This document shows positions 1 through 64,000 of a stretch of DNA of 64,000 bases, piece after piece (within the stretch, counting starts at the first letter, position 1; each line of letters begins with the position of its first letter). The notes below the pieces were generated by a model, which saw nothing but the letters and a program-made list of their open reading frames with translations, was not told where the DNA came from and did no database searches. The translations under genes were made by a program, and so were the position numbers. Source of the DNA: a virus; the IMG/VR virus record IMGVR_UViG_3300032315_000979, positions 44,688-108,687 of that record, one strand, 5' to 3'.

Positions 1-1
1 T

Positions 2-1015
2 GTGACTACAATTCCAGAAGAGGAGACCACAACTACAGAACCAGTTGATACTGCGCCTGAAGAAGTGACCGCAGAAGAGGTAGCGGTAATTCTAGAAGAA
101 ATTGCGAACGCCTCTGCTGAAGAAGTTATTGATGTGCTGTCTACATTAAGCATTGAGGAAGTGACAGCGGTAATTGAAAATATCTCAGTTGAGCAACTTA
201 CTGAGGTTCTTAATGATCTACCTGTGGAAGAGGTTATAAATCTGATTGAGTCAATTGACTCTGCAGAAGCGCTTGAAAATATTGTTGACGCAATCAGCGA
301 AGAAACAATTGATCCAGATACTGCAATTGCGGTTATTGAAAATGGAAACTTTGAAGAGCTACCAATTGAGCAAATTGCGGAAGTATTCGCTGCAATTGAA
401 CCAGATCAGTTTACCGAAGAACAGAAAACGGAATTAGCAGCAGCACTTACTGACGCTCCTGTTGAGATTAAGGAATCGTTTGAGGAAGAAGTTGACATCT
501 ATGGAGATGGGTTTGATGACTACATCCCAACAGGTTCATCTATTGATGTTGGAACTCGTAAGACAGTTCTCGCTGCAGCTGCAGCCATGACAGCGATAAC
601 TGCAGTTGGTGCAGCAACATCTGGTGGATCTACTGGTGGTTCAACTGGTGGATCTGGAGGCTCTGGCGGCTCTGGCGGTTCTGGTAGCACAGAAGGTCGT
701 TCCAGAAAAGAAGAAGAATCTGAAGGCGGGTTCTCTGGAGAAATTGCAGGTCCAGGAGAAGACGATGGTGAAGATTTTACAAAAAATAGTATATACAAGT
801 ATTATATAAGGGAGGGTAAAGAAATGAAAAAGTTTAATTTGTTTGGTTTTAGCAAAAAGGTGTGGGATATTACTGCTGGATTGGCATTTACCCTCGCAGG
901 AAGCCTTGTAGTTTATATTACACTTTCTGGTGTAACACAGAAAATTGCTGGAATTGCAACATTAACAGCTATTCTTGTGCATTATGTACATGAAATTCTA
1001 AAGAATGACGAATAA
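2..1015 (+). CDS. Acidic helical-repeat protein with membrane-associated C-terminus; possibly 5'-truncated
   Basis: The reading frame is open from base 2 (GTG) to the TAA at 1013-1015. Because only one base precedes the GTG, the true start may lie left of the window. Residues 1-165 are strongly acidic and consist of short helical units beginning EEV or EQL (for example EEVTAVIENISV, EQLTEVLNDLPV). Then come a hydrophobic Ala-rich stretch (about residues 187-206), a Gly/Ser linker (about 207-230) and a C-terminal part with two likely membrane segments. Acidic repeat proteins followed by a hydrophobic stretch occur in phage structural regions, but I do not recognise a named family. Its position before holins and endolysin suggests a virion or lysis-associated role. 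A strong ribosome-binding site lies inside the gene just before an in-frame ATG at 824, so the last 63 residues may also be made separately. Confidence 0.7.
   Translation: MTTIPEEETTTTEPVDTAPEEVTAEEVAVILEEIANASAEEVIDVLSTLSIEEVTAVIENISVEQLTEVLNDLPVEEVINLIESIDSAEALENIVDAISEETIDPDTAIAVIENGNFEELPIEQIAEVFAAIEPDQFTEEQKTELAAALTDAPVEIKESFEEEVDIYGDGFDDYIPTGSSIDVGTRKTVLAAAAAMTAITAVGAATSGGSTGGSTGGSGGSGGSGGSGSTEGRSRKEEESEGGFSGEIAGPGEDDGEDFTKNSIYKYYIREGKEMKKFNLFGFSKKVWDITAGLAFTLAGSLVVYITLSGVTQKIAGIATLTAILVHYVHEILKNDE
824..1015 (+). CDS. Possible nested gene: 63-residue holin-like membrane protein
   Basis: The in-frame ATG at 824 is preceded by AAGGGAGGG (808-816) at normal spacing, the kind of Shine-Dalgarno expected for a real start. 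The product would be 63 residues with two hydrophobic stretches (around ITAGLAFTLAGSLVVYITL and IAGIATLTAILVHYV), basic at the N-terminus and acidic at the C-terminus, a shape typical of class II holins. Two further small membrane proteins and an endolysin follow directly, which supports a lysis role. The odd point is the lack of a stop codon between the upstream acidic protein and this start, so both a long fusion and a short protein could be made. The alternative is that only the long protein exists and the Shine-Dalgarno is chance. Confidence 0.5.
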   Translation: MKKFNLFGFSKKVWDITAGLAFTLAGSLVVYITLSGVTQKIAGIATLTAILVHYVHEILKNDE

Positions 1016-1067
1016 ATAACTCTGAGATATAATAGGTATTGACCCGTTGGGGTAAGGAGGTGGTCTT

Positions 1068-1265
1068 TTGTCTACTTTGTTGAATGAATCAAATAAGAAA
1101 ATGCTCTCGTCATGGGCGAGATCGTTTTTTGGAGCTGCTTTGGCTGTCTATATGACAGGCAATCATGACCCGAAAGCAATTGCTACAGCAGGTGTCGCTG
1201 CTATTGCACCAGTAATTATGCGTTGGTTGAATCCAAACGATTCGGCTTTCGGAAGAAAGAAGTAA
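1068..1265 (+). CDS. r1t-type holin
   Basis: A 65-residue protein starting at TTG 1068, with AAGGAGGTGG just upstream. It has an N-terminal hydrophilic part, a hydrophobic segment (around SFFGAALAVYMTG), a second Ala-rich hydrophobic segment (ATAGVAAIAPVIMRWL) and the ending LNPNDSAFGRKK. The Leu-Asn-Pro-x-Asp-x-x-Phe-Gly-Arg tail after the second membrane helix is characteristic of the r1t holin family found in Lactococcus and actinobacterial phages. Such proteins form the membrane lesion that releases endolysin at lysis. The adjacent second membrane protein and the endolysin two genes downstream fit this. TATAAT at 1028-1033 upstream could be a -10 element. Confidence 0.75.
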   Translation: MSTLLNESNKKMLSSWARSFFGAALAVYMTGNHDPKAIATAGVAAIAPVIMRWLNPNDSAFGRKK

Positions 1266-1277
1266 GGTTAATTTAAA

Positions 1278-1526
1278 ATGGCACAGATACAAAACATCCT
1301 CCTTAGAATTATTGCAACATTTGCTGCTTCTGGCTTGGGTGTTGTCGGTGCTGGCACGATTGCTGGTGTCCCGCTATGGAAAGCGATTTTCATGGCGGGC
1401 ATCGCAGGAGTAGCAACCGTTATTGAAGGATTGTCAAGAGCATTCCTGGATGATGGTAAACTTAGTCTAGACGAAATTGATCGTGTCTTTTCAAAAACTG
1501 AAAAGAGAAAAGAGGAGATTAAGTAA
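1278..1526 (+). CDS. Second small lysis-cassette membrane protein (holin or antiholin candidate)
   Basis: An 82-residue protein with a hydrophobic N-terminal half (two likely membrane helices between about residues 6 and 48) and a charged C-terminal tail containing DDGKLSLDEIDRVF, which resembles a single EF-hand-like acidic loop, followed by Lys/Glu-rich residues. The stop codon overlaps the endolysin start by one base (TAATG), so the two genes are probably translationally coupled. Many actinophages carry two small membrane proteins beside the endolysin, one acting as holin and the other as partner. Which one does what cannot be told from sequence. Confidence 0.65.
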   Translation: MAQIQNILLRIIATFAASGLGVVGAGTIAGVPLWKAIFMAGIAGVATVIEGLSRAFLDDGKLSLDEIDRVFSKTEKRKEEIK

Positions 1527-2368
1527 TGGCTAAGAGAACAGAATGGGATTATATCGTTGAAGTAAAGATGCCTGTTGCGCTTAAAGGTGTTGAACCAGGT
1601 AAATTACATGCAAGTTTGCTCAGGGATATTCCAGGCGGTGGAAAGTTGTTTTACCTTGCGGCTGATGCATGGTTAGCAATGGTTGAGGCTGCAAAGGCTG
1701 ATGGTGTTGAGCTTAAGCCCACGAGCAGCGGCGATCTATATCGCAGTTATGAGAGCCAAAAGGCAGGATTTCTTACTCGCTACACTCTTGAGAATACAGG
1801 AACTGGATCAACAAAAACTTTTGAAGGTAAGACTTGGTACTTGAAGAAAGGTATGGCGATGCTTGCCACACCTGGTAAGTCACAGCACAACCTCGGCTTG
1901 GCAGTTGATATTGCCAATGCAAGTGATAAGAAAAGAATTAATTGGTTGATTGCTAATGTTGAAAAGTTTGGGTGGAGTTGGGAAGTAGTTCCTTCAGAGC
2001 CTTGGCATATCCGTTATGTTTGTGGTGACGCAGTACCTCAAGCAGTAAAAGATTATGTTGCTCGTAATCCAAAGCCAGGCAGTCCCTTTGGTTCAGTAGC
2101 AGAGCAAAAAGCTGCTGCTGAAGCAAAAGCAGCAATCCCTGCTCCAAACAAAATAGCTGCTGCATCTAAGCCAAACATTATAAAAGATAATAAAGGCTCT
2201 GCTGTAAAAGAAGCGCAAACTCTTCTTGTAAAACATGGTTTTGCTTGTAAGCCAGATGGTGATTTTGGACCTAAAACACAAGAGCTTGTAAAGCAATTTC
2301 AAAAATCAAAAGGTCTTTCAGTTACAGGTGATGTTGATCAAAACACTTGGGCTGCGTTGCTGGCATAA
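1526..2368 (+). CDS. Endolysin: M15/VanY-type peptidase with C-terminal peptidoglycan-binding domain
   Basis: A 280-residue cell-wall hydrolase expected to cut the peptide part of peptidoglycan at lysis. The catalytic module carries the zinc-binding pattern of the M15/VanY D-Ala-D-Ala carboxypeptidase family: SQHNLGLAVDI at residues 119-129 (H121 and D128 as ligands) and EPWHIRY at 158-164 (catalytic Glu and third ligand H161). An Ala/Pro-rich linker (about 190-212) leads to a PG_binding_1 domain (about 213-280) with the usual QTLLVKHG, DGDFGPKT and VKQFQKSKGL motifs. There is no signal peptide, so export depends on the holins immediately upstream. The start overlaps the preceding stop codon. 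Confidence 0.92.
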   Translation: MAKRTEWDYIVEVKMPVALKGVEPGKLHASLLRDIPGGGKLFYLAADAWLAMVEAAKADGVELKPTSSGDLYRSYESQKAGFLTRYTLENTGTGSTKTFEGKTWYLKKGMAMLATPGKSQHNLGLAVDIANASDKKRINWLIANVEKFGWSWEVVPSEPWHIRYVCGDAVPQAVKDYVARNPKPGSPFGSVAEQKAAAEAKAAIPAPNKIAAASKPNIIKDNKGSAVKEAQTLLVKHGFACKPDGDFGPKTQELVKQFQKSKGLSVTGDVDQNTWAALLA

Positions 2369-2400
2369 CCAATCTTTGATAATATCTTATAGGAGATATT

Positions 2401-2733
2401 ATGGCTGCAACTAGAAATATTACTATTTATCAAGGCGATACTTATGCTCATGAGCTACGCATTAGAAATAGTGCTAATGCTAATGTAACTATTACATCTA
2501 GAACTTACTCTGGTCAGATTAGAAAGAAAAGAAACTCTGACACGGCTGCAGCGACATTTACATCTGAAATCACAAACGGTGCTAATGGCATTGTTGTTAT
2601 GTCTTTGTCTGCTGCGGCTACAGCAAATATTGCTGCAGGGACATATGTTTATGATTTTCAAGAAACTAATGGCACCATTATCACCACACTGATTACTGGA
2701 ACAGTAACAGTAACTGGTGAGGTAAGTAGGTAA
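2401..2733 (+). CDS. Putative virion-associated beta-rich protein (BppU N-domain-like)
   Basis: A 110-residue protein with a good AGGAG site (2391-2395). The opening NITIYQGDTY, the alternating short beta strands and phrases such as GTYVYDFQ resemble the N-terminal virion-attachment domain of BppU-type baseplate proteins and related short proteins encoded beside phage tail fibres. It overlaps the next gene by one base and begins the fibre/adhesin cluster. A structural accessory role is inferred from this context; no catalytic motif is present. Confidence 0.5.
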   Translation: MAATRNITIYQGDTYAHELRIRNSANANVTITSRTYSGQIRKKRNSDTAAATFTSEITNGANGIVVMSLSAAATANIAAGTYVYDFQETNGTIITTLITGTVTVTGEVSR

Positions 2734-3032
2734 TGGCTGGGGACATCACAACCGTTCAGGTAACTAGCGGTGACATAACATCCCTATCTGTATCTACAGA
2801 TGTCTCAAATATCACGGTTGCTTCTGAGATTACAGCAGTAACCGTACAAACGAATGATACAACAGTACTAACTCAATCCCCTGGAACTATAAATTTAGCA
2901 TCACTTTCCTTTGCTACATCAGATCCAGCCGATGTCGCTAGAACTGCAAGTGTTGGAGTAAGCAATTTAGCGGCTAGGGCAGATCATGTTCATAGTGCAG
3001 CAAATCTATTAATGGATGGAGGAAATTACTAA
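2733..3032 (+). CDS. Small tail-fibre accessory protein with beta repeats
   Basis: A 99-residue protein rich in Thr, Ser and Val, with repeated short strands of the ITxxxVxT type at the N-terminus. The motif LAARADHVHSA near the C-terminus is common in phage tail fibre and collar proteins, where a xxxDHVH segment precedes the tip or trimerisation domain. It overlaps both neighbours by one base, indicating co-translation with the long fibre gene that follows. Probably a virion component; the exact role is unknown. Confidence 0.5.
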   Translation: MAGDITTVQVTSGDITSLSVSTDVSNITVASEITAVTVQTNDTTVLTQSPGTINLASLSFATSDPADVARTASVGVSNLAARADHVHSAANLLMDGGNY

Positions 3033-4222
3033 TGGCGAATACGCTGAGAATTAAAAGAAGGGCGACTGGCAGTGCTGGCGCACCTACAAGTTTGGAGAAT
3101 GCAGAATTAGCATTTAACGAAGTAGATAATATTCTTTACTACGGTAAGGGAACTGGTGGCGCAGGTGGATCTGCAACCACTGTTGAAGTAATTGGCGGTC
3201 TTGGTGCTTTTCTTGCTTTAACAACTGATCAAACAATTACTGGCAACAAGACATTTAATGGCACAACGATTGTCGCAACTCCAACTGCAAACGGTCACGC
3301 AGCTACTAAGCTTTATGTTGATAGTGCAGTTGCCAATGTCGCAACTTCGTTTACAGCGGCTGGCGATAGCGGCACAGTCACTATCTCTAGCGGAACTGAC
3401 ACTCTTACAATTGCTGGTGGAACTGGTTTAACATCGTCAGCAGCATCTGTTGATACGATTACACTTAATCTTGATAACACAGCAGTTACGGCAGCTAACT
3501 ACGGTGCGGCTGGATCTGTTGCAACATTCACTGTTGATGCACAAGGTCGTTTAACTGCTGCTGCAAACACAACTATTTCAATCACTGCTTCACAAGTTAG
3601 TGATAGAGCAACAAACCTTGTAACGGGTTTGACAGGAACTGCAAATGAAATTGCAGTATCAAACTCTGGTGTTGGTGCAGTAACACTTAGCCTTCCAGCT
3701 AATGTTACGATCAGTAATAACCTCACAGTTTCTGGGGATTTGATTGTTAATGGTAATACAACAACTCTTAACACAGCAACACTCGTTGTTGAGGATAAGA
3801 ACATTGTTCTTGCAAATGTTGAATCACCAACGGACACGACAGCTGATGGTGCTGGATTTACAATCAAAGGTGCAACAGATAAGACATTGAACTGGGTTGA
3901 TGCTACTGACGCTTGGACATCCTCTGAGCACTTCAATATTGTTTCTGGTAAGTCATTCTACATTGGGGGCTCGGCTGTACTTTCAAATACAACTTTGGCT
4001 TCAAGTGTCGTTACCTCAAGTCTTACATCTGTAGGTACAATTGGTACAGGTGTATGGCAAGGAACTGCTGTAGCAATTGCTTATGGCGGTACTGGCTCTG
4101 CAAATGCTTCTGATGCAAGAACTGCATTAGGTCTTGCAATCGGTTCAAATGTTCAAGCCTACAGCGCTCAGCTCACAGCACTTGCTGCGAACACTGCTAC
4201 AATTGATGGTGGTACTTTCTAA
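3032..4222 (+). CDS. Tail fibre protein with Mtd-like N-terminal domain
   Basis: A 396-residue fibre-like protein. The N-terminus (MANTLRIKRR, APTSLENAELAFNEVDN, LYYGKG) matches the short beta-prism-like attachment domain found at the start of many marine and cyanophage fibres and in the major tropism determinant family. The rest is Thr/Ala/Val-rich and repetitive, with TLTIAGGTGL, FTVDAQGRLTAA and VSGDLIVNGNTTTLNTAT, which are typical of elongated trimeric fibre shafts. It lies in a run of adhesin genes and is paralogous at its N-terminus to the next gene. It probably contributes to host recognition. Confidence 0.72.
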   Translation: MANTLRIKRRATGSAGAPTSLENAELAFNEVDNILYYGKGTGGAGGSATTVEVIGGLGAFLALTTDQTITGNKTFNGTTIVATPTANGHAATKLYVDSAVANVATSFTAAGDSGTVTISSGTDTLTIAGGTGLTSSAASVDTITLNLDNTAVTAANYGAAGSVATFTVDAQGRLTAAANTTISITASQVSDRATNLVTGLTGTANEIAVSNSGVGAVTLSLPANVTISNNLTVSGDLIVNGNTTTLNTATLVVEDKNIVLANVESPTDTTADGAGFTIKGATDKTLNWVDATDAWTSSEHFNIVSGKSFYIGGSAVLSNTTLASSVVTSSLTSVGTIGTGVWQGTAVAIAYGGTGSANASDARTALGLAIGSNVQAYSAQLTALAANTATIDGGTF

Positions 4223-4235
4223 TTAAGAGGCTTGA

Positions 4236-5375
4236 ATGGCTAATGTAATTAAGTTAAAAAATTCAGGAACAGCGAATAGCGCCCCTACTTCACTTGAGGT
4301 GGGGGAGCTTGCTATTAACTATGCTGATGGAAAAATTTATTATAAAAATTCAAGCAATGTAATTGTACAATTTTCCACTTCTAGCGGTTCTGGAATAACA
4401 GTATCTGAAACACCGCCTGCATCACCATCTGCTGGAAACTTGTGGTATGAATCTGATACTGGTAAAACATTTATTTATTACGATAGTTATTGGGTTGAAA
4501 CATCTGGCGCTGATGGCTCTCAAGGTGCTACTGGCTCTACAGGTCCAGAAGGTGGTACAACAACCTTAACAACAAAGGGCGATATTTTAGCAAGAGATGC
4601 TTCAGCATCTGTGCGTCTTCCCGTTGGAACTAATGGAAAGGTATTGACTGCAAATTCGTCTACTACGACTGGCTTAGAATGGGTAACACCAACAGTTTAT
4701 GCAACAGTTGCAAATCTAAGTACATTGTCAAACACTGTAACAGATATTTCAGGTAATGCAAGTACTCTTTCAAATACTGTTACAACTCTGTCTGCCAATG
4801 TCAGCACTCTTTCAAATACAGTCACTTTAAAAGCTAACATTGCATCCCCAGCATTTACTGGAGTACCAACAGCCCCAACTGCCGCTAACACAGTAAATAA
4901 TACACAAATCGCAACGACTGCTTATGTAAAAACCGTTATTGGGGATTTGATAAATTCAGCACCAGCAACACTAGACACTCTTGGTGAGATTGCAACATCG
5001 CTTGCAAATAACGAATCTCTGTCATCAACATTGACAACATCAATCGCTCTTAAAGCACCGCTTGCGGATCCTACCTTCACAGGAACTGTTTCGGGTATTA
5101 CAAAATCAATGGTTGGTCTTGGAAGTGTTGATAACACAACAGACCTTGGAAAACCAATCTCAAACGCTACACAAACAGCGCTTGATCTAAAAGCCCCTCT
5201 TGCAAATGCTACATTTACGGGGACAATTGTTCTCCCAGCAACAACATCAATTGCTAATGTTACATCAACAGAGATTGGATATTTAGATGGTGTTACATCT
5301 GATATTCAAACACAGTTAAACACAAAAGCATCAACAGGAAAAGCCATAGCAATGGCAATAGTATTCGGAGGATAA
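4236..5375 (+). CDS. Tail fibre protein with Mtd-like N-domain, collagen-like stretch and coiled repeats
   Basis: A 379-residue protein whose first 50 residues (MANVIKLKNSG, APTSLEVGELAINYADGKIYY) are paralogous to the N-terminus of the preceding fibre. A short collagen-like run of Gly-x-y triplets (around GSQGATGSTGPEG, residues 92-105) follows, then heptad-like repeats of TLSNTVT (about 155-195) suggesting a trimeric coiled coil, then repeated KAPLADPTFTGTVS and LKAPLANATFTGTI units typical of phage fibre shafts. The end, STGKAIAMAIVFGG, is the usual fibre terminus. A host-binding or fibre shaft role is inferred from architecture. Confidence 0.72.
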   Translation: MANVIKLKNSGTANSAPTSLEVGELAINYADGKIYYKNSSNVIVQFSTSSGSGITVSETPPASPSAGNLWYESDTGKTFIYYDSYWVETSGADGSQGATGSTGPEGGTTTLTTKGDILARDASASVRLPVGTNGKVLTANSSTTTGLEWVTPTVYATVANLSTLSNTVTDISGNASTLSNTVTTLSANVSTLSNTVTLKANIASPAFTGVPTAPTAANTVNNTQIATTAYVKTVIGDLINSAPATLDTLGEIATSLANNESLSSTLTTSIALKAPLADPTFTGTVSGITKSMVGLGSVDNTTDLGKPISNATQTALDLKAPLANATFTGTIVLPATTSIANVTSTEIGYLDGVTSDIQTQLNTKASTGKAIAMAIVFGG

Positions 5376-5378
5376 GAT

Positions 5379-5732
5379 ATGGCAGCGCCAAATATAGTCA
5401 ATGTAACAACGATTACAGGCAAGACAGCGGTTCTTGCTGTAACCACTACAGCAACAGCAATTGTTACGAATTCTGGTTCAAGCGGAAAAGTATTTAAAGT
5501 TAATGCTCTTTATGTCTCCAATATTGACGGAGCTGCTGCTGCTGATGTGAATGTGGATATATTCAGATCTTCTACTGCGTATCATATTGCTAAAACAGTT
5601 TCGGTACCAGCAGATGCAACGCTAGATGTCATTAGCAAATCTATTTATTTGGAGGAAGGTGACACGCTTCGTCTTACTGCTTCTGCTAACTCTGACCTTG
5701 AAGCCGTGTGTAGTTATGAGGAGATTAGTTAA
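5379..5732 (+). CDS. Small beta-sandwich virion protein
   Basis: A 117-residue protein with alternating beta strands and the pattern VSNIDGAAAADVNVDIFRSS, TVSVPADATLDVI and YLEEGDTLRLTASA. Short proteins with this layout are frequent next to fibre genes in marine T4-like and siphophages and are usually annotated as structural. It has a GGAGGATAAG ribosome site that overlaps the end of the fibre gene, and its stop overlaps the start of the polyglycine adhesin. No enzymatic motif is seen. Confidence 0.5.
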   Translation: MAAPNIVNVTTITGKTAVLAVTTTATAIVTNSGSSGKVFKVNALYVSNIDGAAAADVNVDIFRSSTAYHIAKTVSVPADATLDVISKSIYLEEGDTLRLTASANSDLEAVCSYEEIS

Positions 5733-6709
5733 TGCCGCAGTTTCCTGGGCAAAGCATCGGTGCATCTGGTTTATGGAGTTTAAATGAAGTACGAGATGCT
5801 GTATCTGGTTTTAATTGGGTATCTCAAAAACCAAATGCTGTTGAGTATTTAGTAGTAGGCGGTGGAGGCGGTGGTGGTAATTATGTCGGTGGCGGTGGAG
5901 GCGGTGGTGGATTTGTTGAAGGAACAGTGTCTGTTGCTGCTGGAGTTACTTACACAATAACAGTCGGTAATGGTGGTGCTGGAGATGCTGCTGGAGCAAA
6001 CTCAAGCATTGTTGGCGGAAGTATAAATATCGTTGCTCTGGGCGGTGGTCCTGGCGGAAGATACGCAGATAACCCTGGAACTGCTGGTGGTAGCGGAGGT
6101 GGATGCGGTGGAGTGTCAAATACATCAACCCGCCCTGCTGGTGGTGGAGGATTACAGCCAACCTCAGCGTCTGGTGGTTATGGAAACGCTGGCGGTTCAT
6201 CAACTTTTGGTGGAAGAACTGGTACTCCAACATCTGGGCATGGTGGAGGCGGAGCAGGTGGTCCAGGAGGGAACGGAGATGGCGCTTTAACAACAAAAGG
6301 CGGAGATGGGAGGGCTTCATCTATAACAGGAGCAACACTGGTTTACGCAGGCGGAGGTGGAGGCGGTGGCTACTACAGTCCAGGTTCTGACGGAGGAAGA
6401 GGTGGTGGAGGAGGCGGTGGAGGTCATGGCGCAACTGGTGCTGGAGCTGGTGGCACAGGCGGATCTAGCAATGGTTCAGCAGGAAGCACCGTAGGTGAAG
6501 GACCAGGTGGTGCTGGTGCCGCAAACACTGGAGGCGGTGGTGGAGGAACTGGTCATAGCCAAGCATCTGGCGGAGGTGGTTCAGGAATTGTTGTAGTTCG
6601 CTACTCAGACTCTTTTACGGCTGCTACAACTACTGGCTCTCCAACAATAAACCTGTTAAATGGATATAGAATTTATGTATTCAATGCTACTGGGAGTATC
6701 ACTTTCTAA
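5732..6709 (+). CDS. Polyglycine-rich receptor-binding adhesin
   Basis: A 325-residue protein in which residues 46-288 are dominated by runs of Gly separated by short polar loops (for example GGGGGGGNYVGGGGGGGGF). This is the layout of phage adhesins such as Salmonella phage S16 gp38, where polyglycine type II helices pack into a lattice and expose variable loops that bind the receptor. The C-terminus (SGIVVVRYSDSF and onwards) is the common closing segment of Gly-rich phage tip proteins. The first residues, MPQFPGQSIGASGLWSLNEV, are repeated in the next gene and probably form a shared virion-attachment tag. Host recognition is inferred. Confidence 0.72.
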   Translation: MPQFPGQSIGASGLWSLNEVRDAVSGFNWVSQKPNAVEYLVVGGGGGGGNYVGGGGGGGGFVEGTVSVAAGVTYTITVGNGGAGDAAGANSSIVGGSINIVALGGGPGGRYADNPGTAGGSGGGCGGVSNTSTRPAGGGGLQPTSASGGYGNAGGSSTFGGRTGTPTSGHGGGGAGGPGGNGDGALTTKGGDGRASSITGATLVYAGGGGGGGYYSPGSDGGRGGGGGGGGHGATGAGAGGTGGSSNGSAGSTVGEGPGGAGAANTGGGGGGTGHSQASGGGGSGIVVVRYSDSFTAATTTGSPTINLLNGYRIYVFNATGSITF

Positions 6710-7539
6710 TGCCGCAATTTCCATCATCAAGAGGAGCTTCTGGTATTTGGTCGTTAAAAAAACATAGAAATTTTAAGATAGGGAATAACCTTCCTCCTGC
6801 ACTTGACGGTTCCACTGAAGCGTTGGCTGCACCAAGCGCTCTTTACTTGCGTAATGAACTTGAAATAAAAACAAGTGGTAATTATTGGATAAAGCCAGCA
6901 GGATATAGTGGAGCAGCAGTTCTTCTTTGGTGCGATATGACCAATCTTGGTGGAGGTTGGGTTCTTATTGGTAAAGGTCGTCAATCTTCTGATAACAGTG
7001 GTGGTTGGTTTGGAACAAATAACGAACTATCTCTTTCTGGACTGCAGCAAGCAAATGCTTTTTCCGCAGGCATAAGCAAAGTGAGTTCTTCATTTGTTAA
7101 TTATTTAATGAACGGAACATCTAGCGGATGGAAAAATTTTGACGGCGAAAACTATCTTGTAGCAAATAGAATTAGCAATGCCACCGATGGCTATTCTGGC
7201 ATTGGAGATAGCTTTTATCATAAGATAACTAATCAATCAGCATTTGCGTGGGTTGATCAATTTGGTTCCACCCCAACAGACGGTGGAACTAATGCAGGGA
7301 CAGGAGTTAATCGCCGTTATCCAAATATTTGGCTAGGCGGGACTCAAACATCTACAGATGTTTCTGGATTTCGTGATAATGATTTTGGTTCAGGAAATGG
7401 AACGGCAAGACTATTTACTTGGCACTGGAGTGGTCACGGTGTCCATCATGGTTGGTCTTCTGGCTCAACTGAAACTCGTGGTTTTCAAAATGGTTCTGAA
7501 GCCCACGCTATTCAATTTGTCCAATTATGGGCAAGATAA
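6709..7539 (+). CDS. Fibrinogen-like adhesin sharing its N-terminal tag with the polyglycine protein
   Basis: A 276-residue protein. The N-terminus MPQFPSSRGASGIWSLKK parallels that of the upstream adhesin. From about residue 45 onward it resembles the fibrinogen C-terminal globular domain: YWIKPAGYSGAAVLLWCDM, then GGGWVLIGKGRQ, and a C-terminal GSEAHAIQFVQLWAR, matching the family's xCDMxxxGGGWxxI signature and terminal W. Fibrinogen-like domains bind carbohydrates or acetylated sugars in animals and occur in some phage tail proteins. Together with its neighbour it suggests alternative or paired receptor-binding tips. Confidence 0.7.
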   Translation: MPQFPSSRGASGIWSLKKHRNFKIGNNLPPALDGSTEALAAPSALYLRNELEIKTSGNYWIKPAGYSGAAVLLWCDMTNLGGGWVLIGKGRQSSDNSGGWFGTNNELSLSGLQQANAFSAGISKVSSSFVNYLMNGTSSGWKNFDGENYLVANRISNATDGYSGIGDSFYHKITNQSAFAWVDQFGSTPTDGGTNAGTGVNRRYPNIWLGGTQTSTDVSGFRDNDFGSGNGTARLFTWHWSGHGVHHGWSSGSTETRGFQNGSEAHAIQFVQLWAR

Positions 7540-7589
7540 GCATAAAAATTCGTAAAAAAGTTCTTTATAATCTATAATGGATACTAACT

Positions 7590-7751
7590 ATGGCTGCCAT
7601 TAATTTTCCCTCTGATCCTGATATTGATGATACGCATTCTGCCAATGGAAAAACTTGGATTTGGGATGGGGAAAAGTGGATTATGAATACGCAAAATGTT
7701 ACTAATAAAATTAATGATTTAGAAGTATCGTTAGCAATGCAGACTTTTTAA
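7590..7751 (+). CDS. Small tail-associated protein, 53 residues
   Basis: A short gene starting at ATG 7590; the ATG at 7577 leads to an early stop. The product has the pattern INFPSDPDIDDTHSANGKTW followed by IWDGEKW, a motif common in short segments of phage fibre and neck proteins (a FPxxPxxxDxxxxxGxxWxWxGxxW arrangement). Two overlapping TATAAT boxes (7566-7571 and 7573-7578) precede it, so transcription may restart here. It closes the adhesin cluster before the head-tail connector genes. Confidence 0.6.
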   Translation: MAAINFPSDPDIDDTHSANGKTWIWDGEKWIMNTQNVTNKINDLEVSLAMQTF

Positions 7752-7771
7752 AGGCTGAAAAATAGTAATAC

Positions 7772-7780
7772 TGTTATAAT
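7772..7780 (+). promoter_or_regulatory. Extended -10 promoter element (TGTTATAAT), leaderless start at 7787
   Basis: TG-T-TATAAT lies at 7772-7780, with six bases between the box and the ATG at 7787. A transcript starting seven or so bases after the box would begin at or next to the ATG, and no Shine-Dalgarno is visible. The same arrangement recurs before 29658 and 51776. Confidence 0.6.
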
Positions 7781-7786
7781 TGTATT

Positions 7787-8716
7787 ATGGATGATGTAAA
7801 GATTGAAACAAGCAAAACACTAACTTTAACGCTTCCAAGCGACCCTACATCTAATGTGGTGTCAGTTAGTTTGTATCATGAGTTTGGATCACTTGTTTCT
7901 GGTCCAACAAACGCAACAAGATCAAGTGCTGGAGTTTATACCATCACCTATGGTCAAGCAGCTTCTGGTATCTATATCTTAAATGCTGCGGGAAGATATC
8001 GTGCTGATTTTACATATACGATAAGTTCAACATCATACACACAGTCACAATACTTTAATGTCTATACGCCATACATTGATATTGACACCTTCTTTGAAGA
8101 CCATCCAGAGCTTGAAACCGATTGGTATGACAAGTTTGAAAAGATGGAAAAGAAGGTAAGGAATATTATCAATACTTATTGTGGTCAGTCCTTTGAATAC
8201 TATCCTAATAAATATCTTGAAGTCATGGGTTCTGGAAAGAATACACTTCATATCCCAAACCCAATCACTACGCTAAGAAAAGTCACATCCGACCCAGGAA
8301 CAAATGATGAAACGGTTCTGCACGACTACTCCGATGCAACTTTAAATCACATTGAGAAAATCAGAGAGCCTCACAGCTTCGGTAGCTCCTACTACCTGCA
8401 ATTTAGAAAATCTGTTCTGGATAGCGTGAATGTTCTTTTGCTTGTAAATAGATTTGATAAGCAAAGTATTTACAGAGTTGAAGGCGATTTTGGTTGGCAA
8501 TTTGTTCCGAACAATATTGAGCAGGCAGCGGATCTTTTGCTGGTTGACATGATGAATGATGATTCTGAATTCAGAAGGCATGGAATTCAAAGAGTTGAAA
8601 TGGATACAATTAGATATGAAATCAATACCACAAACTTCTTTGAGACAACGGGCAACATTGATGCAGATGTCCTTCTTATGGACTACACGCTGTTTGTAAT
8701 GGACTATGTGGTTTAA
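7787..8716 (+). CDS. Head-tail connector (adaptor) protein with N-terminal Ig-like domain
   Basis: A 309-residue protein. Residues 1-100 form a beta-rich domain (KTLTLTLPSD, GVYTITYGQ, YRADFTYTI). Residues 100-309 match the phage head-tail adaptor type: an alpha-helical start (IDTFFEDHPELETDWYDKFE, then KVRNIINTYCGQSFEY), a beta part (LHIPNPITTLRKV) and helical ending. In siphophages this protein binds the portal ring and begins the neck. The order adaptor, stopper, completion protein, terminator, tube is standard and supports the call. The N-terminal beta domain is an addition not found in the minimal family. Confidence 0.7.
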   Translation: MDDVKIETSKTLTLTLPSDPTSNVVSVSLYHEFGSLVSGPTNATRSSAGVYTITYGQAASGIYILNAAGRYRADFTYTISSTSYTQSQYFNVYTPYIDIDTFFEDHPELETDWYDKFEKMEKKVRNIINTYCGQSFEYYPNKYLEVMGSGKNTLHIPNPITTLRKVTSDPGTNDETVLHDYSDATLNHIEKIREPHSFGSSYYLQFRKSVLDSVNVLLLVNRFDKQSIYRVEGDFGWQFVPNNIEQAADLLLVDMMNDDSEFRRHGIQRVEMDTIRYEINTTNFFETTGNIDADVLLMDYTLFVMDYVV

Positions 8717-9091
8717 ATGTCTAACGGTGTTTTTATAAACCTTCCGCACAAAATGGATGTCTACACTAAGACAACATCTGTTAATGCTGCTGGGCAACAA
8801 ACAACATCATACACAATGTCGGGAACAATTAAAGCCCTGTATCAGTCAATGTCTTCTGAAAGAAGAACATATCCGTATGTTGCAAATATTGACGAAGTTG
8901 AATTTTTTATTTCACACAAAGATGCTCAGTATGCAAACTATAGCAATAAAATTCAAAATGTAGTTGACCGCTACGGTAATTCAATAGTTGATTATCCAGT
9001 AGAGATTGTAAACATTGATAAAAGAACTGGTTATAACGGTAAGGTTAGAATGATTCTTTTAACTTGTAGGAAGATTACAGAAAATGCTTAG
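8717..9091 (+). CDS. Head closure (stopper) protein
   Basis: A 124-residue beta-rich protein immediately after the connector (ATG follows the stop directly). Features such as LPHKMDVYTKTTSVNAAGQQ, a central ALYQSMSSERRT and the ending VRMILLTCRKI fit the SPP1 gp16/lambda gpFII-like head completion family, which seals the portal after packaging and provides the tail docking surface. The family is poorly conserved in sequence, so the call rests mainly on size, beta character and gene order. The last eight bases overlap the next gene. Confidence 0.6.
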   Translation: MSNGVFINLPHKMDVYTKTTSVNAAGQQTTSYTMSGTIKALYQSMSSERRTYPYVANIDEVEFFISHKDAQYANYSNKIQNVVDRYGNSIVDYPVEIVNIDKRTGYNGKVRMILLTCRKITENA

Positions 9092-9614
9092 TATTCAGGT
9101 CAACAAGTCAGCTTTGATTCAAACAGAGATGGCGGCTATCTACTATTCAGTCCTACCAGTCCGAGTTCAGCATGCACAGGTGCAGGCAATGATGAGGTCA
9201 AAGCGTGACATGAAGATGGCAACAGCCGATCTAGGAAGGGCTGCAAAGTATTTACAATACGAAATCATTCCATTTGGTCCAACAGGCATGACTTTAAAAG
9301 TAAAACCATATCCAAAAGGGTCATTTAGAAAAGATGGTGGAAATATCCAGATCGGGTCTGCAATTCTTTTAACTGGTAAAAAAGGTGGTGGTGTAATCAG
9401 AGGAAAAGGAAATGGGATTATGAAAGTAAGATCAGCCTCTGTTGCACAAGGCTATTCGGAGTTCTATAGAGCTGTTAGAAAAGTAGCAATTCCTTCAAAA
9501 AGAAAAGAAATTAGAGAGATTGCAAAACAAGTTATTATTAAAAACCTTAAACAAGAATTTATTAGACAAGGTTTTACCGCAAGAGGTGCTGGCGGGGTGG
9601 ATGTGGTAAGGTAG
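9084..9614 (+). CDS. Tail completion protein (HK97 gp10-like position)
   Basis: A 176-residue basic protein between head closure and tail terminator genes, the position of HK97 gp10-type tail completion proteins. It has N-terminal helices (about residues 25-60), a beta section with YPKGSFRKDGGNIQIGSAIL, and a long basic C-terminal helix (about 130-165). Direct sequence resemblance is weak and the function is assigned from synteny. It overlaps the stopper gene by eight bases. Confidence 0.5.
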   Translation: MLSIQVNKSALIQTEMAAIYYSVLPVRVQHAQVQAMMRSKRDMKMATADLGRAAKYLQYEIIPFGPTGMTLKVKPYPKGSFRKDGGNIQIGSAILLTGKKGGGVIRGKGNGIMKVRSASVAQGYSEFYRAVRKVAIPSKRKEIREIAKQVIIKNLKQEFIRQGFTARGAGGVDVVR

Positions 9615-9617
9615 TTT

Positions 9618-10028
9618 ATGCCAATTAGCGTCTATTCTATAAACACTTATCTTAAGGCAGATACTACTCTGGCTAATATTGCTGGAAAAGTTATGAACTT
9701 TTTTCCAGTAATTGGCTACAGCACAGAAACAGCTCCTTTTGTAATTTACTATTACAATCCACATATCCCATCTGTTGAGTCATACTGGAACAGGTATGAC
9801 GCAATTAGGTATTCTATTTATGATTCGGATGTTGACAGGTTATTTCAAATCTCAGAAAGATTAATCAAACTCCTTGGAGAAGGAGATCAGATTCAAGGAA
9901 ATGTTGCCAGTTCAAGCGTAAGAGTTCTTAGCTCACAACTGGTATCAAGTTCTTTGTCAGAGCCTATTGAGAAAGAAGGTTGGTACCAAATGGACCTTGA
10001 TTTCTCGCTGTTCTCAGTGAGCCTCTGA
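9618..10028 (+). CDS. Tail terminator protein
   Basis: A 136-residue protein just before the tail tube gene. The N-terminal helix (YSINTYLKADTTLANIAGKV), a beta strand with APFVIYYYN, a second helix (VDRLFQISERLIKLLGEG) and a final strand with GWYQMDLDFSLFSV fit the lambda gpU/HK97 gp10-neighbour fold of tail terminators, which form the hexameric ring that stops tube growth and binds the neck. Assignment combines this pattern with gene order. Confidence 0.6.
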   Translation: MPISVYSINTYLKADTTLANIAGKVMNFFPVIGYSTETAPFVIYYYNPHIPSVESYWNRYDAIRYSIYDSDVDRLFQISERLIKLLGEGDQIQGNVASSSVRVLSSQLVSSSLSEPIEKEGWYQMDLDFSLFSVSL

Positions 10029-10036
10029 TATATTTG

Positions 10037-10045
10037 TGGTATCAT
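10037..10045 (+). promoter_or_regulatory. Extended -10 element (TGGTATCAT) before 10054
   Basis: TG-G-TATCAT at 10037-10045 ends eight bases before the ATG at 10054, with no Shine-Dalgarno between. It is a weaker member of the leaderless promoter set and would drive the small gene and the tail tube gene. Confidence 0.45.
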
Positions 10046-10053
10046 AAAAGTAT

Positions 10054-10248
10054 ATGAAGTATAATGTAATTACATACATCGGCAAGACTCCAGGGTTTTC
10101 CGTGAAACTAGGTAAAGAGGTTTATGAGTTTGAGTGGCAAAAAGGCGTAGGAATAGGTCGCCGCTCAGATGAAATAAAATTAGATCACGCCGTGAAGATT
10201 TCTAAATGGCGAGATCGCAAGGGCAAGAAAATATTTGTCCTTGAATAA
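10054..10248 (+). CDS. Small basic protein before the tail tube gene
   Basis: A 64-residue protein rich in Lys and Val with the sequence FSVKLGKEVYEFEWQKGVG near the centre. Small basic proteins in this place are common between tail terminator and tail tube genes and some are virion components, but I do not recognise a named family. It probably uses a leaderless start given the -10 box at 10040-10045. Confidence 0.55.
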   Translation: MKYNVITYIGKTPGFSVKLGKEVYEFEWQKGVGIGRRSDEIKLDHAVKISKWRDRKGKKIFVLE

Positions 10249-10263
10249 CAGGAGGATAGTAAA

Positions 10264-10842
10264 ATGGCAGTAACAACTTCCAATATCGTAGTTGGTGAGG
10301 CTTCAGTAAAGACTGGTGCTTCTAACATTACGATGACGAATGCAGATTTTGATAGCTTGACAGATGTGGGCGCAACCCAAGGTGGTCTTGAAATTTCGTG
10401 GGAACCAGACATGGTTGACATTGAAATTGACCAGTACGGTGACGCAGCAAAGGTCATTCAGTCAAAGGTGAAAGTAATGGTTAAGACAACCCTTGCAGAA
10501 GGAACTCTTAATAACCTTGCAACAGCATGGAGCTATGACAATACAACTGGTGGAAATGACATCAAAGCAAACAATGATGGCGCAAACACCAAGACCTTGT
10601 TGTTCGGTTCGCAGAGCGTGTACCCATACGAGTACGCAATCCAAGTAACTGGATATGCCCCAGGTTCAACAGCAGCAGTGACAAAGACACGCAAGTTTAA
10701 CACTAAGCGAGCAGTGTCAATGACCACTTCAATGCTATCAATGAAGAGAGCAGAAGCTTCAGTTTTTGAAGTTTCGTTCCGTGTTCTTCCAGTAGTCGGT
10801 GACACTGGTTACGAATATGGCAAGATCATTGACCAAAGCTAA
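10264..10842 (+). CDS. Major tail (tube) protein
   Basis: A 192-residue protein with a strong ribosome site (CAGGAGG, 10250-10256). The N-terminal part (TNADFDSLTDVGATQGGLE, then ISWEPDMVDIEIDQYGD) and the central TLAEGTLNNLATAW match siphophage major tail proteins, which hexamerise into stacked rings. Size, gene order (after terminator, before frameshifted chaperone and tape measure) and the following hairpin terminator support the call. Codon choice looks richer in G/C than in the small-gene block, consistent with high expression. Confidence 0.82.
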   Translation: MAVTTSNIVVGEASVKTGASNITMTNADFDSLTDVGATQGGLEISWEPDMVDIEIDQYGDAAKVIQSKVKVMVKTTLAEGTLNNLATAWSYDNTTGGNDIKANNDGANTKTLLFGSQSVYPYEYAIQVTGYAPGSTAAVTKTRKFNTKRAVSMTTSMLSMKRAEASVFEVSFRVLPVVGDTGYEYGKIIDQS

Positions 10843-10868
10843 TTAAAACCAAAAGTTTGTACTAAGCG

Positions 10869-10914
10869 AAAACTCCTGAGAGTCGGTATGATATACTGAA
10901 ACTTGGGAGTTTTT
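10869..10914 (+). terminator. Two-part hairpin followed by T-run between tail tube and chaperone genes
   Basis: AAAACTCCTGAG (10869-10880) pairs with CTTGGGAGTTTT (10902-10913), 12 pairs of which two are G-T, and the loop holds an inner seven-pair hairpin (TCGGTAT with ATACTGA). A T-run follows. A partial terminator here would lower expression of the chaperone and tape measure relative to the abundant tube protein. Confidence 0.65.
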
Positions 10915-10954
10915 GCATTATTCCCACTATTATAAAACAAGGAGCACATAAAAA

Positions 10955-11263
10955 ATGGCAACAAATACTGATCTGTTTAAGGGTACTGAGATTACATTTT
11001 CTGATGGAAAGAAGAGAATCGTAAAGCCTTTGACAATTAAGCACCTTCGTGAATTCATGAAGGTTGCAAACGATATGAAGTCCAATGATGAAGCTGGAAT
11101 GACTGATGAGGACATTGATAAGATGATCGCAGCAGCCTCAATCGCACTGAGAAAGGCTGATCCAGAGTTGGCTGCAAATCGTGATTTGCTTGAAGACATT
11201 CTTGACCTTAGAACATTTGGTGAAGTAATGGCTGCAGCAATGGGTAACGACCCAAACCAATAA
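10955..11263 (+). CDS. Tail assembly chaperone, short form (gpG-like)
   Basis: A 102-residue acidic, helical protein with an AAGGAG site (10940-10945). It starts with a beta segment (GTEITFSDGKKRIVKPLTIK) and continues with helices rich in Asp/Glu. In siphophages this product and its frameshifted extension bind the tape measure protein and guide tail tube assembly; neither is in the virion. The gene sits directly between tube and tape measure genes. A perfect slippery heptamer lies near the end, so a fraction of ribosomes should make the longer form. Confidence 0.82.
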   Translation: MATNTDLFKGTEITFSDGKKRIVKPLTIKHLREFMKVANDMKSNDEAGMTDEDIDKMIAAASIALRKADPELAANRDLLEDILDLRTFGEVMAAAMGNDPNQ

Positions 11264-11586
11264 ACGGGGATGGCGAGGGTGGTGAACCCTTGTCATGGAA
11301 TGAGATTCCCCTTCTCAAATATGAATCAGAAATATTTGTACAGGTCGGTGCATGGAAAAATCTAGAGGAGTTAGAGGAATCTCTAATCCTTCATGAGATG
11401 TTTCTATTGTACCGAGCTTGTACCAATGAATTCAGTAAGAATATCAAAGCACTCGCCTTGGCTCAAGGCGCTGATGTTGACTTTGAAGATGACTGGTACT
11501 CGCCAGAAGATAGAGTACCAGATGAGCCAATGAGACCATTTGAAGTAATGAACTTCGGCATTCCATTGGGATATCAAGCAGATTAA
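10955..11586 (+). CDS. Tail assembly chaperone, frameshifted long form (gpGT-like)
   Basis: Joined at base 11257 by a -1 shift: 101 codons from the first frame, then 109 residues from the second, about 210 residues in all. The second part reads through PINGDGEGGEPL into SWNEIPLLKYESEIFVQVG and a helical, acidic C-terminus. It lacks its own convincing ribosome site; the only independent start would be TTG 11290. The G/GT arrangement before the tape measure gene is one of the most conserved features of siphophages and supports the call strongly. Confidence 0.82.
11251..11257 (+). other. Programmed -1 ribosomal frameshift site (C CCA AAC)
   Basis: CCCAAAC lies in the correct phase for tandem slippage (codons CCA 11252-11254 and AAC 11255-11257). 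The zero frame stops two codons later (TAA 11261-11263). After slipping back one base the frame continues without a stop to 11586. A hairpin (CGAGGGT 11274-11280 with ACCCTTG 11286-11292, one G-T pair, loop GGTGA) lies 16 bases downstream and may stimulate slippage. Confidence 0.85.
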
Positions 11587-11609
11587 TGATTGCTGATTAT
11601 CTAAAAAAA

Positions 11610-11618
11610 TGGGATAAT
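11610..11618 (+). promoter_or_regulatory. Extended -10-like element (TGGGATAAT) before the tape measure gene
   Basis: TG-G-GATAAT ends 16 bases before the ATG at 11635, and the stretch between lacks a Shine-Dalgarno. It could give a transcript with a leader of about ten bases. It is less clear than the boxes before 7787, 29658 and 51776. Confidence 0.35.
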
Positions 11619-11634
11619 ATTTGTTGGTACAAAC

Positions 11635-14600
11635 ATGTCTGATGTTGATCTAATAATTAATGTACATACTAATGGCGTTAAGGATATTACTAACCTTAGT
11701 GCTGCCACTAGAGCCTTAGCCCTCAATCTAAGGGGTATTACAGTACCAATGAGCAAGCTTGATGCTCACAGCCGAGCTGTGAACAAAGCTCTTGGAATGA
11801 CAAACAGAAGCATGAATGATCATGCAAAGACTGCCAAGCAGATGATTGCAAATCAGAAGGCTCTGAGTGCAGAAACTAAGCGTGTTCAATCAAACATCAA
11901 GTCATACGCTATGGCTATTCAATCAGCTGGTGGTACAACCACAGCGTTTGGTAGAGAGCTGATCCAAAGCAGGAATGAATTAAAGCAATTTAGTTCAACC
12001 CTAAGAGGCTTGCGAATTAGAGCATTTGGCTCAGACCTTGGTTCAATATCACTAAAACTACAACGAATTGGTAAAGACGCACAGTTTGTTGGTAGAAGCT
12101 TGATGATTAACCTCACAGCTCCAATCCTTCTATTTGCAAGAATGGGCTTCCAGAGCTTGTTGAAGGTTGATGAGCAATTTGTAAGATTGACAAAGGTTCT
12201 TGAAGGCGTTGCTATGACAACCGATCAAGCAAACTCAAAGCTTAAAGATTATCTTGGTCCAGACAAGGAGAAGAGAGTCAAGCAAATGACCGACTCCTTT
12301 AGAGAACTAAATACCGCTTTGACCGAGCAAAGCGCAAGATTCGGTGTCGCAAAAGATTTAGTAGTTAGTCTGGCTGTTGATTTTGCAGAACTTGGTGTTA
12401 CTGCAAATGAAAATATTGTAGCACTTACTGAATTAGCATTAGCTGCAGAAAAATTGGGAGGAATGGATGCATCTGGTGCGCAAGATCTATCCTCAGCCTT
12501 GTTCTTTAATGCAACGAGAGCATACGAGGTTGCTGGTGCATTTGATGATGTAACAACAGCTGCTGAGCGTGAATCTAAAGCTATAGCGTCAGCAACAGTT
12601 CAGCTCAACATGTTCAACACAATTGAAAATGTCACCGCACTTTCATTGAAAGACCTTGCTGATTCACTACCTGAACTTGGAGGTATGGCGCTAAGTTTCG
12701 GACTATCAATGACAGAAGCAGCCGCTCTGCTTGCACCAATGAAGGCTGCTGGTTTTGATATTGGCGCATCTGCAAACTCAATTAAAGTATCTTTGCAAAG
12801 AGCAATTGTTCCAACTAAGCAAAATGTTGAACTACTAGCAAAACTTTCTAAGCAATATGGTGTTACTGGCAAATCTGGTAACGCATTTAGCGAATCAACA
12901 AAGACTGGTCTAACAGGACTTCAAGCTATTGTTGATATTTTTGGAAAAGTTGTTGAAGGTGGAAAAAACACTGAAGCTGGACTGAAACTGATGTCTGAAA
13001 TATTTGAAAAGCGTCAGGGTCCAAGAATGTATGTTGCTATTGAACAATTGAATCAGTTTGATGCTGCTTTGAAAAATGTTAATGCTAATCAATCACCAGA
13101 AAGATTGATGGCAGGTGTTGCTGAAGCATCCATTAGAGCCTTTAATAAACTTAACGGCACAGCACTCCCAGAAACAATAAGTCAGTTTAGTGATATTGGT
13201 GTTATCGCAAGAATTGCTACTGCTGAAGTTGGAGCATTAGTTGATGGGTTTAAAGGCAAAGGTGCAGGCGGTGGTATTACAGCAGCAGAAAAGAAAGGTG
13301 CTATGGAGGCACGAGATGCTGTAGCCAAGCTGATTAAAGAGAAGAAATTAAATGAAGATATTGACTTAATCAGCCAAGTTAAAACACAGGCTGGTCGTGC
13401 TCTGCTTGTTGAGCTTGCAGGTGCATCTGGCGCTGCGGATGTAGCAAACATGGAATTAGAGCAGTCATTGAAATCTCTTTCGGTTGCTACTCAGAGAATA
13501 AAGATTGCATTTAAAAACTTTGCTGCAGATGTGCTTAGAAATGTAGCTCCATCACTAAAGAAGTTGTCTGATACGATCAACAGTCTTTATCTAAAATGGC
13601 AAGCACTAAGTGACACAACAAGAGAAAGAATATCCAAATTAATTCTTGGCTTCCTCGGTTTCTTAGCAGTAATGGCACCAGTAATTCTTGCATTAGGAAC
13701 AATGCAATCATCTATCGGTGTGCTTGGAAGAACCGCTACATTCTTCTTACCGAAGCTAAAGAATTTTGAAGGTGGTCTTGTAGGAATTGCTGGTGGAGCA
13801 AAGAAAGCAACCACGGCAATGACAGATATGTATAACAGTTTCCTTGGCAAGAAACAACCACTTTCTATGCTTCCAAGTTTTGCACCTGCTGGCGGTACAG
13901 CATCATCAATGATTGGTATGCCAACAAGAGTTGGTCGCAACATCACACTCCCTGGCAATATTGCTCCAACCCCAACACCACTAACTGGACTTACAGGCGC
14001 TGCTAGAACAAGTGCCATCAATGCAAACAGAGCAGCGAGGCTTTCTCATGCAGCAACAGGAAGACTGGGTGTAGATCAGTATCTTAGAAATGAAGCAAGT
14101 ATGCTTTCTGCTAATAATATGCGACTTAATGCTCGTGGTCGTGTAATTGGTCCAAGGGGTGGTTTTGTTGGTGGTAACATTCTTGGAAAAATTTCTGAAG
14201 CATCAGTATTAAGAGAAGCCGCTCTTGCGGATTCTGGAATCTCTAGAACAATGTCTGGAGGCGCAAGGCTTGCTACAAAGAGAGGCTTTGTAGATGTTAC
14301 TGAAGACAGAGCATTAAGAATTGCTCGTGGTGGTATTGGTGGTGCAATAGCAAGAAGAACAGCGGCGCTTCCTGGTTTGGCTGATTCATTTACTTCAGCT
14401 ACTGGCGTAACAGGAAGAGGTTTTGCAAGAGGAATGCTACCTACCCGTGGAGGGATCGCAACTGGTGCAGGAAATGTTAGAGGTTTAGCGTCAGCTGCAT
14501 TTAACGCTGGTCCAGTTGCTGCTTACACAAAGTCGGTGCAAGGTGCTAAAGCTGCAGTTCAAGCAATGAAGATTGAACAGATGGCTTTGGGTGGTAGCGC

Positions 14601-17600
14601 TGGAAAAATTAGAACAATGTCAACTGCAATGACTGGTTTTATGAAAGCTACAAAGCTTGGAACGGTTGCTCTTAAGTTAATGAAGATTGCTTTGATATCA
14701 ACTGGTATTGGCGCAATCATGCTGGGCATCGGTGTTGCTGTTTATATCATTGTTAAAAACTTTAGTGCTTTTAAAGATAAAGCATCTAATGCAATACTAA
14801 GAGTCAAGAACGCATGGGCAATATTTAAAGAATCTATTGGGATGCTAATTCAGCCTTTTGTAGATTTGTTTTCAATAATCGGTGGTGGTTCTAAGAAAGG
14901 TGGAGATGCTGTTGGCGGTCTTGCAAGCGCATTTGATTTAGTTGGGAAAGTACTACAGAAAGTAGCTTCTTGGTTTAAGATGCTGGTTGAAAACTTTATT
15001 CAGCCATATCTGTACATGATTATTGATATTGTAATGTTTGTTGTTTCAATATTCCAAGGCAACTGGGGTAAAGCTTTTGATTACCTTGTTGCCGCTACCT
15101 CTGGTGCAGTAAAGATTGTTATTAAGTTAATTGCCGCTTTGCTAAAAGGAATGGTGTGGATCACCGCTGGTGGAATTAAGTTGATAATCGGATACTTTAC
15201 ACTAATTCCAAAAGCTGTTGCTAAAGTGTTTAGTTTCCTTGAAAGAATTCCAGGTGTTGGTGGAATATTTGGATGGATTGGTGACAGTATCAATTTCGTT
15301 ATTGACGGTCTTTATGGATTGGTTGATGCGGGTAAAAATGCTGCTAGTGGTGCCATTGATGCAGTAGCTAACGCAGCAACTGGATTGCTAGATAAGGGCG
15401 TATCTAAGGGTATCAGCTCAGCCGAGGGTAAAATCAGTAATGATACAAAGATTAAAGACGCAGCAGAAGAAACTGGTGAAGAAGCTGGCGAAATCATGGG
15501 TAACTCCTTTGGTGATGGCTTTGAAGAGTCTGACGCTACTGGAAAAATTGCAAAAGCCATTGAAGAGGGCATTGTTGATGCCATTCAGAAACTTCAAGAT
15601 TATGTTGCTGGAGAGATGGCAGATGCATTAACTAAGTTTGTAGATGCATCCGTTAAGGCTCTTGAAAAGCAAAAAACATCTGCTCTAAAAGTATTTGATG
15701 TCCAAATCAAAACACTTGGTAAGCTTGAAAAAGCAGAAGAATCGCTTACCAAGAAGAAAGAATACGAAAATAATAGAAGAAAGATTATTGACAACCAAGC
15801 TCTTAGTAATGAGCAGTTCCGTAGAAACTATGCATTGGCTGTTTATGAAGGTCGTGTTGATGACGCAAGAATGCTACAGCTTCAGCAGAGCGCTGATGAA
15901 AAAGGATTTAGTAGTGACCTTTTAACAATTGAGCAAGAAAGGTCAAAGGATCTCGCAAAAGAAAACCTTGATGCTCTCAAGGAAGCTATTAACGAAGCAA
16001 AAGATGCAGCTTCATTATTCTTTGAAGAATCAATTGCTAAGTTCCAAGAGTCTGCTGCTCTAATTACAAAGGTTGCACCAGTTACTGTTGAACAATATAC
16101 GGCGCAACTACAAGAACTTCAAACATTAACAGAAACAAACGCTACCAATATGAATACAACATTTGGTGCGATGTTTGAAATTTTTGCAACCACAATTGCA
16201 GACAAGATGCCAAACAAGGTTATTGGACCATTTGCAACAAATCTTGACGAACTTGTATTAGTAGCAAAAGAAAAATTTGGTCTTGGATCTGATAAGAGTG
16301 AAAACACTGTAATTGGTATTACTATCGGAATGCTCGCTGGAATGGGAGTACAGTTTGGTGAAGGAAAGCAATTAGTAATTGATTCGTTCGGTGTAATAAC
16401 ATCTGGTCTCGCTCAAAACTTTACGGATATGAAGACCAAGTTCTTGGATGAGGTTAAGAGCGATTTCATTACAAACTTTAAGAAGGCACTGGATGAAGCA
16501 GAGCCAACAAAGGTTTTCAATCAAGCAATCATTGATGGAAACCTAAGCATCCTTAGAAGCTTCCAGAACATGGTGGATCTAAACCCAGCACTGATGGAGA
16601 AGTTAAGAAAGAGTCTTGATCCAGCAATTAATAAATACCTTGAACTAAAAGCAGCCGCAGATGCAGCAAAAGATGCAGCAGGAGCTGCAGCAGACGCAGC
16701 AGCAGGCGGTGGGGGCGGTGGTGGTGGAGGTGGAGGCACTGGTTCCCAACCAGGACCAGGAACACCTGCAGGTGGAAGAGCAGATGCATTTGCAAGAAAT
16801 AATGAACTCAGAGCTGCCAGAAATCTAAGAGCACTTACATATCAAGAATTTATTGGAAATTACAAGGGCTTCAAGAAGGGTGGAATAATTCCATCAAGAA
16901 CGCAAAATCAAAATCAAGGGTATCCAGAGGGCTTCATCCCAGCTCCAACACAAGAAGGTGTACCAACGCTTCTTCATGGTGGAGAATACATTCTTAATGC
17001 GAAGGCGGTTTCAAGAATCGGTGTAGGTGCTTTGAATAAGATGAATAATAACCTTATTCCAAAATTCCTTAAGGGTGGTCAGGTTCCAGGTGGAAAGAAA
17101 GGTACAGCTTCAAACACAAGAGGAACGGCAGATCGTCTTGAACAGAAAGTTACCAATAAAACATCTGCTTCGCCAAGTTCATTAAAAGCTCCAATAGACT
17201 TGTCAAAAATTCAAGGCGTTACTTTAAAACCGACTACACCTGTTAGTCCAAAAATTCCAGGAATTGCAACACCTGGTCACACCTATAGCTCCTCAGAGAT
17301 AAAAAAACTTACAATGCGACCAAACACTTATTTGGTTCCAGCCCCATCTTTCACATCCCCTGGAACTAAACAAGCGCCTAAAGAGTTCTTCCAAGTTGCA
17401 ACAAGACAAGAAGCGCTTTCTTATGCACAAATAAAAATGCAAAATGATGCTAAGGCAGCACAAAGAGCAGAGCAAGAAAAGTGGACAACATGGGAAAGAT
17501 TTATTGGTCAAAACACAGTTAATGGGGTCTCAACAATAGGTGGTCCATATAAACAATCGGGTATTGCAAGTGCAATTGAAAAATTCCCACTCGCAGGACT

Positions 17601-20600
17601 TCTTGTAAAAGATCTTGCTGTTGAATCAGCTAAGTCATTTGGAAGAACATTTTCTGGAAGCAATGCTCGTCAGTATTTAAACTTCGGCTCGGAAGGTCCA
17701 GGAATAACAGGTCGTTTGTTGATGGGCGCAGAGGATATTCTTAATATCATCAGCGCAGCTCAAATAACAAAGCCGTTTACAGAGCCTCTCAGAATGCCTC
17801 TTACTGCGGTTTTGAAGAAAAGAGGACTTGCTGAGGCATCAAGTGTTTGGCAAGAAGCAACTGGAACTAGTTTTATAAGTCAACTTGAAACAATGGCTGG
17901 TGGTAATACATTTAAGGGTCTTCAAACTCAGGGTCGCATATTAACACAACTTGAAGCTAGAACATGGGATGAAGGTCTTTTCACGCTAGATAAGTTTATT
18001 AAAGAACAAGCTCGTATAAAATTGATGCAAGGCGCTGCAATTGATACAACCCTTGCTTCAACCGCTGCTTCAACCGCTGGGGTAAGAGGTGTTGGTTCAA
18101 ATATACTTAGCAGTAATCCAAGAATGCTGTCATTGAATGCTGGTAAGCAAATTAAGATTTCTATGGGTGCTAGAGGTGTAGATCTTTCTAACATGATTGA
18201 ATCTGGAGTCATAGATTCCACCCTTGCTAGTGGAAGTGGTTACATTAGTAATCAAAAATTCTTGTCTGAGCTTGGAATAATTAATCCAGAATACAGTAGT
18301 TATAACTCTACCAGAAGTAGGATGCAAACACCTGATGGTGTACTAAAAGGAAATATTAACTATGGATATGCAAGATTAGCTGATGATTTTGCAACAGCAG
18401 CTAATTATAGAGAGTTCCACATGAATATTGGTGAGGCTGGGGCGCTTTATATGAATGAAACTGGTGCTTGGAGAAGAAATATACAAGGTGAGCTTGACAA
18501 GATTCTTGGTGGTGCAATTATTAATTTGAAACCAAGTGCTGCTATGACATACACTCAGGGCGACAGTTATAACATGTTCTTAAGAAGTTTACTTACTAGC
18601 AATAATCCAGCACAAAATCTACCACAATACCTTGGTGATATTCCTTTAGTTGCTGAATATGGTGATAAATTAATTGCTGATGCTGCTGGTAACTATACTG
18701 AAGTTCAATTCCCATCAATCCCATTTGATGGTTCAGCAATTGAATCCATAATTCTAAGCAGAGAAAATTTAATGCAATATTATTCACCACCTGGCACAGT
18801 AAATCAAAGTGGTTGGGGTAGTCAATATTTATCAATTGCTGGACCACAAGAGCAATTAGTAATGCAAAGAGAGCTTGCAAAGCAATTAGCAGCTCGTGGT
18901 ATTGATGTTAAAACTGGTTTAGATGATTTAATATTCAATGAGAACTATACTAATGCAACTAGAACAGTTAAATTTGATCCAGTTCCTCTCCATCAAATTC
19001 CGCAAGATGAATTTGACAAGATGCTACTCAGTATTACACAGAAGTTAAGAGCAGATCAAGGCTTGCCATCAATACCACAAGATGTTATCACATCTGACAC
19101 ATTTAATATTAAATCAATACAAGACGGAATCAAGGGGTTCATTGCTAACTATAGAACAGCAAACTCATTACTATCAATGCCAACAGAGAGTGTTAGCGCT
19201 GCATTGAATACATCTATTTTTGAAAGTGCTGGTGGAAGACTTGCAGGAGGCTTAAATCGTGTTAGAGGAGCTTTTTTTGGACCTAGATCTGGCAGTTCAG
19301 TTAGTCGTTTAGAAAGTTTAGATATCACACCAGATGCTGCTTTCAAAGATTCTCGTGGACTTTATAATGCTGGAAATATTGGTGCGTATATACAAAAAAT
19401 GTATAGTTATGGATTTAGTTCAACAACTAGGTCATCAATATTGGAGGACTTAGTTGGAAGTGCAGACATGTCCCTTAATGTTGCTAGAGGCTATACATCA
19501 CCTGCATACTATGCATCACGACCATTCTTTCCAGAAACAGGTAATGTTCCAGGAGTAGGTATGGCTCGGTCTTTTATTGGTGATCCTAATGGAATATCTA
19601 CTGGAATTGGTTTGACTAATCTTCAGGTTGCAGCAAGAGAATACATTTTAAAAAATATTGATCTTGCTGCATCAGAAAACGCTAATCTACTAAGTGATTT
19701 ATTGTCAATTATTCAGGGCGATATGTCTGGAAGTGCTTTAGATAGTGGTTCAATTCAAGATTTTGCTTATGGAATTAGAAATAACAGCAATATTAATACA
19801 TCTACTTTTAATAACATGACACCATCTTTGTGGATTCAAACTAGACATGCTATGAGTGATATTTCACTAGGTCAATTAGGTTGGAATACACCAGAGAATT
19901 TATCATTATTTGATGATGTTTATCAAAAATATTTTGAATCATACATAAATACTGCAAATACATTAAGTGCCATTGGGTTTTCAGAATATGGAGATGAATT
20001 CCCACTACAAGGAATATCTTTCACAGATTTCTCTAGAAATTTTAAAGTTTCATTAGGCAAAGTTGCCGAGATGGATCCTAATGACATGATTGTTCAATTA
20101 CTACAGGCTGGAGATACGGCAGGAGCTGCATTTGAACTTAAAGCTCGTGTATTTCGTAATATAGCTAGTGAATTTGATATTCCTGGCAATGAAATAACAT
20201 CATATGATATATTGGGCGGTTATTCAGATACTGGTCGTCTTAACCTTAGAAGGACAATTAGTCCTGCTCATGAAAAGAGTTGGTTCTTTAAACTAAAAGA
20301 TAATGCATCTATCTTAGATGAAGTTGGGAATCAAATACCTAACGGTTACTCTCTATCGGCACTAGTAAATTCTAGAATTGGTAATATGCCTACATCTATC
20401 TTCAGCAGAGATGCTGCTTCAGTGGTAGGAAGACGAAATAATGGTACATACACTGGAGTATTTAATGAGTTTATGTCAAATTCTATGGCAGCAAGCGGTG
20501 CTGCTCCTAATTCTTCAAATTTTTATGATGAGATTAACGAAATAAGAGATAGGTTGGGAACTTTTCATCCCCTTAATGTATCTAGAGATGTAATGCCACT

Positions 20601-22665
20601 ATCTTCTGGCATAGAGCAATACCTTACTGGTTCAACTCGCCGCCCTATTGACACAGGTGCTGGATGGAAACTACAACCTTCATCATGGTCATGGGATGAT
20701 GAAATAAAATTAACACAATTGATGGAGAATGCTTCTGGAAGCGGCTTCGGAATGTCTGCTAAGTTTGGTAGAGGTATTCCTATACCAAATGAATTCTCAG
20801 ATTTGGTAAAAGAAATGTGGATTGCTCATTCCACAGCTGGTTCGCCGCAAATAGATAATCAAGCAATTAGAAATGTTTGGGAAAATTTCTTATCAACTAA
20901 AGATCAATTATTTACTTCTGGAAACAGTTACGATCCAATTGGATTTAATTCATACATGAAAGATAAGCAAAGTGGTTTGTACCGAAAAGGAATATATCAA
21001 TCTGGAAGTCCATTTGATTTAGGCGATCTTGCAAATCTTGGATATCAAAACCCATTAGTTTTTGATAATGCAAATTGGATTGATTCAAGGTCAAGTACTC
21101 CAATAATTATGCCAAGGGTTGGTAGTCAAACAAAATTATATGGTGCTTTATATCAACTAGCAGGTCGTATTATTCCAGAGATACAGATGCAAGCTGCAAA
21201 AACTATGTCACTAGATGCATTGAGTAATAGTTCAATTGCAAATTTAACACCGCAAGCTTTACTTGAAAGTCAAGATTTTGCAAGATATTTAGGTGCAAAA
21301 ATTCCTTCATCAACTGTTTATGAATCAAATCCAGATATTGCAAATATTTTGGCAAATATGACCAATCTAAAAGGGTATAAGACAGGGAATCTCTTCTCTC
21401 TTGAAACACCACTGCATCCAGACGAGTATAACTGGTGGATAAAGTTATTTAAAAATGCAGAAAACAAAAATCTTAATTATGATCTGTTTCTTCCAGATGA
21501 CCCTAGCTTGTCATTAGATTATGGTGGTCTACCATTTGGTCAAGTTGGTCCAGGTGGTCCTTCTACCATGAATCCACAGAGTGTTTTAAAATCTAAAACT
21601 GTCCCTTATATGCAGAGGGGGCAAAATGCTGCTGACTGGTTAAAGTCACTCACCCCAGACATAAAAAATGATCGTATTGCATCTGTACGAGTTAGAAAAA
21701 CATTTTTTGACAAGTTAATTAAATGGTATGAAGCACCTGACGGTGTAAATCCTAACGATACTGGTTACTATTCTGATTATTTTGAAAAATTAACATCAGG
21801 AGGGGGTGCGGCTAAGGTAGAATTTACTGACCTTGTTGATTTGGCAAAGCAATCTAATTCATCATTTCCAACACCTGAATTAAGCTATGCTGGTAGATTT
21901 CCAAGCTCCACTTCTTATTTACAAAATTTGATAGCAGCTAGGAATTTACAATATGCTAGATTTATAAATACCGATACAGTACTTCAGTTTTCAGACAATG
22001 TTTCTGAATTTGCACAAGAAATTGCTGCGCAGTTTGCTACAATAGCCCCTCTTGCCCCAGGAGGCAGTAATTCTTTTAATCCAATAGATGATATATCAGC
22101 TTCTGCTGAACAAAGAACAGCGCTTGAGGCTGCAGAATGGATTACTAGAGGAGGATTCATGTCTCCTTCAGCAATTCTAGAAGAATTTGTCATGGCTCAA
22201 ATGAAAGGTTCAACTCTGGCTTCAGCAATGCAAAGTACAACATCAGATAAATCTTTGTTAGGTGTTAATAAATTTATTAAGAAATACGGAAAAATGAAAA
22301 TTAAAGGCTTTAAGACTGGTGGTTATGTTCCTGGAGCTCCATCAACTGCAATCCCTGCAATCTTGCATGGTGGTGAATATGTAATCAACGCAGATGCTGT
22401 AAGAAACATGGGTGTAAGAACAATGCAAAGCATCAATCAGTCAAAGTTTAAAGCACCTTCTGGAGCTCCATCATACGCAGGCGGTGGACAGACAACCAAT
22501 GTGTCCACAGTCAATATCAATGTAGACACCTTTATTGGGGAAGAAGAATGGTTTAAAGGAATGATGAAGGATTACAATGTTAATGTACTCCCAAGACAAC
22601 AAAAAGCAGCTGGTTTAGAATCAAGAACATTTACAAGTTATAATGGAATACAGGGTGGTTTCTAA
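11635..22665 (+). CDS. Tape measure protein, very large, with duplicated C-terminal motif and long insertion
   Basis: At 3,676 residues this is among the larger tape measure proteins; the family sets tail length and is threaded into the host at infection. Residues 1-660 are helical (coiled-coil and TP901-type core). Hydrophobic segments lie at about 666-696, 1006-1042 and 1116-1229. A charged coiled coil spans about 1341-1460, and a Gly run sits near 1692-1705. The usual C-terminal motif occurs first at about 1750-1800 (KKGGIIPS, then LLHGGEYILNAKAV) and again at about 3558-3600 (KTGGYVPG, then ILHGGEYVINADAV), just before the true end. The roughly 1,800 residues between are more AT-rich in coding and unlike the first half, consistent with insertion. 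At about 0.15 nm per residue the full length would predict a tail near 550 nm; without the insertion, about half. Confidence 0.93.
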   Translation: MSDVDLIINVHTNGVKDITNLSAATRALALNLRGITVPMSKLDAHSRAVNKALGMTNRSMNDHAKTAKQMIANQKALSAETKRVQSNIKSYAMAIQSAGGTTTAFGRELIQSRNELKQFSSTLRGLRIRAFGSDLGSISLKLQRIGKDAQFVGRSLMINLTAPILLFARMGFQSLLKVDEQFVRLTKVLEGVAMTTDQANSKLKDYLGPDKEKRVKQMTDSFRELNTALTEQSARFGVAKDLVVSLAVDFAELGVTANENIVALTELALAAEKLGGMDASGAQDLSSALFFNATRAYEVAGAFDDVTTAAERESKAIASATVQLNMFNTIENVTALSLKDLADSLPELGGMALSFGLSMTEAAALLAPMKAAGFDIGASANSIKVSLQRAIVPTKQNVELLAKLSKQYGVTGKSGNAFSESTKTGLTGLQAIVDIFGKVVEGGKNTEAGLKLMSEIFEKRQGPRMYVAIEQLNQFDAALKNVNANQSPERLMAGVAEASIRAFNKLNGTALPETISQFSDIGVIARIATAEVGALVDGFKGKGAGGGITAAEKKGAMEARDAVAKLIKEKKLNEDIDLISQVKTQAGRALLVELAGASGAADVANMELEQSLKSLSVATQRIKIAFKNFAADVLRNVAPSLKKLSDTINSLYLKWQALSDTTRERISKLILGFLGFLAVMAPVILALGTMQSSIGVLGRTATFFLPKLKNFEGGLVGIAGGAKKATTAMTDMYNSFLGKKQPLSMLPSFAPAGGTASSMIGMPTRVGRNITLPGNIAPTPTPLTGLTGAARTSAINANRAARLSHAATGRLGVDQYLRNEASMLSANNMRLNARGRVIGPRGGFVGGNILGKISEASVLREAALADSGISRTMSGGARLATKRGFVDVTEDRALRIARGGIGGAIARRTAALPGLADSFTSATGVTGRGFARGMLPTRGGIATGAGNVRGLASAAFNAGPVAAYTKSVQGAKAAVQAMKIEQMALGGSAGKIRTMSTAMTGFMKATKLGTVALKLMKIALISTGIGAIMLGIGVAVYIIVKNFSAFKDKASNAILRVKNAWAIFKESIGMLIQPFVDLFSIIGGGSKKGGDAVGGLASAFDLVGKVLQKVASWFKMLVENFIQPYLYMIIDIVMFVVSIFQGNWGKAFDYLVAATSGAVKIVIKLIAALLKGMVWITAGGIKLIIGYFTLIPKAVAKVFSFLERIPGVGGIFGWIGDSINFVIDGLYGLVDAGKNAASGAIDAVANAATGLLDKGVSKGISSAEGKISNDTKIKDAAEETGEEAGEIMGNSFGDGFEESDATGKIAKAIEEGIVDAIQKLQDYVAGEMADALTKFVDASVKALEKQKTSALKVFDVQIKTLGKLEKAEESLTKKKEYENNRRKIIDNQALSNEQFRRNYALAVYEGRVDDARMLQLQQSADEKGFSSDLLTIEQERSKDLAKENLDALKEAINEAKDAASLFFEESIAKFQESAALITKVAPVTVEQYTAQLQELQTLTETNATNMNTTFGAMFEIFATTIADKMPNKVIGPFATNLDELVLVAKEKFGLGSDKSENTVIGITIGMLAGMGVQFGEGKQLVIDSFGVITSGLAQNFTDMKTKFLDEVKSDFITNFKKALDEAEPTKVFNQAIIDGNLSILRSFQNMVDLNPALMEKLRKSLDPAINKYLELKAAADAAKDAAGAAADAAAGGGGGGGGGGGTGSQPGPGTPAGGRADAFARNNELRAARNLRALTYQEFIGNYKGFKKGGIIPSRTQNQNQGYPEGFIPAPTQEGVPTLLHGGEYILNAKAVSRIGVGALNKMNNNLIPKFLKGGQVPGGKKGTASNTRGTADRLEQKVTNKTSASPSSLKAPIDLSKIQGVTLKPTTPVSPKIPGIATPGHTYSSSEIKKLTMRPNTYLVPAPSFTSPGTKQAPKEFFQVATRQEALSYAQIKMQNDAKAAQRAEQEKWTTWERFIGQNTVNGVSTIGGPYKQSGIASAIEKFPLAGLLVKDLAVESAKSFGRTFSGSNARQYLNFGSEGPGITGRLLMGAEDILNIISAAQITKPFTEPLRMPLTAVLKKRGLAEASSVWQEATGTSFISQLETMAGGNTFKGLQTQGRILTQLEARTWDEGLFTLDKFIKEQARIKLMQGAAIDTTLASTAASTAGVRGVGSNILSSNPRMLSLNAGKQIKISMGARGVDLSNMIESGVIDSTLASGSGYISNQKFLSELGIINPEYSSYNSTRSRMQTPDGVLKGNINYGYARLADDFATAANYREFHMNIGEAGALYMNETGAWRRNIQGELDKILGGAIINLKPSAAMTYTQGDSYNMFLRSLLTSNNPAQNLPQYLGDIPLVAEYGDKLIADAAGNYTEVQFPSIPFDGSAIESIILSRENLMQYYSPPGTVNQSGWGSQYLSIAGPQEQLVMQRELAKQLAARGIDVKTGLDDLIFNENYTNATRTVKFDPVPLHQIPQDEFDKMLLSITQKLRADQGLPSIPQDVITSDTFNIKSIQDGIKGFIANYRTANSLLSMPTESVSAALNTSIFESAGGRLAGGLNRVRGAFFGPRSGSSVSRLESLDITPDAAFKDSRGLYNAGNIGAYIQKMYSYGFSSTTRSSILEDLVGSADMSLNVARGYTSPAYYASRPFFPETGNVPGVGMARSFIGDPNGISTGIGLTNLQVAAREYILKNIDLAASENANLLSDLLSIIQGDMSGSALDSGSIQDFAYGIRNNSNINTSTFNNMTPSLWIQTRHAMSDISLGQLGWNTPENLSLFDDVYQKYFESYINTANTLSAIGFSEYGDEFPLQGISFTDFSRNFKVSLGKVAEMDPNDMIVQLLQAGDTAGAAFELKARVFRNIASEFDIPGNEITSYDILGGYSDTGRLNLRRTISPAHEKSWFFKLKDNASILDEVGNQIPNGYSLSALVNSRIGNMPTSIFSRDAASVVGRRNNGTYTGVFNEFMSNSMAASGAAPNSSNFYDEINEIRDRLGTFHPLNVSRDVMPLSSGIEQYLTGSTRRPIDTGAGWKLQPSSWSWDDEIKLTQLMENASGSGFGMSAKFGRGIPIPNEFSDLVKEMWIAHSTAGSPQIDNQAIRNVWENFLSTKDQLFTSGNSYDPIGFNSYMKDKQSGLYRKGIYQSGSPFDLGDLANLGYQNPLVFDNANWIDSRSSTPIIMPRVGSQTKLYGALYQLAGRIIPEIQMQAAKTMSLDALSNSSIANLTPQALLESQDFARYLGAKIPSSTVYESNPDIANILANMTNLKGYKTGNLFSLETPLHPDEYNWWIKLFKNAENKNLNYDLFLPDDPSLSLDYGGLPFGQVGPGGPSTMNPQSVLKSKTVPYMQRGQNAADWLKSLTPDIKNDRIASVRVRKTFFDKLIKWYEAPDGVNPNDTGYYSDYFEKLTSGGGAAKVEFTDLVDLAKQSNSSFPTPELSYAGRFPSSTSYLQNLIAARNLQYARFINTDTVLQFSDNVSEFAQEIAAQFATIAPLAPGGSNSFNPIDDISASAEQRTALEAAEWITRGGFMSPSAILEEFVMAQMKGSTLASAMQSTTSDKSLLGVNKFIKKYGKMKIKGFKTGGYVPGAPSTAIPAILHGGEYVINADAVRNMGVRTMQSINQSKFKAPSGAPSYAGGGQTTNVSTVNINVDTFIGEEEWFKGMMKDYNVNVLPRQQKAAGLESRTFTSYNGIQGGF

Positions 22666-23088
22666 ATGGTAGCTACAATACAAAATCAACAATCTGGTAT
22701 CACACATTTGGTAGTTATTAATGGGGAAGAAATTACCGAGCATGGTCGCCTATTCTCAAGCTCAATGGCAACATCTGCGTCAAATGTTGAATTATTGAAC
22801 GGGAATAAAAAGAGGTTTATTAAGAACGCTAAGAATGTATACACCCTTTCTTTTCAATATCTCCCAGACCATCCAGAAAGAACAATTGATGGTCGTAAGG
22901 CAAGAAACTATCTGCTATCAGTTGCCAAAACATCTTCATCTGCAAGTTTATCAATCACCTTAGATCCAGCAGAGCCATCTTATAATACTGTTGTCTATGT
23001 TGATTCATACAGCGAAACACTAGTGAGAAGAGATATTCCCAACCAATGTGCCTACTACAATGTTGAGATTTCTCTTAAAGAGAAATAG
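22666..23088 (+). CDS. Distal tail-type protein, small paralogue
   Basis: A 140-residue protein starting right after the tape measure stop, the usual place of the distal tail protein. Its second half (KARNYLLSVAKTSSSASLSI, then YVDSYSETLVRRDIPNQCAY) is clearly paralogous to the C-terminus of the next gene (ESRNYLKTVAMDPDVHTLTI, VFVSTFSENLIRRDLVDDVY). The duplication suggests that both belong to the same ring or interact. I assign it to the tail tip on position and on this relationship rather than on a recognised domain. Confidence 0.6.
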   Translation: MVATIQNQQSGITHLVVINGEEITEHGRLFSSSMATSASNVELLNGNKKRFIKNAKNVYTLSFQYLPDHPERTIDGRKARNYLLSVAKTSSSASLSITLDPAEPSYNTVVYVDSYSETLVRRDIPNQCAYYNVEISLKEK

Positions 23089-23091
23089 AAG

Positions 23092-24156
23092 ATGTCAGAT
23101 AGTTTTTATTCATTTAGTGAACCACTTAATCGTGGTATAGATTTCTACCAAGCGGATGCTGCGGATGTCACTGTTGATATCAACAGCAGTGTAACACTAA
23201 CAGTATCTTCTTATCAAATTAGACTTGCAAGCATTGCAATTGCTTCAAATTCTGAACTTATATCAAATTCATATAAGATTGCATACGCAGCAGCAAATCT
23301 TGCTGTTGATGGCGCAACTGTTGTTATTGCAACAGAAAGACAAGATGGTGATGTTGTAATTTCAGCAGAAGTTCTTGTTGAAACAAATATTACAAAGATT
23401 GCTTATGCAAGCGCTTCACTCTTCGCTGACTCTAATTCCGTAGCAAGCGGAACAAAGATTTCAATCTCATCTTGCGTCTTAAGCTCCGACTCATCGGTAA
23501 CTGTATCTGTAGGAAAGATTGCCTACAGTGTTTCTCAGATAGACATTCTCTCATCAATGCTTTCAAGCGGAACACGAATTGCTTTTGCTCGTGCAAATCT
23601 ATCGGGTCAGGTAAATCTCACTACCGCTGGCAAGATATTCTTAGCAACAATAAGAATTAATATACTTAACAATCTGGATGTTCGTGCAGAGGCAATTAGG
23701 TTTGGAGCTAACATAACTGCGGATAGCTCACTAATTAGAGCTCTGCTAATACTTGATGGAAAACCACTGACTAATCAAACAAGAACATTTGACTACTCTG
23801 TAACGCCATTATTTGTTGAAAATATAAATTGGGCTGGTGATTCGTCTAGATACTATAAGAATAATGCAGCAAATTCTTCTGGCAAGAGAACATTTAATAT
23901 TAAATGGAGCTTTATTCCAAACTATAGCAACAAGACAGTGGATTATAGAGAGTCAAGAAATTACCTTAAGACAGTAGCTATGGACCCAGATGTTCATACA
24001 TTAACAATTATTAATCAAGACGAGAACGGAGTTACTCCATATACAGAAGAGAATGTTACGGTCTTTGTATCTACTTTCTCTGAAAATCTAATAAGAAGAG
24101 ATCTTGTAGATGATGTATACTATTTTGATTGCTCTATGACGCTAGAGGAGGTGTAG
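23092..24156 (+). CDS. Tail protein with 20-residue repeats and C-terminal domain paralogous to upstream gene
   Basis: A 354-residue protein. Residues about 41-210 consist of roughly nine repeats of 20 residues, each ending in a short pattern like KIAYAxAxL or RIAFARANL, followed by a variable strand. Residues 215-354 are paralogous to the preceding 140-residue protein (RESRNYLKTVA, FSENLIRRDL). The regular repeat suggests a beta-solenoid or beta-helix stalk attached to a tail-tip domain. The repeats are visible in DNA as a 60-base period. Exact function is not known. Confidence 0.62.
   Translation: MSDSFYSFSEPLNRGIDFYQADAADVTVDINSSVTLTVSSYQIRLASIAIASNSELISNSYKIAYAAANLAVDGATVVIATERQDGDVVISAEVLVETNITKIAYASASLFADSNSVASGTKISISSCVLSSDSSVTVSVGKIAYSVSQIDILSSMLSSGTRIAFARANLSGQVNLTTAGKIFLATIRINILNNLDVRAEAIRFGANITADSSLIRALLILDGKPLTNQTRTFDYSVTPLFVENINWAGDSSRYYKNNAANSSGKRTFNIKWSFIPNYSNKTVDYRESRNYLKTVAMDPDVHTLTIINQDENGVTPYTEENVTVFVSTFSENLIRRDLVDDVYYFDCSMTLEEV
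23213..23710 (+). repeat. Degenerate 60-base tandem repeats within tail gene
   Basis: AAGATT-GC-TA-GC-like units recur near 23213, 23275, 23393, 23453, 23515, 23572, 23629 and 23690, about 60 bases apart, encoding 20-residue protein repeats. Divergence between copies indicates an old expansion under selection for protein structure. Confidence 0.6.
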
Positions 24157-27100
24157 ATGCTAACATCTGGAATGTATGGAAAAGAGCTGTCTAGCTCTTT
24201 TAACACAGCAATAACATCTCCTGCTCAAAGAATTAAGCCAAAAATTATTATCAAATGGTTGGATAGTAGACATGTTGACAATTTGGTTATTACAACCAAT
24301 GACGCTCCAGCAAGTAATGCCTATCCAGGCAGAGGTTTTTTCTTTCCTGCAAAAGAGGCTATGAACGGGATAAAGAGACAATCCTTTACTTGGGCTGTTG
24401 CTGGTGCAAAAGATATTGATGGTAATGTCATTAGAGCAGATGGTTCATGGTATGCAATGCCATCACTCACATCTTCAGATATTTCAAATACACAGCTCGG
24501 AAGTAATCTTGAATTTGGGTGGTGGTCAAATAGTGTAAGTACAGCAAATGTTCACGCTACATATGATGGGTATCAGTTTGCTACAAATCCTTATGTTGAA
24601 GCTACTTTTACAACAAGAAAAGTTAATAAGGTAAGAATTGTAACATCAGAGTTCTATGGTCAGATTTCAACATACCTACTACAGGTGTTTGACGGTTCGC
24701 TAAATACATTACTAAGCGAAGTTGGAACAATCCCAGCGGGCTCATATTATCAAGACCATATACTATCAACAGCACTCTCGTCACAAAATGTTTCTAGAAT
24801 TAGAGTAACCGTTTACACAACGGTAAATCCACAAGATTATGCTCGCATACAAGAAATTGTTCCTATTTATGAAACAGATATTAGTGATTATGTAATCTCA
24901 TACTCAGTAAATAGAGCAAGAGATGTTCACTCAACAAGCTTACCAGTGGGCGGCTCTGAAATAGCATCAGTTGATCTCAATCTTGATAATACAACCAAAG
25001 TGTTTAACATATTCAGCAATAGCTCAACATATGGTCAATACATGGTTAAAGACCTTGAGGTTGAAATATACACGGGCTGGAGAATTAAGAAACCACCATC
25101 TGACAATATTGATGCATCTTATTTAACTACAACTTTGCAATCTAACATATCCAATGCAGATATGTCCTTCACTGTTTTGGACAGATCAGTGCTTCCTGCT
25201 GGTGGTGCTGGAGATAGCTTTATTGTAGTTTTGGATAAAGATACTCAATCAGAAGAAACGATTCTCTGTGCATCGGTTAATTCATCTAATGTTGTTACCA
25301 TTCTGGAGAGAGGGTATGGCAACACGATTGAAAAATCACACACAGCTGGCTGTGAAGTTCGGTTTGATATTTATGAATATGTAAAAAATGGAACATTCTA
25401 TGTTGATGAATGGTCATCTGGAACAGACATGTCTGTTAGTGCAAACCTTCAAGACTGGGGTAAGTTCTTATCAGAAAGAACAATCAACTACGGCTTCTTT
25501 ATGCAAAATGCTTATGTTGGAGATGCTATTGAGAATCTTTTAATGAGAGCAAACTTCCCAAGTGCAGATATTGTTAAACTAAATAATTATCGTAGGGGTG
25601 CAAAGAGCAGGGGTGCTGTTGCATCATTTTCTTTCAATGAGGAGTCTATTGACAGAAGTGGTAATAATATTGTGTCATCAACAGGTCTTCGTGCTCGTTT
25701 TTGGGCAATGCCAACTAACAAGAGAGACAGTAGCGTAAAAGATATTGTTGCGGATGCAATTGATAAGGAATTGAGCCCGCTAGATAAAGCGCTCGGAGAA
25801 AAGGCATTCTCATCACCGTCATACACCGCATTGTCAAAAAGCATATCTTCATCTTCAGCATACGCAGTTGATTTATCAAACTTTTCATTCACTGCGCTAG
25901 ACTCAGCAGTTTATTCTGAATATTACAATGGTGTATTTGATGGATATTATATATCCCCAGCTTCTGGGCTAGAGCAATTAGTAGTAACAATCTCTTATGG
26001 TGGGGTAAGAATTTATCTTGATGACATCTTGGTTCTTAATAGATTCAATCTAGCAACTGTATCAACAAGGTATGCATCACAGATGATTAACTTTAAAGCT
26101 GGTGTTCCTAGAAAGCTAAGAATTGAATTTTACCATTCCTACAATGACGCTGGGGCTGCGTCATTTGATATATCACTCTATAGAGCACCAGATGGAGGTA
26201 GTGATGTATTAATTAGTGCAAGCCAGTGCTGCACTATCGTTGCTATGGATTCAATAGGTAGCAAAGATGCCTCGTCAAACATTGCTAATGAGGATGCTTT
26301 CAATCATCGCAATAACGGAGTCTATGTCAATTCCCCAGTTCTTAACCAACCATCTGGGCTCACATCTGATCCAGGTGATAAATCTGTTTTACTTCAAAGC
26401 AATTCGTATGTGAGGATTCCATATTGTGCATCAAGTAATTTAACATCTGAATCACAGGATCCTTGGTCAATTGAATTTTTTGGAAAGTTTCATAATGGCT
26501 CTTTCTCTAGTGATGGGGAATATATCAGTAACTGGGGTAATGCAAACCCAACAACTGGTTTTGAATTTTTTAACAACTCGTCATCAAATGGGTTCAAGAT
26601 TAAATGTGTTCTTGCAAATAGTGCAGTCGTAACAGAAACTGTTTCATCAAACACTGCTTTATCAAATTCAGCTTTTTCTCATATTGCGGTAACATATGAT
26701 GGTCTTTATTTGAAGTATTTTGTAAACGGTGATTTAAAGGATACTGAGATTATTGAAGGGACTCCAATTTCTTGGGCATCTAGCGATATTACCATCGGAG
26801 GTAGAGGAGCATCTTTTACATCTGGCGCAGAAGTTTCACCAGCAACTATAAGAAGTCTGTATATTGATGAGTTTGCTATGTATAGAAAATGTCTTACTGA
26901 TGAGCAAGTTGAGGATAGATATGTTGAATCATCAATTCAACCTTTAACAGAGTTTGCTTTTCTATACGGTAATGAGAACTCTATTAGAGAGATAGCAAAT
27001 GATATTTCCTTTGCGGATATGGGTCGTTTCTATATCAATGAATATGATAAAGCAAAGTATGAACACTTCTATAGGTTCTTTGAACCATCAATTGATCAGC

Positions 27101-28065
27101 ATGCAAGTGTTCAGACTTCACTTAGTGATTCTACAAACATAACAAAAGCAGACTATGTTGTTTCACTCCAGTGTAACAAAGTTGTAATTCCTATCTCGTC
27201 TGTTCAAACAATTTCTGGGTCATTACAAAAGCTTTGGTCTCCACCAGATAATGCTTCATTAACAATTACTGAATTAACTGCCAATGTTACATCTTCAGAT
27301 ACATCAATGTATGTACTATCAACAGTGACAACGCAATTTCCACAGACTGGTTATTTAAAGATTAATAATGAAATTATTAAATACCTATCAAAGACAGCAA
27401 CATCTTTTAACAACCTTGAAAGAGGACAGTTCCAAACGGTTGCTGCAAATCATACCACTGGTAATAGAGTAAGAGAAACTAGATATTATGATGTAAAGTT
27501 TGACAAGTCTCCAGCGTACAATGTTAGATCACCATACATTGATGCAATATTGTTTGAATATCCAAGTTTGATAAACATAGATAGATTCCTATCGTATGCC
27601 TACGGAGCGGAATTAATTGTTTCTGCAGCAAGCGGTAATGACATTCATTCGGTAGCCTTCCTTCAGGGAACAAACCCAATAACACAATATCCGTATGCTA
27701 CAAGTATTGTTGGTACAGCTGTCGTTATGTCAGAACAGAATGCTCAGGTAAAAGAACAATCAGCATCAACAAGTGAAAGTATTAGAAAATACGGGGTTAA
27801 AGATTTAACTCTCCAAAGTCCACTCATCACAGACTCAGTGCATGCTCAAAAACTGGCTGATTTTATCATATCAAAAACACAACTTCCAGTACCTGTTATT
27901 AATATTGATATTGCAGCAATGCCCAAGATTCAATTAGGTGATAGAATTAGAATAACAACACTAAGCGCATTGGATATCACCAATAGTGATTTCTGGGTAA
28001 TATCTCACAACCTAACAGTTGGAGATAATGTTACCCAAAGTTTAGTGTTGAGGAAGGTGTCCTAA
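24157..28065 (+). CDS. Large minor tail protein with PA14-like and LamG-like domains
   Basis: A 1,302-residue tail-tip protein. The N-terminal part (to about residue 400) contains DYVISYSVNRARDVH and ASVDLNLDNTTKVFN, which fit baseplate hub/tail-associated proteins. A PA14-like carbohydrate-binding region lies at about 582-682 (YYNGVFDGYYIS, VRIYLDDILVL, RKLRIEFYHSYNDAG). A LamG/concanavalin-type domain lies at about 747-930 (PWSIEFFGKFHNGS, FSHIAVTYDGLYLKYFVNGD, LYIDEFAMYRKCLTDEQV). The C-terminal part (GDRIRITTLSALDI) returns to a hub-like fold. Two glycan-binding modules inside a hub protein imply contact with the host surface. Stop and next start overlap. Confidence 0.75.
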   Translation: MLTSGMYGKELSSSFNTAITSPAQRIKPKIIIKWLDSRHVDNLVITTNDAPASNAYPGRGFFFPAKEAMNGIKRQSFTWAVAGAKDIDGNVIRADGSWYAMPSLTSSDISNTQLGSNLEFGWWSNSVSTANVHATYDGYQFATNPYVEATFTTRKVNKVRIVTSEFYGQISTYLLQVFDGSLNTLLSEVGTIPAGSYYQDHILSTALSSQNVSRIRVTVYTTVNPQDYARIQEIVPIYETDISDYVISYSVNRARDVHSTSLPVGGSEIASVDLNLDNTTKVFNIFSNSSTYGQYMVKDLEVEIYTGWRIKKPPSDNIDASYLTTTLQSNISNADMSFTVLDRSVLPAGGAGDSFIVVLDKDTQSEETILCASVNSSNVVTILERGYGNTIEKSHTAGCEVRFDIYEYVKNGTFYVDEWSSGTDMSVSANLQDWGKFLSERTINYGFFMQNAYVGDAIENLLMRANFPSADIVKLNNYRRGAKSRGAVASFSFNEESIDRSGNNIVSSTGLRARFWAMPTNKRDSSVKDIVADAIDKELSPLDKALGEKAFSSPSYTALSKSISSSSAYAVDLSNFSFTALDSAVYSEYYNGVFDGYYISPASGLEQLVVTISYGGVRIYLDDILVLNRFNLATVSTRYASQMINFKAGVPRKLRIEFYHSYNDAGAASFDISLYRAPDGGSDVLISASQCCTIVAMDSIGSKDASSNIANEDAFNHRNNGVYVNSPVLNQPSGLTSDPGDKSVLLQSNSYVRIPYCASSNLTSESQDPWSIEFFGKFHNGSFSSDGEYISNWGNANPTTGFEFFNNSSSNGFKIKCVLANSAVVTETVSSNTALSNSAFSHIAVTYDGLYLKYFVNGDLKDTEIIEGTPISWASSDITIGGRGASFTSGAEVSPATIRSLYIDEFAMYRKCLTDEQVEDRYVESSIQPLTEFAFLYGNENSIREIANDISFADMGRFYINEYDKAKYEHFYRFFEPSIDQHASVQTSLSDSTNITKADYVVSLQCNKVVIPISSVQTISGSLQKLWSPPDNASLTITELTANVTSSDTSMYVLSTVTTQFPQTGYLKINNEIIKYLSKTATSFNNLERGQFQTVAANHTTGNRVRETRYYDVKFDKSPAYNVRSPYIDAILFEYPSLINIDRFLSYAYGAELIVSAASGNDIHSVAFLQGTNPITQYPYATSIVGTAVVMSEQNAQVKEQSASTSESIRKYGVKDLTLQSPLITDSVHAQKLADFIISKTQLPVPVINIDIAAMPKIQLGDRIRITTLSALDITNSDFWVISHNLTVGDNVTQSLVLRKVS

Positions 28066-29639
28066 TGCCTAGTGAGAATACAATATACTTCTACCCTGGT
28101 CGTGGTGGGCACTCTCATGATGGGAATAATTCAAGCTTTATTGACACTTCGGTATATTCCTTATTTGATTTTTCTTGGGGCGAAGTCGGTGATCCAGACA
28201 GACGGGCTTCTCAGAGAATAAACTATAACGCATTTAGAGACTTCGTTATAACTACTGTCAATGGATCAATACTAGAGCCATCTGGACTTGTTCTTCAGCC
28301 AGGAATGGTGAACGGATCTGCTCATATTATCTCAAGGTCAATTGAAGCTAATACTATTGCTGCAAATACATTAACTGCAAATGAGATTTCTGCAAATACA
28401 ATTACATCAAATGAACTGGCTGCAAACTTTGTTCTTGTTAATACAATAATTGCAAGTAGTGATTTTAATGGAGCATTTAATCCAACTACATTTGCACTAA
28501 GTAACACTGGGACAGATGGCTGGGCTATTACAAGTGCTGGTGATGCTGTATTTACTAATGGTCTTTTTAGAGGAAATCTTTTTGTTGGTGCTAACGATTA
28601 TTGGTATTCAAATGGAGATTTTGCTCTCGGTGGGAACACTGGTATTTATAGAAATGCGGGCGGGGGAATTACTCTTGGTGCTAATGTAACAATACTTGGT
28701 GGAGTGATAGCATCGTCTGTTGCAACTCCAGGTATTGATATTGATTCTGCTGGAAATCTAACTGCTAATACATTTGCTCTTTATGGAAATGGCGCAATTG
28801 TCACATCAAGTGGTAATTTTGCGGTTGATATATATGGGAATCTTTATGCTGAGAGTGCAACTCTGCGTGGAGAAATATCAAGCGATACATTTGTTACTCA
28901 TAATAGATTCGGTGTAGATGTAAACTATACAAGACCAACGGTTCTTATTGATAATGCAAATAATGAATTCTCTCTTAATTCCGCAGGAGGTGGTATAAGA
29001 CTAGAAGCTGATCAATGGCTTGCTTATAGAAGCGGAGATAGTTTTTATAGAATGAATTTTAATTTTGATACAGCAAATTACTCCTTGCTTGGTCAATTCT
29101 ATGTTGATGGTGGCATTACCGCTGCTGGAGAATTACAGGGCGATTATGTAAACATTACTGGAGATGGTGTATATTACAATGCAAGTAATCTAGCTTTTGC
29201 GCAAACGCAAGGTGTATTTCCAATTTCTTTTGCCTATAGGATTTCTGGTGGAAGATACTATCTTATAGCTAATAATGATACCAACACACTAGGAACAATA
29301 ACCTGGACACCTTCTGATAGAAGAATTAAAGAAAATATATCACCAGTATCTAGCGACATTTTAAATAAATTTTATTCAATTAATGTATATGAATTTAATT
29401 GGAATGATAAAGCCCCCTCATTTTTAGACAGAAATCTTGTTAATGTCGGTGTTATAGCCGATGAATTGGTAACTATTGTTCCAGATGCCGTAGATGATTT
29501 TGGTTCAGACGGGGATGAACCTAATAGATGGGCAACTGTTGAATATGAAAAAATAGTTCCTTATGCAATTGCAGCAATCCAGGATTTAAATAGCAAAATA
29601 CAGGCGTTAGAAGCAAGAATTGCTGAGTTGGAAGGGTAA
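28065..29639 (+). CDS. Tail fibre/spike with C-terminal S74 intramolecular chaperone
   Basis: A 524-residue protein. The N-terminus includes FYPGRGGHSHDGNNSSFID, a common attachment motif; residues 95-150 are Ala/Asn-rich repeats (ANTIAANTLTANEISANTIT) forming a shaft, followed by beta-rich repeats. From about residue 415 it ends in a peptidase S74 domain: PSDRRIKENISPV (with the Ser and Lys of the autocleavage dyad), VGVIADELV, YEKIVPYAIAAIQDL and a terminal coiled coil. The domain drives trimer folding and then cleaves itself off, so the mature fibre should lack the last 110 or so residues. Confidence 0.85.
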   Translation: MPSENTIYFYPGRGGHSHDGNNSSFIDTSVYSLFDFSWGEVGDPDRRASQRINYNAFRDFVITTVNGSILEPSGLVLQPGMVNGSAHIISRSIEANTIAANTLTANEISANTITSNELAANFVLVNTIIASSDFNGAFNPTTFALSNTGTDGWAITSAGDAVFTNGLFRGNLFVGANDYWYSNGDFALGGNTGIYRNAGGGITLGANVTILGGVIASSVATPGIDIDSAGNLTANTFALYGNGAIVTSSGNFAVDIYGNLYAESATLRGEISSDTFVTHNRFGVDVNYTRPTVLIDNANNEFSLNSAGGGIRLEADQWLAYRSGDSFYRMNFNFDTANYSLLGQFYVDGGITAAGELQGDYVNITGDGVYYNASNLAFAQTQGVFPISFAYRISGGRYYLIANNDTNTLGTITWTPSDRRIKENISPVSSDILNKFYSINVYEFNWNDKAPSFLDRNLVNVGVIADELVTIVPDAVDDFGSDGDEPNRWATVEYEKIVPYAIAAIQDLNSKIQALEARIAELEG

Positions 29640-29645
29640 ATAAGG

Positions 29646-29651
29646 TATAAT
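29646..29651 (+). promoter_or_regulatory. -10 box TATAAT with leaderless start at 29658
   Basis: TATAAT at 29646-29651 is followed by exactly six bases and the ATG at 29658, with no Shine-Dalgarno. The spacing is the same as before 7787 and 51776. Confidence 0.55.
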
Positions 29652-29657
29652 AGATAA

Positions 29658-30326
29658 ATGGCTTACGAGAACTATTCACAAGTTTCATGGACTGATGGAA
29701 CCCCGATTACTGGAGACAGACTCCAGCAGGTGTCTACAAACATCCAGCAGGTCAAAGAGGCTACTGATGACAGCCCGCAGGGTATTAAGAAGATTAAAAC
29801 CATTACTAGCAATAGTAACTCTTTTAATAACTTCTCAACATCAAATTTAATTGTTTCATTGGAAAATGAATCTGGAACTGGCGGTCCAGACAATAGAGTT
29901 ACTATCTCAGCTAGTCGTTACTACAGAGTAACCATCTCATTCCCTGGTTTTGTTGTTGACGAAAAAGGAGCTGAGGATGCTAAGTATATTCTAAAGATTG
30001 CAAACGGAACTTTTGGAAGTGCAAATACAACTTTGTATAAAGCAATATTTACTCCACCAGTGTTTCTTTTTAGCAATGTTACAGCAGGTGCTAACTCTGC
30101 TACTGTTGCATTTAAGAATGCAGCATATGATACATTCTTTGGCGCTGGAACACATTCTGTTATTTTATCTAGCAATATTTCTGGGGCTAATTCTCAAACA
30201 TATTTTGCAACTGTTGAAAGAGAGCAGGGTGCTTCAGCAACCAACTCTCCAGCCTTCTATGTACCAGCAGCATCTGCAAGCCATGTGTTGCAATTGTATG
30301 TTGAAGACATTGGTGGGATTGCATAA
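29658..30326 (+). CDS. Minor tail protein
   Basis: A 222-residue protein opening with VSWTDGTPITGDRLQQVSTN, a motif frequent at the start of short tail proteins in actinophages and other siphophages, then a beta-rich body (YYRVTISFPGFVV, SVILSSNISG, ASHVLQLYVEDIGG) suggestive of a jelly-roll-type module. It ends the structural gene block; its stop overlaps no gene but the next starts one base later. A structural role is inferred from location and the N-terminal motif. Confidence 0.62.
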   Translation: MAYENYSQVSWTDGTPITGDRLQQVSTNIQQVKEATDDSPQGIKKIKTITSNSNSFNNFSTSNLIVSLENESGTGGPDNRVTISASRYYRVTISFPGFVVDEKGAEDAKYILKIANGTFGSANTTLYKAIFTPPVFLFSNVTAGANSATVAFKNAAYDTFFGAGTHSVILSSNISGANSQTYFATVEREQGASATNSPAFYVPAASASHVLQLYVEDIGGIA

Positions 30327-30761
30327 TTGAGAGAAGTTAAGCTTGCTTCTAAGAGAGAAGATATTGATTGGACAATCAAGTTTGCCTCTGGAGAAGATAG
30401 CCCTAACTTTAGCGGTGGTAAGTATATTGATGATAAAGGTTATGTTAGAGTTTTAAAACCAGATCATCCTAAAAATATTCGTGGATATACATATGAGCAT
30501 CGTCTTGTCATGGAGAAGTATCTAAACAGATACCTGCAGCCGTGGGAAACTGTTCATCATATTAATGAGGTTAAAGTAGATAATAGACTATCCAACTTGT
30601 TCCTCTGCACACCAGAAGAACATAGTGCGCTTCATAAGGAAGGAAACAAGATGTCTACTGAGCATAAAAAGAAGATGAGAGATAATGCTCATGCAACAAA
30701 ACCTCATACTAAAAAGAAAAACGCTACTAAATCAATTCAAATAAAAAAAAGACTCCCGTAG
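30327..30761 (+). CDS. HNH endonuclease (HNH_3 type)
   Basis: A 144-residue basic protein beginning with TTG at 30327. It contains YTYEHRLVMEKYLNRYLQPW and then TVHHINEVKVDNRLSNLFLC followed by PEEHSALH, the HNH_3 signature with the catalytic His-His pair, Asn and terminal His. The C-terminus is Lys-rich and probably contacts DNA. Stand-alone HNH genes at the end of a module are often homing endonucleases; no intron is visible here. It may alternatively serve in DNA processing. Confidence 0.82.
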   Translation: MREVKLASKREDIDWTIKFASGEDSPNFSGGKYIDDKGYVRVLKPDHPKNIRGYTYEHRLVMEKYLNRYLQPWETVHHINEVKVDNRLSNLFLCTPEEHSALHKEGNKMSTEHKKKMRDNAHATKPHTKKKNATKSIQIKKRLP

Positions 30762-30813
30762 CAACTTTCTGAATATCCTTATGATATGATTGACGAGAAC
30801 CAAAGGAGTCCTT

Positions 30814-31980
30814 ATGAAAGTTTGTGCAACAGAAGGTTGCGATATCCAATTTGAACCAAAAACAGCTAATGCTAAATATGGTGATAAATCGTGCAGAAAG
30901 ACCATTGATGTTAATGGTCTTTGCAAGTATAGACGGGAGAATGGGTTGTTTGAAACACTTCCTGATCCTGAGACTGGACAAGTTCCAGTTACAGAAAGTG
31001 AGTTAAGACTTTCTTATAATAAGCTCTTGTCAGAGTACAACAAGGTCAAGACAAAGAGTGATGATTTAGCGGGTGCTCTATATAGAGCTGTTAAAGAAGA
31101 TGTTGAGTCCGTTAAGTATGTGCCAGTGCCAAAGCCAAAGTTTGATAGAACAACAAAGGATGAGGAAGTTGCAGTAGCAATCATTGCTGACTGGCAGCTT
31201 GCCAAAATTACTCCAGACTACAACTCGCAGGTGTGTGAAGAAAGAATCTATAAGTTTGCTGAAAAGATTGTTCATCTCACTGAGATTCAAAGAAAAGATC
31301 ACCCTGTGAAAGAAATTAGAATTTGGGCTCTTGGTGACATCATTGAGGGAGAGCTAATTTTTCCAGGTCAGTCATTCTTGATTGATGGTGGTTTGTATAG
31401 ACAGATCACTGTTGATGGTCCAAGAATTATGAAAAACTTTATTAACATTCTTCTTGAGAACTTTGAGAAAGTAACATTCGTTGGCGTGATTGGTAATCAT
31501 GGTTCAATTGGTGGTCGGGCAAGAAGAGATCATGATCCTGAAACAAATGGTGACAGGATGCTTTATCGCATTACACAATTGATGTTTGAAAAGGAGAAGA
31601 GAATTGAGTTCAAGATTCCTGATGGTCGTGGTGAGCGACATTGGTATGCCGTTGACAAGATTGGTAATTACAAGAGTTTGCTATGTCATGGCGATCAGTT
31701 TGGCAGTCTATCTACTTTCTACTCTTTTCAGAAAAAAGCCTACGGATGGAAAATAGGTGCGGTTGAAGAAGCGTTTGATGATATCTATCTAGGACACTTC
31801 CATACTCCAACAAAGATGACATTCAATACTGTTCAGGTAAGAATTTCAGGAAGTCCTGAGTCTACAAATACATATGCTGCAGAAAGCCTTGCAGCTGTTG
31901 GTAGACCTTCACAGGCGCTGATGTTCGTACACCCAGGAAAGGGTATTGTAACAGCAGAATATAATTGCTGGCTGGACTAA
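30814..31980 (+). CDS. Calcineurin-like metallophosphoesterase with N-terminal zinc finger
   Basis: A 388-residue protein. The ATG at 30814 is chosen because AAAGGAGT (30802-30809) precedes it; an in-frame TTG at 30790 is weaker. Cys4, Cys9, Cys27 and Cys37 form a probable zinc finger, followed by a coiled region. The phosphoesterase motifs follow in order: IIADWQLAK (about 122-130), ALGDIIEGE (172-180), IGNHGS (226-231), CHGDQFG (291-297) and GHFHTPT (327-333). The layout resembles Mre11/SbcD-type nucleases and related phage enzymes, so action on DNA ends is likely. No SbcC/Rad50-like partner is seen next to it. Confidence 0.78.
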   Translation: MKVCATEGCDIQFEPKTANAKYGDKSCRKTIDVNGLCKYRRENGLFETLPDPETGQVPVTESELRLSYNKLLSEYNKVKTKSDDLAGALYRAVKEDVESVKYVPVPKPKFDRTTKDEEVAVAIIADWQLAKITPDYNSQVCEERIYKFAEKIVHLTEIQRKDHPVKEIRIWALGDIIEGELIFPGQSFLIDGGLYRQITVDGPRIMKNFINILLENFEKVTFVGVIGNHGSIGGRARRDHDPETNGDRMLYRITQLMFEKEKRIEFKIPDGRGERHWYAVDKIGNYKSLLCHGDQFGSLSTFYSFQKKAYGWKIGAVEEAFDDIYLGHFHTPTKMTFNTVQVRISGSPESTNTYAAESLAAVGRPSQALMFVHPGKGIVTAEYNCWLD

Positions 31981-31981
31981 T

Positions 31982-32200
31982 ATGACAAAAGCAACTGGCA
32001 TCTATTGCAGAAATTGCACTGGAAGAATGTTTACTGGTCAGCAATACTATGCATTTCAAAAAAACTATATTGACCTTACATGTATTCGGTGCTCTGTATC
32101 TGTTGATGTTGAGGTCAAGAAGTTGAATAAGATTTTATCGTACCTTGGATTTAAGACAGTAGAGGCGAGACATGATCTCAAAGAAGCCAATAACAAATAA
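31982..32200 (+). CDS. Small zinc-ribbon protein
   Basis: A 72-residue protein with two Cys pairs, YCRNC near the start and TCIRC in the middle, arranged as a zinc ribbon, followed by a charged C-terminal helix. Such proteins can act in transcription or DNA metabolism, but no specific function can be given. The last 29 bases overlap the next gene. Confidence 0.6.
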   Translation: MTKATGIYCRNCTGRMFTGQQYYAFQKNYIDLTCIRCSVSVDVEVKKLNKILSYLGFKTVEARHDLKEANNK

Positions 32201-32606
32201 ATTTTACAAGTACGCTGGTAATATTGTAAAGATTAAAAAAATTTCCAAAGGGAAAAATAAGATTTACATTGAACAGCTTGATAGTAAAAATATTATTGAT
32301 ATTCCATACGAGCAGTCTGAAATTTTAATTACTAGACTGTATACTGTTGGAGAAGTTGCTAAGATTGTTGAGCGTAGACCCGACACTCTTAGGAAATATG
32401 AAAGAAAAAACTTAATTCCATCAGCAAGTAAATTTGGAGATGAATACAGTGGATATTCAAGCTGGAGATACTATGATGAAAGCGAAGTATATGAAATGAT
32501 TGAATTTTTCAATCAAAGAACACAAGGTCGCCCCATTGTGCAATCAGGCAGTGGGGTTGGTAATGCAATAAAATTATTGGAACAAAAAGTTAAACTTCAT
32601 AAGTGA
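32172..32606 (+). CDS. MerR-like helix-turn-helix regulator
   Basis: A 144-residue protein. Residues about 55-115 match the MerR winged-helix DNA-binding domain: RLYTVGEVAKIVERRPDTLR, then KYERKNLIPSASK and SWRYYDESEVYEMIEFF. The N-terminal part is basic and beta-rich (KYAGNIVKIKKISKGKNKIY) and differs from usual MerR proteins. There is no metal-sensor Cys cluster. It could control early or middle gene expression or act as an excisionase-like architectural protein, though no integrase is present. Confidence 0.72.
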   Translation: MISKKPITNKFYKYAGNIVKIKKISKGKNKIYIEQLDSKNIIDIPYEQSEILITRLYTVGEVAKIVERRPDTLRKYERKNLIPSASKFGDEYSGYSSWRYYDESEVYEMIEFFNQRTQGRPIVQSGSGVGNAIKLLEQKVKLHK

Positions 32607-32613
32607 GGAATAT

Positions 32614-32826
32614 ATGACAACATCAAAAGAAAAGACAACAGAAATTTGGGCTTCATTAGGAATTACCAAGAATCTTGGTAACTATGAGTCACTTAGGCTA
32701 GATGCTGGCGCAAGAGTTCAGGCATCTGATGCAGATGACCCTGAGGCATGGGCAAAAGTTTGGGCATCAATTGATTCTCAGATTGAAGCTAAGTTGCAAG
32801 AGCTAGACAATGAAAGTCCAAAGTGA
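32614..32826 (+). CDS. Small acidic protein of unknown function
   Basis: A 70-residue, Asp/Glu-rich helical protein with a GTGAGGAAT ribosome site. The centre (ADDPEAWAKVWASIDSQIEA) is amphipathic. I do not recognise a family. It lies between a MerR-like and a WhiB-like gene and overlaps the latter by 17 bases, so it may be co-regulated with them. Confidence 0.55.
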   Translation: MTTSKEKTTEIWASLGITKNLGNYESLRLDAGARVQASDADDPEAWAKVWASIDSQIEAKLQELDNESPK

Positions 32827-33109
32827 TTGGATAGAGCAAGCTGTATGTGCAAAAGATAAACGATCAATTGCTTGGCTATCCTATGACATTAAAGACATAG
32901 AATACGCCAAGCAAGGTTGTTCTTTATGCAAAGTCAGAAAAGAATGCTTTGTAAATGCATGGCAGAATAATCCGTATGTCGGTGTAAATGCTGGTATATC
33001 AGAGTATGATTTCCTAATTCTTACATGGAAGGAGGCGAATAAGCCTAATGGAAGCAACTGGTCAAGAACTAATAAACTTCTTCAAGGAATCTTGCAAAAA
33101 ATCAAATAA
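32810..33109 (+). CDS. WhiB-family iron-sulfur regulator, divergent
   Basis: A 99-residue protein with the four-cysteine pattern of WhiB proteins: Cys13, then Cys37-x2-Cys40-x5-Cys46, which bind a 4Fe-4S cluster. After the cluster the usual Gly-Val/Ile-Trp-Gly-Gly turn is replaced by VGVNAGISEYDF, so the Trp is lost, although the family's follow-on SEYD is kept. WhiB proteins bind the primary sigma factor to change promoter choice, and phage versions can alter host transcription. The family is actinobacterial, which is the main evidence for the host. Confidence 0.8.
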   Translation: MKVQSDWIEQAVCAKDKRSIAWLSYDIKDIEYAKQGCSLCKVRKECFVNAWQNNPYVGVNAGISEYDFLILTWKEANKPNGSNWSRTNKLLQGILQKIK

Positions 33110-33353
33110 GCTATTCATTCCAGATTCTCCAAGACAAGAATCTGTTGCGGATGCAATTGCTGATTTTTATAAAAGACAGGAGTTGTTTGATGCGATACAA
33201 TTGTTCGTCAAGTCAAATAGCGGACCTTTTTTGATATTTGATTTTGCTGTTGAGTCAAGATCATATGTTGATCGGGTTAAATTTGAGAACAAGTCAACTG
33301 ATAAGTTTAAAAACATCGTAGAAGAAACAAGGAAGAGAATGGTCTCTGAATGA
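33048..33353 (+). CDS. Unknown protein between WhiB and helicase genes
   Basis: A 101-residue protein whose ATG at 33048 is inside the WhiB gene (62-base overlap) and is preceded by GGAGGCG. It is helical, with phrases such as ESVADAIADFYKRQELFDAI and a central strand GPFLIFDFAVES. The stop overlaps the helicase start by four bases, so it is probably co-translated with it. A helicase-associated role is possible from context only. Confidence 0.55.
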   Translation: MEATGQELINFFKESCKKSNKLFIPDSPRQESVADAIADFYKRQELFDAIQLFVKSNSGPFLIFDFAVESRSYVDRVKFENKSTDKFKNIVEETRKRMVSE

Positions 33354-34567
33354 ATTACGAAACAAGATTGCTCAACTCAATTGTTGAAAGCAATGGGTAT
33401 GTAGAAGCTGTTAACCAAGGTGTAGAAAATGTCTTTGTAGAGAATAGAGATATTTGGAACTTCATTGTTTCTCACTATGACGAGCATAAGAAAGTTCCAT
33501 CAAAGGATACGATTAAGCATCACTACGCTGATTTTGATTTTGTACTCACTCCAGAGCCTCTTAAATACTATGTTGATGAAGCAAGGCGGGAATCGCTTTC
33601 GTATCAGACTAGATCAATTGTTTCTAAAGCTCATGCAATTCTTGGGGATCTTGGTCCAAAGGAATCACTTTCATACTTGATGGAGGAGACTTCAAGGCTT
33701 TACAAGTTCTCCAGTAGCCTTAAAGATACTGACTTGGCTGGTGAGTGGAGAGATAGAGCGCAGAGTCTAAAGGAAAGGTCGTTGCGAGATAACAACGAGC
33801 TTCAAGGAGTACCTAGCGGTATCAATGTTATTGATAAGACATTCGGCGGTTGGCAACCAGGAGACTTCGTTGTTTTGCTTGGTTGGACTGGTGTTGGTAA
33901 ATCATTCATTGCACGATTGTTTGCGGTAAATGCATGGAGAGCTGGCTACAGACCTCTCATTATTTCTCTTGAAATGAACAAGATGCAAGAGGGTCAGCGA
34001 CTTGATACTTTACTTAACAATGGAGAGGGTAACTTTACTAATACAGACCTTGTAAGGGCAAACCCTGCCGTTGTAGATAAGTATGAGAAGTGGGCAGAGG
34101 AAATGTTTGAGGGTAAGCATGCAATCCATCTTGTAACATCAGAAGGTCTTGAGACAGCAGATCAGAACATGGTGCAGGCAAAGATTGATCAATACCATCC
34201 CGATCTAGTTATTCTTGATTACCACGGTCTGTTTGATGACTCCAGTGGTGCTAAAACAGAAACTGAAAAGGCTAAGAACCTTTCTAAAGCTTTTAAGCGA
34301 ATGGCGGTCAAGAACAATGTTCCGATCATAGATGTTGCTGCAGTAACCATGTCAGAGGGTCACTCAGAGCGACCACCAGAGCTTGAGGAAGTCGCATGGA
34401 GTAAGCAGTTAGCTTATGATGCCGACCTCGTTCTTGCAATTCACAGAGAACCATCGTCAGATGTGTTTCAAGTTGTTTCACGAAAGGTTAGAAGAGCACA
34501 TCACTTTGGCTTCTACCTTAGATGGAATCTAGAGACTGGTAAGTGGGCAGAAGAATGGGACATCTAA
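33350..34567 (+). CDS. Replicative DnaB-type helicase
   Basis: A 405-residue hexameric-helicase type ATPase. The N-terminal 130 residues are helical, as in DnaB N-terminal domains. The RecA-like core begins near LQGVPSGINVIDKTFGGWQP and contains Walker A GWTGVGKS (about 178-185), an SLEM segment (IISLEMNK), Walker B LVILDYHG and a C-terminal motif with VSRKVRRA. It opens the primase-helicase pair: a short gene and the primase follow. It should unwind phage DNA at the fork. Confidence 0.87.
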   Translation: MNYETRLLNSIVESNGYVEAVNQGVENVFVENRDIWNFIVSHYDEHKKVPSKDTIKHHYADFDFVLTPEPLKYYVDEARRESLSYQTRSIVSKAHAILGDLGPKESLSYLMEETSRLYKFSSSLKDTDLAGEWRDRAQSLKERSLRDNNELQGVPSGINVIDKTFGGWQPGDFVVLLGWTGVGKSFIARLFAVNAWRAGYRPLIISLEMNKMQEGQRLDTLLNNGEGNFTNTDLVRANPAVVDKYEKWAEEMFEGKHAIHLVTSEGLETADQNMVQAKIDQYHPDLVILDYHGLFDDSSGAKTETEKAKNLSKAFKRMAVKNNVPIIDVAAVTMSEGHSERPPELEEVAWSKQLAYDADLVLAIHREPSSDVFQVVSRKVRRAHHFGFYLRWNLETGKWAEEWDI

Positions 34568-34755
34568 TGCAGGAGGGAATGTTGGTTGGAACAGCTAAGG
34601 ATATAGAAACAATTGCTAAACTCAGACCCTGGATGGAAGACGAAGCGAGGGAAAAATATGGTTACAAGGGCAAGTCAAGACTTGTTACGGAATATCATGA
34701 GAAATCCGAAATATTCTCATTCGCAATCATTTTTGACGATGAATCTAGAGATTGA
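34567..34755 (+). CDS. Small unknown protein between helicase and primase
   Basis: A 62-residue protein. The start at 34567 overlaps the helicase stop (TAATG); a second ATG at 34579 follows an AGGAGGG that is too close to it, so the exact start is uncertain. The sequence is charged and helical, with a C-terminal strand (IFSFAIIFDDESRD). It overlaps the primase start by 17 bases. No family recognised. Confidence 0.5.
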   Translation: MQEGMLVGTAKDIETIAKLRPWMEDEAREKYGYKGKSRLVTEYHEKSEIFSFAIIFDDESRD

Positions 34756-35638
34756 AGTAAAGGAACTTTTCAGTAAGTATGGAATTCAAATCCATGCTGA
34801 GTCTGGTAATGAAGTTACTATCTATTGCCCGTTCCATAAGAACAGGAACACGCCATCTTTCTATCTGAATAAAAAAACTGGGCTATGGCAGTGTTTCAAT
34901 CCATCTTGTGGAGAAAAGGGTAATTTTAAGAAGCTGTATCGTCAGATAACTGGTAAGTCATATGGTCGGCAAACTGTATTAGACCCAACCGCTTTGAAGA
35001 ACGAGTTAGATCGTGCGCTCAGACCACCAGTTGCAGAGCAAGAGCTTAGTCTTGATAATGTAATCATTGACTACGAAGATGGTAGCAAAACATCAAAACT
35101 GACTCCGTTTATTGAAAGGGGTCTGTCATTAGATACTCTTGAGCATTTTGAGATTGGGTTTTCTGAAAACAAGAATCGTATTGTAGTGCCAGTCCGTAAC
35201 CCTCAATATAAGCTAGTTGGGTTGATTGGTCGTGCAATAGAGTCAGAGCAGGAACCCCGATATCTGTATAACACTGGCTTTAAGAGAGCCCTTGTTCTGT
35301 TCAATATTCAGAATGCGAAGCATCACCCTGATGTTATAATAGTAGAAGGGAGTGTTGATGCGATGAAAGTCCACGAAGCTGGATTTCCAAATGTCGTAGC
35401 AACACTCGGAGCGCAGGTGTCCGCACAGCAAGTATCTATGTTAAAGAAATACTTTGACAAAATTATTATCTTTTCTGATAACGATGAAGCTGGTAATGCG
35501 ATGCGAGATGCTATAATTAATTCTTGCTGTGGTAAAGAACTGTACACAGCGAGCATTTCTGATGGGTTGAAAGATCCAGGGGAAATGTCAGTAAAACAAA
35601 TACAAGACAGTATCAATAACAAACAAATAATCATATAG
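34739..35638 (+). CDS. DNA primase (CHC2 zinc finger and TOPRIM)
   Basis: A 299-residue DnaG-type primase. I chose ATG 34739 because homology begins there; the frame is open further upstream without typical primase sequence. The zinc finger covers about residues 29-60: YCPFHKNRNTPSF and WQCFNPSCGEKGN. After a linker with a conserved GRAIESEQEPRYLYN, the TOPRIM domain follows with VIIVEGSVDAM (about 199-209) and IIFSDNDEAG (about 242-251). The C-terminal helicase-binding domain is short, less than in bacterial DnaG. It makes primers together with the helicase upstream. Confidence 0.87.
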   Translation: MNLEIEVKELFSKYGIQIHAESGNEVTIYCPFHKNRNTPSFYLNKKTGLWQCFNPSCGEKGNFKKLYRQITGKSYGRQTVLDPTALKNELDRALRPPVAEQELSLDNVIIDYEDGSKTSKLTPFIERGLSLDTLEHFEIGFSENKNRIVVPVRNPQYKLVGLIGRAIESEQEPRYLYNTGFKRALVLFNIQNAKHHPDVIIVEGSVDAMKVHEAGFPNVVATLGAQVSAQQVSMLKKYFDKIIIFSDNDEAGNAMRDAIINSCCGKELYTASISDGLKDPGEMSVKQIQDSINNKQIII

Positions 35639-35646
35639 GAGACATT

Positions 35647-36294
35647 ATGTCATTTACATCACTTAAAACACTAAAAGACCTTGAGAAAGCCGTTGTGCCA
35701 ACTCAAGGCACAGCAAAGGGAGTAAAGAAATACTTTACTCTTCAATCAGGCGATTCGTTCAAGATTCGCTTTAGACAGGAACTCACAGAAGACGCTAAGT
35801 TTTTTGATGAGGAAATCGGAACTGGTATTTCAGTCCCAGTAGTTACATCACCAATCAACTGGAAGTGGAGAGTTGCATCTACCGCTTCGTTTGAGAAGTT
35901 TAACTATCGCTGTTGGGCTACTGAGCAGTCAGTATCTGATAAGGCTTGGAGACCTAAGCCGCACCTGTTGATTAACATCGCAGTTGAAGTTGAGCCAGGA
36001 GTTTGGGAACCACGAATTCTTGACACTACATTCAACCAGCGCCATGTTGGTCTTACTTTGATTGAGTATGCTAAGGAGTTTGGAACAATTACAGACCGTG
36101 AGTACAAGTATTCACGAACTGGATCTTCAGCTTCTGATACTAACTATAGCCTTATCCCTTTGAATGTTTCTGAAGCAACAAAGGTAATCAAGGATTTGCC
36201 AATGCATGATTTGGAAAGTGTTTACATGACTCTTCCATATGAAAAGCAACAGATTTTCTTGACAACTGGTGAGCTAAATAAAGATAGTTGGTGA
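35647..36294 (+). CDS. Probable single-stranded DNA-binding protein
   Basis: A 215-residue protein with a TAGGAGA site. It lies directly after the primase and is followed by a strong hairpin, as expected for an abundantly made replication protein. The core is beta-rich (KKYFTLQSGDSFKIRFRQEL, WKWRVASTASFEKFNYRCW, KPHLLINIAVEVEPGVWEPR) and aromatic residues are frequent, similar to the actinophage proteins annotated as ssDNA-binding. It lacks the zinc cluster of T4 gp32. The assignment relies on context and composition, so it is moderate. Confidence 0.6.
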   Translation: MSFTSLKTLKDLEKAVVPTQGTAKGVKKYFTLQSGDSFKIRFRQELTEDAKFFDEEIGTGISVPVVTSPINWKWRVASTASFEKFNYRCWATEQSVSDKAWRPKPHLLINIAVEVEPGVWEPRILDTTFNQRHVGLTLIEYAKEFGTITDREYKYSRTGSSASDTNYSLIPLNVSEATKVIKDLPMHDLESVYMTLPYEKQQIFLTTGELNKDSW

Positions 36295-36306
36295 TTGTTA
36301 TTCATT

Positions 36307-36330
36307 GGGGAGGGGGAAACCCCTCCCCTT
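36307..36330 (+). terminator. GC-rich hairpin with GAAA loop after the replication protein
   Basis: GGGGAGGGG (36307-36315) and CCCCTCCCC (36320-36328) form a perfect nine-pair stem closed by a GAAA tetraloop, followed by TTTAAC. The T-run is short, so it may act as a partial terminator or mRNA stabiliser as well. Confidence 0.75.
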
Positions 36331-36345
36331 TAACAAAGGATTTTT

Positions 36346-36870
36346 GTGAAGCGTAAGTCAATTGTTCTTGACCTTGATGGCGTAATTGCCGATATTGATA
36401 CTGCAATATCTAATTACCTTCATTACAATTTTGGTGTAAATGAAGACTACAGTAGCTGGTTAATTTCTGATACAAAAGATAAAGAAGCGTTAAAGCTATT
36501 TTCTGATGAATTGTTTTGGAAGAATCTTATTCCGTTTGAGGATGCTTGGTATCAAATTAATAAATGGTTTTCGGATGATATTGATGTCCACATTGTAACA
36601 GCAAGAAGAAGAGAGGCTTCTGTGAGAATGACAGAGCCCTGGCTTGATGCATGGAGAATTAATACTCTCAGACCTAAGTTTGCGAAAATAAATAAAAAAT
36701 ATGAAATTGTTTCTGAGATTCAACCAATTTTTATGGTTGAAGATAATCCTCATGAAGTTATTTCTTTAAGAAATCACGGTATAAACTGCTATCTCCGAAA
36801 AGCATGGTACAATAAACCTTTCTGGAATGATTTACCTTGTATTGAAAACCTTTACGAATTGGAGATTTAA
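36346..36870 (+). CDS. HAD-family 5'(3')-deoxyribonucleotidase-like phosphatase
   Basis: A 174-residue protein with GTG start at 36346 after AAAGGA. The HAD motif I is VLDLDGVIADID (residues 7-18), motif II is HIVTARRREA, and motif III/IV is FMVEDNPHEV near the C-terminus. This matches the NT5C family, which removes phosphate from deoxynucleotides and adjusts nucleotide pools during phage replication. It is followed at once by the DNA polymerase gene, supporting a replication role. Confidence 0.75.
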   Translation: MKRKSIVLDLDGVIADIDTAISNYLHYNFGVNEDYSSWLISDTKDKEALKLFSDELFWKNLIPFEDAWYQINKWFSDDIDVHIVTARRREASVRMTEPWLDAWRINTLRPKFAKINKKYEIVSEIQPIFMVEDNPHEVISLRNHGINCYLRKAWYNKPFWNDLPCIENLYELEI

Positions 36871-39800
36871 GTGACAGAGTTTGTCCACTTGCATTGTCAT
36901 AGCGAGCACTCGCTACTAGACGGAATGTCAACACCTGAAGAGATCGCACAAATGTCAAGCTCTAACGGTCAGTTTGCTGCAGCAATTACAGATCACGGAA
37001 CAATGGCTGGAGTTCTTAGATTTCAAGATGCGTGTCAGAAACATGCTGTGCGACCAGTTTTTGGTGTTGAGGCATACTTTGTACCTTCAGTAAAAAATGA
37101 CGGTGATGGTAAGCATGAGAGATTTCACTTAATTCTTCTTGCAAAAAATAATATTGGTCTTAATAAGTTATTTAAAATGTCACAAATTGGTTGGCAAGAT
37201 AACTTCTACTACAAGCCAAGAATTGATTTTGATCTCCTAGAGGATATGGTTGATGATGACATTATTGCACTCTCTGGTTGCAGAGGAAGCTCTATCTCAA
37301 AAGCAATTGAGGCTGGGGATTATGGGCGGGCAGAACAATTGTCCGAAAGATTTGTTAAGATTTTTAAAGACGATTTTTACTTTGAACTACAGGCTTGGAA
37401 TCCCAAAGAGATTAATGATGGATTGCTTGATTTAGCATCATCGTTTGGGAAGAAGGCGGTAGCAACTGCTGACTGCCATTTCCCAACACATGCAGACAAA
37501 GGTGTAGAAGAAGTTCTCCTTCTTGTATCCCAGTACCCAAGTATTGGTGCTCAAACAATTAATGCTGCAAAAGAAAATCTTGCAACACTACATACTTGTG
37601 GTCCAGATTTGATTGACAGAGTTAATCACCTGTACCCTGATAGGTATTTGCGGTTTGATGATATCAATCCATATATTGCTGACGCTACAACTGTGCTTTC
37701 TTGGTTTAAAGAAGCTGGGTATGATAGGCAGGATATTCTAGAAAATACAATTGAGGTTGCAAGTAAGTGTAGTGCTGAGATTGTAAAGAGAAGAAATCTT
37801 CTTCCAAAGTACATGAAGTCACTTAACTCAGACGAGTATCTATCCGAACTTACAAACTTTAGATTGAAAGAACTCAATCTTGGTGATGAGTACAAGACAA
37901 GGCTTGATGAAGAGCTTGGGATTATCAAACAACTTGGATTCTCTGATTACTTCCTAATTGTATGGGATTTGATTTCCTGGGCTGATGCGAATGGTATTGG
38001 TCGTGGTACTGGTCGTGGTTCTGTTGGTGGTAGCGTAATGGCATTCCTTCTCAACATTACAAAAGTAGATCCAATCAAATACAATCTATTGTTTGCACGA
38101 TTCATTAACCCTGATCGTAACGACTATCCTGACATTGACTTGGACTTTGAAGATAAGCGTAGAAATGAAGTTAAATCTTATTTAAGAGAAAGATGGGGGC
38201 GTGACAATGTTGCTGCAATCACTACTTATGGTACTTTTAAGCCTAAGTCGGCTATTAAAGATGTTGCTAGAGTTCTTCAAGTTTCATATGAAGAGACTAA
38301 TAACATCACTCCTTTTTTTGAGACAATTGAGGAGCTTATGGAATCGTCTAAAGGTAAGATATTTTGTAATAAGTATCCAGATGTTCCAAAAGTTGCTAAA
38401 AGACTAGAGGGAAGAATTAGAAACGCTGGTGTTCATGCTGCTGGCATGGTTGTTTCATCTATTCCACTAAGTGAAGTCTGTCCGATTGAAACAAGAAAAG
38501 AAACAGACGGTGGAGAGCGTGTAATGGTTACGGCATTTGATATGACGGATGCAGAAGCTGTTGGGCTTATTAAGATTGACATCTTAGGTCTAAAGACCGT
38601 ATCTGTAATTAAAGACTGTCTAGCGAAGATTAAAGAGCGCACAGGGCTTGATGTAGAGGCTCAATCATTGTCACTTGACGACCAAGCGGTATTTACTAAC
38701 TTCAATAACGGTAATACCGTAGGCGTATTCCAAACGGATGCTGCAGCATATAGGAACCTAATTGAGCGAATGGGAATTGATGACTTCAAGGATCTTGTTG
38801 TATCAAATGCGCTGGTTAGACCAGGAGCTTTGCTTTCGCAGGGTCAGAAGTATATTGATTGCAAGAAAGGTTTTACCGAGCCCTACTATCCTGATAAATC
38901 AGTAAAGGATATTCTTGAAGAAACATATGGTACTGTAATTTTCCAAGAGCAATTAATGCAAATGTCGGTAAAGATATCTGGTTTTACATGGTCTGATGCT
39001 GACAAGCTAAGAAAGATTATCGGAAAGAAAAGAGATGTTGCAGAATTCAAGCAGTATAAAGATAAGTTTATCAATAATGCAATCATTCCAAAAACAGAGG
39101 CAAAGCAAATGTGGTCTGAGTTTGAAATGTCTGCTCTATATATGTTCAATAAATCACATGCTGTAGCATATTCAATGCTTTCATATCAAACAATGTGGTT
39201 GAAAGTTAACTATCCACTTGAGTTCATATGGTCTCTTCTATACAACGAAGATTCGTCTGAAAAAATTACCGCTTACTTGATGGAAGCTCAGAGACTAAAG
39301 ATTAATATTCTTCCACCAGATGTTAACTATTCGGAAGAATACTTTACAACATATGACAAAGATGGAGTAGAGGGAATCAGATTTGGTCTGTCAAATGTTG
39401 CTGGTTGTGGTGCATCGGCTATTAAAGAAATTACATCTAAGAGACCATTCAACTGCTTAGATGAATTCAACAACAAATGCTCTAAATCCGCTGTTAAAGC
39501 TCCGCTTAGAGAAAACTTAGAAAAGGTGGGTGCCTATGCGTCACTTAATCATGTATCTCAATATCAGCACGAAAGATACTATCTCCCAGTCCTGGGCTTC
39601 TCCATCCAGTCGGGTGAAGAAAAGAATGAGATGGATGAATTCGTTGGTAATCTTGCTGATTTCCATGAAATCAATTCTTCATTAACTCTTATTAAAGCAA
39701 TTGTTAGATCAACAAAGAAAACACCTCAGTATCTGAGAATTGAATTTGAAGATCACTCAGGTTCAGCTACCGTGTTTGCGGATAGAAATACTGAGATGGC

Positions 39801-40269
39801 AAATAGAGATTATGTATACGCTTTGATTGGAGATAGAACACTTCATTCTTTCTGTGATGCTTATAATTTCATCGGCTCAGACTTGCATAAGTTTATTACT
39901 CTTAGACAAAAGGGTGATAATCATGAATACAACTGGCTGTATGATACTGGTCTTGGTCATGTTGATGAAGAAAAGACTCTTATGTATGTTATGCACTCAA
40001 GAGTCTTTACAACATCAAAAGATAAGACAATGGCTAACATGTATTGCTGGGATGGAAAGCAGATATTTAAGGTTGTTATTTTCCCTAGACCATATACCAA
40101 GCTCAAGGGTATTATCAAGCAGGGACAATGGTATGCAGCAAGGCTTTCAAAGATTGAGGAAAAGCAAACTCTAACTCGTATGGACTCATACAAGGTGGAA
40201 TCTGACTCTGCTATTATTAGCATTGAAAATTATATTGAAAGAAAAAATCTGGTCAAAGCTATTGTCTAA
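36871..40269 (+). CDS. dnaE: DNA polymerase III alpha subunit
   Basis: A 1,132-residue C-family polymerase starting at GTG 36871. The N-terminal PHP domain is intact in its visible motifs (HLHCHSEHSLLDG, AAITDHGTMAGV). The catalytic palm contains GRGTGRGSVGGSV and YPDIDLDFED with the Asp residues needed for metal binding, and later motifs (TYGTFKPKSAIKDVARV, SNALVRPGA, VIFQEQLMQM, FNKSHAVAYSMLSY) are in normal order. The finger and beta-binding regions are present; the C-terminus is shorter and divergent compared with bacterial DnaE. It should replicate the phage genome with the helicase and primase upstream. Confidence 0.93.
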   Translation: MTEFVHLHCHSEHSLLDGMSTPEEIAQMSSSNGQFAAAITDHGTMAGVLRFQDACQKHAVRPVFGVEAYFVPSVKNDGDGKHERFHLILLAKNNIGLNKLFKMSQIGWQDNFYYKPRIDFDLLEDMVDDDIIALSGCRGSSISKAIEAGDYGRAEQLSERFVKIFKDDFYFELQAWNPKEINDGLLDLASSFGKKAVATADCHFPTHADKGVEEVLLLVSQYPSIGAQTINAAKENLATLHTCGPDLIDRVNHLYPDRYLRFDDINPYIADATTVLSWFKEAGYDRQDILENTIEVASKCSAEIVKRRNLLPKYMKSLNSDEYLSELTNFRLKELNLGDEYKTRLDEELGIIKQLGFSDYFLIVWDLISWADANGIGRGTGRGSVGGSVMAFLLNITKVDPIKYNLLFARFINPDRNDYPDIDLDFEDKRRNEVKSYLRERWGRDNVAAITTYGTFKPKSAIKDVARVLQVSYEETNNITPFFETIEELMESSKGKIFCNKYPDVPKVAKRLEGRIRNAGVHAAGMVVSSIPLSEVCPIETRKETDGGERVMVTAFDMTDAEAVGLIKIDILGLKTVSVIKDCLAKIKERTGLDVEAQSLSLDDQAVFTNFNNGNTVGVFQTDAAAYRNLIERMGIDDFKDLVVSNALVRPGALLSQGQKYIDCKKGFTEPYYPDKSVKDILEETYGTVIFQEQLMQMSVKISGFTWSDADKLRKIIGKKRDVAEFKQYKDKFINNAIIPKTEAKQMWSEFEMSALYMFNKSHAVAYSMLSYQTMWLKVNYPLEFIWSLLYNEDSSEKITAYLMEAQRLKINILPPDVNYSEEYFTTYDKDGVEGIRFGLSNVAGCGASAIKEITSKRPFNCLDEFNNKCSKSAVKAPLRENLEKVGAYASLNHVSQYQHERYYLPVLGFSIQSGEEKNEMDEFVGNLADFHEINSSLTLIKAIVRSTKKTPQYLRIEFEDHSGSATVFADRNTEMANRDYVYALIGDRTLHSFCDAYNFIGSDLHKFITLRQKGDNHEYNWLYDTGLGHVDEEKTLMYVMHSRVFTTSKDKTMANMYCWDGKQIFKVVIFPRPYTKLKGIIKQGQWYAARLSKIEEKQTLTRMDSYKVESDSAIISIENYIERKNLVKAIV

Positions 40270-40991
40270 TGAAGTTAACTATATACATTCCTACATATAA
40301 AAGAGAATCTCTTGATGCTTGCTTAAATAGTATTGCATCACAGCACAATGACCATGTTGAAATTATTGTCTCTGATAACGACCAGGATGGCTCTGCGGGA
40401 AACATAGTTTATAAATATAAAGATTATGTATCTGAGTATTCAATTAGAAAACAAAATATTGGCTGTGATGGAAATTGTTTACATGGAATCACAGCTGGTG
40501 ATGGAGAATATGTATGGGTCGTTGGGGATGATGACATTATCCTACCAGGGGCTATAGATACTATTTTATCAATGCTTGATGGAACAGACCGCATAATGCA
40601 ATTTTCACCGTATTCTGGTGAAGTAACACCTGGGTTTTCTGGTACAATGTCTGGGTTGATAACTACACTTAATGATAAATCATTTTTAATTGCTGCGACA
40701 TTGGCAAGTATGAATGTGTGGAGAAGGGATGCTATGGACTTTAGAACAGGAGTAAAGCACTTGGATTCTAGAAATGTTTTGGCTTGGGCTGGTCTCAACT
40801 GCAAGACAGTTAGTATTCCAAGTACTCCAACAGTTTTGGTTAATGATACTAATCATTTTGAATTTAGGGATTTTGATCGGGTTATGTTTGAATACTCAGA
40901 TGCACTAGCTGATGCTAATAGTGTTGAGAGATTTACTTTTTATAATGCAAATAAATGGAATTTCGTTAGCGCTTCATTGGAGAAAAAATGA
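40269..40991 (+). CDS. Family 2 glycosyltransferase
   Basis: A 240-residue GT-A enzyme overlapping the polymerase stop by one base. The N-terminal nucleotide-binding pattern is LTIYIPTYKRESLDACLNSI with VSDNDQDGSAGN, and the metal-binding DxD region is VWVVGDDDIILPGA. It lacks membrane segments and so should act in the cytoplasm. The target is unknown: modified DNA bases, a virion protein or a host surface sugar are all possible. It is adjacent to a nucleotidyltransferase, which could make its activated donor. Confidence 0.8.
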   Translation: MKLTIYIPTYKRESLDACLNSIASQHNDHVEIIVSDNDQDGSAGNIVYKYKDYVSEYSIRKQNIGCDGNCLHGITAGDGEYVWVVGDDDIILPGAIDTILSMLDGTDRIMQFSPYSGEVTPGFSGTMSGLITTLNDKSFLIAATLASMNVWRRDAMDFRTGVKHLDSRNVLAWAGLNCKTVSIPSTPTVLVNDTNHFEFRDFDRVMFEYSDALADANSVERFTFYNANKWNFVSASLEKK

Positions 40992-41422
40992 TTGTATATA
41001 CAGGTGGAACATTTGATCTATTTCATTCGGGTCATAGTAGATTACTAGAGAGATGTAAGAAAATAGCTGGCGTTGATGGTCAAGTAGTGGTGTCAGTTAA
41101 CCCAAGCGAGTTCTGCTCTCAATATAAAGAACCACCAATTTGTGATTTGTTTGAAAGAATGGAAGTTGTGTCTTCTTGTAAATGGGTGGATAAAGTTATC
41201 ATCAACACAGGTGGGGCTGACTCAAAACCTGCTATCCTAGAGGCAAAAGCAGATGTCATTGTTGTCGGCTCAGATTGGGAAACCAAAGACTATTTTAAAC
41301 AAATGGACTTTACCCAAGAATGGCTTGACGAGCATAATATTAAAGTTGTCTTTGTTCCTTACAGTGAACATATATCAACAACAATTATTAAATCAAGAAT
41401 TCTAGACAGAATGTTTCAATAA
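40988..41422 (+). CDS. Cytidylyltransferase-family nucleotidyltransferase (TagD/RfaE-like)
   Basis: A 144-residue enzyme with the family motifs VYTGGTFDLFHSGHSRLL (HSGH at residues 13-16) and ISTTIIKSR near the C-terminus, both needed for nucleotide transfer. The family joins CTP or ATP to small phosphorylated compounds such as glycerol-3-phosphate or heptose-phosphate. It overlaps the glycosyltransferase by four bases, implying the two work together to make and use an activated sugar or polyol. Confidence 0.82.
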   Translation: MIVYTGGTFDLFHSGHSRLLERCKKIAGVDGQVVVSVNPSEFCSQYKEPPICDLFERMEVVSSCKWVDKVIINTGGADSKPAILEAKADVIVVGSDWETKDYFKQMDFTQEWLDEHNIKVVFVPYSEHISTTIIKSRILDRMFQ

Positions 41423-41431
41423 AGGAGAAAT

Positions 41432-42346
41432 ATGTTAATTGTAGATAAGCGTAAAGGGCACACAATGCCCATTCATGATGTTATTCCAACTCCCAGCATC
41501 GGTTTGAATCGGGCTTTAGGTGGCGGACTTAATACTGGTGCGACTCACTTGTTTTGGGGTACTCCATCGGTGGGTAAAACGACTATGTGTTTTCGGATTA
41601 TTGCCGAAGCCCAAAAGCTTGGGTATCGCCCCGTTATCATTGACTCGGAGTCATCTTATAATGATGAGTATGCTGCCAAGTGCGGGATTAACATTGAAGA
41701 TGTTGTAATCATTCAATCAACGATTGTAGAAGACATCATGAAGAATCTGATCGGATATCTGACGGATGATAAGGAGAAGCATATCTTCTTGTTTGACTCG
41801 CTGTCTAACATCATCAAGGAAGAGTTCTATGATAAGCCTGAAGGTGGTAAAGCAATGGGCTTGCAATCACGCTCGCAGGGCTACCTGTTGCAGAAGCTGG
41901 TGAACTATCTCCATAAGGAGCGCAACATCATGTTGTTCGTTGCTCACCAAACAGTTGACTTGAGCGGAATGTTTGCTATCACGAAAGCCAAGATGGGCAA
42001 CACGGTTCACCATAACATGCACAACATCGTCAAGTTGTTCTTGTCAATGTCAAAGGGTGAAATGGAGCGTGAGGAGAATAACATGATCACCTCGCAACGA
42101 GCGACTTGGACTGTTGAAAAGACAAAGCAAATTCCTACCATCGGGGCAACGGGATATTATTATGTTCTGCCACAAGAGGGAAGAATTGACCAAGAGCGTG
42201 AGATTATTGATATTGCCATTGAGATGGATATTATTCAACGCAAGGGTGCCTGGTATAACTATGAAGAAAGCAAATGGAATGGTATGGGCTCAATTGAATT
42301 GACTGCCAAACAGTCAAAGGATATCCTCAAGCTCATTAATGCGTGA
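41432..42346 (+). CDS. RecA/UvsX-like recombinase ATPase
   Basis: A 304-residue RecA-fold ATPase with AAAGGAGAAA upstream. It begins with TPSIGLNRALGGGLNTGATH, then Walker A FWGTPSVGKTT (about 42-52), a RecA-like VIIDSESSYNDEYAAKCG, Walker B HIFLFDSLSN and LFVAHQTVD. It resembles phage recombinases that replace bacterial RecA, but the C-terminal domain is short. The nearby Cas4-like nuclease and RuvC-like resolvase would complete a recombination set. Its coding DNA looks richer in G/C than the neighbours, which could reflect separate acquisition. Confidence 0.78.
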   Translation: MLIVDKRKGHTMPIHDVIPTPSIGLNRALGGGLNTGATHLFWGTPSVGKTTMCFRIIAEAQKLGYRPVIIDSESSYNDEYAAKCGINIEDVVIIQSTIVEDIMKNLIGYLTDDKEKHIFLFDSLSNIIKEEFYDKPEGGKAMGLQSRSQGYLLQKLVNYLHKERNIMLFVAHQTVDLSGMFAITKAKMGNTVHHNMHNIVKLFLSMSKGEMEREENNMITSQRATWTVEKTKQIPTIGATGYYYVLPQEGRIDQEREIIDIAIEMDIIQRKGAWYNYEESKWNGMGSIELTAKQSKDILKLINA

Positions 42347-43599
42347 TATTTTCAATCCATACTGATCAGCATATTAAAGATGCAAAAAGTATATTTGGCT
42401 ACGCCTATGGATATAACAACATTGTAAAGCACTTTAATCAGTTCACCTACTATGGGAAGCAAATGCAGGTTGTTGATAACGATCCGTCTGCACAGGTTCA
42501 GATGTTTTATATGGAACCAGAATGGCATCACCATATAACTGGTCAGGATTTTCGTCAGCCTGGATTTAAAAAACATCATGACCATCAGTACAAGATTAAT
42601 GGTACATACCTAGAAGCAACCAAAGCTTGGGAATGGTGGATTCCCACCATGAAAACATTTGATGAGATCTGGGTGGGCAATCAATTCTCTGCAGATGCAG
42701 TTGCTAACTCTGGTGTTGATACCCCTACATACATCTTTGAATTAGGCGTTGATGATATGTGGACACCTTTTAAAAGAGGAAATCGGGGAAAGATTAGATT
42801 CCTTCATGTTGACTCCGATAGTGCTCGCAAGAGAGCAGATCTTGTTGAAGCAGCCTTTCTTAAATTATTCAAGGGTAATGATGATGTTGAACTTACATTA
42901 AAGTATCACGGCGATGGAAGTCCAGATGGTTACAGCGTCATGAGTCTGTTTAATCAATCTGCTGAGAGTAATGTTAAGAAGATATTTAAAACTATTACGC
43001 AAGAAGAGATGGTTCAGCTATATCACGATCATGACATCTTGGTGTACCCAACAGAGGGTGAAGGGTTCGGGCTAATCCCTCTCCAGGCATTAGCAACAGG
43101 TATGCCTACCATTTCAACAAGTAGATGGTGTTCGTATGAAAAATATCTTGGTGACAATATTATTGAATCAACGCTTGGTAAAACACAACACTCTGGTTAT
43201 CATACTGGCGATGTTATTCTTCCAGACTTTGACTCAACCGTTGAGTTGATGAAGAATGCGGTTGATAATTTTGATGCTCAGTGTGATTACTATTATAAGC
43301 AAGCTCCTAAGGTCATTAAAGAATACAACTGGCAGTCTCAGTGTGACAAGATGCTTAAGTCTTTAATTAAGCGTGTTGGGATAAGTATGTTTGAACCAAT
43401 TGAGGGCGTAGTCAGGGATAAGTACATATATCTTCAAAGCGGGGCTGGATATAGCACAGGCAATGATGTAAAATTCTCAAGAGAGAAGCCGATACAAAAG
43501 GTTTCCGATGATGAGTATAATTCTTTAATTAGAAATCCTAATTTTAGAAAACCAACCGATCAAGAGATTACAAAATATTTAGGAGGCTATAATGGATAG
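42343..43599 (+). CDS. Group 1 (GT4-type) glycosyltransferase
   Basis: A 418-residue enzyme starting at GTG 42343 inside the stop region of the RecA-like gene. The GT-B C-terminal donor site is clear: IRFLHVDSDSARKRADLVEA, then VYPTEGEGFGLIPLQALATG (about 234-253) with the conserved Glu pair. It is paralogous to the glycosyltransferase at 47631, sharing the start of the donor-site motif and the FDEIWVGNQFSADAV-like segment. A C-terminal tail of about 60 residues after the GT domain is specific to this copy. The acceptor is unknown. Confidence 0.8.
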   Translation: MIFSIHTDQHIKDAKSIFGYAYGYNNIVKHFNQFTYYGKQMQVVDNDPSAQVQMFYMEPEWHHHITGQDFRQPGFKKHHDHQYKINGTYLEATKAWEWWIPTMKTFDEIWVGNQFSADAVANSGVDTPTYIFELGVDDMWTPFKRGNRGKIRFLHVDSDSARKRADLVEAAFLKLFKGNDDVELTLKYHGDGSPDGYSVMSLFNQSAESNVKKIFKTITQEEMVQLYHDHDILVYPTEGEGFGLIPLQALATGMPTISTSRWCSYEKYLGDNIIESTLGKTQHSGYHTGDVILPDFDSTVELMKNAVDNFDAQCDYYYKQAPKVIKEYNWQSQCDKMLKSLIKRVGISMFEPIEGVVRDKYIYLQSGAGYSTGNDVKFSREKPIQKVSDDEYNSLIRNPNFRKPTDQEITKYLGGYNG

Positions 43600-43933
43600 T
43601 ATGGAGTTTAATAATTATCAGTTTCGTGCGGCAAAGACCGCCATTTACCCTAAAGAGGGCTTACAGGGGCTCCTATACACCTCTCTGGGGCTCGTATCAG
43701 AGGCTGGTGAGGTCGCTGGGAAGGTTAAAAAGGTGCTCCGTGACGATCAGAGCATCATTTCTCCAGACCGTCATGAGCAGCTCGTAGATGAACTTGGTGA
43801 TGTGTTGTGGTATTGCGCAATGGTTGCAGATGAATTAGGAATCACTCTTGGCTATGTTGCTATGAGAAATATAGATAAGCTAGAGGATCGGATGAATCGT
43901 GGTAAAATCCAGGGTTCAGGAGATAACCGATAA
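43592..43933 (+). CDS. mazG: MazG-like nucleotide pyrophosphohydrolase
   Basis: A 113-residue all-alpha enzyme with the two family motifs SEAGEVAGKVKKVL and DELGDVLWYCAMVADELG, whose acidic residues bind magnesium. Phage MazG proteins hydrolyse dNTPs or the alarmone ppGpp, adjusting host physiology to favour replication. It overlaps the glycosyltransferase by eight bases. Codon use in its first half is notably G/C-rich relative to surrounding genes. Confidence 0.85.
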   Translation: MDSMEFNNYQFRAAKTAIYPKEGLQGLLYTSLGLVSEAGEVAGKVKKVLRDDQSIISPDRHEQLVDELGDVLWYCAMVADELGITLGYVAMRNIDKLEDRMNRGKIQGSGDNR

Positions 43934-43964
43934 TTATTGCACGATTACAGTAGTTATGAGATCC

Positions 43965-43970
43965 TATAAC
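43965..43970 (+). promoter_or_regulatory. -10-like box TATAAC before a leaderless small gene
   Basis: TATAAC at 43965-43970 stands five bases before the ATG at 43976, with no Shine-Dalgarno. It follows a gap of about 40 bases after mazG, the only gap for several kilobases, and fits the spacing seen at the other leaderless starts. Confidence 0.4.
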
Positions 43971-43975
43971 TACCT

Positions 43976-44152
43976 ATGGTTGTATCAAAAAAGAAATTAA
44001 TCAAAGATGTCTCTAGATTAGAAAAAAAGCTTAGAGAAACTGAAAGCAAACTGCTTGCTATTCGTGTACAATACATCTTGATGAGAGCAGATCGTAATCG
44101 TCTGAAAGAAGAATTAGGTGAAGAGAACAGAGAAGGAAGAGATCAAGCGTGA
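43976..44152 (+). CDS. Small basic coiled-coil protein, 58 residues
   Basis: A short gene not overlapping mazG. The product is almost entirely helical and charged (KKKLIKDVSRLEKKLRETES, RADRNRLKEELGEENRE) and should form a coiled coil. No family can be named. Its end overlaps the following gene by 35 bases. Start choice rests on the -10 box at 43965-43970 and absence of any other start in frame. Confidence 0.55.
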   Translation: MVVSKKKLIKDVSRLEKKLRETESKLLAIRVQYILMRADRNRLKEELGEENREGRDQA

Positions 44153-44420
44153 CAACGCCAAGGCTGTCAAGAATTCGGGTCGGGGGCTTAGGAAAGGGGA
44201 TGCTTCTCTTCATAAGTTTTTGGTTGATTATAAGCATAATGAAAAAACTTTTACGCTAACCATCAAAGCTTGGACTAAGATGAGAAAAGATGCATGGAAT
44301 GCAAACTATAAATATCCATGCATTTCTGTTGTTTTCGGAGAGAACTCTGAGTCAAAGGTCGCTATAATTGACTGGGAAGTATTCCAGGATTTAATTAAAG
44401 GAAGCGAATATGAAGCTTAA
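44118..44420 (+). CDS. Possible Holliday junction resolvase-like nuclease
   Basis: A 100-residue protein from GTG 44118. The sequence KNSGRGLRKGDASLHKFLVD followed by YKHNEKTFTLTIKAWTKMRK has the layout of the short phage proteins related to archaeal Hjc: a Ser-x-Arg-Gly-x-x-Lys-Gly-Asp start, a central acidic/Lys site (VDYK) and a helix with basic residues. The match is partial: the usual Glu-x-Lys is represented by VDYK, so catalytic activity is uncertain. It lies in the recombination gene cluster. Confidence 0.45.
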   Translation: MKRTEKEEIKRDNAKAVKNSGRGLRKGDASLHKFLVDYKHNEKTFTLTIKAWTKMRKDAWNANYKYPCISVVFGENSESKVAIIDWEVFQDLIKGSEYEA

Positions 44421-44586
44421 ATTTTGTTGCGATAAACTATCTGGTCACAAGAGTCTTGGTATAAACCTTGATCATGATGAATTCGCTATTGGTGTAAATC
44501 TTATATTTTGGTTTGTTGGGATTGCAAAAGTTTATCCACCATATCAAGCTTTAGTTAAAACAGAGGATCTAAGAAAGGATATTTAA
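44410..44586 (+). CDS. Small unknown protein, 58 residues
   Basis: A short gene from ATG 44410, overlapping its upstream neighbour by 11 bases and the downstream ATG by one (TAATG). The product has an N-terminal KLKFCCDKLSG, a central hydrophobic part (IGVNLIFWFVGIAKVYPPY) and a charged tail. The tight coupling on both sides supports it being real. No family recognised. Confidence 0.55.
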   Translation: MKLKFCCDKLSGHKSLGINLDHDEFAIGVNLIFWFVGIAKVYPPYQALVKTEDLRKDI

Positions 44587-44903
44587 TGCCAGATATTATT
44601 GTTGACCCTGAAGTTCTTGCAGCGCAGATGGGTGATAAGTCAGAAGAGTTTATTAAATGCTTGGGTATTGTCCAAGACATTATTGAGAATCCACAAGATT
44701 ATATTGGTATGCAAGCTATTAAGTATGCAAACATCTTGGCTGGGTATAGAACGCTTATGATTGTGAAATCACAAGCCTTTAAAAGAAGATCTACTATTAT
44801 GAGCGAACAAGATAAGTTTGTTAATGATATTTGGAAAACAATGTACGAAGCACTAACTGAAAACATCAATGCCTTAAAACTGGCAGCAAAAGGAGTAAAT
44901 TAA
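44586..44903 (+). CDS. Unknown helical protein
   Basis: A 105-residue protein predicted mostly helical (LGIVQDIIENPQDYIGMQAI, then YANILAGYRTLMIVKSQAF). It stands directly before the Cas4-like nuclease, with its stop adjacent to that gene's ATG. Similar short helical proteins occur next to exonuclease genes in actinophages, but I cannot name a function. Confidence 0.55.
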   Translation: MPDIIVDPEVLAAQMGDKSEEFIKCLGIVQDIIENPQDYIGMQAIKYANILAGYRTLMIVKSQAFKRRSTIMSEQDKFVNDIWKTMYEALTENINALKLAAKGVN

Positions 44904-45653
44904 ATGAAGGCACTAAAGCAATTAAGAACACCGAAAGCGGTAGCTCCCGAAGGTGGTGAGGTTGTGATGAAGGATTTAGTTGAGGCTATCAATGATCATC
45001 TTGCTCTTAGAAATACAACAAACTTTAAGAAAGTCAATGGTTTCCACCCTAGTTATACTAATCAGTGCGCTAGGTACTGGTATTACATGTTTGAAGGGGC
45101 AAATGTAACACCTTCATTTAGCTCTCAGACATATCGTATTTTTGATAATGGACATGCTGTTCACGAAAGGCTTTATAGTTATCTCAGGGATATGGGTATT
45201 CTAGTTGCTGAAGAAATTAAGGTAACTCATACAGATCCACCAATTGAAGGTACTGCGGATGGTATAATTAACTGGTATGGTGAAAAACTAATTGAGCTGA
45301 AATCAATCAGTCAAGAAGGTTTTCATTATAGACAATTACATAATAAACCAAAAGATGAACATTACCGACAAGCCCAGATTTACATGGAATGCCTGAACCT
45401 AGATTCTGGCTTTGTAATTTACGAAAACAAAAACAATCAAGAGATTCTCCCTATCTTTATTGAGAGGGATCAACCTTTTATTGACAAACTATTTAAAAAG
45501 TATAGGAAGTTCTATGGCTCATATTTGAGTCAAGAAATTCCTGTCCAGCCTTACAAGAGGACATCGGCTAACTGTAACTCTTGTGATTTGGCTGCTCTCT
45601 GCTGGGCAGAAGGAGTACAGGATTATGAAGGAAAAGGGGAAGAGCCCTTCTAG
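44904..45653 (+). CDS. Cas4-like PD-(D/E)XK exonuclease with iron-sulfur cluster residues
   Basis: A 249-residue RecB-family nuclease. The core has HAVHERLYSYL, EGTADGIINW and LIELKSIS, matching the Glu, Asp and Glu-x-Lys residues of the PD-(D/E)XK site, and a downstream QAQIYM motif typical of this family. One Cys lies at about residue 55 (NQCARYWYY) and three more at the C-terminus (CNSCDLAALC), the arrangement that binds a 4Fe-4S cluster in Cas4 and AddB-type nucleases. Phage Cas4-like enzymes resect DNA ends for recombination. No CRISPR array is present nearby. Confidence 0.82.
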   Translation: MKALKQLRTPKAVAPEGGEVVMKDLVEAINDHLALRNTTNFKKVNGFHPSYTNQCARYWYYMFEGANVTPSFSSQTYRIFDNGHAVHERLYSYLRDMGILVAEEIKVTHTDPPIEGTADGIINWYGEKLIELKSISQEGFHYRQLHNKPKDEHYRQAQIYMECLNLDSGFVIYENKNNQEILPIFIERDQPFIDKLFKKYRKFYGSYLSQEIPVQPYKRTSANCNSCDLAALCWAEGVQDYEGKGEEPF

Positions 45654-45676
45654 ATTTAATTTATGTGAACGGGTAG

Positions 45677-45988
45677 ATGGCTAGTGACGAGCATAGGATT
45701 TGTGCATACGAAGAGTGCGGAAAAGAATTCTGTGCAAAAGTTTACAATGCCATCTACTGTTCCGCAGAATGTAGAAAGATTGTAACAAATAGAAATTTAT
45801 TGGCAAGCTATTATGAAAAAAAAGCTAATAAAAATAAAAAAAGAACTTGTAAGACAAAAAATTGTAAAACTATTTTATCAAGGTATAATAAAGAAACTAT
45901 TTGTGAGTCTTGCAAAAGAGAGCGCTATGTAAAAAGACTTGTCTCTTGGGGCTGGTCAGAAGACAATGTTAGGCGTGGTATGGAATGA
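45677..45988 (+). CDS. Zinc-finger protein with two Cys clusters
   Basis: A 103-residue basic protein. The first cluster is CAYEECGKEFCAKVYNAIYC followed by SAECRK, resembling the FCS/MYM-like fingers that occur in phage HNH-associated proteins. The second is RTCKTKNCKTIL with ICESCKRERY. It is likely to bind nucleic acid. It overlaps the RuvC-like gene by four bases. The N-terminal finger is similar in style to that of the metallophosphoesterase at 30814. Confidence 0.62.
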   Translation: MASDEHRICAYEECGKEFCAKVYNAIYCSAECRKIVTNRNLLASYYEKKANKNKKRTCKTKNCKTILSRYNKETICESCKRERYVKRLVSWGWSEDNVRRGME

Positions 45989-46581
45989 GTGTGAGATCAC
46001 TTGTTTCATCAATTAAATCTGAGCGAATTGTTGCTATAGACCCATCCTCGCATTCTCTTGCTTGGGTTATTTATGATGTAACCCTAGACAAGATTGATCT
46101 CGTAGCGAATGGTAAAATTGATTATAGAAAAGATAAAGATGTTTCACTTAAATTCAAAGCTATTGATACTGGCTTGAATGAGATAATTAAGGAGTACAGA
46201 CCTAAGAATGCGATTATTGAACAATCTATTTATGTACAAAATTTTGAAACGAGCAGGATTATCTCGTATGTTATTGGCTACAGTTGGGGAGTACTCAGCG
46301 CTGGAGGCTGCCTGGTCTCGGATGTCAACCCGTTGATGTGGAAGTCTGGTATCGGATATAAAAATCTTTCAAAGAAAGATACTGAAGCATTTAAAAATGA
46401 TGGTGAGAAGGGTTCTCTCCAGATTAAGCAAAAGAACGAAAGAAAGAAAAGAGTTCGGAATATCGTAAGTAAATATTTTGATAAGGGCGACATCGGTATT
46501 GACGATGATGATATTATAGATGCTGCAGGGATTGGTTTATGGTTTGCTTTAAAGAAGATACAGGGGTCTGTTAATGGCTAA
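45985..46581 (+). CDS. RuvC-like Holliday junction resolvase
   Basis: A 198-residue protein of the RNase H-like fold. The acidic motifs are in order: VAIDPSSHSLAWVIYD (about 16-31, first Asp), KNAIIEQSIYVQNF (about 75-88, Glu) and DDDDIIDAAGIGLWFA (C-terminal Asp residues, about 173-188). This fits RuvC-type phage resolvases that cut branched DNA before packaging. The central part has an extra basic loop (QKNERKKRVRN). It overlaps neighbours on both sides. Confidence 0.82.
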   Translation: MSVRSLVSSIKSERIVAIDPSSHSLAWVIYDVTLDKIDLVANGKIDYRKDKDVSLKFKAIDTGLNEIIKEYRPKNAIIEQSIYVQNFETSRIISYVIGYSWGVLSAGGCLVSDVNPLMWKSGIGYKNLSKKDTEAFKNDGEKGSLQIKQKNERKKRVRNIVSKYFDKGDIGIDDDDIIDAAGIGLWFALKKIQGSVNG

Positions 46582-46870
46582 TGAACCCTATAAAGATAAA
46601 TCTTTTCTTTATGAAATGTATGTTCAGAGAAGAATGAACCTTACCGATATCTGTAAGCATTTAAAAGAAAGTTATAACATTGAGGTTACTCCTCAGGCTA
46701 TTTATAACTGGGTAAAGAAATACGATTTGCTTAAATTTAGAGGAAAAGGAAGAAGTCTCACAACAGCTGGTCCTAAAAGAGAGAAGTCGGCGGCTCAAGT
46801 TGATGCTGAGAAGCGTAAAAGAGAATTGCGTAAGAGAAGTGAATTGCAAAGAAAAAGGATGGGAAGATGA
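46574..46870 (+). CDS. Helix-turn-helix DNA-binding protein
   Basis: A 98-residue basic protein. Residues 8-55 contain a homeodomain-like HTH (YEMYVQRRMNLTDICKHLKE, then VTPQAIYNWVKKYDLLK) like those of small terminases and sigma/transposase-type regulators. The C-terminal third is Lys/Arg-rich. It could be a regulator or a DNA-binding accessory factor. It overlaps the resolvase gene by eight bases and the following gene by four. Confidence 0.62.
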   Translation: MANEPYKDKSFLYEMYVQRRMNLTDICKHLKESYNIEVTPQAIYNWVKKYDLLKFRGKGRSLTTAGPKREKSAAQVDAEKRKRELRKRSELQRKRMGR

Positions 46871-47631
46871 GAAGAAGTGTAACAACAAAAGATATTTATA
46901 CATTTGCAAAGCTTGATATGGTGTATAACCAAGTAAGAGTTATTGAAGCAAAACAAAATGAAACAAAATACAAGTGCCTCGGCTCTGGTGAGTGTTGCCA
47001 TATCGGACTTGTTATTCATATGACAGAGTGTGCAAATATTGCTTTTAAATTAAGACAGCAATACTATCTTTACTGGGAAGATAAGGGTAAGACTTTTGCT
47101 GATGAGTGGATTGATGGCGTAGTTGAAGATTTGAAGAAAGCAATGTATGATGAAACCTGGCAGCCTGGTGGTGAGTCAAAAAAATTCTGCGCCTTCTACA
47201 AAGGTGGATGTACCATCTATGGGTACAGACCAATGGTATGCAGAACATTTGGCACCATCTCAACAGTAGATAATTACTGCCCAAGAATTAGAAATGCTAA
47301 CGGTTCAATTGATTATTTCACTGGTGATACTGTAAAAAAAGTAATTATGCAGTTCCAGGATTTACTCAAAGAGTATACAAATGGAAAAGATCTAGGCTAC
47401 AACATGACTGTTTATATGCCATTAGGTGTACTTAGCTTCATGCTTGAGCCAGAAGAATTGATTGAACTGGAAAAGACAACTGATTCCAAATTCTGGAAAG
47501 GTGTTGAAGGCTGGTTTAATTACAGAGTTCAGTTTACAAAAGAACATGGGTATGACTATGACACTCTCAAGAAAGAAGCTGACGCTGTTAAGGTAGAGCT
47601 AAGATTCCCACAACACGATCCAGTTGAATAA
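46867..47631 (+). CDS. YkgJ-type Cys-cluster (metal-binding) protein
   Basis: A 254-residue protein. Cys37, Cys43 and Cys44 in KCLGSGECCHIGL and a second group in FCAFYKGGCTIYGYRPMVC match the CxxCxxCC-type YkgJ family, thought to bind zinc or an iron-sulfur cluster; first spacing is wider here than usual. The phrase YRPMVCRTFG is the most conserved family signature. The role in phages is unknown; it could modify a protein or RNA. It is nested between HTH and glycosyltransferase genes. Confidence 0.68.
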   Translation: MRRSVTTKDIYTFAKLDMVYNQVRVIEAKQNETKYKCLGSGECCHIGLVIHMTECANIAFKLRQQYYLYWEDKGKTFADEWIDGVVEDLKKAMYDETWQPGGESKKFCAFYKGGCTIYGYRPMVCRTFGTISTVDNYCPRIRNANGSIDYFTGDTVKKVIMQFQDLLKEYTNGKDLGYNMTVYMPLGVLSFMLEPEELIELEKTTDSKFWKGVEGWFNYRVQFTKEHGYDYDTLKKEADAVKVELRFPQHDPVE

Positions 47632-48695
47632 TGATTGTATGGTCAGATAATCAAGCTGCATCGGTAAGTGTTGGTTATGGCTATGTTCCAGATAACTTGT
47701 ACGGTCAAATCTCAAAGAGCGATTTACCAATAAGAAAGAATAATTCTACTGCTCCGTCAGAAATTCAGACCTTACTTGATGGTTTCTCATTTGGTTATAT
47801 GACAACCAGAGAGTCTTATGATGAAATCGTTATCAATCACTCCATGCCAGAATTTTTTATAGAATCAAGCATATACTCAATTGGGCTTACATACTGGGAA
47901 ACAAATAAGCTACCCGATTCATGGGTTGTTGATTGCAATAGGATGGATGAGGTTTGGACTACATCTCGTTTTATGCGTGATGTATTTATAAATTCTGGAG
48001 TTACCGTTCCAGTGTATGCTTTTAACCTCGGTGTTAATCCAGACATATTCTTTCCAGTAAAGCGACATCCGCATACTCCATTTACATTCTTAAGCATTGG
48101 CTCTCCCTCAACCAGAAAGAACTCCCAGACAGCTGTAGACGCTTTTATAAAGGTGTTTGGCGGTAAGGAAGGGTATCGCTTGATATATAAATCAAACGGT
48201 CCTCCAGATGCCAGGAGTATCAGCAATGGTATGAAGGATCGGTTATCTCATCCGCAAATAGAAGTAATTGACTGGGAAGTTAGCACTGAAGATCTAGGTC
48301 GCATTTATGATTGCGCTGACTGCCTATTGTACCCAACCAGTGGTGAAGGGTGGGGTTTGATTCCATTTCAATCTATAGCAAAAGGTATTCCAACCATTTG
48401 CACTAACGCAACAGCGTGTGAAGAGTTTGCGGATATGTCTATTCCTCTTGATTATGAGTGGAGTAATGAAAAGATGAGTGGTATATACGAAGGCGCTGGA
48501 TTATGGGCAAAGCCAAATTTTGATGATTTATGTGATAAAATGTTATATGTTGTAAACAACTATGAAGAAGTGTCTAATAAGACATTTGTTTCTGCCCAGT
48601 ATATTCATGAGAATATGACTTGGGAAAAAGTTTCAAAGGACTATGTAGATAGATTATGGCAGATATTGAAGTATTCAAAGGAGAAACTCTCCTAG
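47631..48695 (+). CDS. Group 1 (GT4-type) glycosyltransferase, second copy
   Basis: A 354-residue GT-B enzyme. Conserved parts are FTFLSIGSPSTRKNSQTAVD, LIYKSNGPPDARS, and LYPTSGEGWGLIPFQSIAKG (about 233-252). It is clearly related to the enzyme at 42343 (both have a MDEVWTTSRF/FDEIWVGNQF segment and the GEGxGLIPxQ motif) but lacks its C-terminal extension. The start overlaps the upstream stop by one base. Its last 40 bases overlap the small terminase gene. Confidence 0.8.
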   Translation: MIVWSDNQAASVSVGYGYVPDNLYGQISKSDLPIRKNNSTAPSEIQTLLDGFSFGYMTTRESYDEIVINHSMPEFFIESSIYSIGLTYWETNKLPDSWVVDCNRMDEVWTTSRFMRDVFINSGVTVPVYAFNLGVNPDIFFPVKRHPHTPFTFLSIGSPSTRKNSQTAVDAFIKVFGGKEGYRLIYKSNGPPDARSISNGMKDRLSHPQIEVIDWEVSTEDLGRIYDCADCLLYPTSGEGWGLIPFQSIAKGIPTICTNATACEEFADMSIPLDYEWSNEKMSGIYEGAGLWAKPNFDDLCDKMLYVVNNYEEVSNKTFVSAQYIHENMTWEKVSKDYVDRLWQILKYSKEKLS

Positions 48696-49204
48696 ACGAG
48701 TTAAAGAAAGTTGAAGAAGTTGGTTTGCTCTATGTAAAGGGCTATACTTATTCTGAAATAGCAACCCTTCTTTCATTGCCTATTGATAAAACAAAGAATC
48801 ATGTAAAAGAATACAAGAAGATTCTTAATCGCCAGGCTGAGGATGATCCATACTTTCTTGAGAAGTTGCAATTTAACACAATTAAAGCGCTGCAAGAGTT
48901 TGATCAATTAAGCAAAGAAGCTTGGGAAACAGTTAATATTGCAACCGATCATGGAATGATTCCTGCAAGAATTCAAGCAATTAAGCTTGCGGGTGAATTA
49001 GCTACTAAAAAAGCACAACTGCATAAACTATTAACTGGCAATACGACTGACAACCAGTACATTGCAAGAATGCAGAAGGCAGAGAATGTGAATCAAATTC
49101 TATCCAAAGTGCTGCGTGATGTCATTGGTCTACATCCAGAAATTGCAAATGAGGTTCGTAAGGAATTAGAAATCGCATTTGAAATTATGAATGCGGATGC
49201 ATAG
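48656..49204 (+). CDS. terS: Probable terminase small subunit
   Basis: A 182-residue protein directly before the large terminase. An N-terminal HTH-like region (GLLYVKGYTYSEIATLLSLP followed by IDKTKNHVKEYKKIL) is followed by long helices (LEKLQFNTIKALQEFDQLSK, and so on) suited to ring formation. This layout is common for small terminases, which recognise the packaging site. The gene starts inside the glycosyltransferase (40-base overlap). The repeat-bearing spacer that follows could be its binding site. Confidence 0.68.
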   Translation: MADIEVFKGETLLDELKKVEEVGLLYVKGYTYSEIATLLSLPIDKTKNHVKEYKKILNRQAEDDPYFLEKLQFNTIKALQEFDQLSKEAWETVNIATDHGMIPARIQAIKLAGELATKKAQLHKLLTGNTTDNQYIARMQKAENVNQILSKVLRDVIGLHPEIANEVRKELEIAFEIMNADA

Positions 49205-49313
49205 TGATGACCGACACCCCTACCATAAAGGTTTATACAATGAGACCCCTTTTGACCCCTCATAAAGGTTTTAAAAACTCAGATCAATCAATATCTCAAG
49301 GTGGTGATCAATC
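49205..49313 (+). other. Terminase intergenic spacer with direct repeats (packaging-site candidate)
   Basis: ACCCCT occurs at 49216, 49245 and 49255. CATAAAGGTTT occurs at 49224-49234 and 49261-49271, 37 bases apart, each just after an ACCCCT (two bases after in the first case, directly in the second). This is the only sizable gap in the region. The large terminase start follows AAGGTGGTGA at 49299-49308. Confidence 0.5.
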
Positions 49314-51044
49314 ATGAGCGAATTCATGGGGATGAATCTTGAGCTAAAAGACTTTGATCGTCTTTTGCGCCAAGATGATCTTATAGAAACTCCTGTTGAT
49401 ATTCAAACATTTGTACAAGATAAAGAATATTTAGGTTTACCTCCGCTTTCTGATATTCAATTGGAAATCGTAAGACATTCTACACAAATTTTTAAAGAGC
49501 GTACATTGATTGCGATTTATGGAGAAGAAGAAGGAAAGAGATGGTATAAAGAATATACAGATAATGAAGTTATTTGTATGCTCGGTAAAGGTTCTGGTAA
49601 AGACCATTGCGCAAGAATATCAATGGCTTATACAGTATATCTAATTCATTGCCTTAGAGATCCGTTAATTTATTACGGTAAGGCTCATGGCGTTTATATT
49701 GACTTGCTAAACCTAGCTGTTAATGCTCAGCAAGCACAAAGAGTATTCTTTGAACCATTTAAAAACTTATTGTTAAGATCTCCTTATTTTAATAGAGTTG
49801 GATTTGAACCAAGAGTATCAGAAATATTTTTCTTTTCACGCCCTGTTAGATGTTTTTCTGGTCACTCTGAATCTGAAGGTTGGGAAGGTTATGAAGTAAT
49901 GACAATCATTTTGGATGAAATTGCAGCTTTTAAAACTGATGCGGAATTGCGTGGAGAAACAAGATCAAAAGGATCTGCGTCTGCAATTTATAATATGTCT
50001 AAGCTTTCTATTATGTCTCGTTTCCCAGAAATAGGTAAAGTAATTCTTTTGTCTTTCCCTCGTTATAAAGGTGACTTTATTCAACAGAGATATATTAATT
50101 CTAGAGAAAAGAAAGAACCAAAAACTTGGTCAATTAAAGCTGCAACATGGGAGGTTAATCCTACGATTAAGCGTGAGCAATTAGAATCGGAATATGTTAG
50201 AAATCCTATTGAAGCTAGAAGTCGTTTTGAATGTGAACCTCCAAACATGGAAGATGCTTACTTTAGAGATCCAGATCTGGTAAGGAAAGCGTTTATGTAT
50301 GGTGAAGACCCAATTGATGAGAATGGTAATTTTAAAAATTGGTTTAATAATACTGATGGTCAAGTTAGATTTATTCATATTGACTTGGCATTAAAGCGAG
50401 ATAGAGCTGCGCTTAGTATGGTGCATTGTACTGGATTAAAAGAAGTTAAAACATTAAATGGTGTTGAACAATTGCCAATAGTTAATGTTGATCTTGTTTA
50501 TTCATGGGAAGCTTCTGTTAACAAAGAAATTAACTTTGCTTCAATTAGACAAATGATTGTTGATTTGTGTAGGAAATTTGATGTAGCAAAAGTTACATTT
50601 GACCGTTGGCAATCAATTGAAATGATTCAAAGCTTGAGAGCTCAAGGTATCAATGCTGATTTCCATTCCGTAAAGAAAACGGATTATGATACTTTAATGA
50701 CTGCCATTTACGATACGAGATTGCGTGGTTATTGGAATGAGCTATTAGTTGAGGAAGAACTATTAAAGCTTAAATTATTTGGAAATAATAAAATTGATCA
50801 CCCAAACTCTGGATCAAAAGACTTAGCTGATGCTGTTACTGGTGCAACATTTGTTTGTATTGAAAATATGGCAATTGATGCGGAAGTGGAAATAGAAATC
50901 CTCGCTCCAGATAAGTATTATGAAGATAATGAGGATATGCCTGAATTTGGGACTGTAAGAGTGTATAATGATAATCTTGGGCAATTCGTTCCAGGATATG
51001 GTGAAACAAAGGTGGATGCAGAACAATGGTTGGAAAATCTCTAG
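49314..51044 (+). CDS. terL: Terminase large subunit
   Basis: A 576-residue packaging ATPase-nuclease. Walker A is MLGKGSGKDH (about 89-98), Walker B is MTIILDEIAAF (about 196-206), and the C-terminal RNase H-like nuclease begins with FIHIDLALKRDRAALSMV (about 352-369), with further acidic positions at VTFDRWQS and near GSKDLADAVTGA. This arrangement is typical of phage large terminases. It should translocate DNA into the head and cut the concatemer together with the small subunit upstream. Confidence 0.92.
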   Translation: MSEFMGMNLELKDFDRLLRQDDLIETPVDIQTFVQDKEYLGLPPLSDIQLEIVRHSTQIFKERTLIAIYGEEEGKRWYKEYTDNEVICMLGKGSGKDHCARISMAYTVYLIHCLRDPLIYYGKAHGVYIDLLNLAVNAQQAQRVFFEPFKNLLLRSPYFNRVGFEPRVSEIFFFSRPVRCFSGHSESEGWEGYEVMTIILDEIAAFKTDAELRGETRSKGSASAIYNMSKLSIMSRFPEIGKVILLSFPRYKGDFIQQRYINSREKKEPKTWSIKAATWEVNPTIKREQLESEYVRNPIEARSRFECEPPNMEDAYFRDPDLVRKAFMYGEDPIDENGNFKNWFNNTDGQVRFIHIDLALKRDRAALSMVHCTGLKEVKTLNGVEQLPIVNVDLVYSWEASVNKEINFASIRQMIVDLCRKFDVAKVTFDRWQSIEMIQSLRAQGINADFHSVKKTDYDTLMTAIYDTRLRGYWNELLVEEELLKLKLFGNNKIDHPNSGSKDLADAVTGATFVCIENMAIDAEVEIEILAPDKYYEDNEDMPEFGTVRVYNDNLGQFVPGYGETKVDAEQWLENL

Positions 51045-51214
51045 AAAATCTAAAGGTTACTCATGAAGAAGTTATTAACACTATGGCAATGCAAATGGCT
51101 GCCATAAACATGGAGCTTACTGTCGTAAAACTTGAAAATCAAAAGTTAAAAGAATTTTTGAGTGATTATCTTAACTCCTCACCTGTTAATGACAAAGATT
51201 TAAATAAGAAATAA
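51026..51214 (+). CDS. Small coiled-coil protein after terminase
   Basis: A 62-residue protein starting inside the terminase gene (19-base overlap). It is helical (VTHEEVINTMAMQMAAINME, then LTVVKLENQKLKEFLSDYL) and likely forms a coiled coil. Small coiled-coil proteins next to terL occur in many phages without known function. Confidence 0.55.
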   Translation: MVGKSLENLKVTHEEVINTMAMQMAAINMELTVVKLENQKLKEFLSDYLNSSPVNDKDLNKK

Positions 51215-51339
51215 AAAAAATTATATATTTCTACCCTGAGAACAGGTTTTTGTATCATGTAGCTGATATCGTTACAAACGAAACAAGGGCGGGTAAATCG
51301 CCAGTCCTTACACTACAAATCATAAATAGGAGAAATAAT
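51215..51339 (+). promoter_or_regulatory. 125-base leader with -10-like TATCAT upstream of a monocistronic gene
   Basis: After an AT-rich stretch there is a small hairpin (CCTG-AGAA-CAGG) followed by five T, then TGTATCAT (box at 51253-51258). A transcript starting near 51265 would have a leader of about 75 bases that includes a weak GGCG/CGCC stem, ending at the ribosome site TAGGAGA just before 51340. Confidence 0.4.
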
Positions 51340-51702
51340 ATGTCAACATTCATGGTAAACAAAGTAGATAAGCTTCCTGAAATTTCACGAGCAGGTCGTA
51401 AGTCTGAAGAATTGAATATGATTATTGATGCGCTTAAGCAGTCGGTAAACAACAATGCAGTATTTAATATTGTTGGTATTAAGCCTGGCAATGCTTACAA
51501 TTCAATGCAACAGAGAATTCGTGCTCAGGCTAAGAAGTTGGGTTACAAAATTGTTATCCGCTTTGATTCGGTTAATGAAACACTATTCTTTCAAGCAACT
51601 GGTGTGACAACTGAAAAGATCACTGGTATTAGTGCAGATAAACTTTCTGCAAATACAAGTGAAGTTACTGGCGTGAAGTCAAAGACAAAAGTATCTAAAT
51701 AA
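51340..51702 (+). CDS. Unknown basic protein, probably highly expressed
   Basis: A 120-residue protein. ATG 51340 is chosen because TAGGAGAAATAAT precedes it; in-frame codons further upstream lack a ribosome site. The sequence has a compact alpha/beta core (SEELNMIIDALKQSVNNNAV, FNIVGIKPGNAYNSMQQRIR, AQAKKLGYKIVIRFDSVN) and a flexible Thr/Ser/Lys tail. The core arrangement suggests nucleic acid binding, but I do not recognise the family. It stands alone between a putative promoter and a strong terminator, as expected for a protein needed in large or separately controlled amounts. Confidence 0.62.
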   Translation: MSTFMVNKVDKLPEISRAGRKSEELNMIIDALKQSVNNNAVFNIVGIKPGNAYNSMQQRIRAQAKKLGYKIVIRFDSVNETLFFQATGVTTEKITGISADKLSANTSEVTGVKSKTKVSK

Positions 51703-51726
51703 ACATTTAAAAAAATGTTGCATAAA

Positions 51727-51759
51727 GTCCCCCGCATAAACTGCGGGGGACTTTTTTTT
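51727..51759 (+). terminator. Strong Rho-independent terminator
   Basis: A perfect nine-pair stem GTCCCCCGC (51727-51735) and GCGGGGGAC (51743-51751), seven-base loop, followed by eight T. It ends the transcript of the preceding gene; the next promoter begins two bases after the T-run. Confidence 0.92.
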
Positions 51760-51760
51760 A

Positions 51761-51769
51761 TGTCATAAT
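51761..51769 (+). promoter_or_regulatory. Extended -10 element (TGTCATAAT), leaderless start at 51776
   Basis: TG-T-CATAAT at 51761-51769 is followed by six bases and the ATG at 51776, with no Shine-Dalgarno. It comes directly after a strong terminator, so a new promoter is needed here, which strengthens the interpretation. Confidence 0.6.
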
Positions 51770-51775
51770 TGATGC

Positions 51776-52603
51776 ATGACATTAGAAATTGAACAACAGA
51801 ATATTGAAATTGATAGAGAAGATATTGATTCGTGGTGTCCAATGTTTGGGCTTCCATGTTATGATAGGTCATTGACTGAACCTTTCTTTATGTCTTTCAT
51901 GAAGACCGTAATGTACCTAAAAGAAATCAATTGCAAATTTGCAGTGAGTACGATTACTGATTCACTTATCAATAGAGCTAGAAATAACCTTGTTGCTAAG
52001 TTTATGGCTAATCCACAGTTTACTCATTTGATTTTTCTTGATGTTGATCTTGCGTTTAGACCTGAAGATATCGTAAAGCTTCTTTGGCATGATAAAGAAA
52101 TCATTACTGGATCTTATCCGATTAAGGATATCAACTGGGATAAAGTTGTAGAACATGTTGACAAAGGTGTTCCTGCAAAAGAATTGGCAAAGAAATCAAC
52201 AAGGTTTGTGGTAAATCCTGTTCGTGCTGGAAATAATACAATTGAAACAGATAATGGTGCAATTGCTGTTCATGATGCTGGTACTGGTTTTATGTGCATT
52301 AAGAGATCGGTTATTGAAAAGCTTATTGAGGCATACCCTGAATTAAAGTTTAATGATGATACAGGTTCAATGAATGATGAAGAAAAGAACTGGACATATG
52401 CTTTCTTTAATTCTTATGTAGATGATGATGGTAGATTTGTATCTGAAGATTATGGATTCTGTAGGTATTGGCAAAAGCTTGAAGGTAAAGTTTGGGTTGA
52501 TCCAGCAATTGAGATTCAGCATTTAGGTAGGTTTAACTATGAAGGAAATATGATGGATTACCTAATCTCTATTTCCCAAAAACCAGCTGAAATTCAGGAA
52601 TAA
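51776..52603 (+). CDS. GT-A type glycosyltransferase
   Basis: A 275-residue cytoplasmic enzyme of the type found in many large phages. It has an N-terminal CKFAVSTITDSLINRARN, the metal-binding FLDVDLAFRPEDI (about 88-100), a DAGTGFMCIKRSV segment (about 168-180) and SEDYGFCRYW (about 223-232) as the probable catalytic acid region. This is the fourth glycosyltransferase in the window, and it has its own promoter and terminator. Acceptor unknown: virion proteins or DNA are possible. Confidence 0.75.
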   Translation: MTLEIEQQNIEIDREDIDSWCPMFGLPCYDRSLTEPFFMSFMKTVMYLKEINCKFAVSTITDSLINRARNNLVAKFMANPQFTHLIFLDVDLAFRPEDIVKLLWHDKEIITGSYPIKDINWDKVVEHVDKGVPAKELAKKSTRFVVNPVRAGNNTIETDNGAIAVHDAGTGFMCIKRSVIEKLIEAYPELKFNDDTGSMNDEEKNWTYAFFNSYVDDDGRFVSEDYGFCRYWQKLEGKVWVDPAIEIQHLGRFNYEGNMMDYLISISQKPAEIQE

Positions 52604-52655
52604 CATAAAGACCATAACTGGTTAAAAAACATATACTAAAAATTGATAAAATATT

Positions 52656-52703
52656 GGCTAAAAGATGCTTGGTGATTCATTAGGTAATCTTTTAGTCAAT
52701 TTT
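52656..52703 (+). terminator. Rho-independent terminator ending the glycosyltransferase gene
   Basis: GGCTAAAAGAT (52656-52666) pairs with ATCTTTTAGTC (52687-52697), 11 pairs with one G-T, 20-base loop, followed by AATTTTTT. Confidence 0.72.
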
Positions 52704-52723
52704 TTATTTCACGATAGACGCTT

Positions 52724-52763
52724 AGTAATATTACACTTGTAACATTACACCTGTAATATTACA
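52724..52763. repeat. Three tandem copies of a 12-base palindrome at 14-base spacing (operator/iteron candidate)
   Basis: AGTAATATTACA at 52724, TGTAACATTACA at 52738 and TGTAATATTACA at 52752. The last is a perfect palindrome; the others differ by one base each. Regular 14-base spacing suggests cooperative binding of a dimeric protein. Confidence 0.7.
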
Positions 52764-52776
52764 GCCTCACCCTGCG

Positions 52777-52792
52777 ATCTAAAATTTTAGAT
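52777..52792. repeat. Perfect 16-base palindrome
   Basis: ATCTAAAATTTTAGAT reads the same on both strands, and AGATC recurs at 52801-52805. It could be a binding site for a dimeric regulator or part of an unwinding element. Confidence 0.55.
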
Positions 52793-52942
52793 AAAAAATT
52801 AGATCATTCGTGATAGCTTTTCTCGCCTATTCTCTGATCAATAAAAAAATCTCATTTTTCTTTTTTCTCAGGTTTTTTCTTACCAATTCTGCCGATAGCA
52901 TTATTATCCAATGCGTGAGACATATCCAAAAACAATTTATAT

Positions 52943-52972
52943 ATATATTCATATTTCTAAATATGAGTATAT
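52943..52972. repeat. Long AT-rich dyad
   Basis: About 14 pairs around CATATTT-CT-AAATATG, with one T-G mismatch pair. The two-base centre argues for a DNA-level dyad (protein site or cruciform) more than an RNA hairpin. It lies 50 bases before the first gene of the small-gene block. Confidence 0.5.
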
Positions 52973-53023
52973 CTTTGCGCATTTGTACCAGATAAAAAAT
53001 CAGATAAAGAATAGGATTTTGTT

Positions 53024-53437
53024 ATGAGTAATTCTACTTTTGGTTCATTAGTTGGACATATCGTTCAAGATAAAAATAAATGTTACGGTAAGGTAACGGA
53101 AATTCGTGAAGTTACTATTGACAATAGTAATGTATTTATTGCGTTATTAGATACGGGTAAGGCTATAAAATTGTCTATTCTCGCTAAAATGTTTGCGCAA
53201 AGTAATTTGTATTTGCGTAGGCGTGGTGATGAGTTTATTGTTTATGCTTTTACTAAAGATGCGCATGTATCTAAAGCAAAATTTGGTCCTCAGCGTAAGC
53301 GTATTGTTTCGCCTTGTGTTACGGGTAATATAAACAATACAGCAACTATTGGTGATGAGACAATAAATATCACTTCACATATTAGTTCTGGTAATCCAGT
53401 TTATTATAATAAACAAACAATGGGAGAAAGCAAATGA
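53024..53437 (+). CDS. Unknown protein, first gene of the small-gene block
   Basis: A 137-residue protein with a beta-rich N-terminal half (FGSLVGHIVQDKNKCYGKVT, VFIALLDTGKAIKL) resembling a small barrel, then a basic segment (KAKFGPQRKRIV) and a polar C-terminus. It follows the control region directly and is likely the first gene transcribed from it. No family recognised; early expression and a regulatory or anti-host role are possible on position alone. Confidence 0.58.
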   Translation: MSNSTFGSLVGHIVQDKNKCYGKVTEIREVTIDNSNVFIALLDTGKAIKLSILAKMFAQSNLYLRRRGDEFIVYAFTKDAHVSKAKFGPQRKRIVSPCVTGNINNTATIGDETINITSHISSGNPVYYNKQTMGESK

Positions 53438-53649
53438 CAATGGAAGAAATTTACGATAATGTAATTACTAGCCTAAACGAATTGTATAGGCAAAAGTATA
53501 AAGGTTTGATAACCTTTACTGAATTTGCTAATCAACAACAAATAGTATTACTTGAGTTTAGTAATAACATCAAGCATAGTGTTCATCAAAAGATTGATGA
53601 AGATATTCAAGAATCTTATTTATTAAAAATAGAAAGTGAGTTACAATAA
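53434..53649 (+). CDS. Small helical unknown protein
   Basis: A 71-residue, mostly helical protein (EEIYDNVITSLNELYRQKYK, then EDIQESYLLKIESELQ). It overlaps the previous gene by four bases and the next by one (TAATG), which supports co-translation. No motif allows a functional guess. Confidence 0.55.
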   Translation: MTMEEIYDNVITSLNELYRQKYKGLITFTEFANQQQIVLLEFSNNIKHSVHQKIDEDIQESYLLKIESELQ

Positions 53650-54029
53650 TGGAATTTGAAATTGTAGATGCTTCAGTAATTGAATTGCCTAAGACATTGA
53701 CTAACTTTGAGATTTCAGGTGAACTTGAGTTTGAAGTTATTGATGCAGATGAGGTTATCGTTACTGAACGCAAAAAGAAAATAGAAGCGTTTTTCCCTTA
53801 TGGTTCATATTCAAAAGAAAGAACATATAGGACTTACTGGGAAGATAATGATCAAGATTTTCTTATGTCATTAGTTAGCGTTAAGGTTCAACGAATGAAT
53901 AGGAAAAAGCAAGAAGTTATTCTTGACGATATTCGTGAGTTTAGACTTTTGAAGAAAGTTGCTCGTGAACAATTGGTTGAGAGTTTTACTAATGTTGGTT
54001 ATAACTTTAGTGTTTACGGAGAGGAATAA
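53649..54029 (+). CDS. Unknown protein, acidic then basic
   Basis: A 126-residue protein. The first 40 residues are acidic with two similar strands (FEIVDASVIELPKTL and FEVIDADEVIVTER), suggesting an internal duplication. The rest is basic and helical with FFPYGSYSKERTYRTYWED and VKVQRMNRKKQEVI. It is adjacent to both neighbours without a gap. Not recognised. Confidence 0.55.
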   Translation: MEFEIVDASVIELPKTLTNFEISGELEFEVIDADEVIVTERKKKIEAFFPYGSYSKERTYRTYWEDNDQDFLMSLVSVKVQRMNRKKQEVILDDIREFRLLKKVAREQLVESFTNVGYNFSVYGEE

Positions 54030-54212
54030 ATGGAATATAAAGATCAACTATTAGATGAGCTTGAAAAATTATCAAGCCTTTTAGATATACCTTTTGCTCG
54101 CAGAAGGGATTATCGTTGGATTATGCGTAATGTTGCAATAAACAATACGGATGATAAAAAGATAAAAAAAGTAATTAGCATTTGTCAACTACTAATGAAA
54201 GATGAAATCTAA
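54030..54212 (+). CDS. Small helical unknown protein
   Basis: A 60-residue charged protein (DQLLDELEKLSSLLDIPFAR, RDYRWIMRNVAINNTDD) directly after its neighbour, with an upstream GGAGAGGAA site. Its last 11 bases overlap the next gene. No family recognised. Confidence 0.52.
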   Translation: MEYKDQLLDELEKLSSLLDIPFARRRDYRWIMRNVAINNTDDKKIKKVISICQLLMKDEI

Positions 54213-54477
54213 TATGCCTTATAAAGATACAGATGGTATTTATAAATACTATTGCGCAAAAGGAACAAATGCAATTTCATTTTTGCGTAATACTGAAGAT
54301 GAAGTTCATAGGAAAGCATATGAAATTGCAAATGATGAATTTCTTAAACTTGAGAATCGGATTAGTGATTATGAAAAACTAATCAAGCAATATCGTAACG
54401 ATATAAATGATCTTCATAAGATTATTCAAAATCTAAACAAAGAAATCCGAGAAATGAAAGAAGGAATAAATGGCTAA
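54202..54477 (+). CDS. Coiled-coil protein
   Basis: A 91-residue protein. The first third is folded-looking (DGIYKYYCAKGTNAISFLRN) and the rest is a long heptad coiled coil (LENRISDYEKLIKQYRNDIN, DLHKIIQNLNKEIREM). A dimerisation or scaffold role is likely; target unknown. Overlaps both neighbours. Confidence 0.55.
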   Translation: MKSNMPYKDTDGIYKYYCAKGTNAISFLRNTEDEVHRKAYEIANDEFLKLENRISDYEKLIKQYRNDINDLHKIIQNLNKEIREMKEGING

Positions 54478-54691
54478 TTGCATATATTGTTTGTCGGAAT
54501 ATATTGATGAGCGATATGAAGCAGGTTATGAATACTGCTTAGATGATAAATGCCAAAAGATTGGGCTTGATGTTTCAGAACGGGAATTTAGAAAGATTTA
54601 TACTCCTGCTTTGCTTCACAAATCTAATTACTTTTGGGTAAAAAAAACAGAATTAAAAACACTAAATGTAAGAGCCGACCTATTAGGATAG
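54470..54691 (+). CDS. Small Cys-containing protein (possible zinc ribbon)
   Basis: A 73-residue protein with CIYC at residues 4-7 and two more Cys (Cys23, Cys28; YCLDDKC), spacing that could bind one zinc. The C-terminal half is basic (REFRKIYTPALLHKSNYFWV). It overlaps the upstream gene by eight bases. One of several small potential zinc proteins in the block. Confidence 0.55.
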   Translation: MANCIYCLSEYIDERYEAGYEYCLDDKCQKIGLDVSEREFRKIYTPALLHKSNYFWVKKTELKTLNVRADLLG

Positions 54692-54705
54692 AAAGAGGAA
54701 TTGAA

Positions 54706-54897
54706 ATGTTTTGGTTTGAAGAAAACGAAAAAAGAAATAATCACCCTGCAATGAAAAATGCAAATAAACTTACTCGTGAAAATCATGAGAAAGTTGCAAT
54801 TTACGATTGGGCATTGGATCTGGATTTGAATCCAGATTGGAAAACATGGCAGAATGAAATAAATGATTACTTCGGTAATTCAGGATGGAATAGGTAA
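54706..54897 (+). CDS. Small unknown protein
   Basis: A 63-residue protein. ATG 54706 is chosen because AGAGGAA precedes it at good spacing; an earlier in-frame ATG at 54634 lies inside the upstream gene and has no ribosome site. The sequence is rich in Trp and Asn (MFWFEENEKRNNHPAMKNAN, DLNPDWKTWQNEINDYFG). It overlaps the next start by one base. Confidence 0.52.
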   Translation: MFWFEENEKRNNHPAMKNANKLTRENHEKVAIYDWALDLDLNPDWKTWQNEINDYFGNSGWNR

Positions 54898-55274
54898 TGG
54901 ATACAATTATCTTAACAAAACACGATTGGGTTGAATGTGACGGTTGTGGTGAAAAAATACCTCCCGTATTCTGGAATAGAACATTTAACAAAGAAACAAA
55001 AACATATTCAAATGATGAGACTATGGAATTTACTTTTGAAGGTAGAGAGCCTGACCTTATTGTAGAACAAATAAGTCAAGGTTTGACTTTTGAATTGTGT
55101 GGTGGTTATGGTGAGTTTTTTGATTGCATGTCAGAAGATGATGTAATTAAAATAACTGCTTGTCATGAATGTATGATAAAAATGTTCAATTTATTTCATA
55201 GTAAAACTAAGCATTTGCGTGGTCTTCATCCTTCGGATAAGACTGGCGATATGTGTTGTGAATGGGGTTGGTAA
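54897..55274 (+). CDS. Zinc-binding unknown protein
   Basis: A 125-residue protein. CDGCGEKIPP near the start and CHECMIKM in the second half make a probable zinc site; more Cys occur at the end (GDMCCEWGW). The centre is acidic and beta-rich (FEGREPDLIVEQISQGLTFE). Starts and stops overlap neighbours by one base on both sides. No named family. Confidence 0.55.
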   Translation: MDTIILTKHDWVECDGCGEKIPPVFWNRTFNKETKTYSNDETMEFTFEGREPDLIVEQISQGLTFELCGGYGEFFDCMSEDDVIKITACHECMIKMFNLFHSKTKHLRGLHPSDKTGDMCCEWGW

Positions 55275-55405
55275 TGGATTTTCAATGTCAAGAATGTTTT
55301 GAATATTTTGAAGAAGGTGTTATGCCTTGCCCTATTTGTGGAAGTGAAGTTGTGATTCCAGTTGATTTTATTAGTTCTCAAACTGATTGGGATGATGGTT
55401 ACTAA
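55274..55405 (+). CDS. 43-residue zinc-ribbon protein
   Basis: A very short gene beginning at the overlapping ATG of a TAATG junction. The product carries two Cys-x2-Cys pairs (CQEC at residues 5-8 and CPIC at 20-23), a minimal rubredoxin-like knuckle, followed by a short acidic tail. Zinc ribbons of this size often bind RNA polymerase or other proteins. Conserved coupling to neighbours supports it. Confidence 0.6.
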   Translation: MDFQCQECFEYFEEGVMPCPICGSEVVIPVDFISSQTDWDDGY

Positions 55406-55474
55406 ATGGATCACATTTTGCTTTTAGCAATGCTTTTATTGATATTCACAATTTTAATTAAGGATAAATTATGA
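55406..55474 (+). CDS. 22-residue single-pass membrane peptide
   Basis: A tiny gene immediately after the preceding stop. The product, MDHILLLAMLLLIFTILIKD plus two residues, is almost a pure membrane helix with a basic tail. Its stop overlaps the next start (ATGA). Such peptides are usually missed; it could act on the membrane during infection. There is no Shine-Dalgarno of strength, so translation may depend on coupling. Confidence 0.42.
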   Translation: MDHILLLAMLLLIFTILIKDKL

Positions 55475-55593
55475 GCAAATATGAATGGGTAAAGAGAGAT
55501 CAAGAAATAAGCTATTTATATACCAAAGAAAAAGGTTGGGTTGAAATAGTAAAAGAAGAATACTGGACATTATTAGAAATAGGAGAGGAATAA
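55471..55593 (+). CDS. 40-residue unknown protein
   Basis: A short gene starting within the stop of the membrane peptide, with TTAAGGATAAATT upstream. The product is charged and aromatic-rich (MSKYEWVKRDQEISYLYTKE, then GWVEIVKEEYWTLLEIGEE). No family recognised. The end contains the ribosome site (AGGAGAGGA) of the next gene. Confidence 0.5.
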   Translation: MSKYEWVKRDQEISYLYTKEKGWVEIVKEEYWTLLEIGEE

Positions 55594-55594
55594 C

Positions 55595-55915
55595 ATGTTA
55601 GATTATTTAAATTTAGGACCAACACCTACAAATGAAGATTGTGCTCAAGTTGGTAGTCCTGATTTTGAAAAAAGAGCAAATAGGCAATTGGATGCATATA
55701 AAGCTCAACTTGAGCGTATGTTTCCAGGATTAGAAACACATAAGAGTATGGAATTTAAAAAGATGTGGTTTCCACATGATTTTGGTTCATATGGTGAAAT
55801 TGTAATTGTTTATGATGCTGATAACGAATTGGAAGCAGCAACAGCAATTGAAATTGAATGGAATACCCCAACTTTTTGGGATGATGAAGCAATGAAAGAA
55901 TTATTCGGTGTATAA
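55595..55915 (+). CDS. Unknown protein
   Basis: A 106-residue acidic protein with a strong AGGAGAGG site. The N-terminus (LNLGPTPTNEDCAQVGSPDF) leads to a helix (RQLDAYKAQLERMFPGLE) and a beta region (HDFGSYGEIVIVYDADNELE) plus C-terminal helix. Similar short proteins with a GPTP-x-x-E-x-C-A-Q-V-G opening occur in phage accessory regions, but I know no function. Confidence 0.55.
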   Translation: MLDYLNLGPTPTNEDCAQVGSPDFEKRANRQLDAYKAQLERMFPGLETHKSMEFKKMWFPHDFGSYGEIVIVYDADNELEAATAIEIEWNTPTFWDDEAMKELFGV

Positions 55916-55934
55916 AAACAATCAGGAGAAGATA

Positions 55935-56090
55935 ATGAATAAATGTAAAGTATGCAATACAACAGAAAATATTATTTATAGTGGAGTTGACGCTTTTATG
56001 TTGGGTCAAGAAACTACAGAAAATATTTGTTATCCATGTGCAAATGAACAATATACAAATCAAACAAGCAATAAAGAGCTAGTAAAATGA
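55935..56090 (+). CDS. 51-residue zinc-ribbon protein
   Basis: ATG 55935 follows CAGGAGAAG; an upstream in-frame ATG at 55908 lies in the preceding gene and is less likely. The product has CKVCNTTENI and CYPCANEQ, two Cys-x2-Cys knuckles typical of a small zinc ribbon. It overlaps the next gene by four bases. Confidence 0.55.
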   Translation: MNKCKVCNTTENIIYSGVDAFMLGQETTENICYPCANEQYTNQTSNKELVK

Positions 56091-56557
56091 AAAAAGTAAA
56101 TGACGATACACTAAAGATTCTATCAGAATATATCCATGATGCAGTTGATATTGATTTTGATATGGGTCAAGCAATAGCATATGGTGTTATGGTAAATAAC
56201 AATTTGACTGTGCAAATAGAACAAATTGCATCTGATGGTGATATTTACGATATGCTTTATGATAATCCAGCACTTGTTGCTCAGGTAAAAAATTATGATT
56301 TTATTACTATTGCGACAACTGGTTGGGCTGCACCTATTACTGATGATACAGATACTGATAATGAAATAGCTCCATCTAAGCATCCAAAAAGGCGTAGAGT
56401 TCGTCTTTTAGTTTCGGCTAATACCCATCTTCAATTTGCAAGTTCTATTTCATTTAGTGATGATTTAGAGAATCCAGTTTATGATTACGGTGACGCTAGA
56501 GGTCAGCTTGCAGAAGCAGTTAAGGAATTGATGATTGCAGGAATTGAGGTTCAATGA
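56087..56557 (+). CDS. Unknown protein
   Basis: A 156-residue acidic protein with helical N-terminus (DDTLKILSEYIHDAVDIDFD), an Asp-rich loop (ITDDTDTDNEIA) and a basic strand region (KRRRVRLLVSANTHLQFAS). I have seen this general type in accessory regions of phages, without a function. It overlaps neighbours by four bases on either side. Confidence 0.52.
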   Translation: MKKVNDDTLKILSEYIHDAVDIDFDMGQAIAYGVMVNNNLTVQIEQIASDGDIYDMLYDNPALVAQVKNYDFITIATTGWAAPITDDTDTDNEIAPSKHPKRRRVRLLVSANTHLQFASSISFSDDLENPVYDYGDARGQLAEAVKELMIAGIEVQ

Positions 56558-57246
56558 GTGATTTTGTTTCAGATATTGAAAAGTATGCAAAAATGGCAAC
56601 TGAAAAACCCCAGGATTTTGGATACTGGGGTAATTCAGATATGTTTGATACTTGGGGTTTTACTAATATTGATCAGAATAGAGATTCTGATCCATTAGAA
56701 AAAGCAAACTTCAAATATATTACTGAAGAGTTGATGGGTCTTTTCCCTGAAGATTATAGAATTGAAACTTATAATCATTGGGCTGTAGGTTCAGTTGACA
56801 GATTAGTTTGTCGTGTTTATGAAGATGATACAGATAAAAAAGTTATTGCATCTTCATTCTTTTTAGCAATGGAATGGTTAGACAAACTAAATGACTATCC
56901 AGTTGCTGATGAAGAAACATATAACAAAATGATTGATGATGACAATATTGACAGTATTGTTTTTTGGAATTACCTTAATCCTGGCTATGTAGATATTGAT
57001 AATAGTCCAGATTGGGCTTCTGAAGTTTATCATGAATTAGACATAAATATGGGTGTTGATGTCAGATATTCAGGCTTTAAAGATAATGATATCTTAATGG
57101 CAATCTACCAGCTTCAGATTTGGAGTCCAGAATTGTTTATGGAATGGTATGCATTTTGTGACCAAAATGGATTAGAACGACCTCCATTTACGGCTAATGA
57201 AATATCTAAGTATGACAAATCACAACCAGTATTGGAGTTTGAATGA
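56554..57246 (+). CDS. Unknown acidic protein
   Basis: A 230-residue protein rich in Asp, Glu, Trp and Tyr (YWGNSDMFDTWGFTNIDQNR, NYLNPGYVDIDNSPDWASEV). Highly acidic, soluble and without known catalytic residues. Acidic proteins of this kind sometimes mimic DNA or block host proteins, but that is only a possibility. It overlaps both neighbours by four bases. Confidence 0.52.
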   Translation: MSDFVSDIEKYAKMATEKPQDFGYWGNSDMFDTWGFTNIDQNRDSDPLEKANFKYITEELMGLFPEDYRIETYNHWAVGSVDRLVCRVYEDDTDKKVIASSFFLAMEWLDKLNDYPVADEETYNKMIDDDNIDSIVFWNYLNPGYVDIDNSPDWASEVYHELDINMGVDVRYSGFKDNDILMAIYQLQIWSPELFMEWYAFCDQNGLERPPFTANEISKYDKSQPVLEFE

Positions 57247-57494
57247 TAGTAACAGCAACAAATCTAAATTCATCAATGCTTGAAAAATTAACTTACGAAC
57301 GAGATAATGATTCAATGTACGGTGAATTATCAGTTCTGTTTAAAACAGGTACTACATATTATTATGAACAAATATATGCTGATGATTTTAATAAATTAAT
57401 AAATACTCCAGGTTCAACTCCTGGAAAACAATTCAAAGCAATTATTGAGCAAAAATATACACATTATGACAAAGCAAACAAAGGAGAGTACTAA
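57243..57494 (+). CDS. KTSC-like domain protein
   Basis: An 83-residue protein. The pattern NSSMLEKLTYERDNDSMYGE, LSVLFKTGTTYYYEQIYADD, FNKLINTPGSTPGKQFKAI follows the KTSC domain: an initial Ser near a strand, L-x-V-x-F-x-x-G, Y-x-Y, and a Gly-containing turn before F-x-x-x-I. The family's name-giving residues are not all kept. The KTSC domain is associated with phage proteins and lysyl-tRNA synthetases, with unknown function. Confidence 0.58.
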   Translation: MIVTATNLNSSMLEKLTYERDNDSMYGELSVLFKTGTTYYYEQIYADDFNKLINTPGSTPGKQFKAIIEQKYTHYDKANKGEY

Positions 57495-58102
57495 TGCCAA
57501 ATCATTGCAATAATAAATTAGGTATTACTGGGTCAACTGAAGATATTAAAATCTTTATTAAAACCGTTGAAAACAACGGTTCAGATAAAGAAGATAATCC
57601 ATATGAATTATTTGCAAATCTATTGCCAATGCCAAAAGAATTAGAAGGAACGACATCATCATTTGGAAAAGAAAACAATATAGATTTAGTTGATAAGTAT
57701 GGTCATGATAATTGGTATGATTGGTGCAATGCTAATTGGGGAACTAAATGGGGTGATTATAGTTTGACAACAAGTGGTATTAGTCATAAGAAAAAATATG
57801 CGTATTCAACACTTGAAAATGGTGAAACAGATTATGAGAACCCAGTTGTGACATTATCTGGAGAATCAAGTATTCATTTTGAATATGATACTGCTTGGGG
57901 TCCAGGTTGTGATGAATTAGCAAACGGAATTGTAAATAGGTTTCCTAAACTGAGTGGTTTTATTTCATATGAAGAACCAGGAATGGGATTTGCTGGGCAA
58001 TTGATATTTGCTGAAGGTGAAATTAAACAACATGATCAATGGGAATTTCATCAAACTTATGATGATGTAGAAGACATTGACTTTGAATTATACGGAGAAT
58101 AA
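57494..58102 (+). CDS. Api92-like protein (DUF1281-type)
   Basis: A 202-residue protein. The opening MPNHCNNKLGITGSTEDIK, the middle NLLPMPKELEGTTSS and YGHDNWYDWCNANWGTKWGD, and the later YDTAWGPGCDELANGIVNRF and SYEEPGMGFAGQL fit the Api92/DUF1281 family with a ferredoxin-like fold, common in phages and plasmids. The conserved N-W-C-N-N-x-L start is here PNHCNNKL. Its function is not established. It overlaps the KTSC-like gene by one base. Confidence 0.75.
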   Translation: MPNHCNNKLGITGSTEDIKIFIKTVENNGSDKEDNPYELFANLLPMPKELEGTTSSFGKENNIDLVDKYGHDNWYDWCNANWGTKWGDYSLTTSGISHKKKYAYSTLENGETDYENPVVTLSGESSIHFEYDTAWGPGCDELANGIVNRFPKLSGFISYEEPGMGFAGQLIFAEGEIKQHDQWEFHQTYDDVEDIDFELYGE

Positions 58103-58104
58103 TA

Positions 58105-58593
58105 ATGGGACTAGACAATATACCTAAGGAATATCCATGTATTGATGTTGCAATTAAAGATCATGATGGTCGTATTGATTGCAATGAAACACAAGCTTGT
58201 GGTAAATGTACATGGAAGAATGAATATGAATCTAATCCAATGGTTAAATATTCAGTTCCAACAACAGGAATTATGGGAACTGATTGTTGGTATAGAGGTA
58301 AATATGGAAATGGACTATTATCTATGCTTGACGGTGTAGATGATATGTGGCATGAATCTTCACTTGGCATTTCATTTTATGGAAATGGTTTTGCTAATGG
58401 TGATGAAGGTATTAGCTCAGATGAGTGTTTTCATATGGCTAATATAATGAAAGATAACACAGAGAAGTTTGCATTTAATGCTAAGCAATTACATCCAGAT
58501 AATTATGAGGAATTCATTAAGGATTGGATGTACGCAACTTGGTGGTTAGAATTTGCAGGTGAATTTTGTGAAGGTTCAGCAATTTGGTATTAA
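58105..58593 (+). CDS. Unknown Cys- and Trp-rich protein
   Basis: A 162-residue protein. The N-terminus PKEYPCIDVA and CNETQACGKCTWKNEY holds four Cys that could bind metal. Later parts (GTDCWYRGKYGNGLLSMLDG, ATWWLEFAGEFCEG) are rich in aromatic and Gly residues. It may be related to other accessory phage proteins of the same length, but I cannot name a family. Confidence 0.52.
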   Translation: MGLDNIPKEYPCIDVAIKDHDGRIDCNETQACGKCTWKNEYESNPMVKYSVPTTGIMGTDCWYRGKYGNGLLSMLDGVDDMWHESSLGISFYGNGFANGDEGISSDECFHMANIMKDNTEKFAFNAKQLHPDNYEEFIKDWMYATWWLEFAGEFCEGSAIWY

Positions 58594-58610
58594 CTAACAA
58601 AGGAGATTAA

Positions 58611-58997
58611 ATGTTTAATATGGATGACTTTGAAAAAATGGGTGATACCAATAATGAAGTGCCAGATGGGATAATTGATGCGTCTGATTATTATAACGAT
58701 ATGGAAATCGTTACTAATATATTGGCTGGAATTGATTATGATGATATGACTTCAAGAATGCATGGAATGATGAATCTTATGAATTCAACATATGATGATG
58801 ATGGAGACATGAATTCAGAACGAGTGACTGGTGTGGTTATTGCTTTATCATTTCATTTTGTAAATATGATGAATAATCTAGAAAAAGAAAGTCGTGACGA
58901 GTATTTTGAATATGCTAAGAATGAAGTTCTTGAACAGATTAAAGATGATGTAGCAACATTGCCTTATTGGGACTTAGAGGAAACAGATGACGAATGA
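58611..58997 (+). CDS. Unknown acidic protein
   Basis: A 128-residue protein with an AAAGGAG site. It is rich in Asp, Met and Asn (SDYYNDMEIVTNILAGIDYD, RMHGMMNLMNSTYDDDGDMN) and ends in a helix (DEYFEYAKNEVLEQIKDDVA). No family recognised. It overlaps the second WhiB-like gene by 11 bases. Confidence 0.52.
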   Translation: MFNMDDFEKMGDTNNEVPDGIIDASDYYNDMEIVTNILAGIDYDDMTSRMHGMMNLMNSTYDDDGDMNSERVTGVVIALSFHFVNMMNNLEKESRDEYFEYAKNEVLEQIKDDVATLPYWDLEETDDE

Positions 58998-59274
58998 GCA
59001 TTGGAGTGAGAAAGCAAATTGTAGAACAATTAAAGGAATTGATTTCTTTGCCGAAGATATTAATGCAATACAAAGGGCTAAGAAAGTTTGTGAAAGATGT
59101 GCTGTTGCAGCAGAATGTTTGAATCAATCAATTAAAGCTGATGAAATATATGGCATTTGGGGTGGGCTTTCGCAAAGAGAAAGACGAAAGTATCATCGGT
59201 TATTTGAAAATAAAATGGAGATTAGTCAAGCGAAAGAGATTGTGGTAAAACATGGCAACAAAGTACTTAGATAG
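58987..59274 (+). CDS. WhiB-family iron-sulfur regulator
   Basis: A 95-residue protein with the canonical pattern: Cys12, then Cys35-x2-Cys38-x5-Cys44, and the family's turn YGIWGGLSQRERRK (residues 55-68), followed by a basic helix. Unlike the copy at 32810 it keeps the Trp of the GxWGG motif, so it should bind a 4Fe-4S cluster and the sigma factor normally. Its place at the end of the small-gene block suggests it may reprogram host transcription during a different phase from the first copy. Confidence 0.87.
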   Translation: MTNEHWSEKANCRTIKGIDFFAEDINAIQRAKKVCERCAVAAECLNQSIKADEIYGIWGGLSQRERRKYHRLFENKMEISQAKEIVVKHGNKVLR

Positions 59275-59434
59275 TGAAAAGCAATTTAAAGTAAGAGTTG
59301 TTAAAGATATTTATTTAGATTTACTAAGCATGAATGAGGCAGAACAAATTGCTGATTTGATTGCATCTAGAGAATCTCAAATGACAACACTTGGTAATTT
59401 AACTTCTGTTTATACAGAGGTTAGCGAACTTTAA
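59252..59434 (+). CDS. Small unknown protein after WhiB
   Basis: A 60-residue protein whose ATG at 59252 lies inside the WhiB gene (23-base overlap). The sequence is helical (KVRVVKDIYLDLLSMNEAEQ, IADLIASRESQM). It ends just before a hairpin. No function can be assigned. Confidence 0.5.
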   Translation: MATKYLDSEKQFKVRVVKDIYLDLLSMNEAEQIADLIASRESQMTTLGNLTSVYTEVSEL

Positions 59435-59441
59435 TAGATTT

Positions 59442-59475
59442 GGGGTTAGGTTAGGCTGATCACTAGCCTAACCCC
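59442..59475 (+). terminator. Strong hairpin with alternative pairings, no T-run
   Basis: GGGGTTAGG (59442-59450) can pair with CCTAACCCC (59467-59475). Alternatively GGTTAGGCT (59449-59457) pairs with AGCCTAACC (59465-59473). The repeat of TTAGG lets the two forms compete. With no T-run after it, it may be a processing or stability element as much as a terminator. Confidence 0.55.
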
Positions 59476-59498
59476 ATTAAGAAAGATTGGAGAAAGTT

Positions 59499-59882
59499 AT
59501 GAGTAATTATCCACCTGGGGTTACTGGCAATGAATATGAAATTGCTGGGGGAAATGAATTTGAAGAATGGTTTGAATGTGATGCGACAGCAACTTATGTT
59601 CACATTACAAAACATGAAATGCACGATCTTGCAGATAGTGCATTGGCTTTATTTAATGAATTTAAAAGAAGCGGGAATATCACTGAGTATTGGGTTCAGC
59701 AACGCCTAAAGCCATTGCTTATGGAGTTGAACTCATATGCTACTTCAGTTGAAGTATATGAAAGCGATTGCAATTTTAGTGGTGTTGTTCTAAAAGAAGA
59801 GTACCAAGGATATGTTTCGGTTAATTGTCCAAAATGCGACAAAGATTATGAATACAAACTGTCTAAGTATGATGGTGAGTAG
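59499..59882 (+). CDS. Unknown protein with Cys pair
   Basis: A 127-residue protein. ATG 59499 is preceded by GGAGAAAG and is preferred to an in-frame TTG at 59487. The middle is helical (KHEMHDLADSALALFNEFKR, then VQQRLKPLLMELNSYATS) and the end has VNCPKCDKDYEYKL, a possible metal knuckle. Family not recognised. The following 95 bases to 59977 carry no convincing gene. Confidence 0.55.
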   Translation: MSNYPPGVTGNEYEIAGGNEFEEWFECDATATYVHITKHEMHDLADSALALFNEFKRSGNITEYWVQQRLKPLLMELNSYATSVEVYESDCNFSGVVLKEEYQGYVSVNCPKCDKDYEYKLSKYDGE

Positions 59883-59977
59883 CGCATACTCAAATTCGCT
59901 AATAGATTGGTTAAAAGAAAACTGGTGTTTCATTATATAAACGATTATCTGATGTTTTACATCGGGGAGGTAAGAAT

Positions 59978-60481
59978 ATGAGTATAGATGAAGAAATTAG
60001 TTTTAAAGGTATTAGGAATTCAAATTTCAATTGTGATTTTATTCCTGATGCTTTTATAACACAGTATGGATATTGCGGTGTAAATGTAAAAAATCATACA
60101 ATGCGTTTTCATCCATCAATTGATGAAGAATTTGCAGAGCATATTTATGAATGGCTTGAGCCTTCATTTTGGAATAAAGTGCAGGATATTGGTCATGCTT
60201 TTGGGTTTGATTATGTTCAGCCATCTGGTAGAAGTAATGGTTGGGCTTGTCCTGGGAACTTCTATAAAGAAAGTATTAATGGAAGCTATTTTCATATGAT
60301 TAAGCCTCCAGTATTGAATGGTCAAACAGATATGCCTTTGCGGGATATTATCTTAATTGAAAGATTTAACTCATTCTCGTTTTATGTTAAGCAATTGCAT
60401 AAAATGGTTTTAGTTGAAATGCAAAAAATAACAACAAACGAACAGTTACAAGAATTAGTTAAGGAGATTAGAGACCTATGA
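59978..60481 (+). CDS. Unknown protein
   Basis: A 167-residue protein with a GGGGAGG site (59963-59969). It is a mixed alpha/beta protein with TMRFHPSIDEEFAEHIYEWL, FDYVQPSGRSNGWACPGNFY and a helical C-terminus (VEMQKITTNEQLQELVKEIR). It overlaps the next gene by four bases. No family recognised. Confidence 0.55.
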   Translation: MSIDEEISFKGIRNSNFNCDFIPDAFITQYGYCGVNVKNHTMRFHPSIDEEFAEHIYEWLEPSFWNKVQDIGHAFGFDYVQPSGRSNGWACPGNFYKESINGSYFHMIKPPVLNGQTDMPLRDIILIERFNSFSFYVKQLHKMVLVEMQKITTNEQLQELVKEIRDL

Positions 60482-60873
60482 GTAAAGAATTAACATGTGA
60501 AGAGCGCATTGAAGATAGTATGGATAGAATGGAAGAACATCTTAGCCTTGTATTCAGGGTATTGGATGAAGATACATTTGATGAAGACGATGAAGATGAT
60601 CAGAAGCAATTGAAAGAAATTGAAGATGACGGTATTGATCAAGAAACAATTTATGAAATTGCTGCTGGTTCAAGTATTCATAGAGTTTTAACAATTGTAT
60701 TGAGTGGTGGTGGTCCATCTACACATATAGAAGCGCATTTAGATGAAGATGGAAATATTGAAAAAGCTACATATCACTATCTTGATTGGTTTGATGGTGC
60801 AAGAAGAAAAATCAATGAGAATTCAGCACTCTATAGGTTTGTTGAATGGGAAGCAGAAAGGTACATGCAATGA
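60478..60873 (+). CDS. Unknown acidic protein
   Basis: A 131-residue, strongly acidic protein (RVLDEDTFDEDDEDDQKQLK). The C-terminal part (AGSSIHRVLTIVLSGGGPST, HIEAHLDEDGNIEKATYHYL) is a beta unit that resembles domains seen in other short phage accessory proteins. It could be a DNA mimic in principle; no direct evidence. Overlaps both neighbours. Confidence 0.55.
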   Translation: MSKELTCEERIEDSMDRMEEHLSLVFRVLDEDTFDEDDEDDQKQLKEIEDDGIDQETIYEIAAGSSIHRVLTIVLSGGGPSTHIEAHLDEDGNIEKATYHYLDWFDGARRKINENSALYRFVEWEAERYMQ

Positions 60874-61529
60874 CTCAAGAATTTCTTGAAAGAACAGATA
60901 CAGCAGGAAATATTATATACACATCAAAAACAGGAGAAAAAATAAACATGGAACCAGTAGAAACAAAGAATAAGGATGTCGTTGCAACAATGACATTCCC
61001 AGCAGAACAGTTAATTGAAATGTTTAAAGACTATACAATGACTGAAGATCAGGTTGAGCAACTCATTCAAAACTATGATTTTGAAGATGTAATTGAATCA
61101 GGTCTGAGCAATCATGATTGGAATGATGAAGTTGAAAATGTCCTTAATTCTATTGATGTAGAAGATTATTTGGATATGGATACAATTGCAACCAATGTAA
61201 TTGAAAGCCTTGATTATAACGATATTGCTCGTGAAGTCAAAGATCATTTAGATCCAGTTGATGCTATGTCATTAGCTGAGGAATTGCTTACATCTTTTGA
61301 ATACTCATCACCTTGTCATGTTGGTAGCTTATTTATTAAGTCAGTAGAATCAATTATTGAAGGCTATATGAAGAAGCAAACAAATATTATTCCTGAAGTA
61401 GCAATTGCTGAGAATAATGATATCATTCTTCGTTCATTTAGTATTCTAGAAATTAAAGAGGTTCTAGATAGCCTTCAGTATACTGAATACAATAAGAATC
61501 GTGTCCTTGCAAGATTAATGGAAAAATAG
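60870..61529 (+). CDS. Unknown helical, acidic protein
   Basis: A 219-residue protein from ATG 60870, which overlaps the preceding stop (ATGA) and follows GAAAGG. A second ATG at 60948 after CAGGAG is a possible alternative start that would remove 26 residues. The sequence is a series of acidic helices (QLIEMFKDYTMTEDQVEQLI, DYLDMDTIATNVIESLDYND). It lies directly before the ATPase-metalloprotease gene and may work with it. No family recognised. Confidence 0.55.
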   Translation: MTQEFLERTDTAGNIIYTSKTGEKINMEPVETKNKDVVATMTFPAEQLIEMFKDYTMTEDQVEQLIQNYDFEDVIESGLSNHDWNDEVENVLNSIDVEDYLDMDTIATNVIESLDYNDIAREVKDHLDPVDAMSLAEELLTSFEYSSPCHVGSLFIKSVESIIEGYMKKQTNIIPEVAIAENNDIILRSFSILEIKEVLDSLQYTEYNKNRVLARLMEK

Positions 61530-61540
61530 AAAGGTTGAAA

Positions 61541-63172
61541 ATGTCAAAGTACATTAAAATTTCTAATCAATCGGAGAATGTTAGTCGGATAGCCCTAGAA
61601 AAACTAGGGCTATCTACTAAAAGAAACGATCCAGATACGATTGGTCAATTCGGTTCAGGTATTAAATATGCTCCGATTGCAGCTTTGCGTATGGGATTGG
61701 ATTGGATTTTTACTGGTCAAGACGAAAAGGGTCAGTATATCCTTAAATATAAAGTAGAGAAAGAAGATGGTATTGACTGTATCGTTTATGATTACGGTGA
61801 TTACAAGAAATCATCTTCGTTTACGGTTGATGCTGGTGTATTGAGTTGGGAAGATGAATTCCAGGTTTATAGAGAAGCAATTGCAAATGCTATGGATGAA
61901 GCTAAGACTTCAGGAACGACATGGAGTCGTGAAATAGTTGATGCAAAAGATGTTAAATCTAATCTGAATGAATTTTCTGTTTATATCACTGCGTCACCAA
62001 ATATGATGGAAATCTATAACGATCACGATAAGTATTTCCTTGAAAATCGTACACCGTTATTTGAAAATAAATCAGGTCATCACAAGGTTGCGTTTTATAA
62101 GCCTATTAACAAAAATGTTCATGTTTATCATAAGCAAGTAATGGTTTATGAAAATGAAGATTATACATCAATGTTTGATTACGAGATTCAGAATCTAAAA
62201 TTGAATGAGATGCGAACAGTAGCAGATGAATGGTCAATGAATTATAGAATTGCCCAGGCTGTATGTGAGTGTAATGATATTTCAATTATCAAGCAATTTA
62301 TTAAGTCAGCAAATACTGATAAGAATTACTTTGAATTTGAATTTAGTGGTTCAATGCATGATGTAGATCGTAGTTGGAAAGAGGCTTGGGTTGATCTTTA
62401 TGATGAAGATTGCATTATGGTTACACCTGAAGAATCTCTAAATCAAGCGTATGTTTCTTTTATTAAAGAAAAGGGTCTTGATTTCAAGACGATTGGCTCT
62501 AGCTTTTTCTTTTGGATTTTGAAAAAAGCTGGTGTTCAAACAGTTGAAGATATTGCGAGTGAAGCAATCAACTATGAAATTGATAGTGATATTCATAATT
62601 ATCCAAAGTTGATCAAAGCAATTGAAATTGCAGCAAGATTTGAACCAGGCTTATTGCAATTAGAAAAACCAATTGCTTGCTTTGTTCCTAAACAAAAAGA
62701 TCACTATTTGGGTGTGGTTATCAATCCAAATACAAAAGACAAACAGATTCTGATTGACAAAAATCATGCGCTTAACGGTGAGCTAAATGAATTGGTAGCG
62801 ACTGTTATTCATGAATATGATCATTATGAAACTGGCTATTCAGATGGTGATTTGATTGGCAGAAAGTTTAGGGATTTGGCTGATCGCAGAATTGGAAAAA
62901 TGATGTGCGAATTTTATCGCCCTGATTTGATTCAAGTTGGAAAAGATGGTATATATATCCCATTGGAAAGTATTTCTGAATTGGGTGGGATTCAATATAA
63001 CACTGAGTGGTCAAAAGCATTAGAATGCTATATTATGTCAATCGGTAAAAGAGCTTATAAAATCCATTCACATGGATTAGATACTGGAATTGGTTGCGCA
63101 ATTGCAATTGATAACGGCACACGCTTCTTTATTGAAATTACTGAACCATTTACTATTAGTATTATTCACTAA
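61541..63172 (+). CDS. GHKL-like ATPase fused to HExxH metalloprotease-like domain
   Basis: A 543-residue protein (ATG 61541 after AAAGG). The N-terminal domain carries two motifs of GHKL ATPases (Hsp90, MutL, histidine kinases): TIGQFGSGIKYAPIA (residues 33-47), like the glycine-rich G2 motif of Hsp90, and YREAIANAMDEA (110-121), like the N-box with its metal-binding Glu and Asn. The order is reversed relative to the normal N-box first, so the fold may be circularly permuted. Residues 130-380 have no recognised domain. TVIHEYDHYETG (about 421-432) gives a HExxH zinc-protease motif. Proteins with the same N-terminal opening (KISNxxE, STKRND, GxFGSGxKYA) occur in other phages, function unknown. 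An ATP-gated protease acting on host or phage proteins is an inference. Confidence 0.65.
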   Translation: MSKYIKISNQSENVSRIALEKLGLSTKRNDPDTIGQFGSGIKYAPIAALRMGLDWIFTGQDEKGQYILKYKVEKEDGIDCIVYDYGDYKKSSSFTVDAGVLSWEDEFQVYREAIANAMDEAKTSGTTWSREIVDAKDVKSNLNEFSVYITASPNMMEIYNDHDKYFLENRTPLFENKSGHHKVAFYKPINKNVHVYHKQVMVYENEDYTSMFDYEIQNLKLNEMRTVADEWSMNYRIAQAVCECNDISIIKQFIKSANTDKNYFEFEFSGSMHDVDRSWKEAWVDLYDEDCIMVTPEESLNQAYVSFIKEKGLDFKTIGSSFFFWILKKAGVQTVEDIASEAINYEIDSDIHNYPKLIKAIEIAARFEPGLLQLEKPIACFVPKQKDHYLGVVINPNTKDKQILIDKNHALNGELNELVATVIHEYDHYETGYSDGDLIGRKFRDLADRRIGKMMCEFYRPDLIQVGKDGIYIPLESISELGGIQYNTEWSKALECYIMSIGKRAYKIHSHGLDTGIGCAIAIDNGTRFFIEITEPFTISIIH

Positions 63173-63180
63173 GGAGAATT

Positions 63181-63519
63181 ATGCCAAAGTACGGAAATTA
63201 TTTTGTTGTTGAGTTTAGGTTTCCAATCCAAGTTGATACAGTAAATACAATTCAAGAAGCTTTGAGTATTGCTGGACAAATATGTGAGAATCAACATGGG
63301 TTTAAACCTGATAATTGGTATGCAAGAATATTTGAATATCAAACTGGAACTGATGAAGTAGGACATGTTAAAGAATATTTTTACAATCCTCATTCAGCAA
63401 CACATCGTGAAATAACCAAGAATATACAATATTTCAATGAGATGGTTCATAAAGGTTTATCTCCAGATCTTAAAAAGAATAATAAGAAAATTATTAAAAC
63501 ACTTCTGGAAGAGAACTAA
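63181..63519 (+). CDS. Unknown protein
   Basis: A 112-residue protein with an AAGGAG site right after the ATPase-protease gene. It has an N-terminal strand-helix unit (YGNYFVVEFRFPIQVDTVNT, IQEALSIAGQICENQHG) and a basic helical C-terminus (KNNKKIIKTLLEEN). Could be a partner of the upstream protein because of the close spacing, but nothing in the sequence shows this. Confidence 0.52.
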   Translation: MPKYGNYFVVEFRFPIQVDTVNTIQEALSIAGQICENQHGFKPDNWYARIFEYQTGTDEVGHVKEYFYNPHSATHREITKNIQYFNEMVHKGLSPDLKKNNKKIIKTLLEEN

Positions 63520-63520
63520 C

Positions 63521-63949
63521 ATGGCAAATAGGAAAGTAATTTGTGCTGGATGTGGTCAAATATATCAAGCAGAAAAAACTCATTTTTATCGCAACAAAAG
63601 ATGTTGTGGTTTAGATGATTGTATTACGGTTATTGACACAAAAATAAAGCACAGAAATTATTTGAAACAGCGTAGGAAATTTGCTAATGGAACACATCGG
63701 AGAGGAGTTCGTTTTGACCTTAAGAGTATTGTTCTTGAAAGAGATGAGAATTCTTGCAAGACTTGTTCTGCAAAATCAGATTATCTAACTGTTCATCACA
63801 TAGTTCCAGTTTCAGATGGCGGTGGAGATGAGCTAACTAATCTGATTACTTTATGTGCTAATTGTCATGTAAAAGTTCACCAAGAAGGATCAGAAAATTT
63901 TGTCAAATTGTTTACAGATTACACTAAAGGAGTTTTGATCAATGTCTAA
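63521..63949 (+). CDS. HNH endonuclease with N-terminal zinc finger
   Basis: A 142-residue protein from ATG 63521. Cys residues at ICAGCGQIYQA and RCCGLDDC form an N-terminal zinc finger; a second pair, CKTCSAKSDYL, opens the HNH domain, followed by VHHIVPVSDGGGDELTNLIT and LCANCHVKVHQ, the classic His-His, Asn and His with flanking Cys-x2-Cys. The fold fits restriction-like or homing nucleases. Being the second HNH gene in the window, it may be mobile or function in DNA degradation. Confidence 0.82.
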   Translation: MANRKVICAGCGQIYQAEKTHFYRNKRCCGLDDCITVIDTKIKHRNYLKQRRKFANGTHRRGVRFDLKSIVLERDENSCKTCSAKSDYLTVHHIVPVSDGGGDELTNLITLCANCHVKVHQEGSENFVKLFTDYTKGVLINV

Positions 63950-64000
63950 AACAAAATATTGGCTTTGGATTGTTTGGATATGTATTGTACTTGGGATAAC
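63942..64000 (+). CDS. Start of a small membrane protein (truncated by window end)
   Basis: An ATG at 63942 with AAAGGAG (63926-63932) before it. The first 19 residues, MSKTKYWLWIVWICIVLGI, form a hydrophobic membrane segment with positive N-terminus. The rest lies outside the window, so size and function are unknown. It overlaps the HNH gene by eight bases. Confidence 0.6.
   Translation, partial: MSKTKYWLWIVWICIVLGI

Follow-up and report, generated by a model that had tools for sequence, protein, structure and literature searches.

The virus gene analysed here encodes, as we hold with high confidence, a GHKL-S5 protein in which the blocks of the GHKL domain stand in a rearranged order and which also carries a zincin fold, and we propose that the reordering, from A-B-C in the canonical arrangement to B-A-C, probably took place once, in an ancestor shared by these phages, and retained the structural elements and most of the residues at catalytic positions. 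GHKL ATPases (gyrase, Hsp90, histidine kinases and MutL) have been heavily studied and are recognised by their ordered motifs. The gene lies in what is called the window, the whole stretch of 64,000 nt that was analysed (positions 44,688 to 108,687 of the IMG/VR record IMGVR_UViG_3300032315_000979), where the open reading frame at 61541-63172 on the plus strand was confirmed to start at the ATG at 61541 and to encode 543 aa. The original prediction, made from the same DNA, had the motif positions right, with GQFGSG beginning at residue 35, REAIANAMDE at 111 and HEYDH at 424 (Table 1). No N-box is found upstream of the G2 motif, the G1 strand being the very start of the protein; an alternative upstream start that would bring in an N-box was rejected, as only 15 open codons, free of an N-box, are available there. 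The gene is under purifying selection, with dN/dS of 0.12-0.19 against five relatives.

Table 1. Parts of the rearranged GHKL-zincin gene and its conserved neighbours, in window positions
Feature	Positions	Strand	Remarks
Whole gene	61541..63172	+	permuted GHKL - S5 - alpha/beta - zincin - C-terminal beta region; AlphaFold2 pLDDT 89.7
Shine-Dalgarno-like AGAAAGG	61528..61534	+	6 nt 5' of ATG 61541
Block B, residues 1-86 (G1 strand and loop, lid, G2 loop, helix, strands)	61541..61798	+	corresponds to canonical residues 45-123
G1 region, residues 3-14	61547..61582	+	Asn (N9) replaces the usual G1 Asp in 49/52 relatives
Lid and G2 motif GLSTKRNDPDTIGQFGSGIKYA, residues 23-44	61607..61672	+	K27, G35, G38, G40 and A44 invariant (n=52)
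Block A, residues 88-140 (strand, N-box helix, strand)	61802..61960	+	moved from the N-terminus; corresponds to canonical residues 6-35
N-box REAIANAMDE, residues 111-120	61871..61900	+	E112, N116 and D119 invariant
Strand 144-150, start of block C	61970..61990	+	counterpart of the canonical GT strand
S5/Hsp90-middle-like domain, residues 165-262	62033..62326	+	Foldseek matches: GRP94, Hsp90 middle domain
LNEMR, residues 221-225	62201..62215	+	R225 aligned to invariant R219 of the canonical family
Alpha/beta subdomain, residues 278-350	62372..62590	+	mostly missing from shorter relatives, e.g. YuA gp29
Zincin-like domain, residues 379-458	62675..62914	+	Foldseek: M. jannaschii selecase, prob 0.91
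HEYDH, residues 424-428	62810..62824	+	alignment conservation and homologous canonical site
C-terminal beta region, residues 470-542	62948..63166	+	only in the window clade
Conserved downstream neighbour, 112 aa	63181..63519	+	in 20/21 window-clade loci
Conserved upstream neighbour, 131 aa	60478..60873	+	in 20/21 window-clade loci

The rearrangement becomes apparent when the phage family is compared with a sister family in which the same domains are unshuffled. Alignment of the two family profiles yields one colinear match of 365 columns, which begins at G1, extends through the zincin (E 2.1e-32) and was reproduced with another tool; this match omits exactly the N-box segment, left as an insertion, and a second alignment places this N-box block against the canonical N-terminus (E 1.5e-6, prob 90). 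The canonical order is strand, N-box helix and strand (block A), then G1 strand, lid, G2, helix and strands (block B), then the GT strand followed by S5 (block C), whereas the phage order is B-A-C. Each part is also recognised on its own: hhalign against the canonical family gives E 4.5e-9 for block A (score 51.9, with at most 20.1 in 60 column shuffles), E 2.1e-13 for block B, E 4.5e-12 for residues 141-260 and E 1.4e-10 for residues 375-460 against the canonical zincin, and the scores of blocks A, B, C and the zincin taken alone (52, 84, 79 and 64) compare with shuffled maxima of 20, 23, 20 and 14. A first shuffle control that included gap columns produced one outlier of 132.6; with match columns only, the maximum was 22.6. 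The canonical HMM matches residues 2-71 of the window protein with its positions 46-114 (E 2.6e-5). Motif order tracks family membership without exception, the N-box coming first in 77/77 canonical proteins and G2 first in 93/93 permuted ones, a count based on 175 proteins classed by profile score, of which five were unscored because of truncation or a variant motif. PHROG 6077, to which no function is assigned in PHROG, aligns colinearly to the canonical protein, starting with the N-box (11-257 to 13-254), and its best stretch in the window protein (residues 3-79, E 4e-12) begins at profile position 44. In a tree of the homologous blocks, a single branch with a UFBoot of 100 parts 51 permuted from 13 canonical proteins, which suggests that the rearrangement happened only once, provided that neither of the two groups contains the root.

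The profile homology, together with the invariance of E112, N116 and D119 in 52 proteins, upholds the earlier proposal that GQFGSG and REAIANAMDE are true equivalents of the GHKL G2 and N-box motifs. The same proposal had explained their reversed order by circular permutation or a new arrangement; the rearrangement is real, but it is blocks A and B that have changed places, and the domain as a whole is not circularly permuted. The swap amounts to circularly permuting the first ~125 residues. An equation of T95 with Hsp90 T184 under a simple circular permutation was also considered and was rejected, since the relocated block includes strand 89-95 and is followed by the GT strand, 144-150. We infer a route in which the first two blocks were duplicated and the outer copies lost, which would yield B-A-C; tandem GHKL-S5 units do exist in this GHKL-zincin lineage (Alkaliphilus, Aneurinibacillus). 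In the open-access literature that was searched, no paper was found to describe GHKL domains that are permuted, and such a domain is mentioned neither in the 2008 MORC paper nor in the jumbo-phage review or the 2025 GHKL review.

Relatives of the window protein are encoded in 67 phage records, including YuA gp29, under annotations that range from hypothetical protein to HATPase and metallopeptidase, and in 232 candidate stretches of IMG/VR. On plasmids, no direct relative of the window protein was found. Residues 3-430 match PHROG 8203 (E 3e-22), whose function is unassigned in PHROG, in agreement with the earlier remark that similar N-termini occur without a function in other phages. Across 52 aligned proteins, K27, G35, G38, G40, A44, T95, G99, W103, R111, E112, N116 and D119 are invariant; the three glycines belong to G2 and are followed by K42 in 51/52, and the distances within the N-box (E, +4 N, +3 D) are fixed in 52/52 and equal those in Hsp90 (RELISNASD in the HtpG profile). 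Queried with the single protein, Pfam, NCBIfam and PADLOC returned chance-level matches only (Cas1, SRP1_TIP1, TmtA, PD-Lambda-5), and HATPase was absent from the single-sequence Pfam search. A PDB search with the first profile matched MORC2 as the sole protein (E 0.003, profile positions 13-81), which we take as supporting only; a profile built from the larger alignment A2 gave no significant PDB match (MORC2 E 0.23). Comparison with the HtpG profile is weak for the phage family, at E 0.002-0.003 and in two separate pieces of crossed order, and strong for the canonical family (E 4e-12).

AlphaFold2 modelled the whole protein with a pLDDT of 89.7, the lid being less certain, and residues 1-170 alone as a confident single-domain model (pLDDT 90.8, pTM 0.88), and the predicted secondary structure elements follow the order expected for the rearranged domain. 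The anticipated likeness to Hsp90 was recovered by comparison of the whole model, for which Foldseek returned GRP94 with AMP-PNP at E 5.9e-6 and Hsc82 at 1.6e-5; it also returned human Hsp90 middle/C-terminal constructs and the selecase of M. jannaschii, a minigluzincin (prob 0.91, E 0.16). Residues 375-460, at the place where Hsp90 has its C-terminal dimerisation domain, show a zincin-like arrangement of elements. For residues 1-170 the GHKL matches were weak (topo VI-B, E 0.18, prob 0.60, TM 0.40), and because the search respects chain order, isolated-domain Foldseek is ill suited to judging a domain that has been permuted. Most probably, the reordered domain would still form a single nucleotide pocket.

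The residues of this presumed pocket leave the choice of nucleotide in doubt. The Gly pattern of the G1 motif DxGxG is kept in part only and the adenine-binding Asp is missing, being Asn in 49/52 permuted proteins and otherwise Thr (N9 in the window protein, 61565-61567). At the same position the canonical set (n=64) has Asp in 27 proteins, Asn in 16, Ser in 13 and Thr in 6; many canonical viral proteins have Asn, Ser or Thr there, and the cellular canonical ones read here have Asp. In Hsp90, the D79N change abolishes ATP binding. Nucleotide use by the permuted family is therefore uncertain, given the loss of the G1 Asp, and it is possible that the change reflects an altered nucleotide specificity. 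R225 is present in 51/51 permuted proteins and is aligned to the canonical S5 Arg that is invariant in 64/64; it is a candidate for a phosphate-sensing Arg, at what is presumably the site of the Hsp90 catalytic Arg. A more elaborate proposal, to which we would give only a small chance, is that the reordered one-pocket GHKL fold binds, owing to the G1 Asp-to-Asn change of nearly all permuted proteins, a nucleotide other than ATP (e.g. GTP or a phage-modified one) and thereby gates a metalloprotease that would remove proteins from DNA in the course of infection.

The reading of the C-terminus as zincin-like, which had rested on HEYDH, is sustained by the position of this motif in a predicted helix (415-431) and by the profile match of residues 375-460 to the canonical zincin. 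HExxH appears by chance in 2.7% of shuffles of the window protein, so that the motif alone is weak and it is conservation and homology that carry the claim. In alignment A2, H424 is found in 22/52 rows, which make up the window clade, and E425 in 40/52; Glu replaces the first His (EExxH) in 20/52 permuted proteins, and HExxH stands at the homologous place in the canonical family, with H in 36/42 ungapped rows. Two permuted subgroups (L091, L093 and L094; L067, L071, L077, L079, L081 and L088) have neither HExxH nor EExxH, and in these the zincin part has apparently decayed or diverged independently. HExxH is probably ancestral, since it is the majority state of the canonical family and is kept in the window clade, and this clade is the permuted branch most likely to have retained protease activity. 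Outside the window clade, most permuted relatives show EExxH at this place or lack such a motif, so that a classical protease is dispensable for the family. No third zinc ligand was recognised in the window protein, in which D435 and D448 are candidates and the common canonical Glu is Arg444.

The unshuffled sister family came to light when 299 genomes were searched with the family alignment; this retrieved L159, a protein of 471 aa that has the same domains and the N-box first. This canonical family, REARRANGEMENT, has the layout GHKL, S5, alpha/beta and HExxH zincin, like the phage protein; its relatives are found on plasmids of Priestia, Croceicoccus, Salinibacter, Euzebya and haloarchaea and also in phages and in prophage-like contigs, and its members include Croceicoccus WP_047824690.1, Salinibacter WP_231847039.1, Euzebya WP_114594682.1 and PHROG 6077. 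The two families have in common the GHKL, S5, alpha/beta and zincin parts (profile E about 1e-32), the invariant S5 Arg and, mostly, HExxH followed by a conserved Asp. The canonical family differs in that its N-box block is N-terminal, its cellular members read here retain the G1 Asp and the C-terminal beta region of the window-clade type is missing. The canonical protein has an HATPase_c_3 match just below the cut-off, a weak SprT-like match and a weak gyrase B match from N-box to G1; used as a query against 247 genomes (the phylum of a Bacteroidetes MAG), it found no relative. The combination of GHKL and zincin, from which a new type of host take-over or anti-defence factor had been surmised, also occurs in cellular relatives and is not peculiar to this phage. 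Plasmid-borne tandem proteins of Alkaliphilus (L165:2946-6260, 1104 aa) and Aneurinibacillus (L166:1387-4263, 958 aa) have about three GHKL-S5 units and one terminal HExxH zincin, a multi-clamp version of the same design. One canonical GHKL-zincin gene (L158:331-2239) is apparently split by a transposase-like ORF, its two parts being separate ORFs.

The operon of the window gene, with WhiB and uncharacterised proteins, offers no functional clue. The WhiB gene (window 58987-59274, Pfam E 3.5e-19) lies upstream, is present in 18/21 window-clade loci and points to an actinobacterial host. The 112-aa and 131-aa neighbours are conserved as widely as any neighbour and have no Pfam or PHROG match at E 0.01. 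An HNH endonuclease ORF (window 63437-63949) has a listed start that overlaps the preceding gene, and its true start is probably a later ATG (MANRKVICAGCG). Near other permuted members are genes for Erf-/RecT-like annealing proteins, exonuclease VIII, primase and DnaB helicase, each type accounting for one or two of 98 scanned neighbours, a tendency and not a rule; the Dyella copy lies near a RecE-like exonuclease. These replication and recombination neighbours make a role on DNA at least as favoured as one in anti-defence. On the Salinibacter plasmid pSR56, the type I restriction genes hsdS and hsdR flank the canonical gene (L162:4962-6404), and hsdR is followed by a gene for an SprT-family metalloprotease, an arrangement that suggests a restriction-linked role for the canonical protein of this plasmid. 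On a Natrinema plasmid (L163:4983-6377) the canonical gene lies two genes upstream of a Piwi-domain gene, which is followed by a phospholipase D family gene.

Among known proteins, the Yuavirus gp29/PHROG 8203 members (Pseudomonas phages YuA and M6, Bordetella FP1, Synechococcus Ssp-JY42), annotated as hypothetical protein, HATPase or metallopeptidase, have the same rearranged block order and motifs, and differ in their length of about 390 aa, in EExxH and in lacking the alpha/beta subdomain and the C-terminal beta region. Hsp90/HtpG resembles the phage protein in the G2 motif IGQFGxG, in an REL-type N-box and in a middle-domain-like second domain (the Foldseek match at E 5.9e-6), whereas its motif order is different, the phage protein is without the G1 Asp and a zincin replaces the Hsp90 dimerisation domain. 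The plan of a GHKL-S5 ATPase with a C-terminal effector is shared with MORC/paraMORC and with VcSduA (Shedu type I-D), in which the order is canonical and, for VcSduA, the effector is a nuclease. The zincin fold with HExxH on the active-site helix is that of minigluzincins and of SprT/Wss1/Spartan, SprT being a weak Pfam match in relatives (E 0.006-0.009); unlike these, the phage zincin is fused to a GHKL ATPase and its third ligand is not recognisable. From T4 rIIA, a GHKL protein of canonical order, the window protein differs in its block order, and its fold match to one RIIA is weak (E 0.006).

We propose a mechanism in which a rearranged GHKL clamp gates a C-terminal metalloprotease of the minigluzincin/SprT-like kind, and taken as a whole we consider it a reading with about an even chance of being correct. 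Nucleotide binding would close an Hsp90/MutL-like dimeric clamp, dimerisation and ATP use being presumed, and R225 in the S5 domain would sense the nucleotide. The closed clamp would hold a protein or protein-DNA substrate, the S5 Arg and the alpha/beta part would relay closure to the C-terminal zincin, and the latter, if it binds zinc and is proteolytic, would cut the captured protein. Protease activity is plausible, and the protease step could fall either way. Precedents for the two halves exist: a change of E27 in VcSduA, a GHKL ATPase with a C-terminal nuclease, causes loss of anti-phage activity (PMC12137116), and the minigluzincin-like Wss1 removes chromatin-bound proteins (PMC4559962). 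By analogy with Wss1/Spartan and from the gene context of the relatives, our guess is that the target class would be DNA-bound proteins early in infection.

It is possible, though we rather doubt it, that the rearranged GHKL clamp carries the zincin fold as a binding module and serves as a chaperone or DNA clamp in replication or recombination. The EExxH of 20/52 permuted relatives, the motif-less subgroups, the change of the canonical Glu to Arg444 and the annealing proteins, exonuclease, primase and helicase among the neighbours of permuted relatives would all fit such a protein; however, HExxH is intact in the 22/52 rows of the window clade and under purifying selection there, and the canonical family mostly retains it where the domain is present. 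We consider unlikely an anti-defence or host take-over factor, that is, an rIIA-like GHKL protein or a protease directed against a host defence protein. The phage GHKL protein rIIA is regarded as counter-defence (PMC7824862), the RIIA fold match, weak as it is, points the same way, and canonical relatives lie in the Salinibacter type I restriction operon and near the Natrinema Piwi gene, but no anti-defence gene was recognised beside the window gene or beside those of its clade, PADLOC gave nothing significant, and among the neighbours that could be recognised beside other permuted members, genes for replication, recombination and HNH proteins predominate. As for the view that nothing was rearranged, the N-box-like helix being coincidental and the domain not a working GHKL fold, the weak isolated-domain Foldseek matches and the missing HATPase hit could be cited in its favour; yet W103, R111, E112, N116 and D119 are invariant, block A scores well above shuffles against the canonical N-terminus and the order switches one-to-one across 170 proteins, so that this view is already contradicted by the profile data and we give it hardly any credence.

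The natural B-A-C reordering and the unshuffled sister family with the same domains offer a well-matched pair in which to study how a fold can withstand being rearranged. The reordering may also explain why standard profile libraries miss these phage proteins, for which Pfam and NCBIfam give nothing significant. If the GHKL-zincin protein of the proposed mechanism is a nucleotide-gated protease, it would represent a type of ATPase-gated proteolysis unrelated to the AAA+ proteases, one that would span phages, bacteria and archaea and would parallel GHKL-nuclease defence proteins such as VcSduA.
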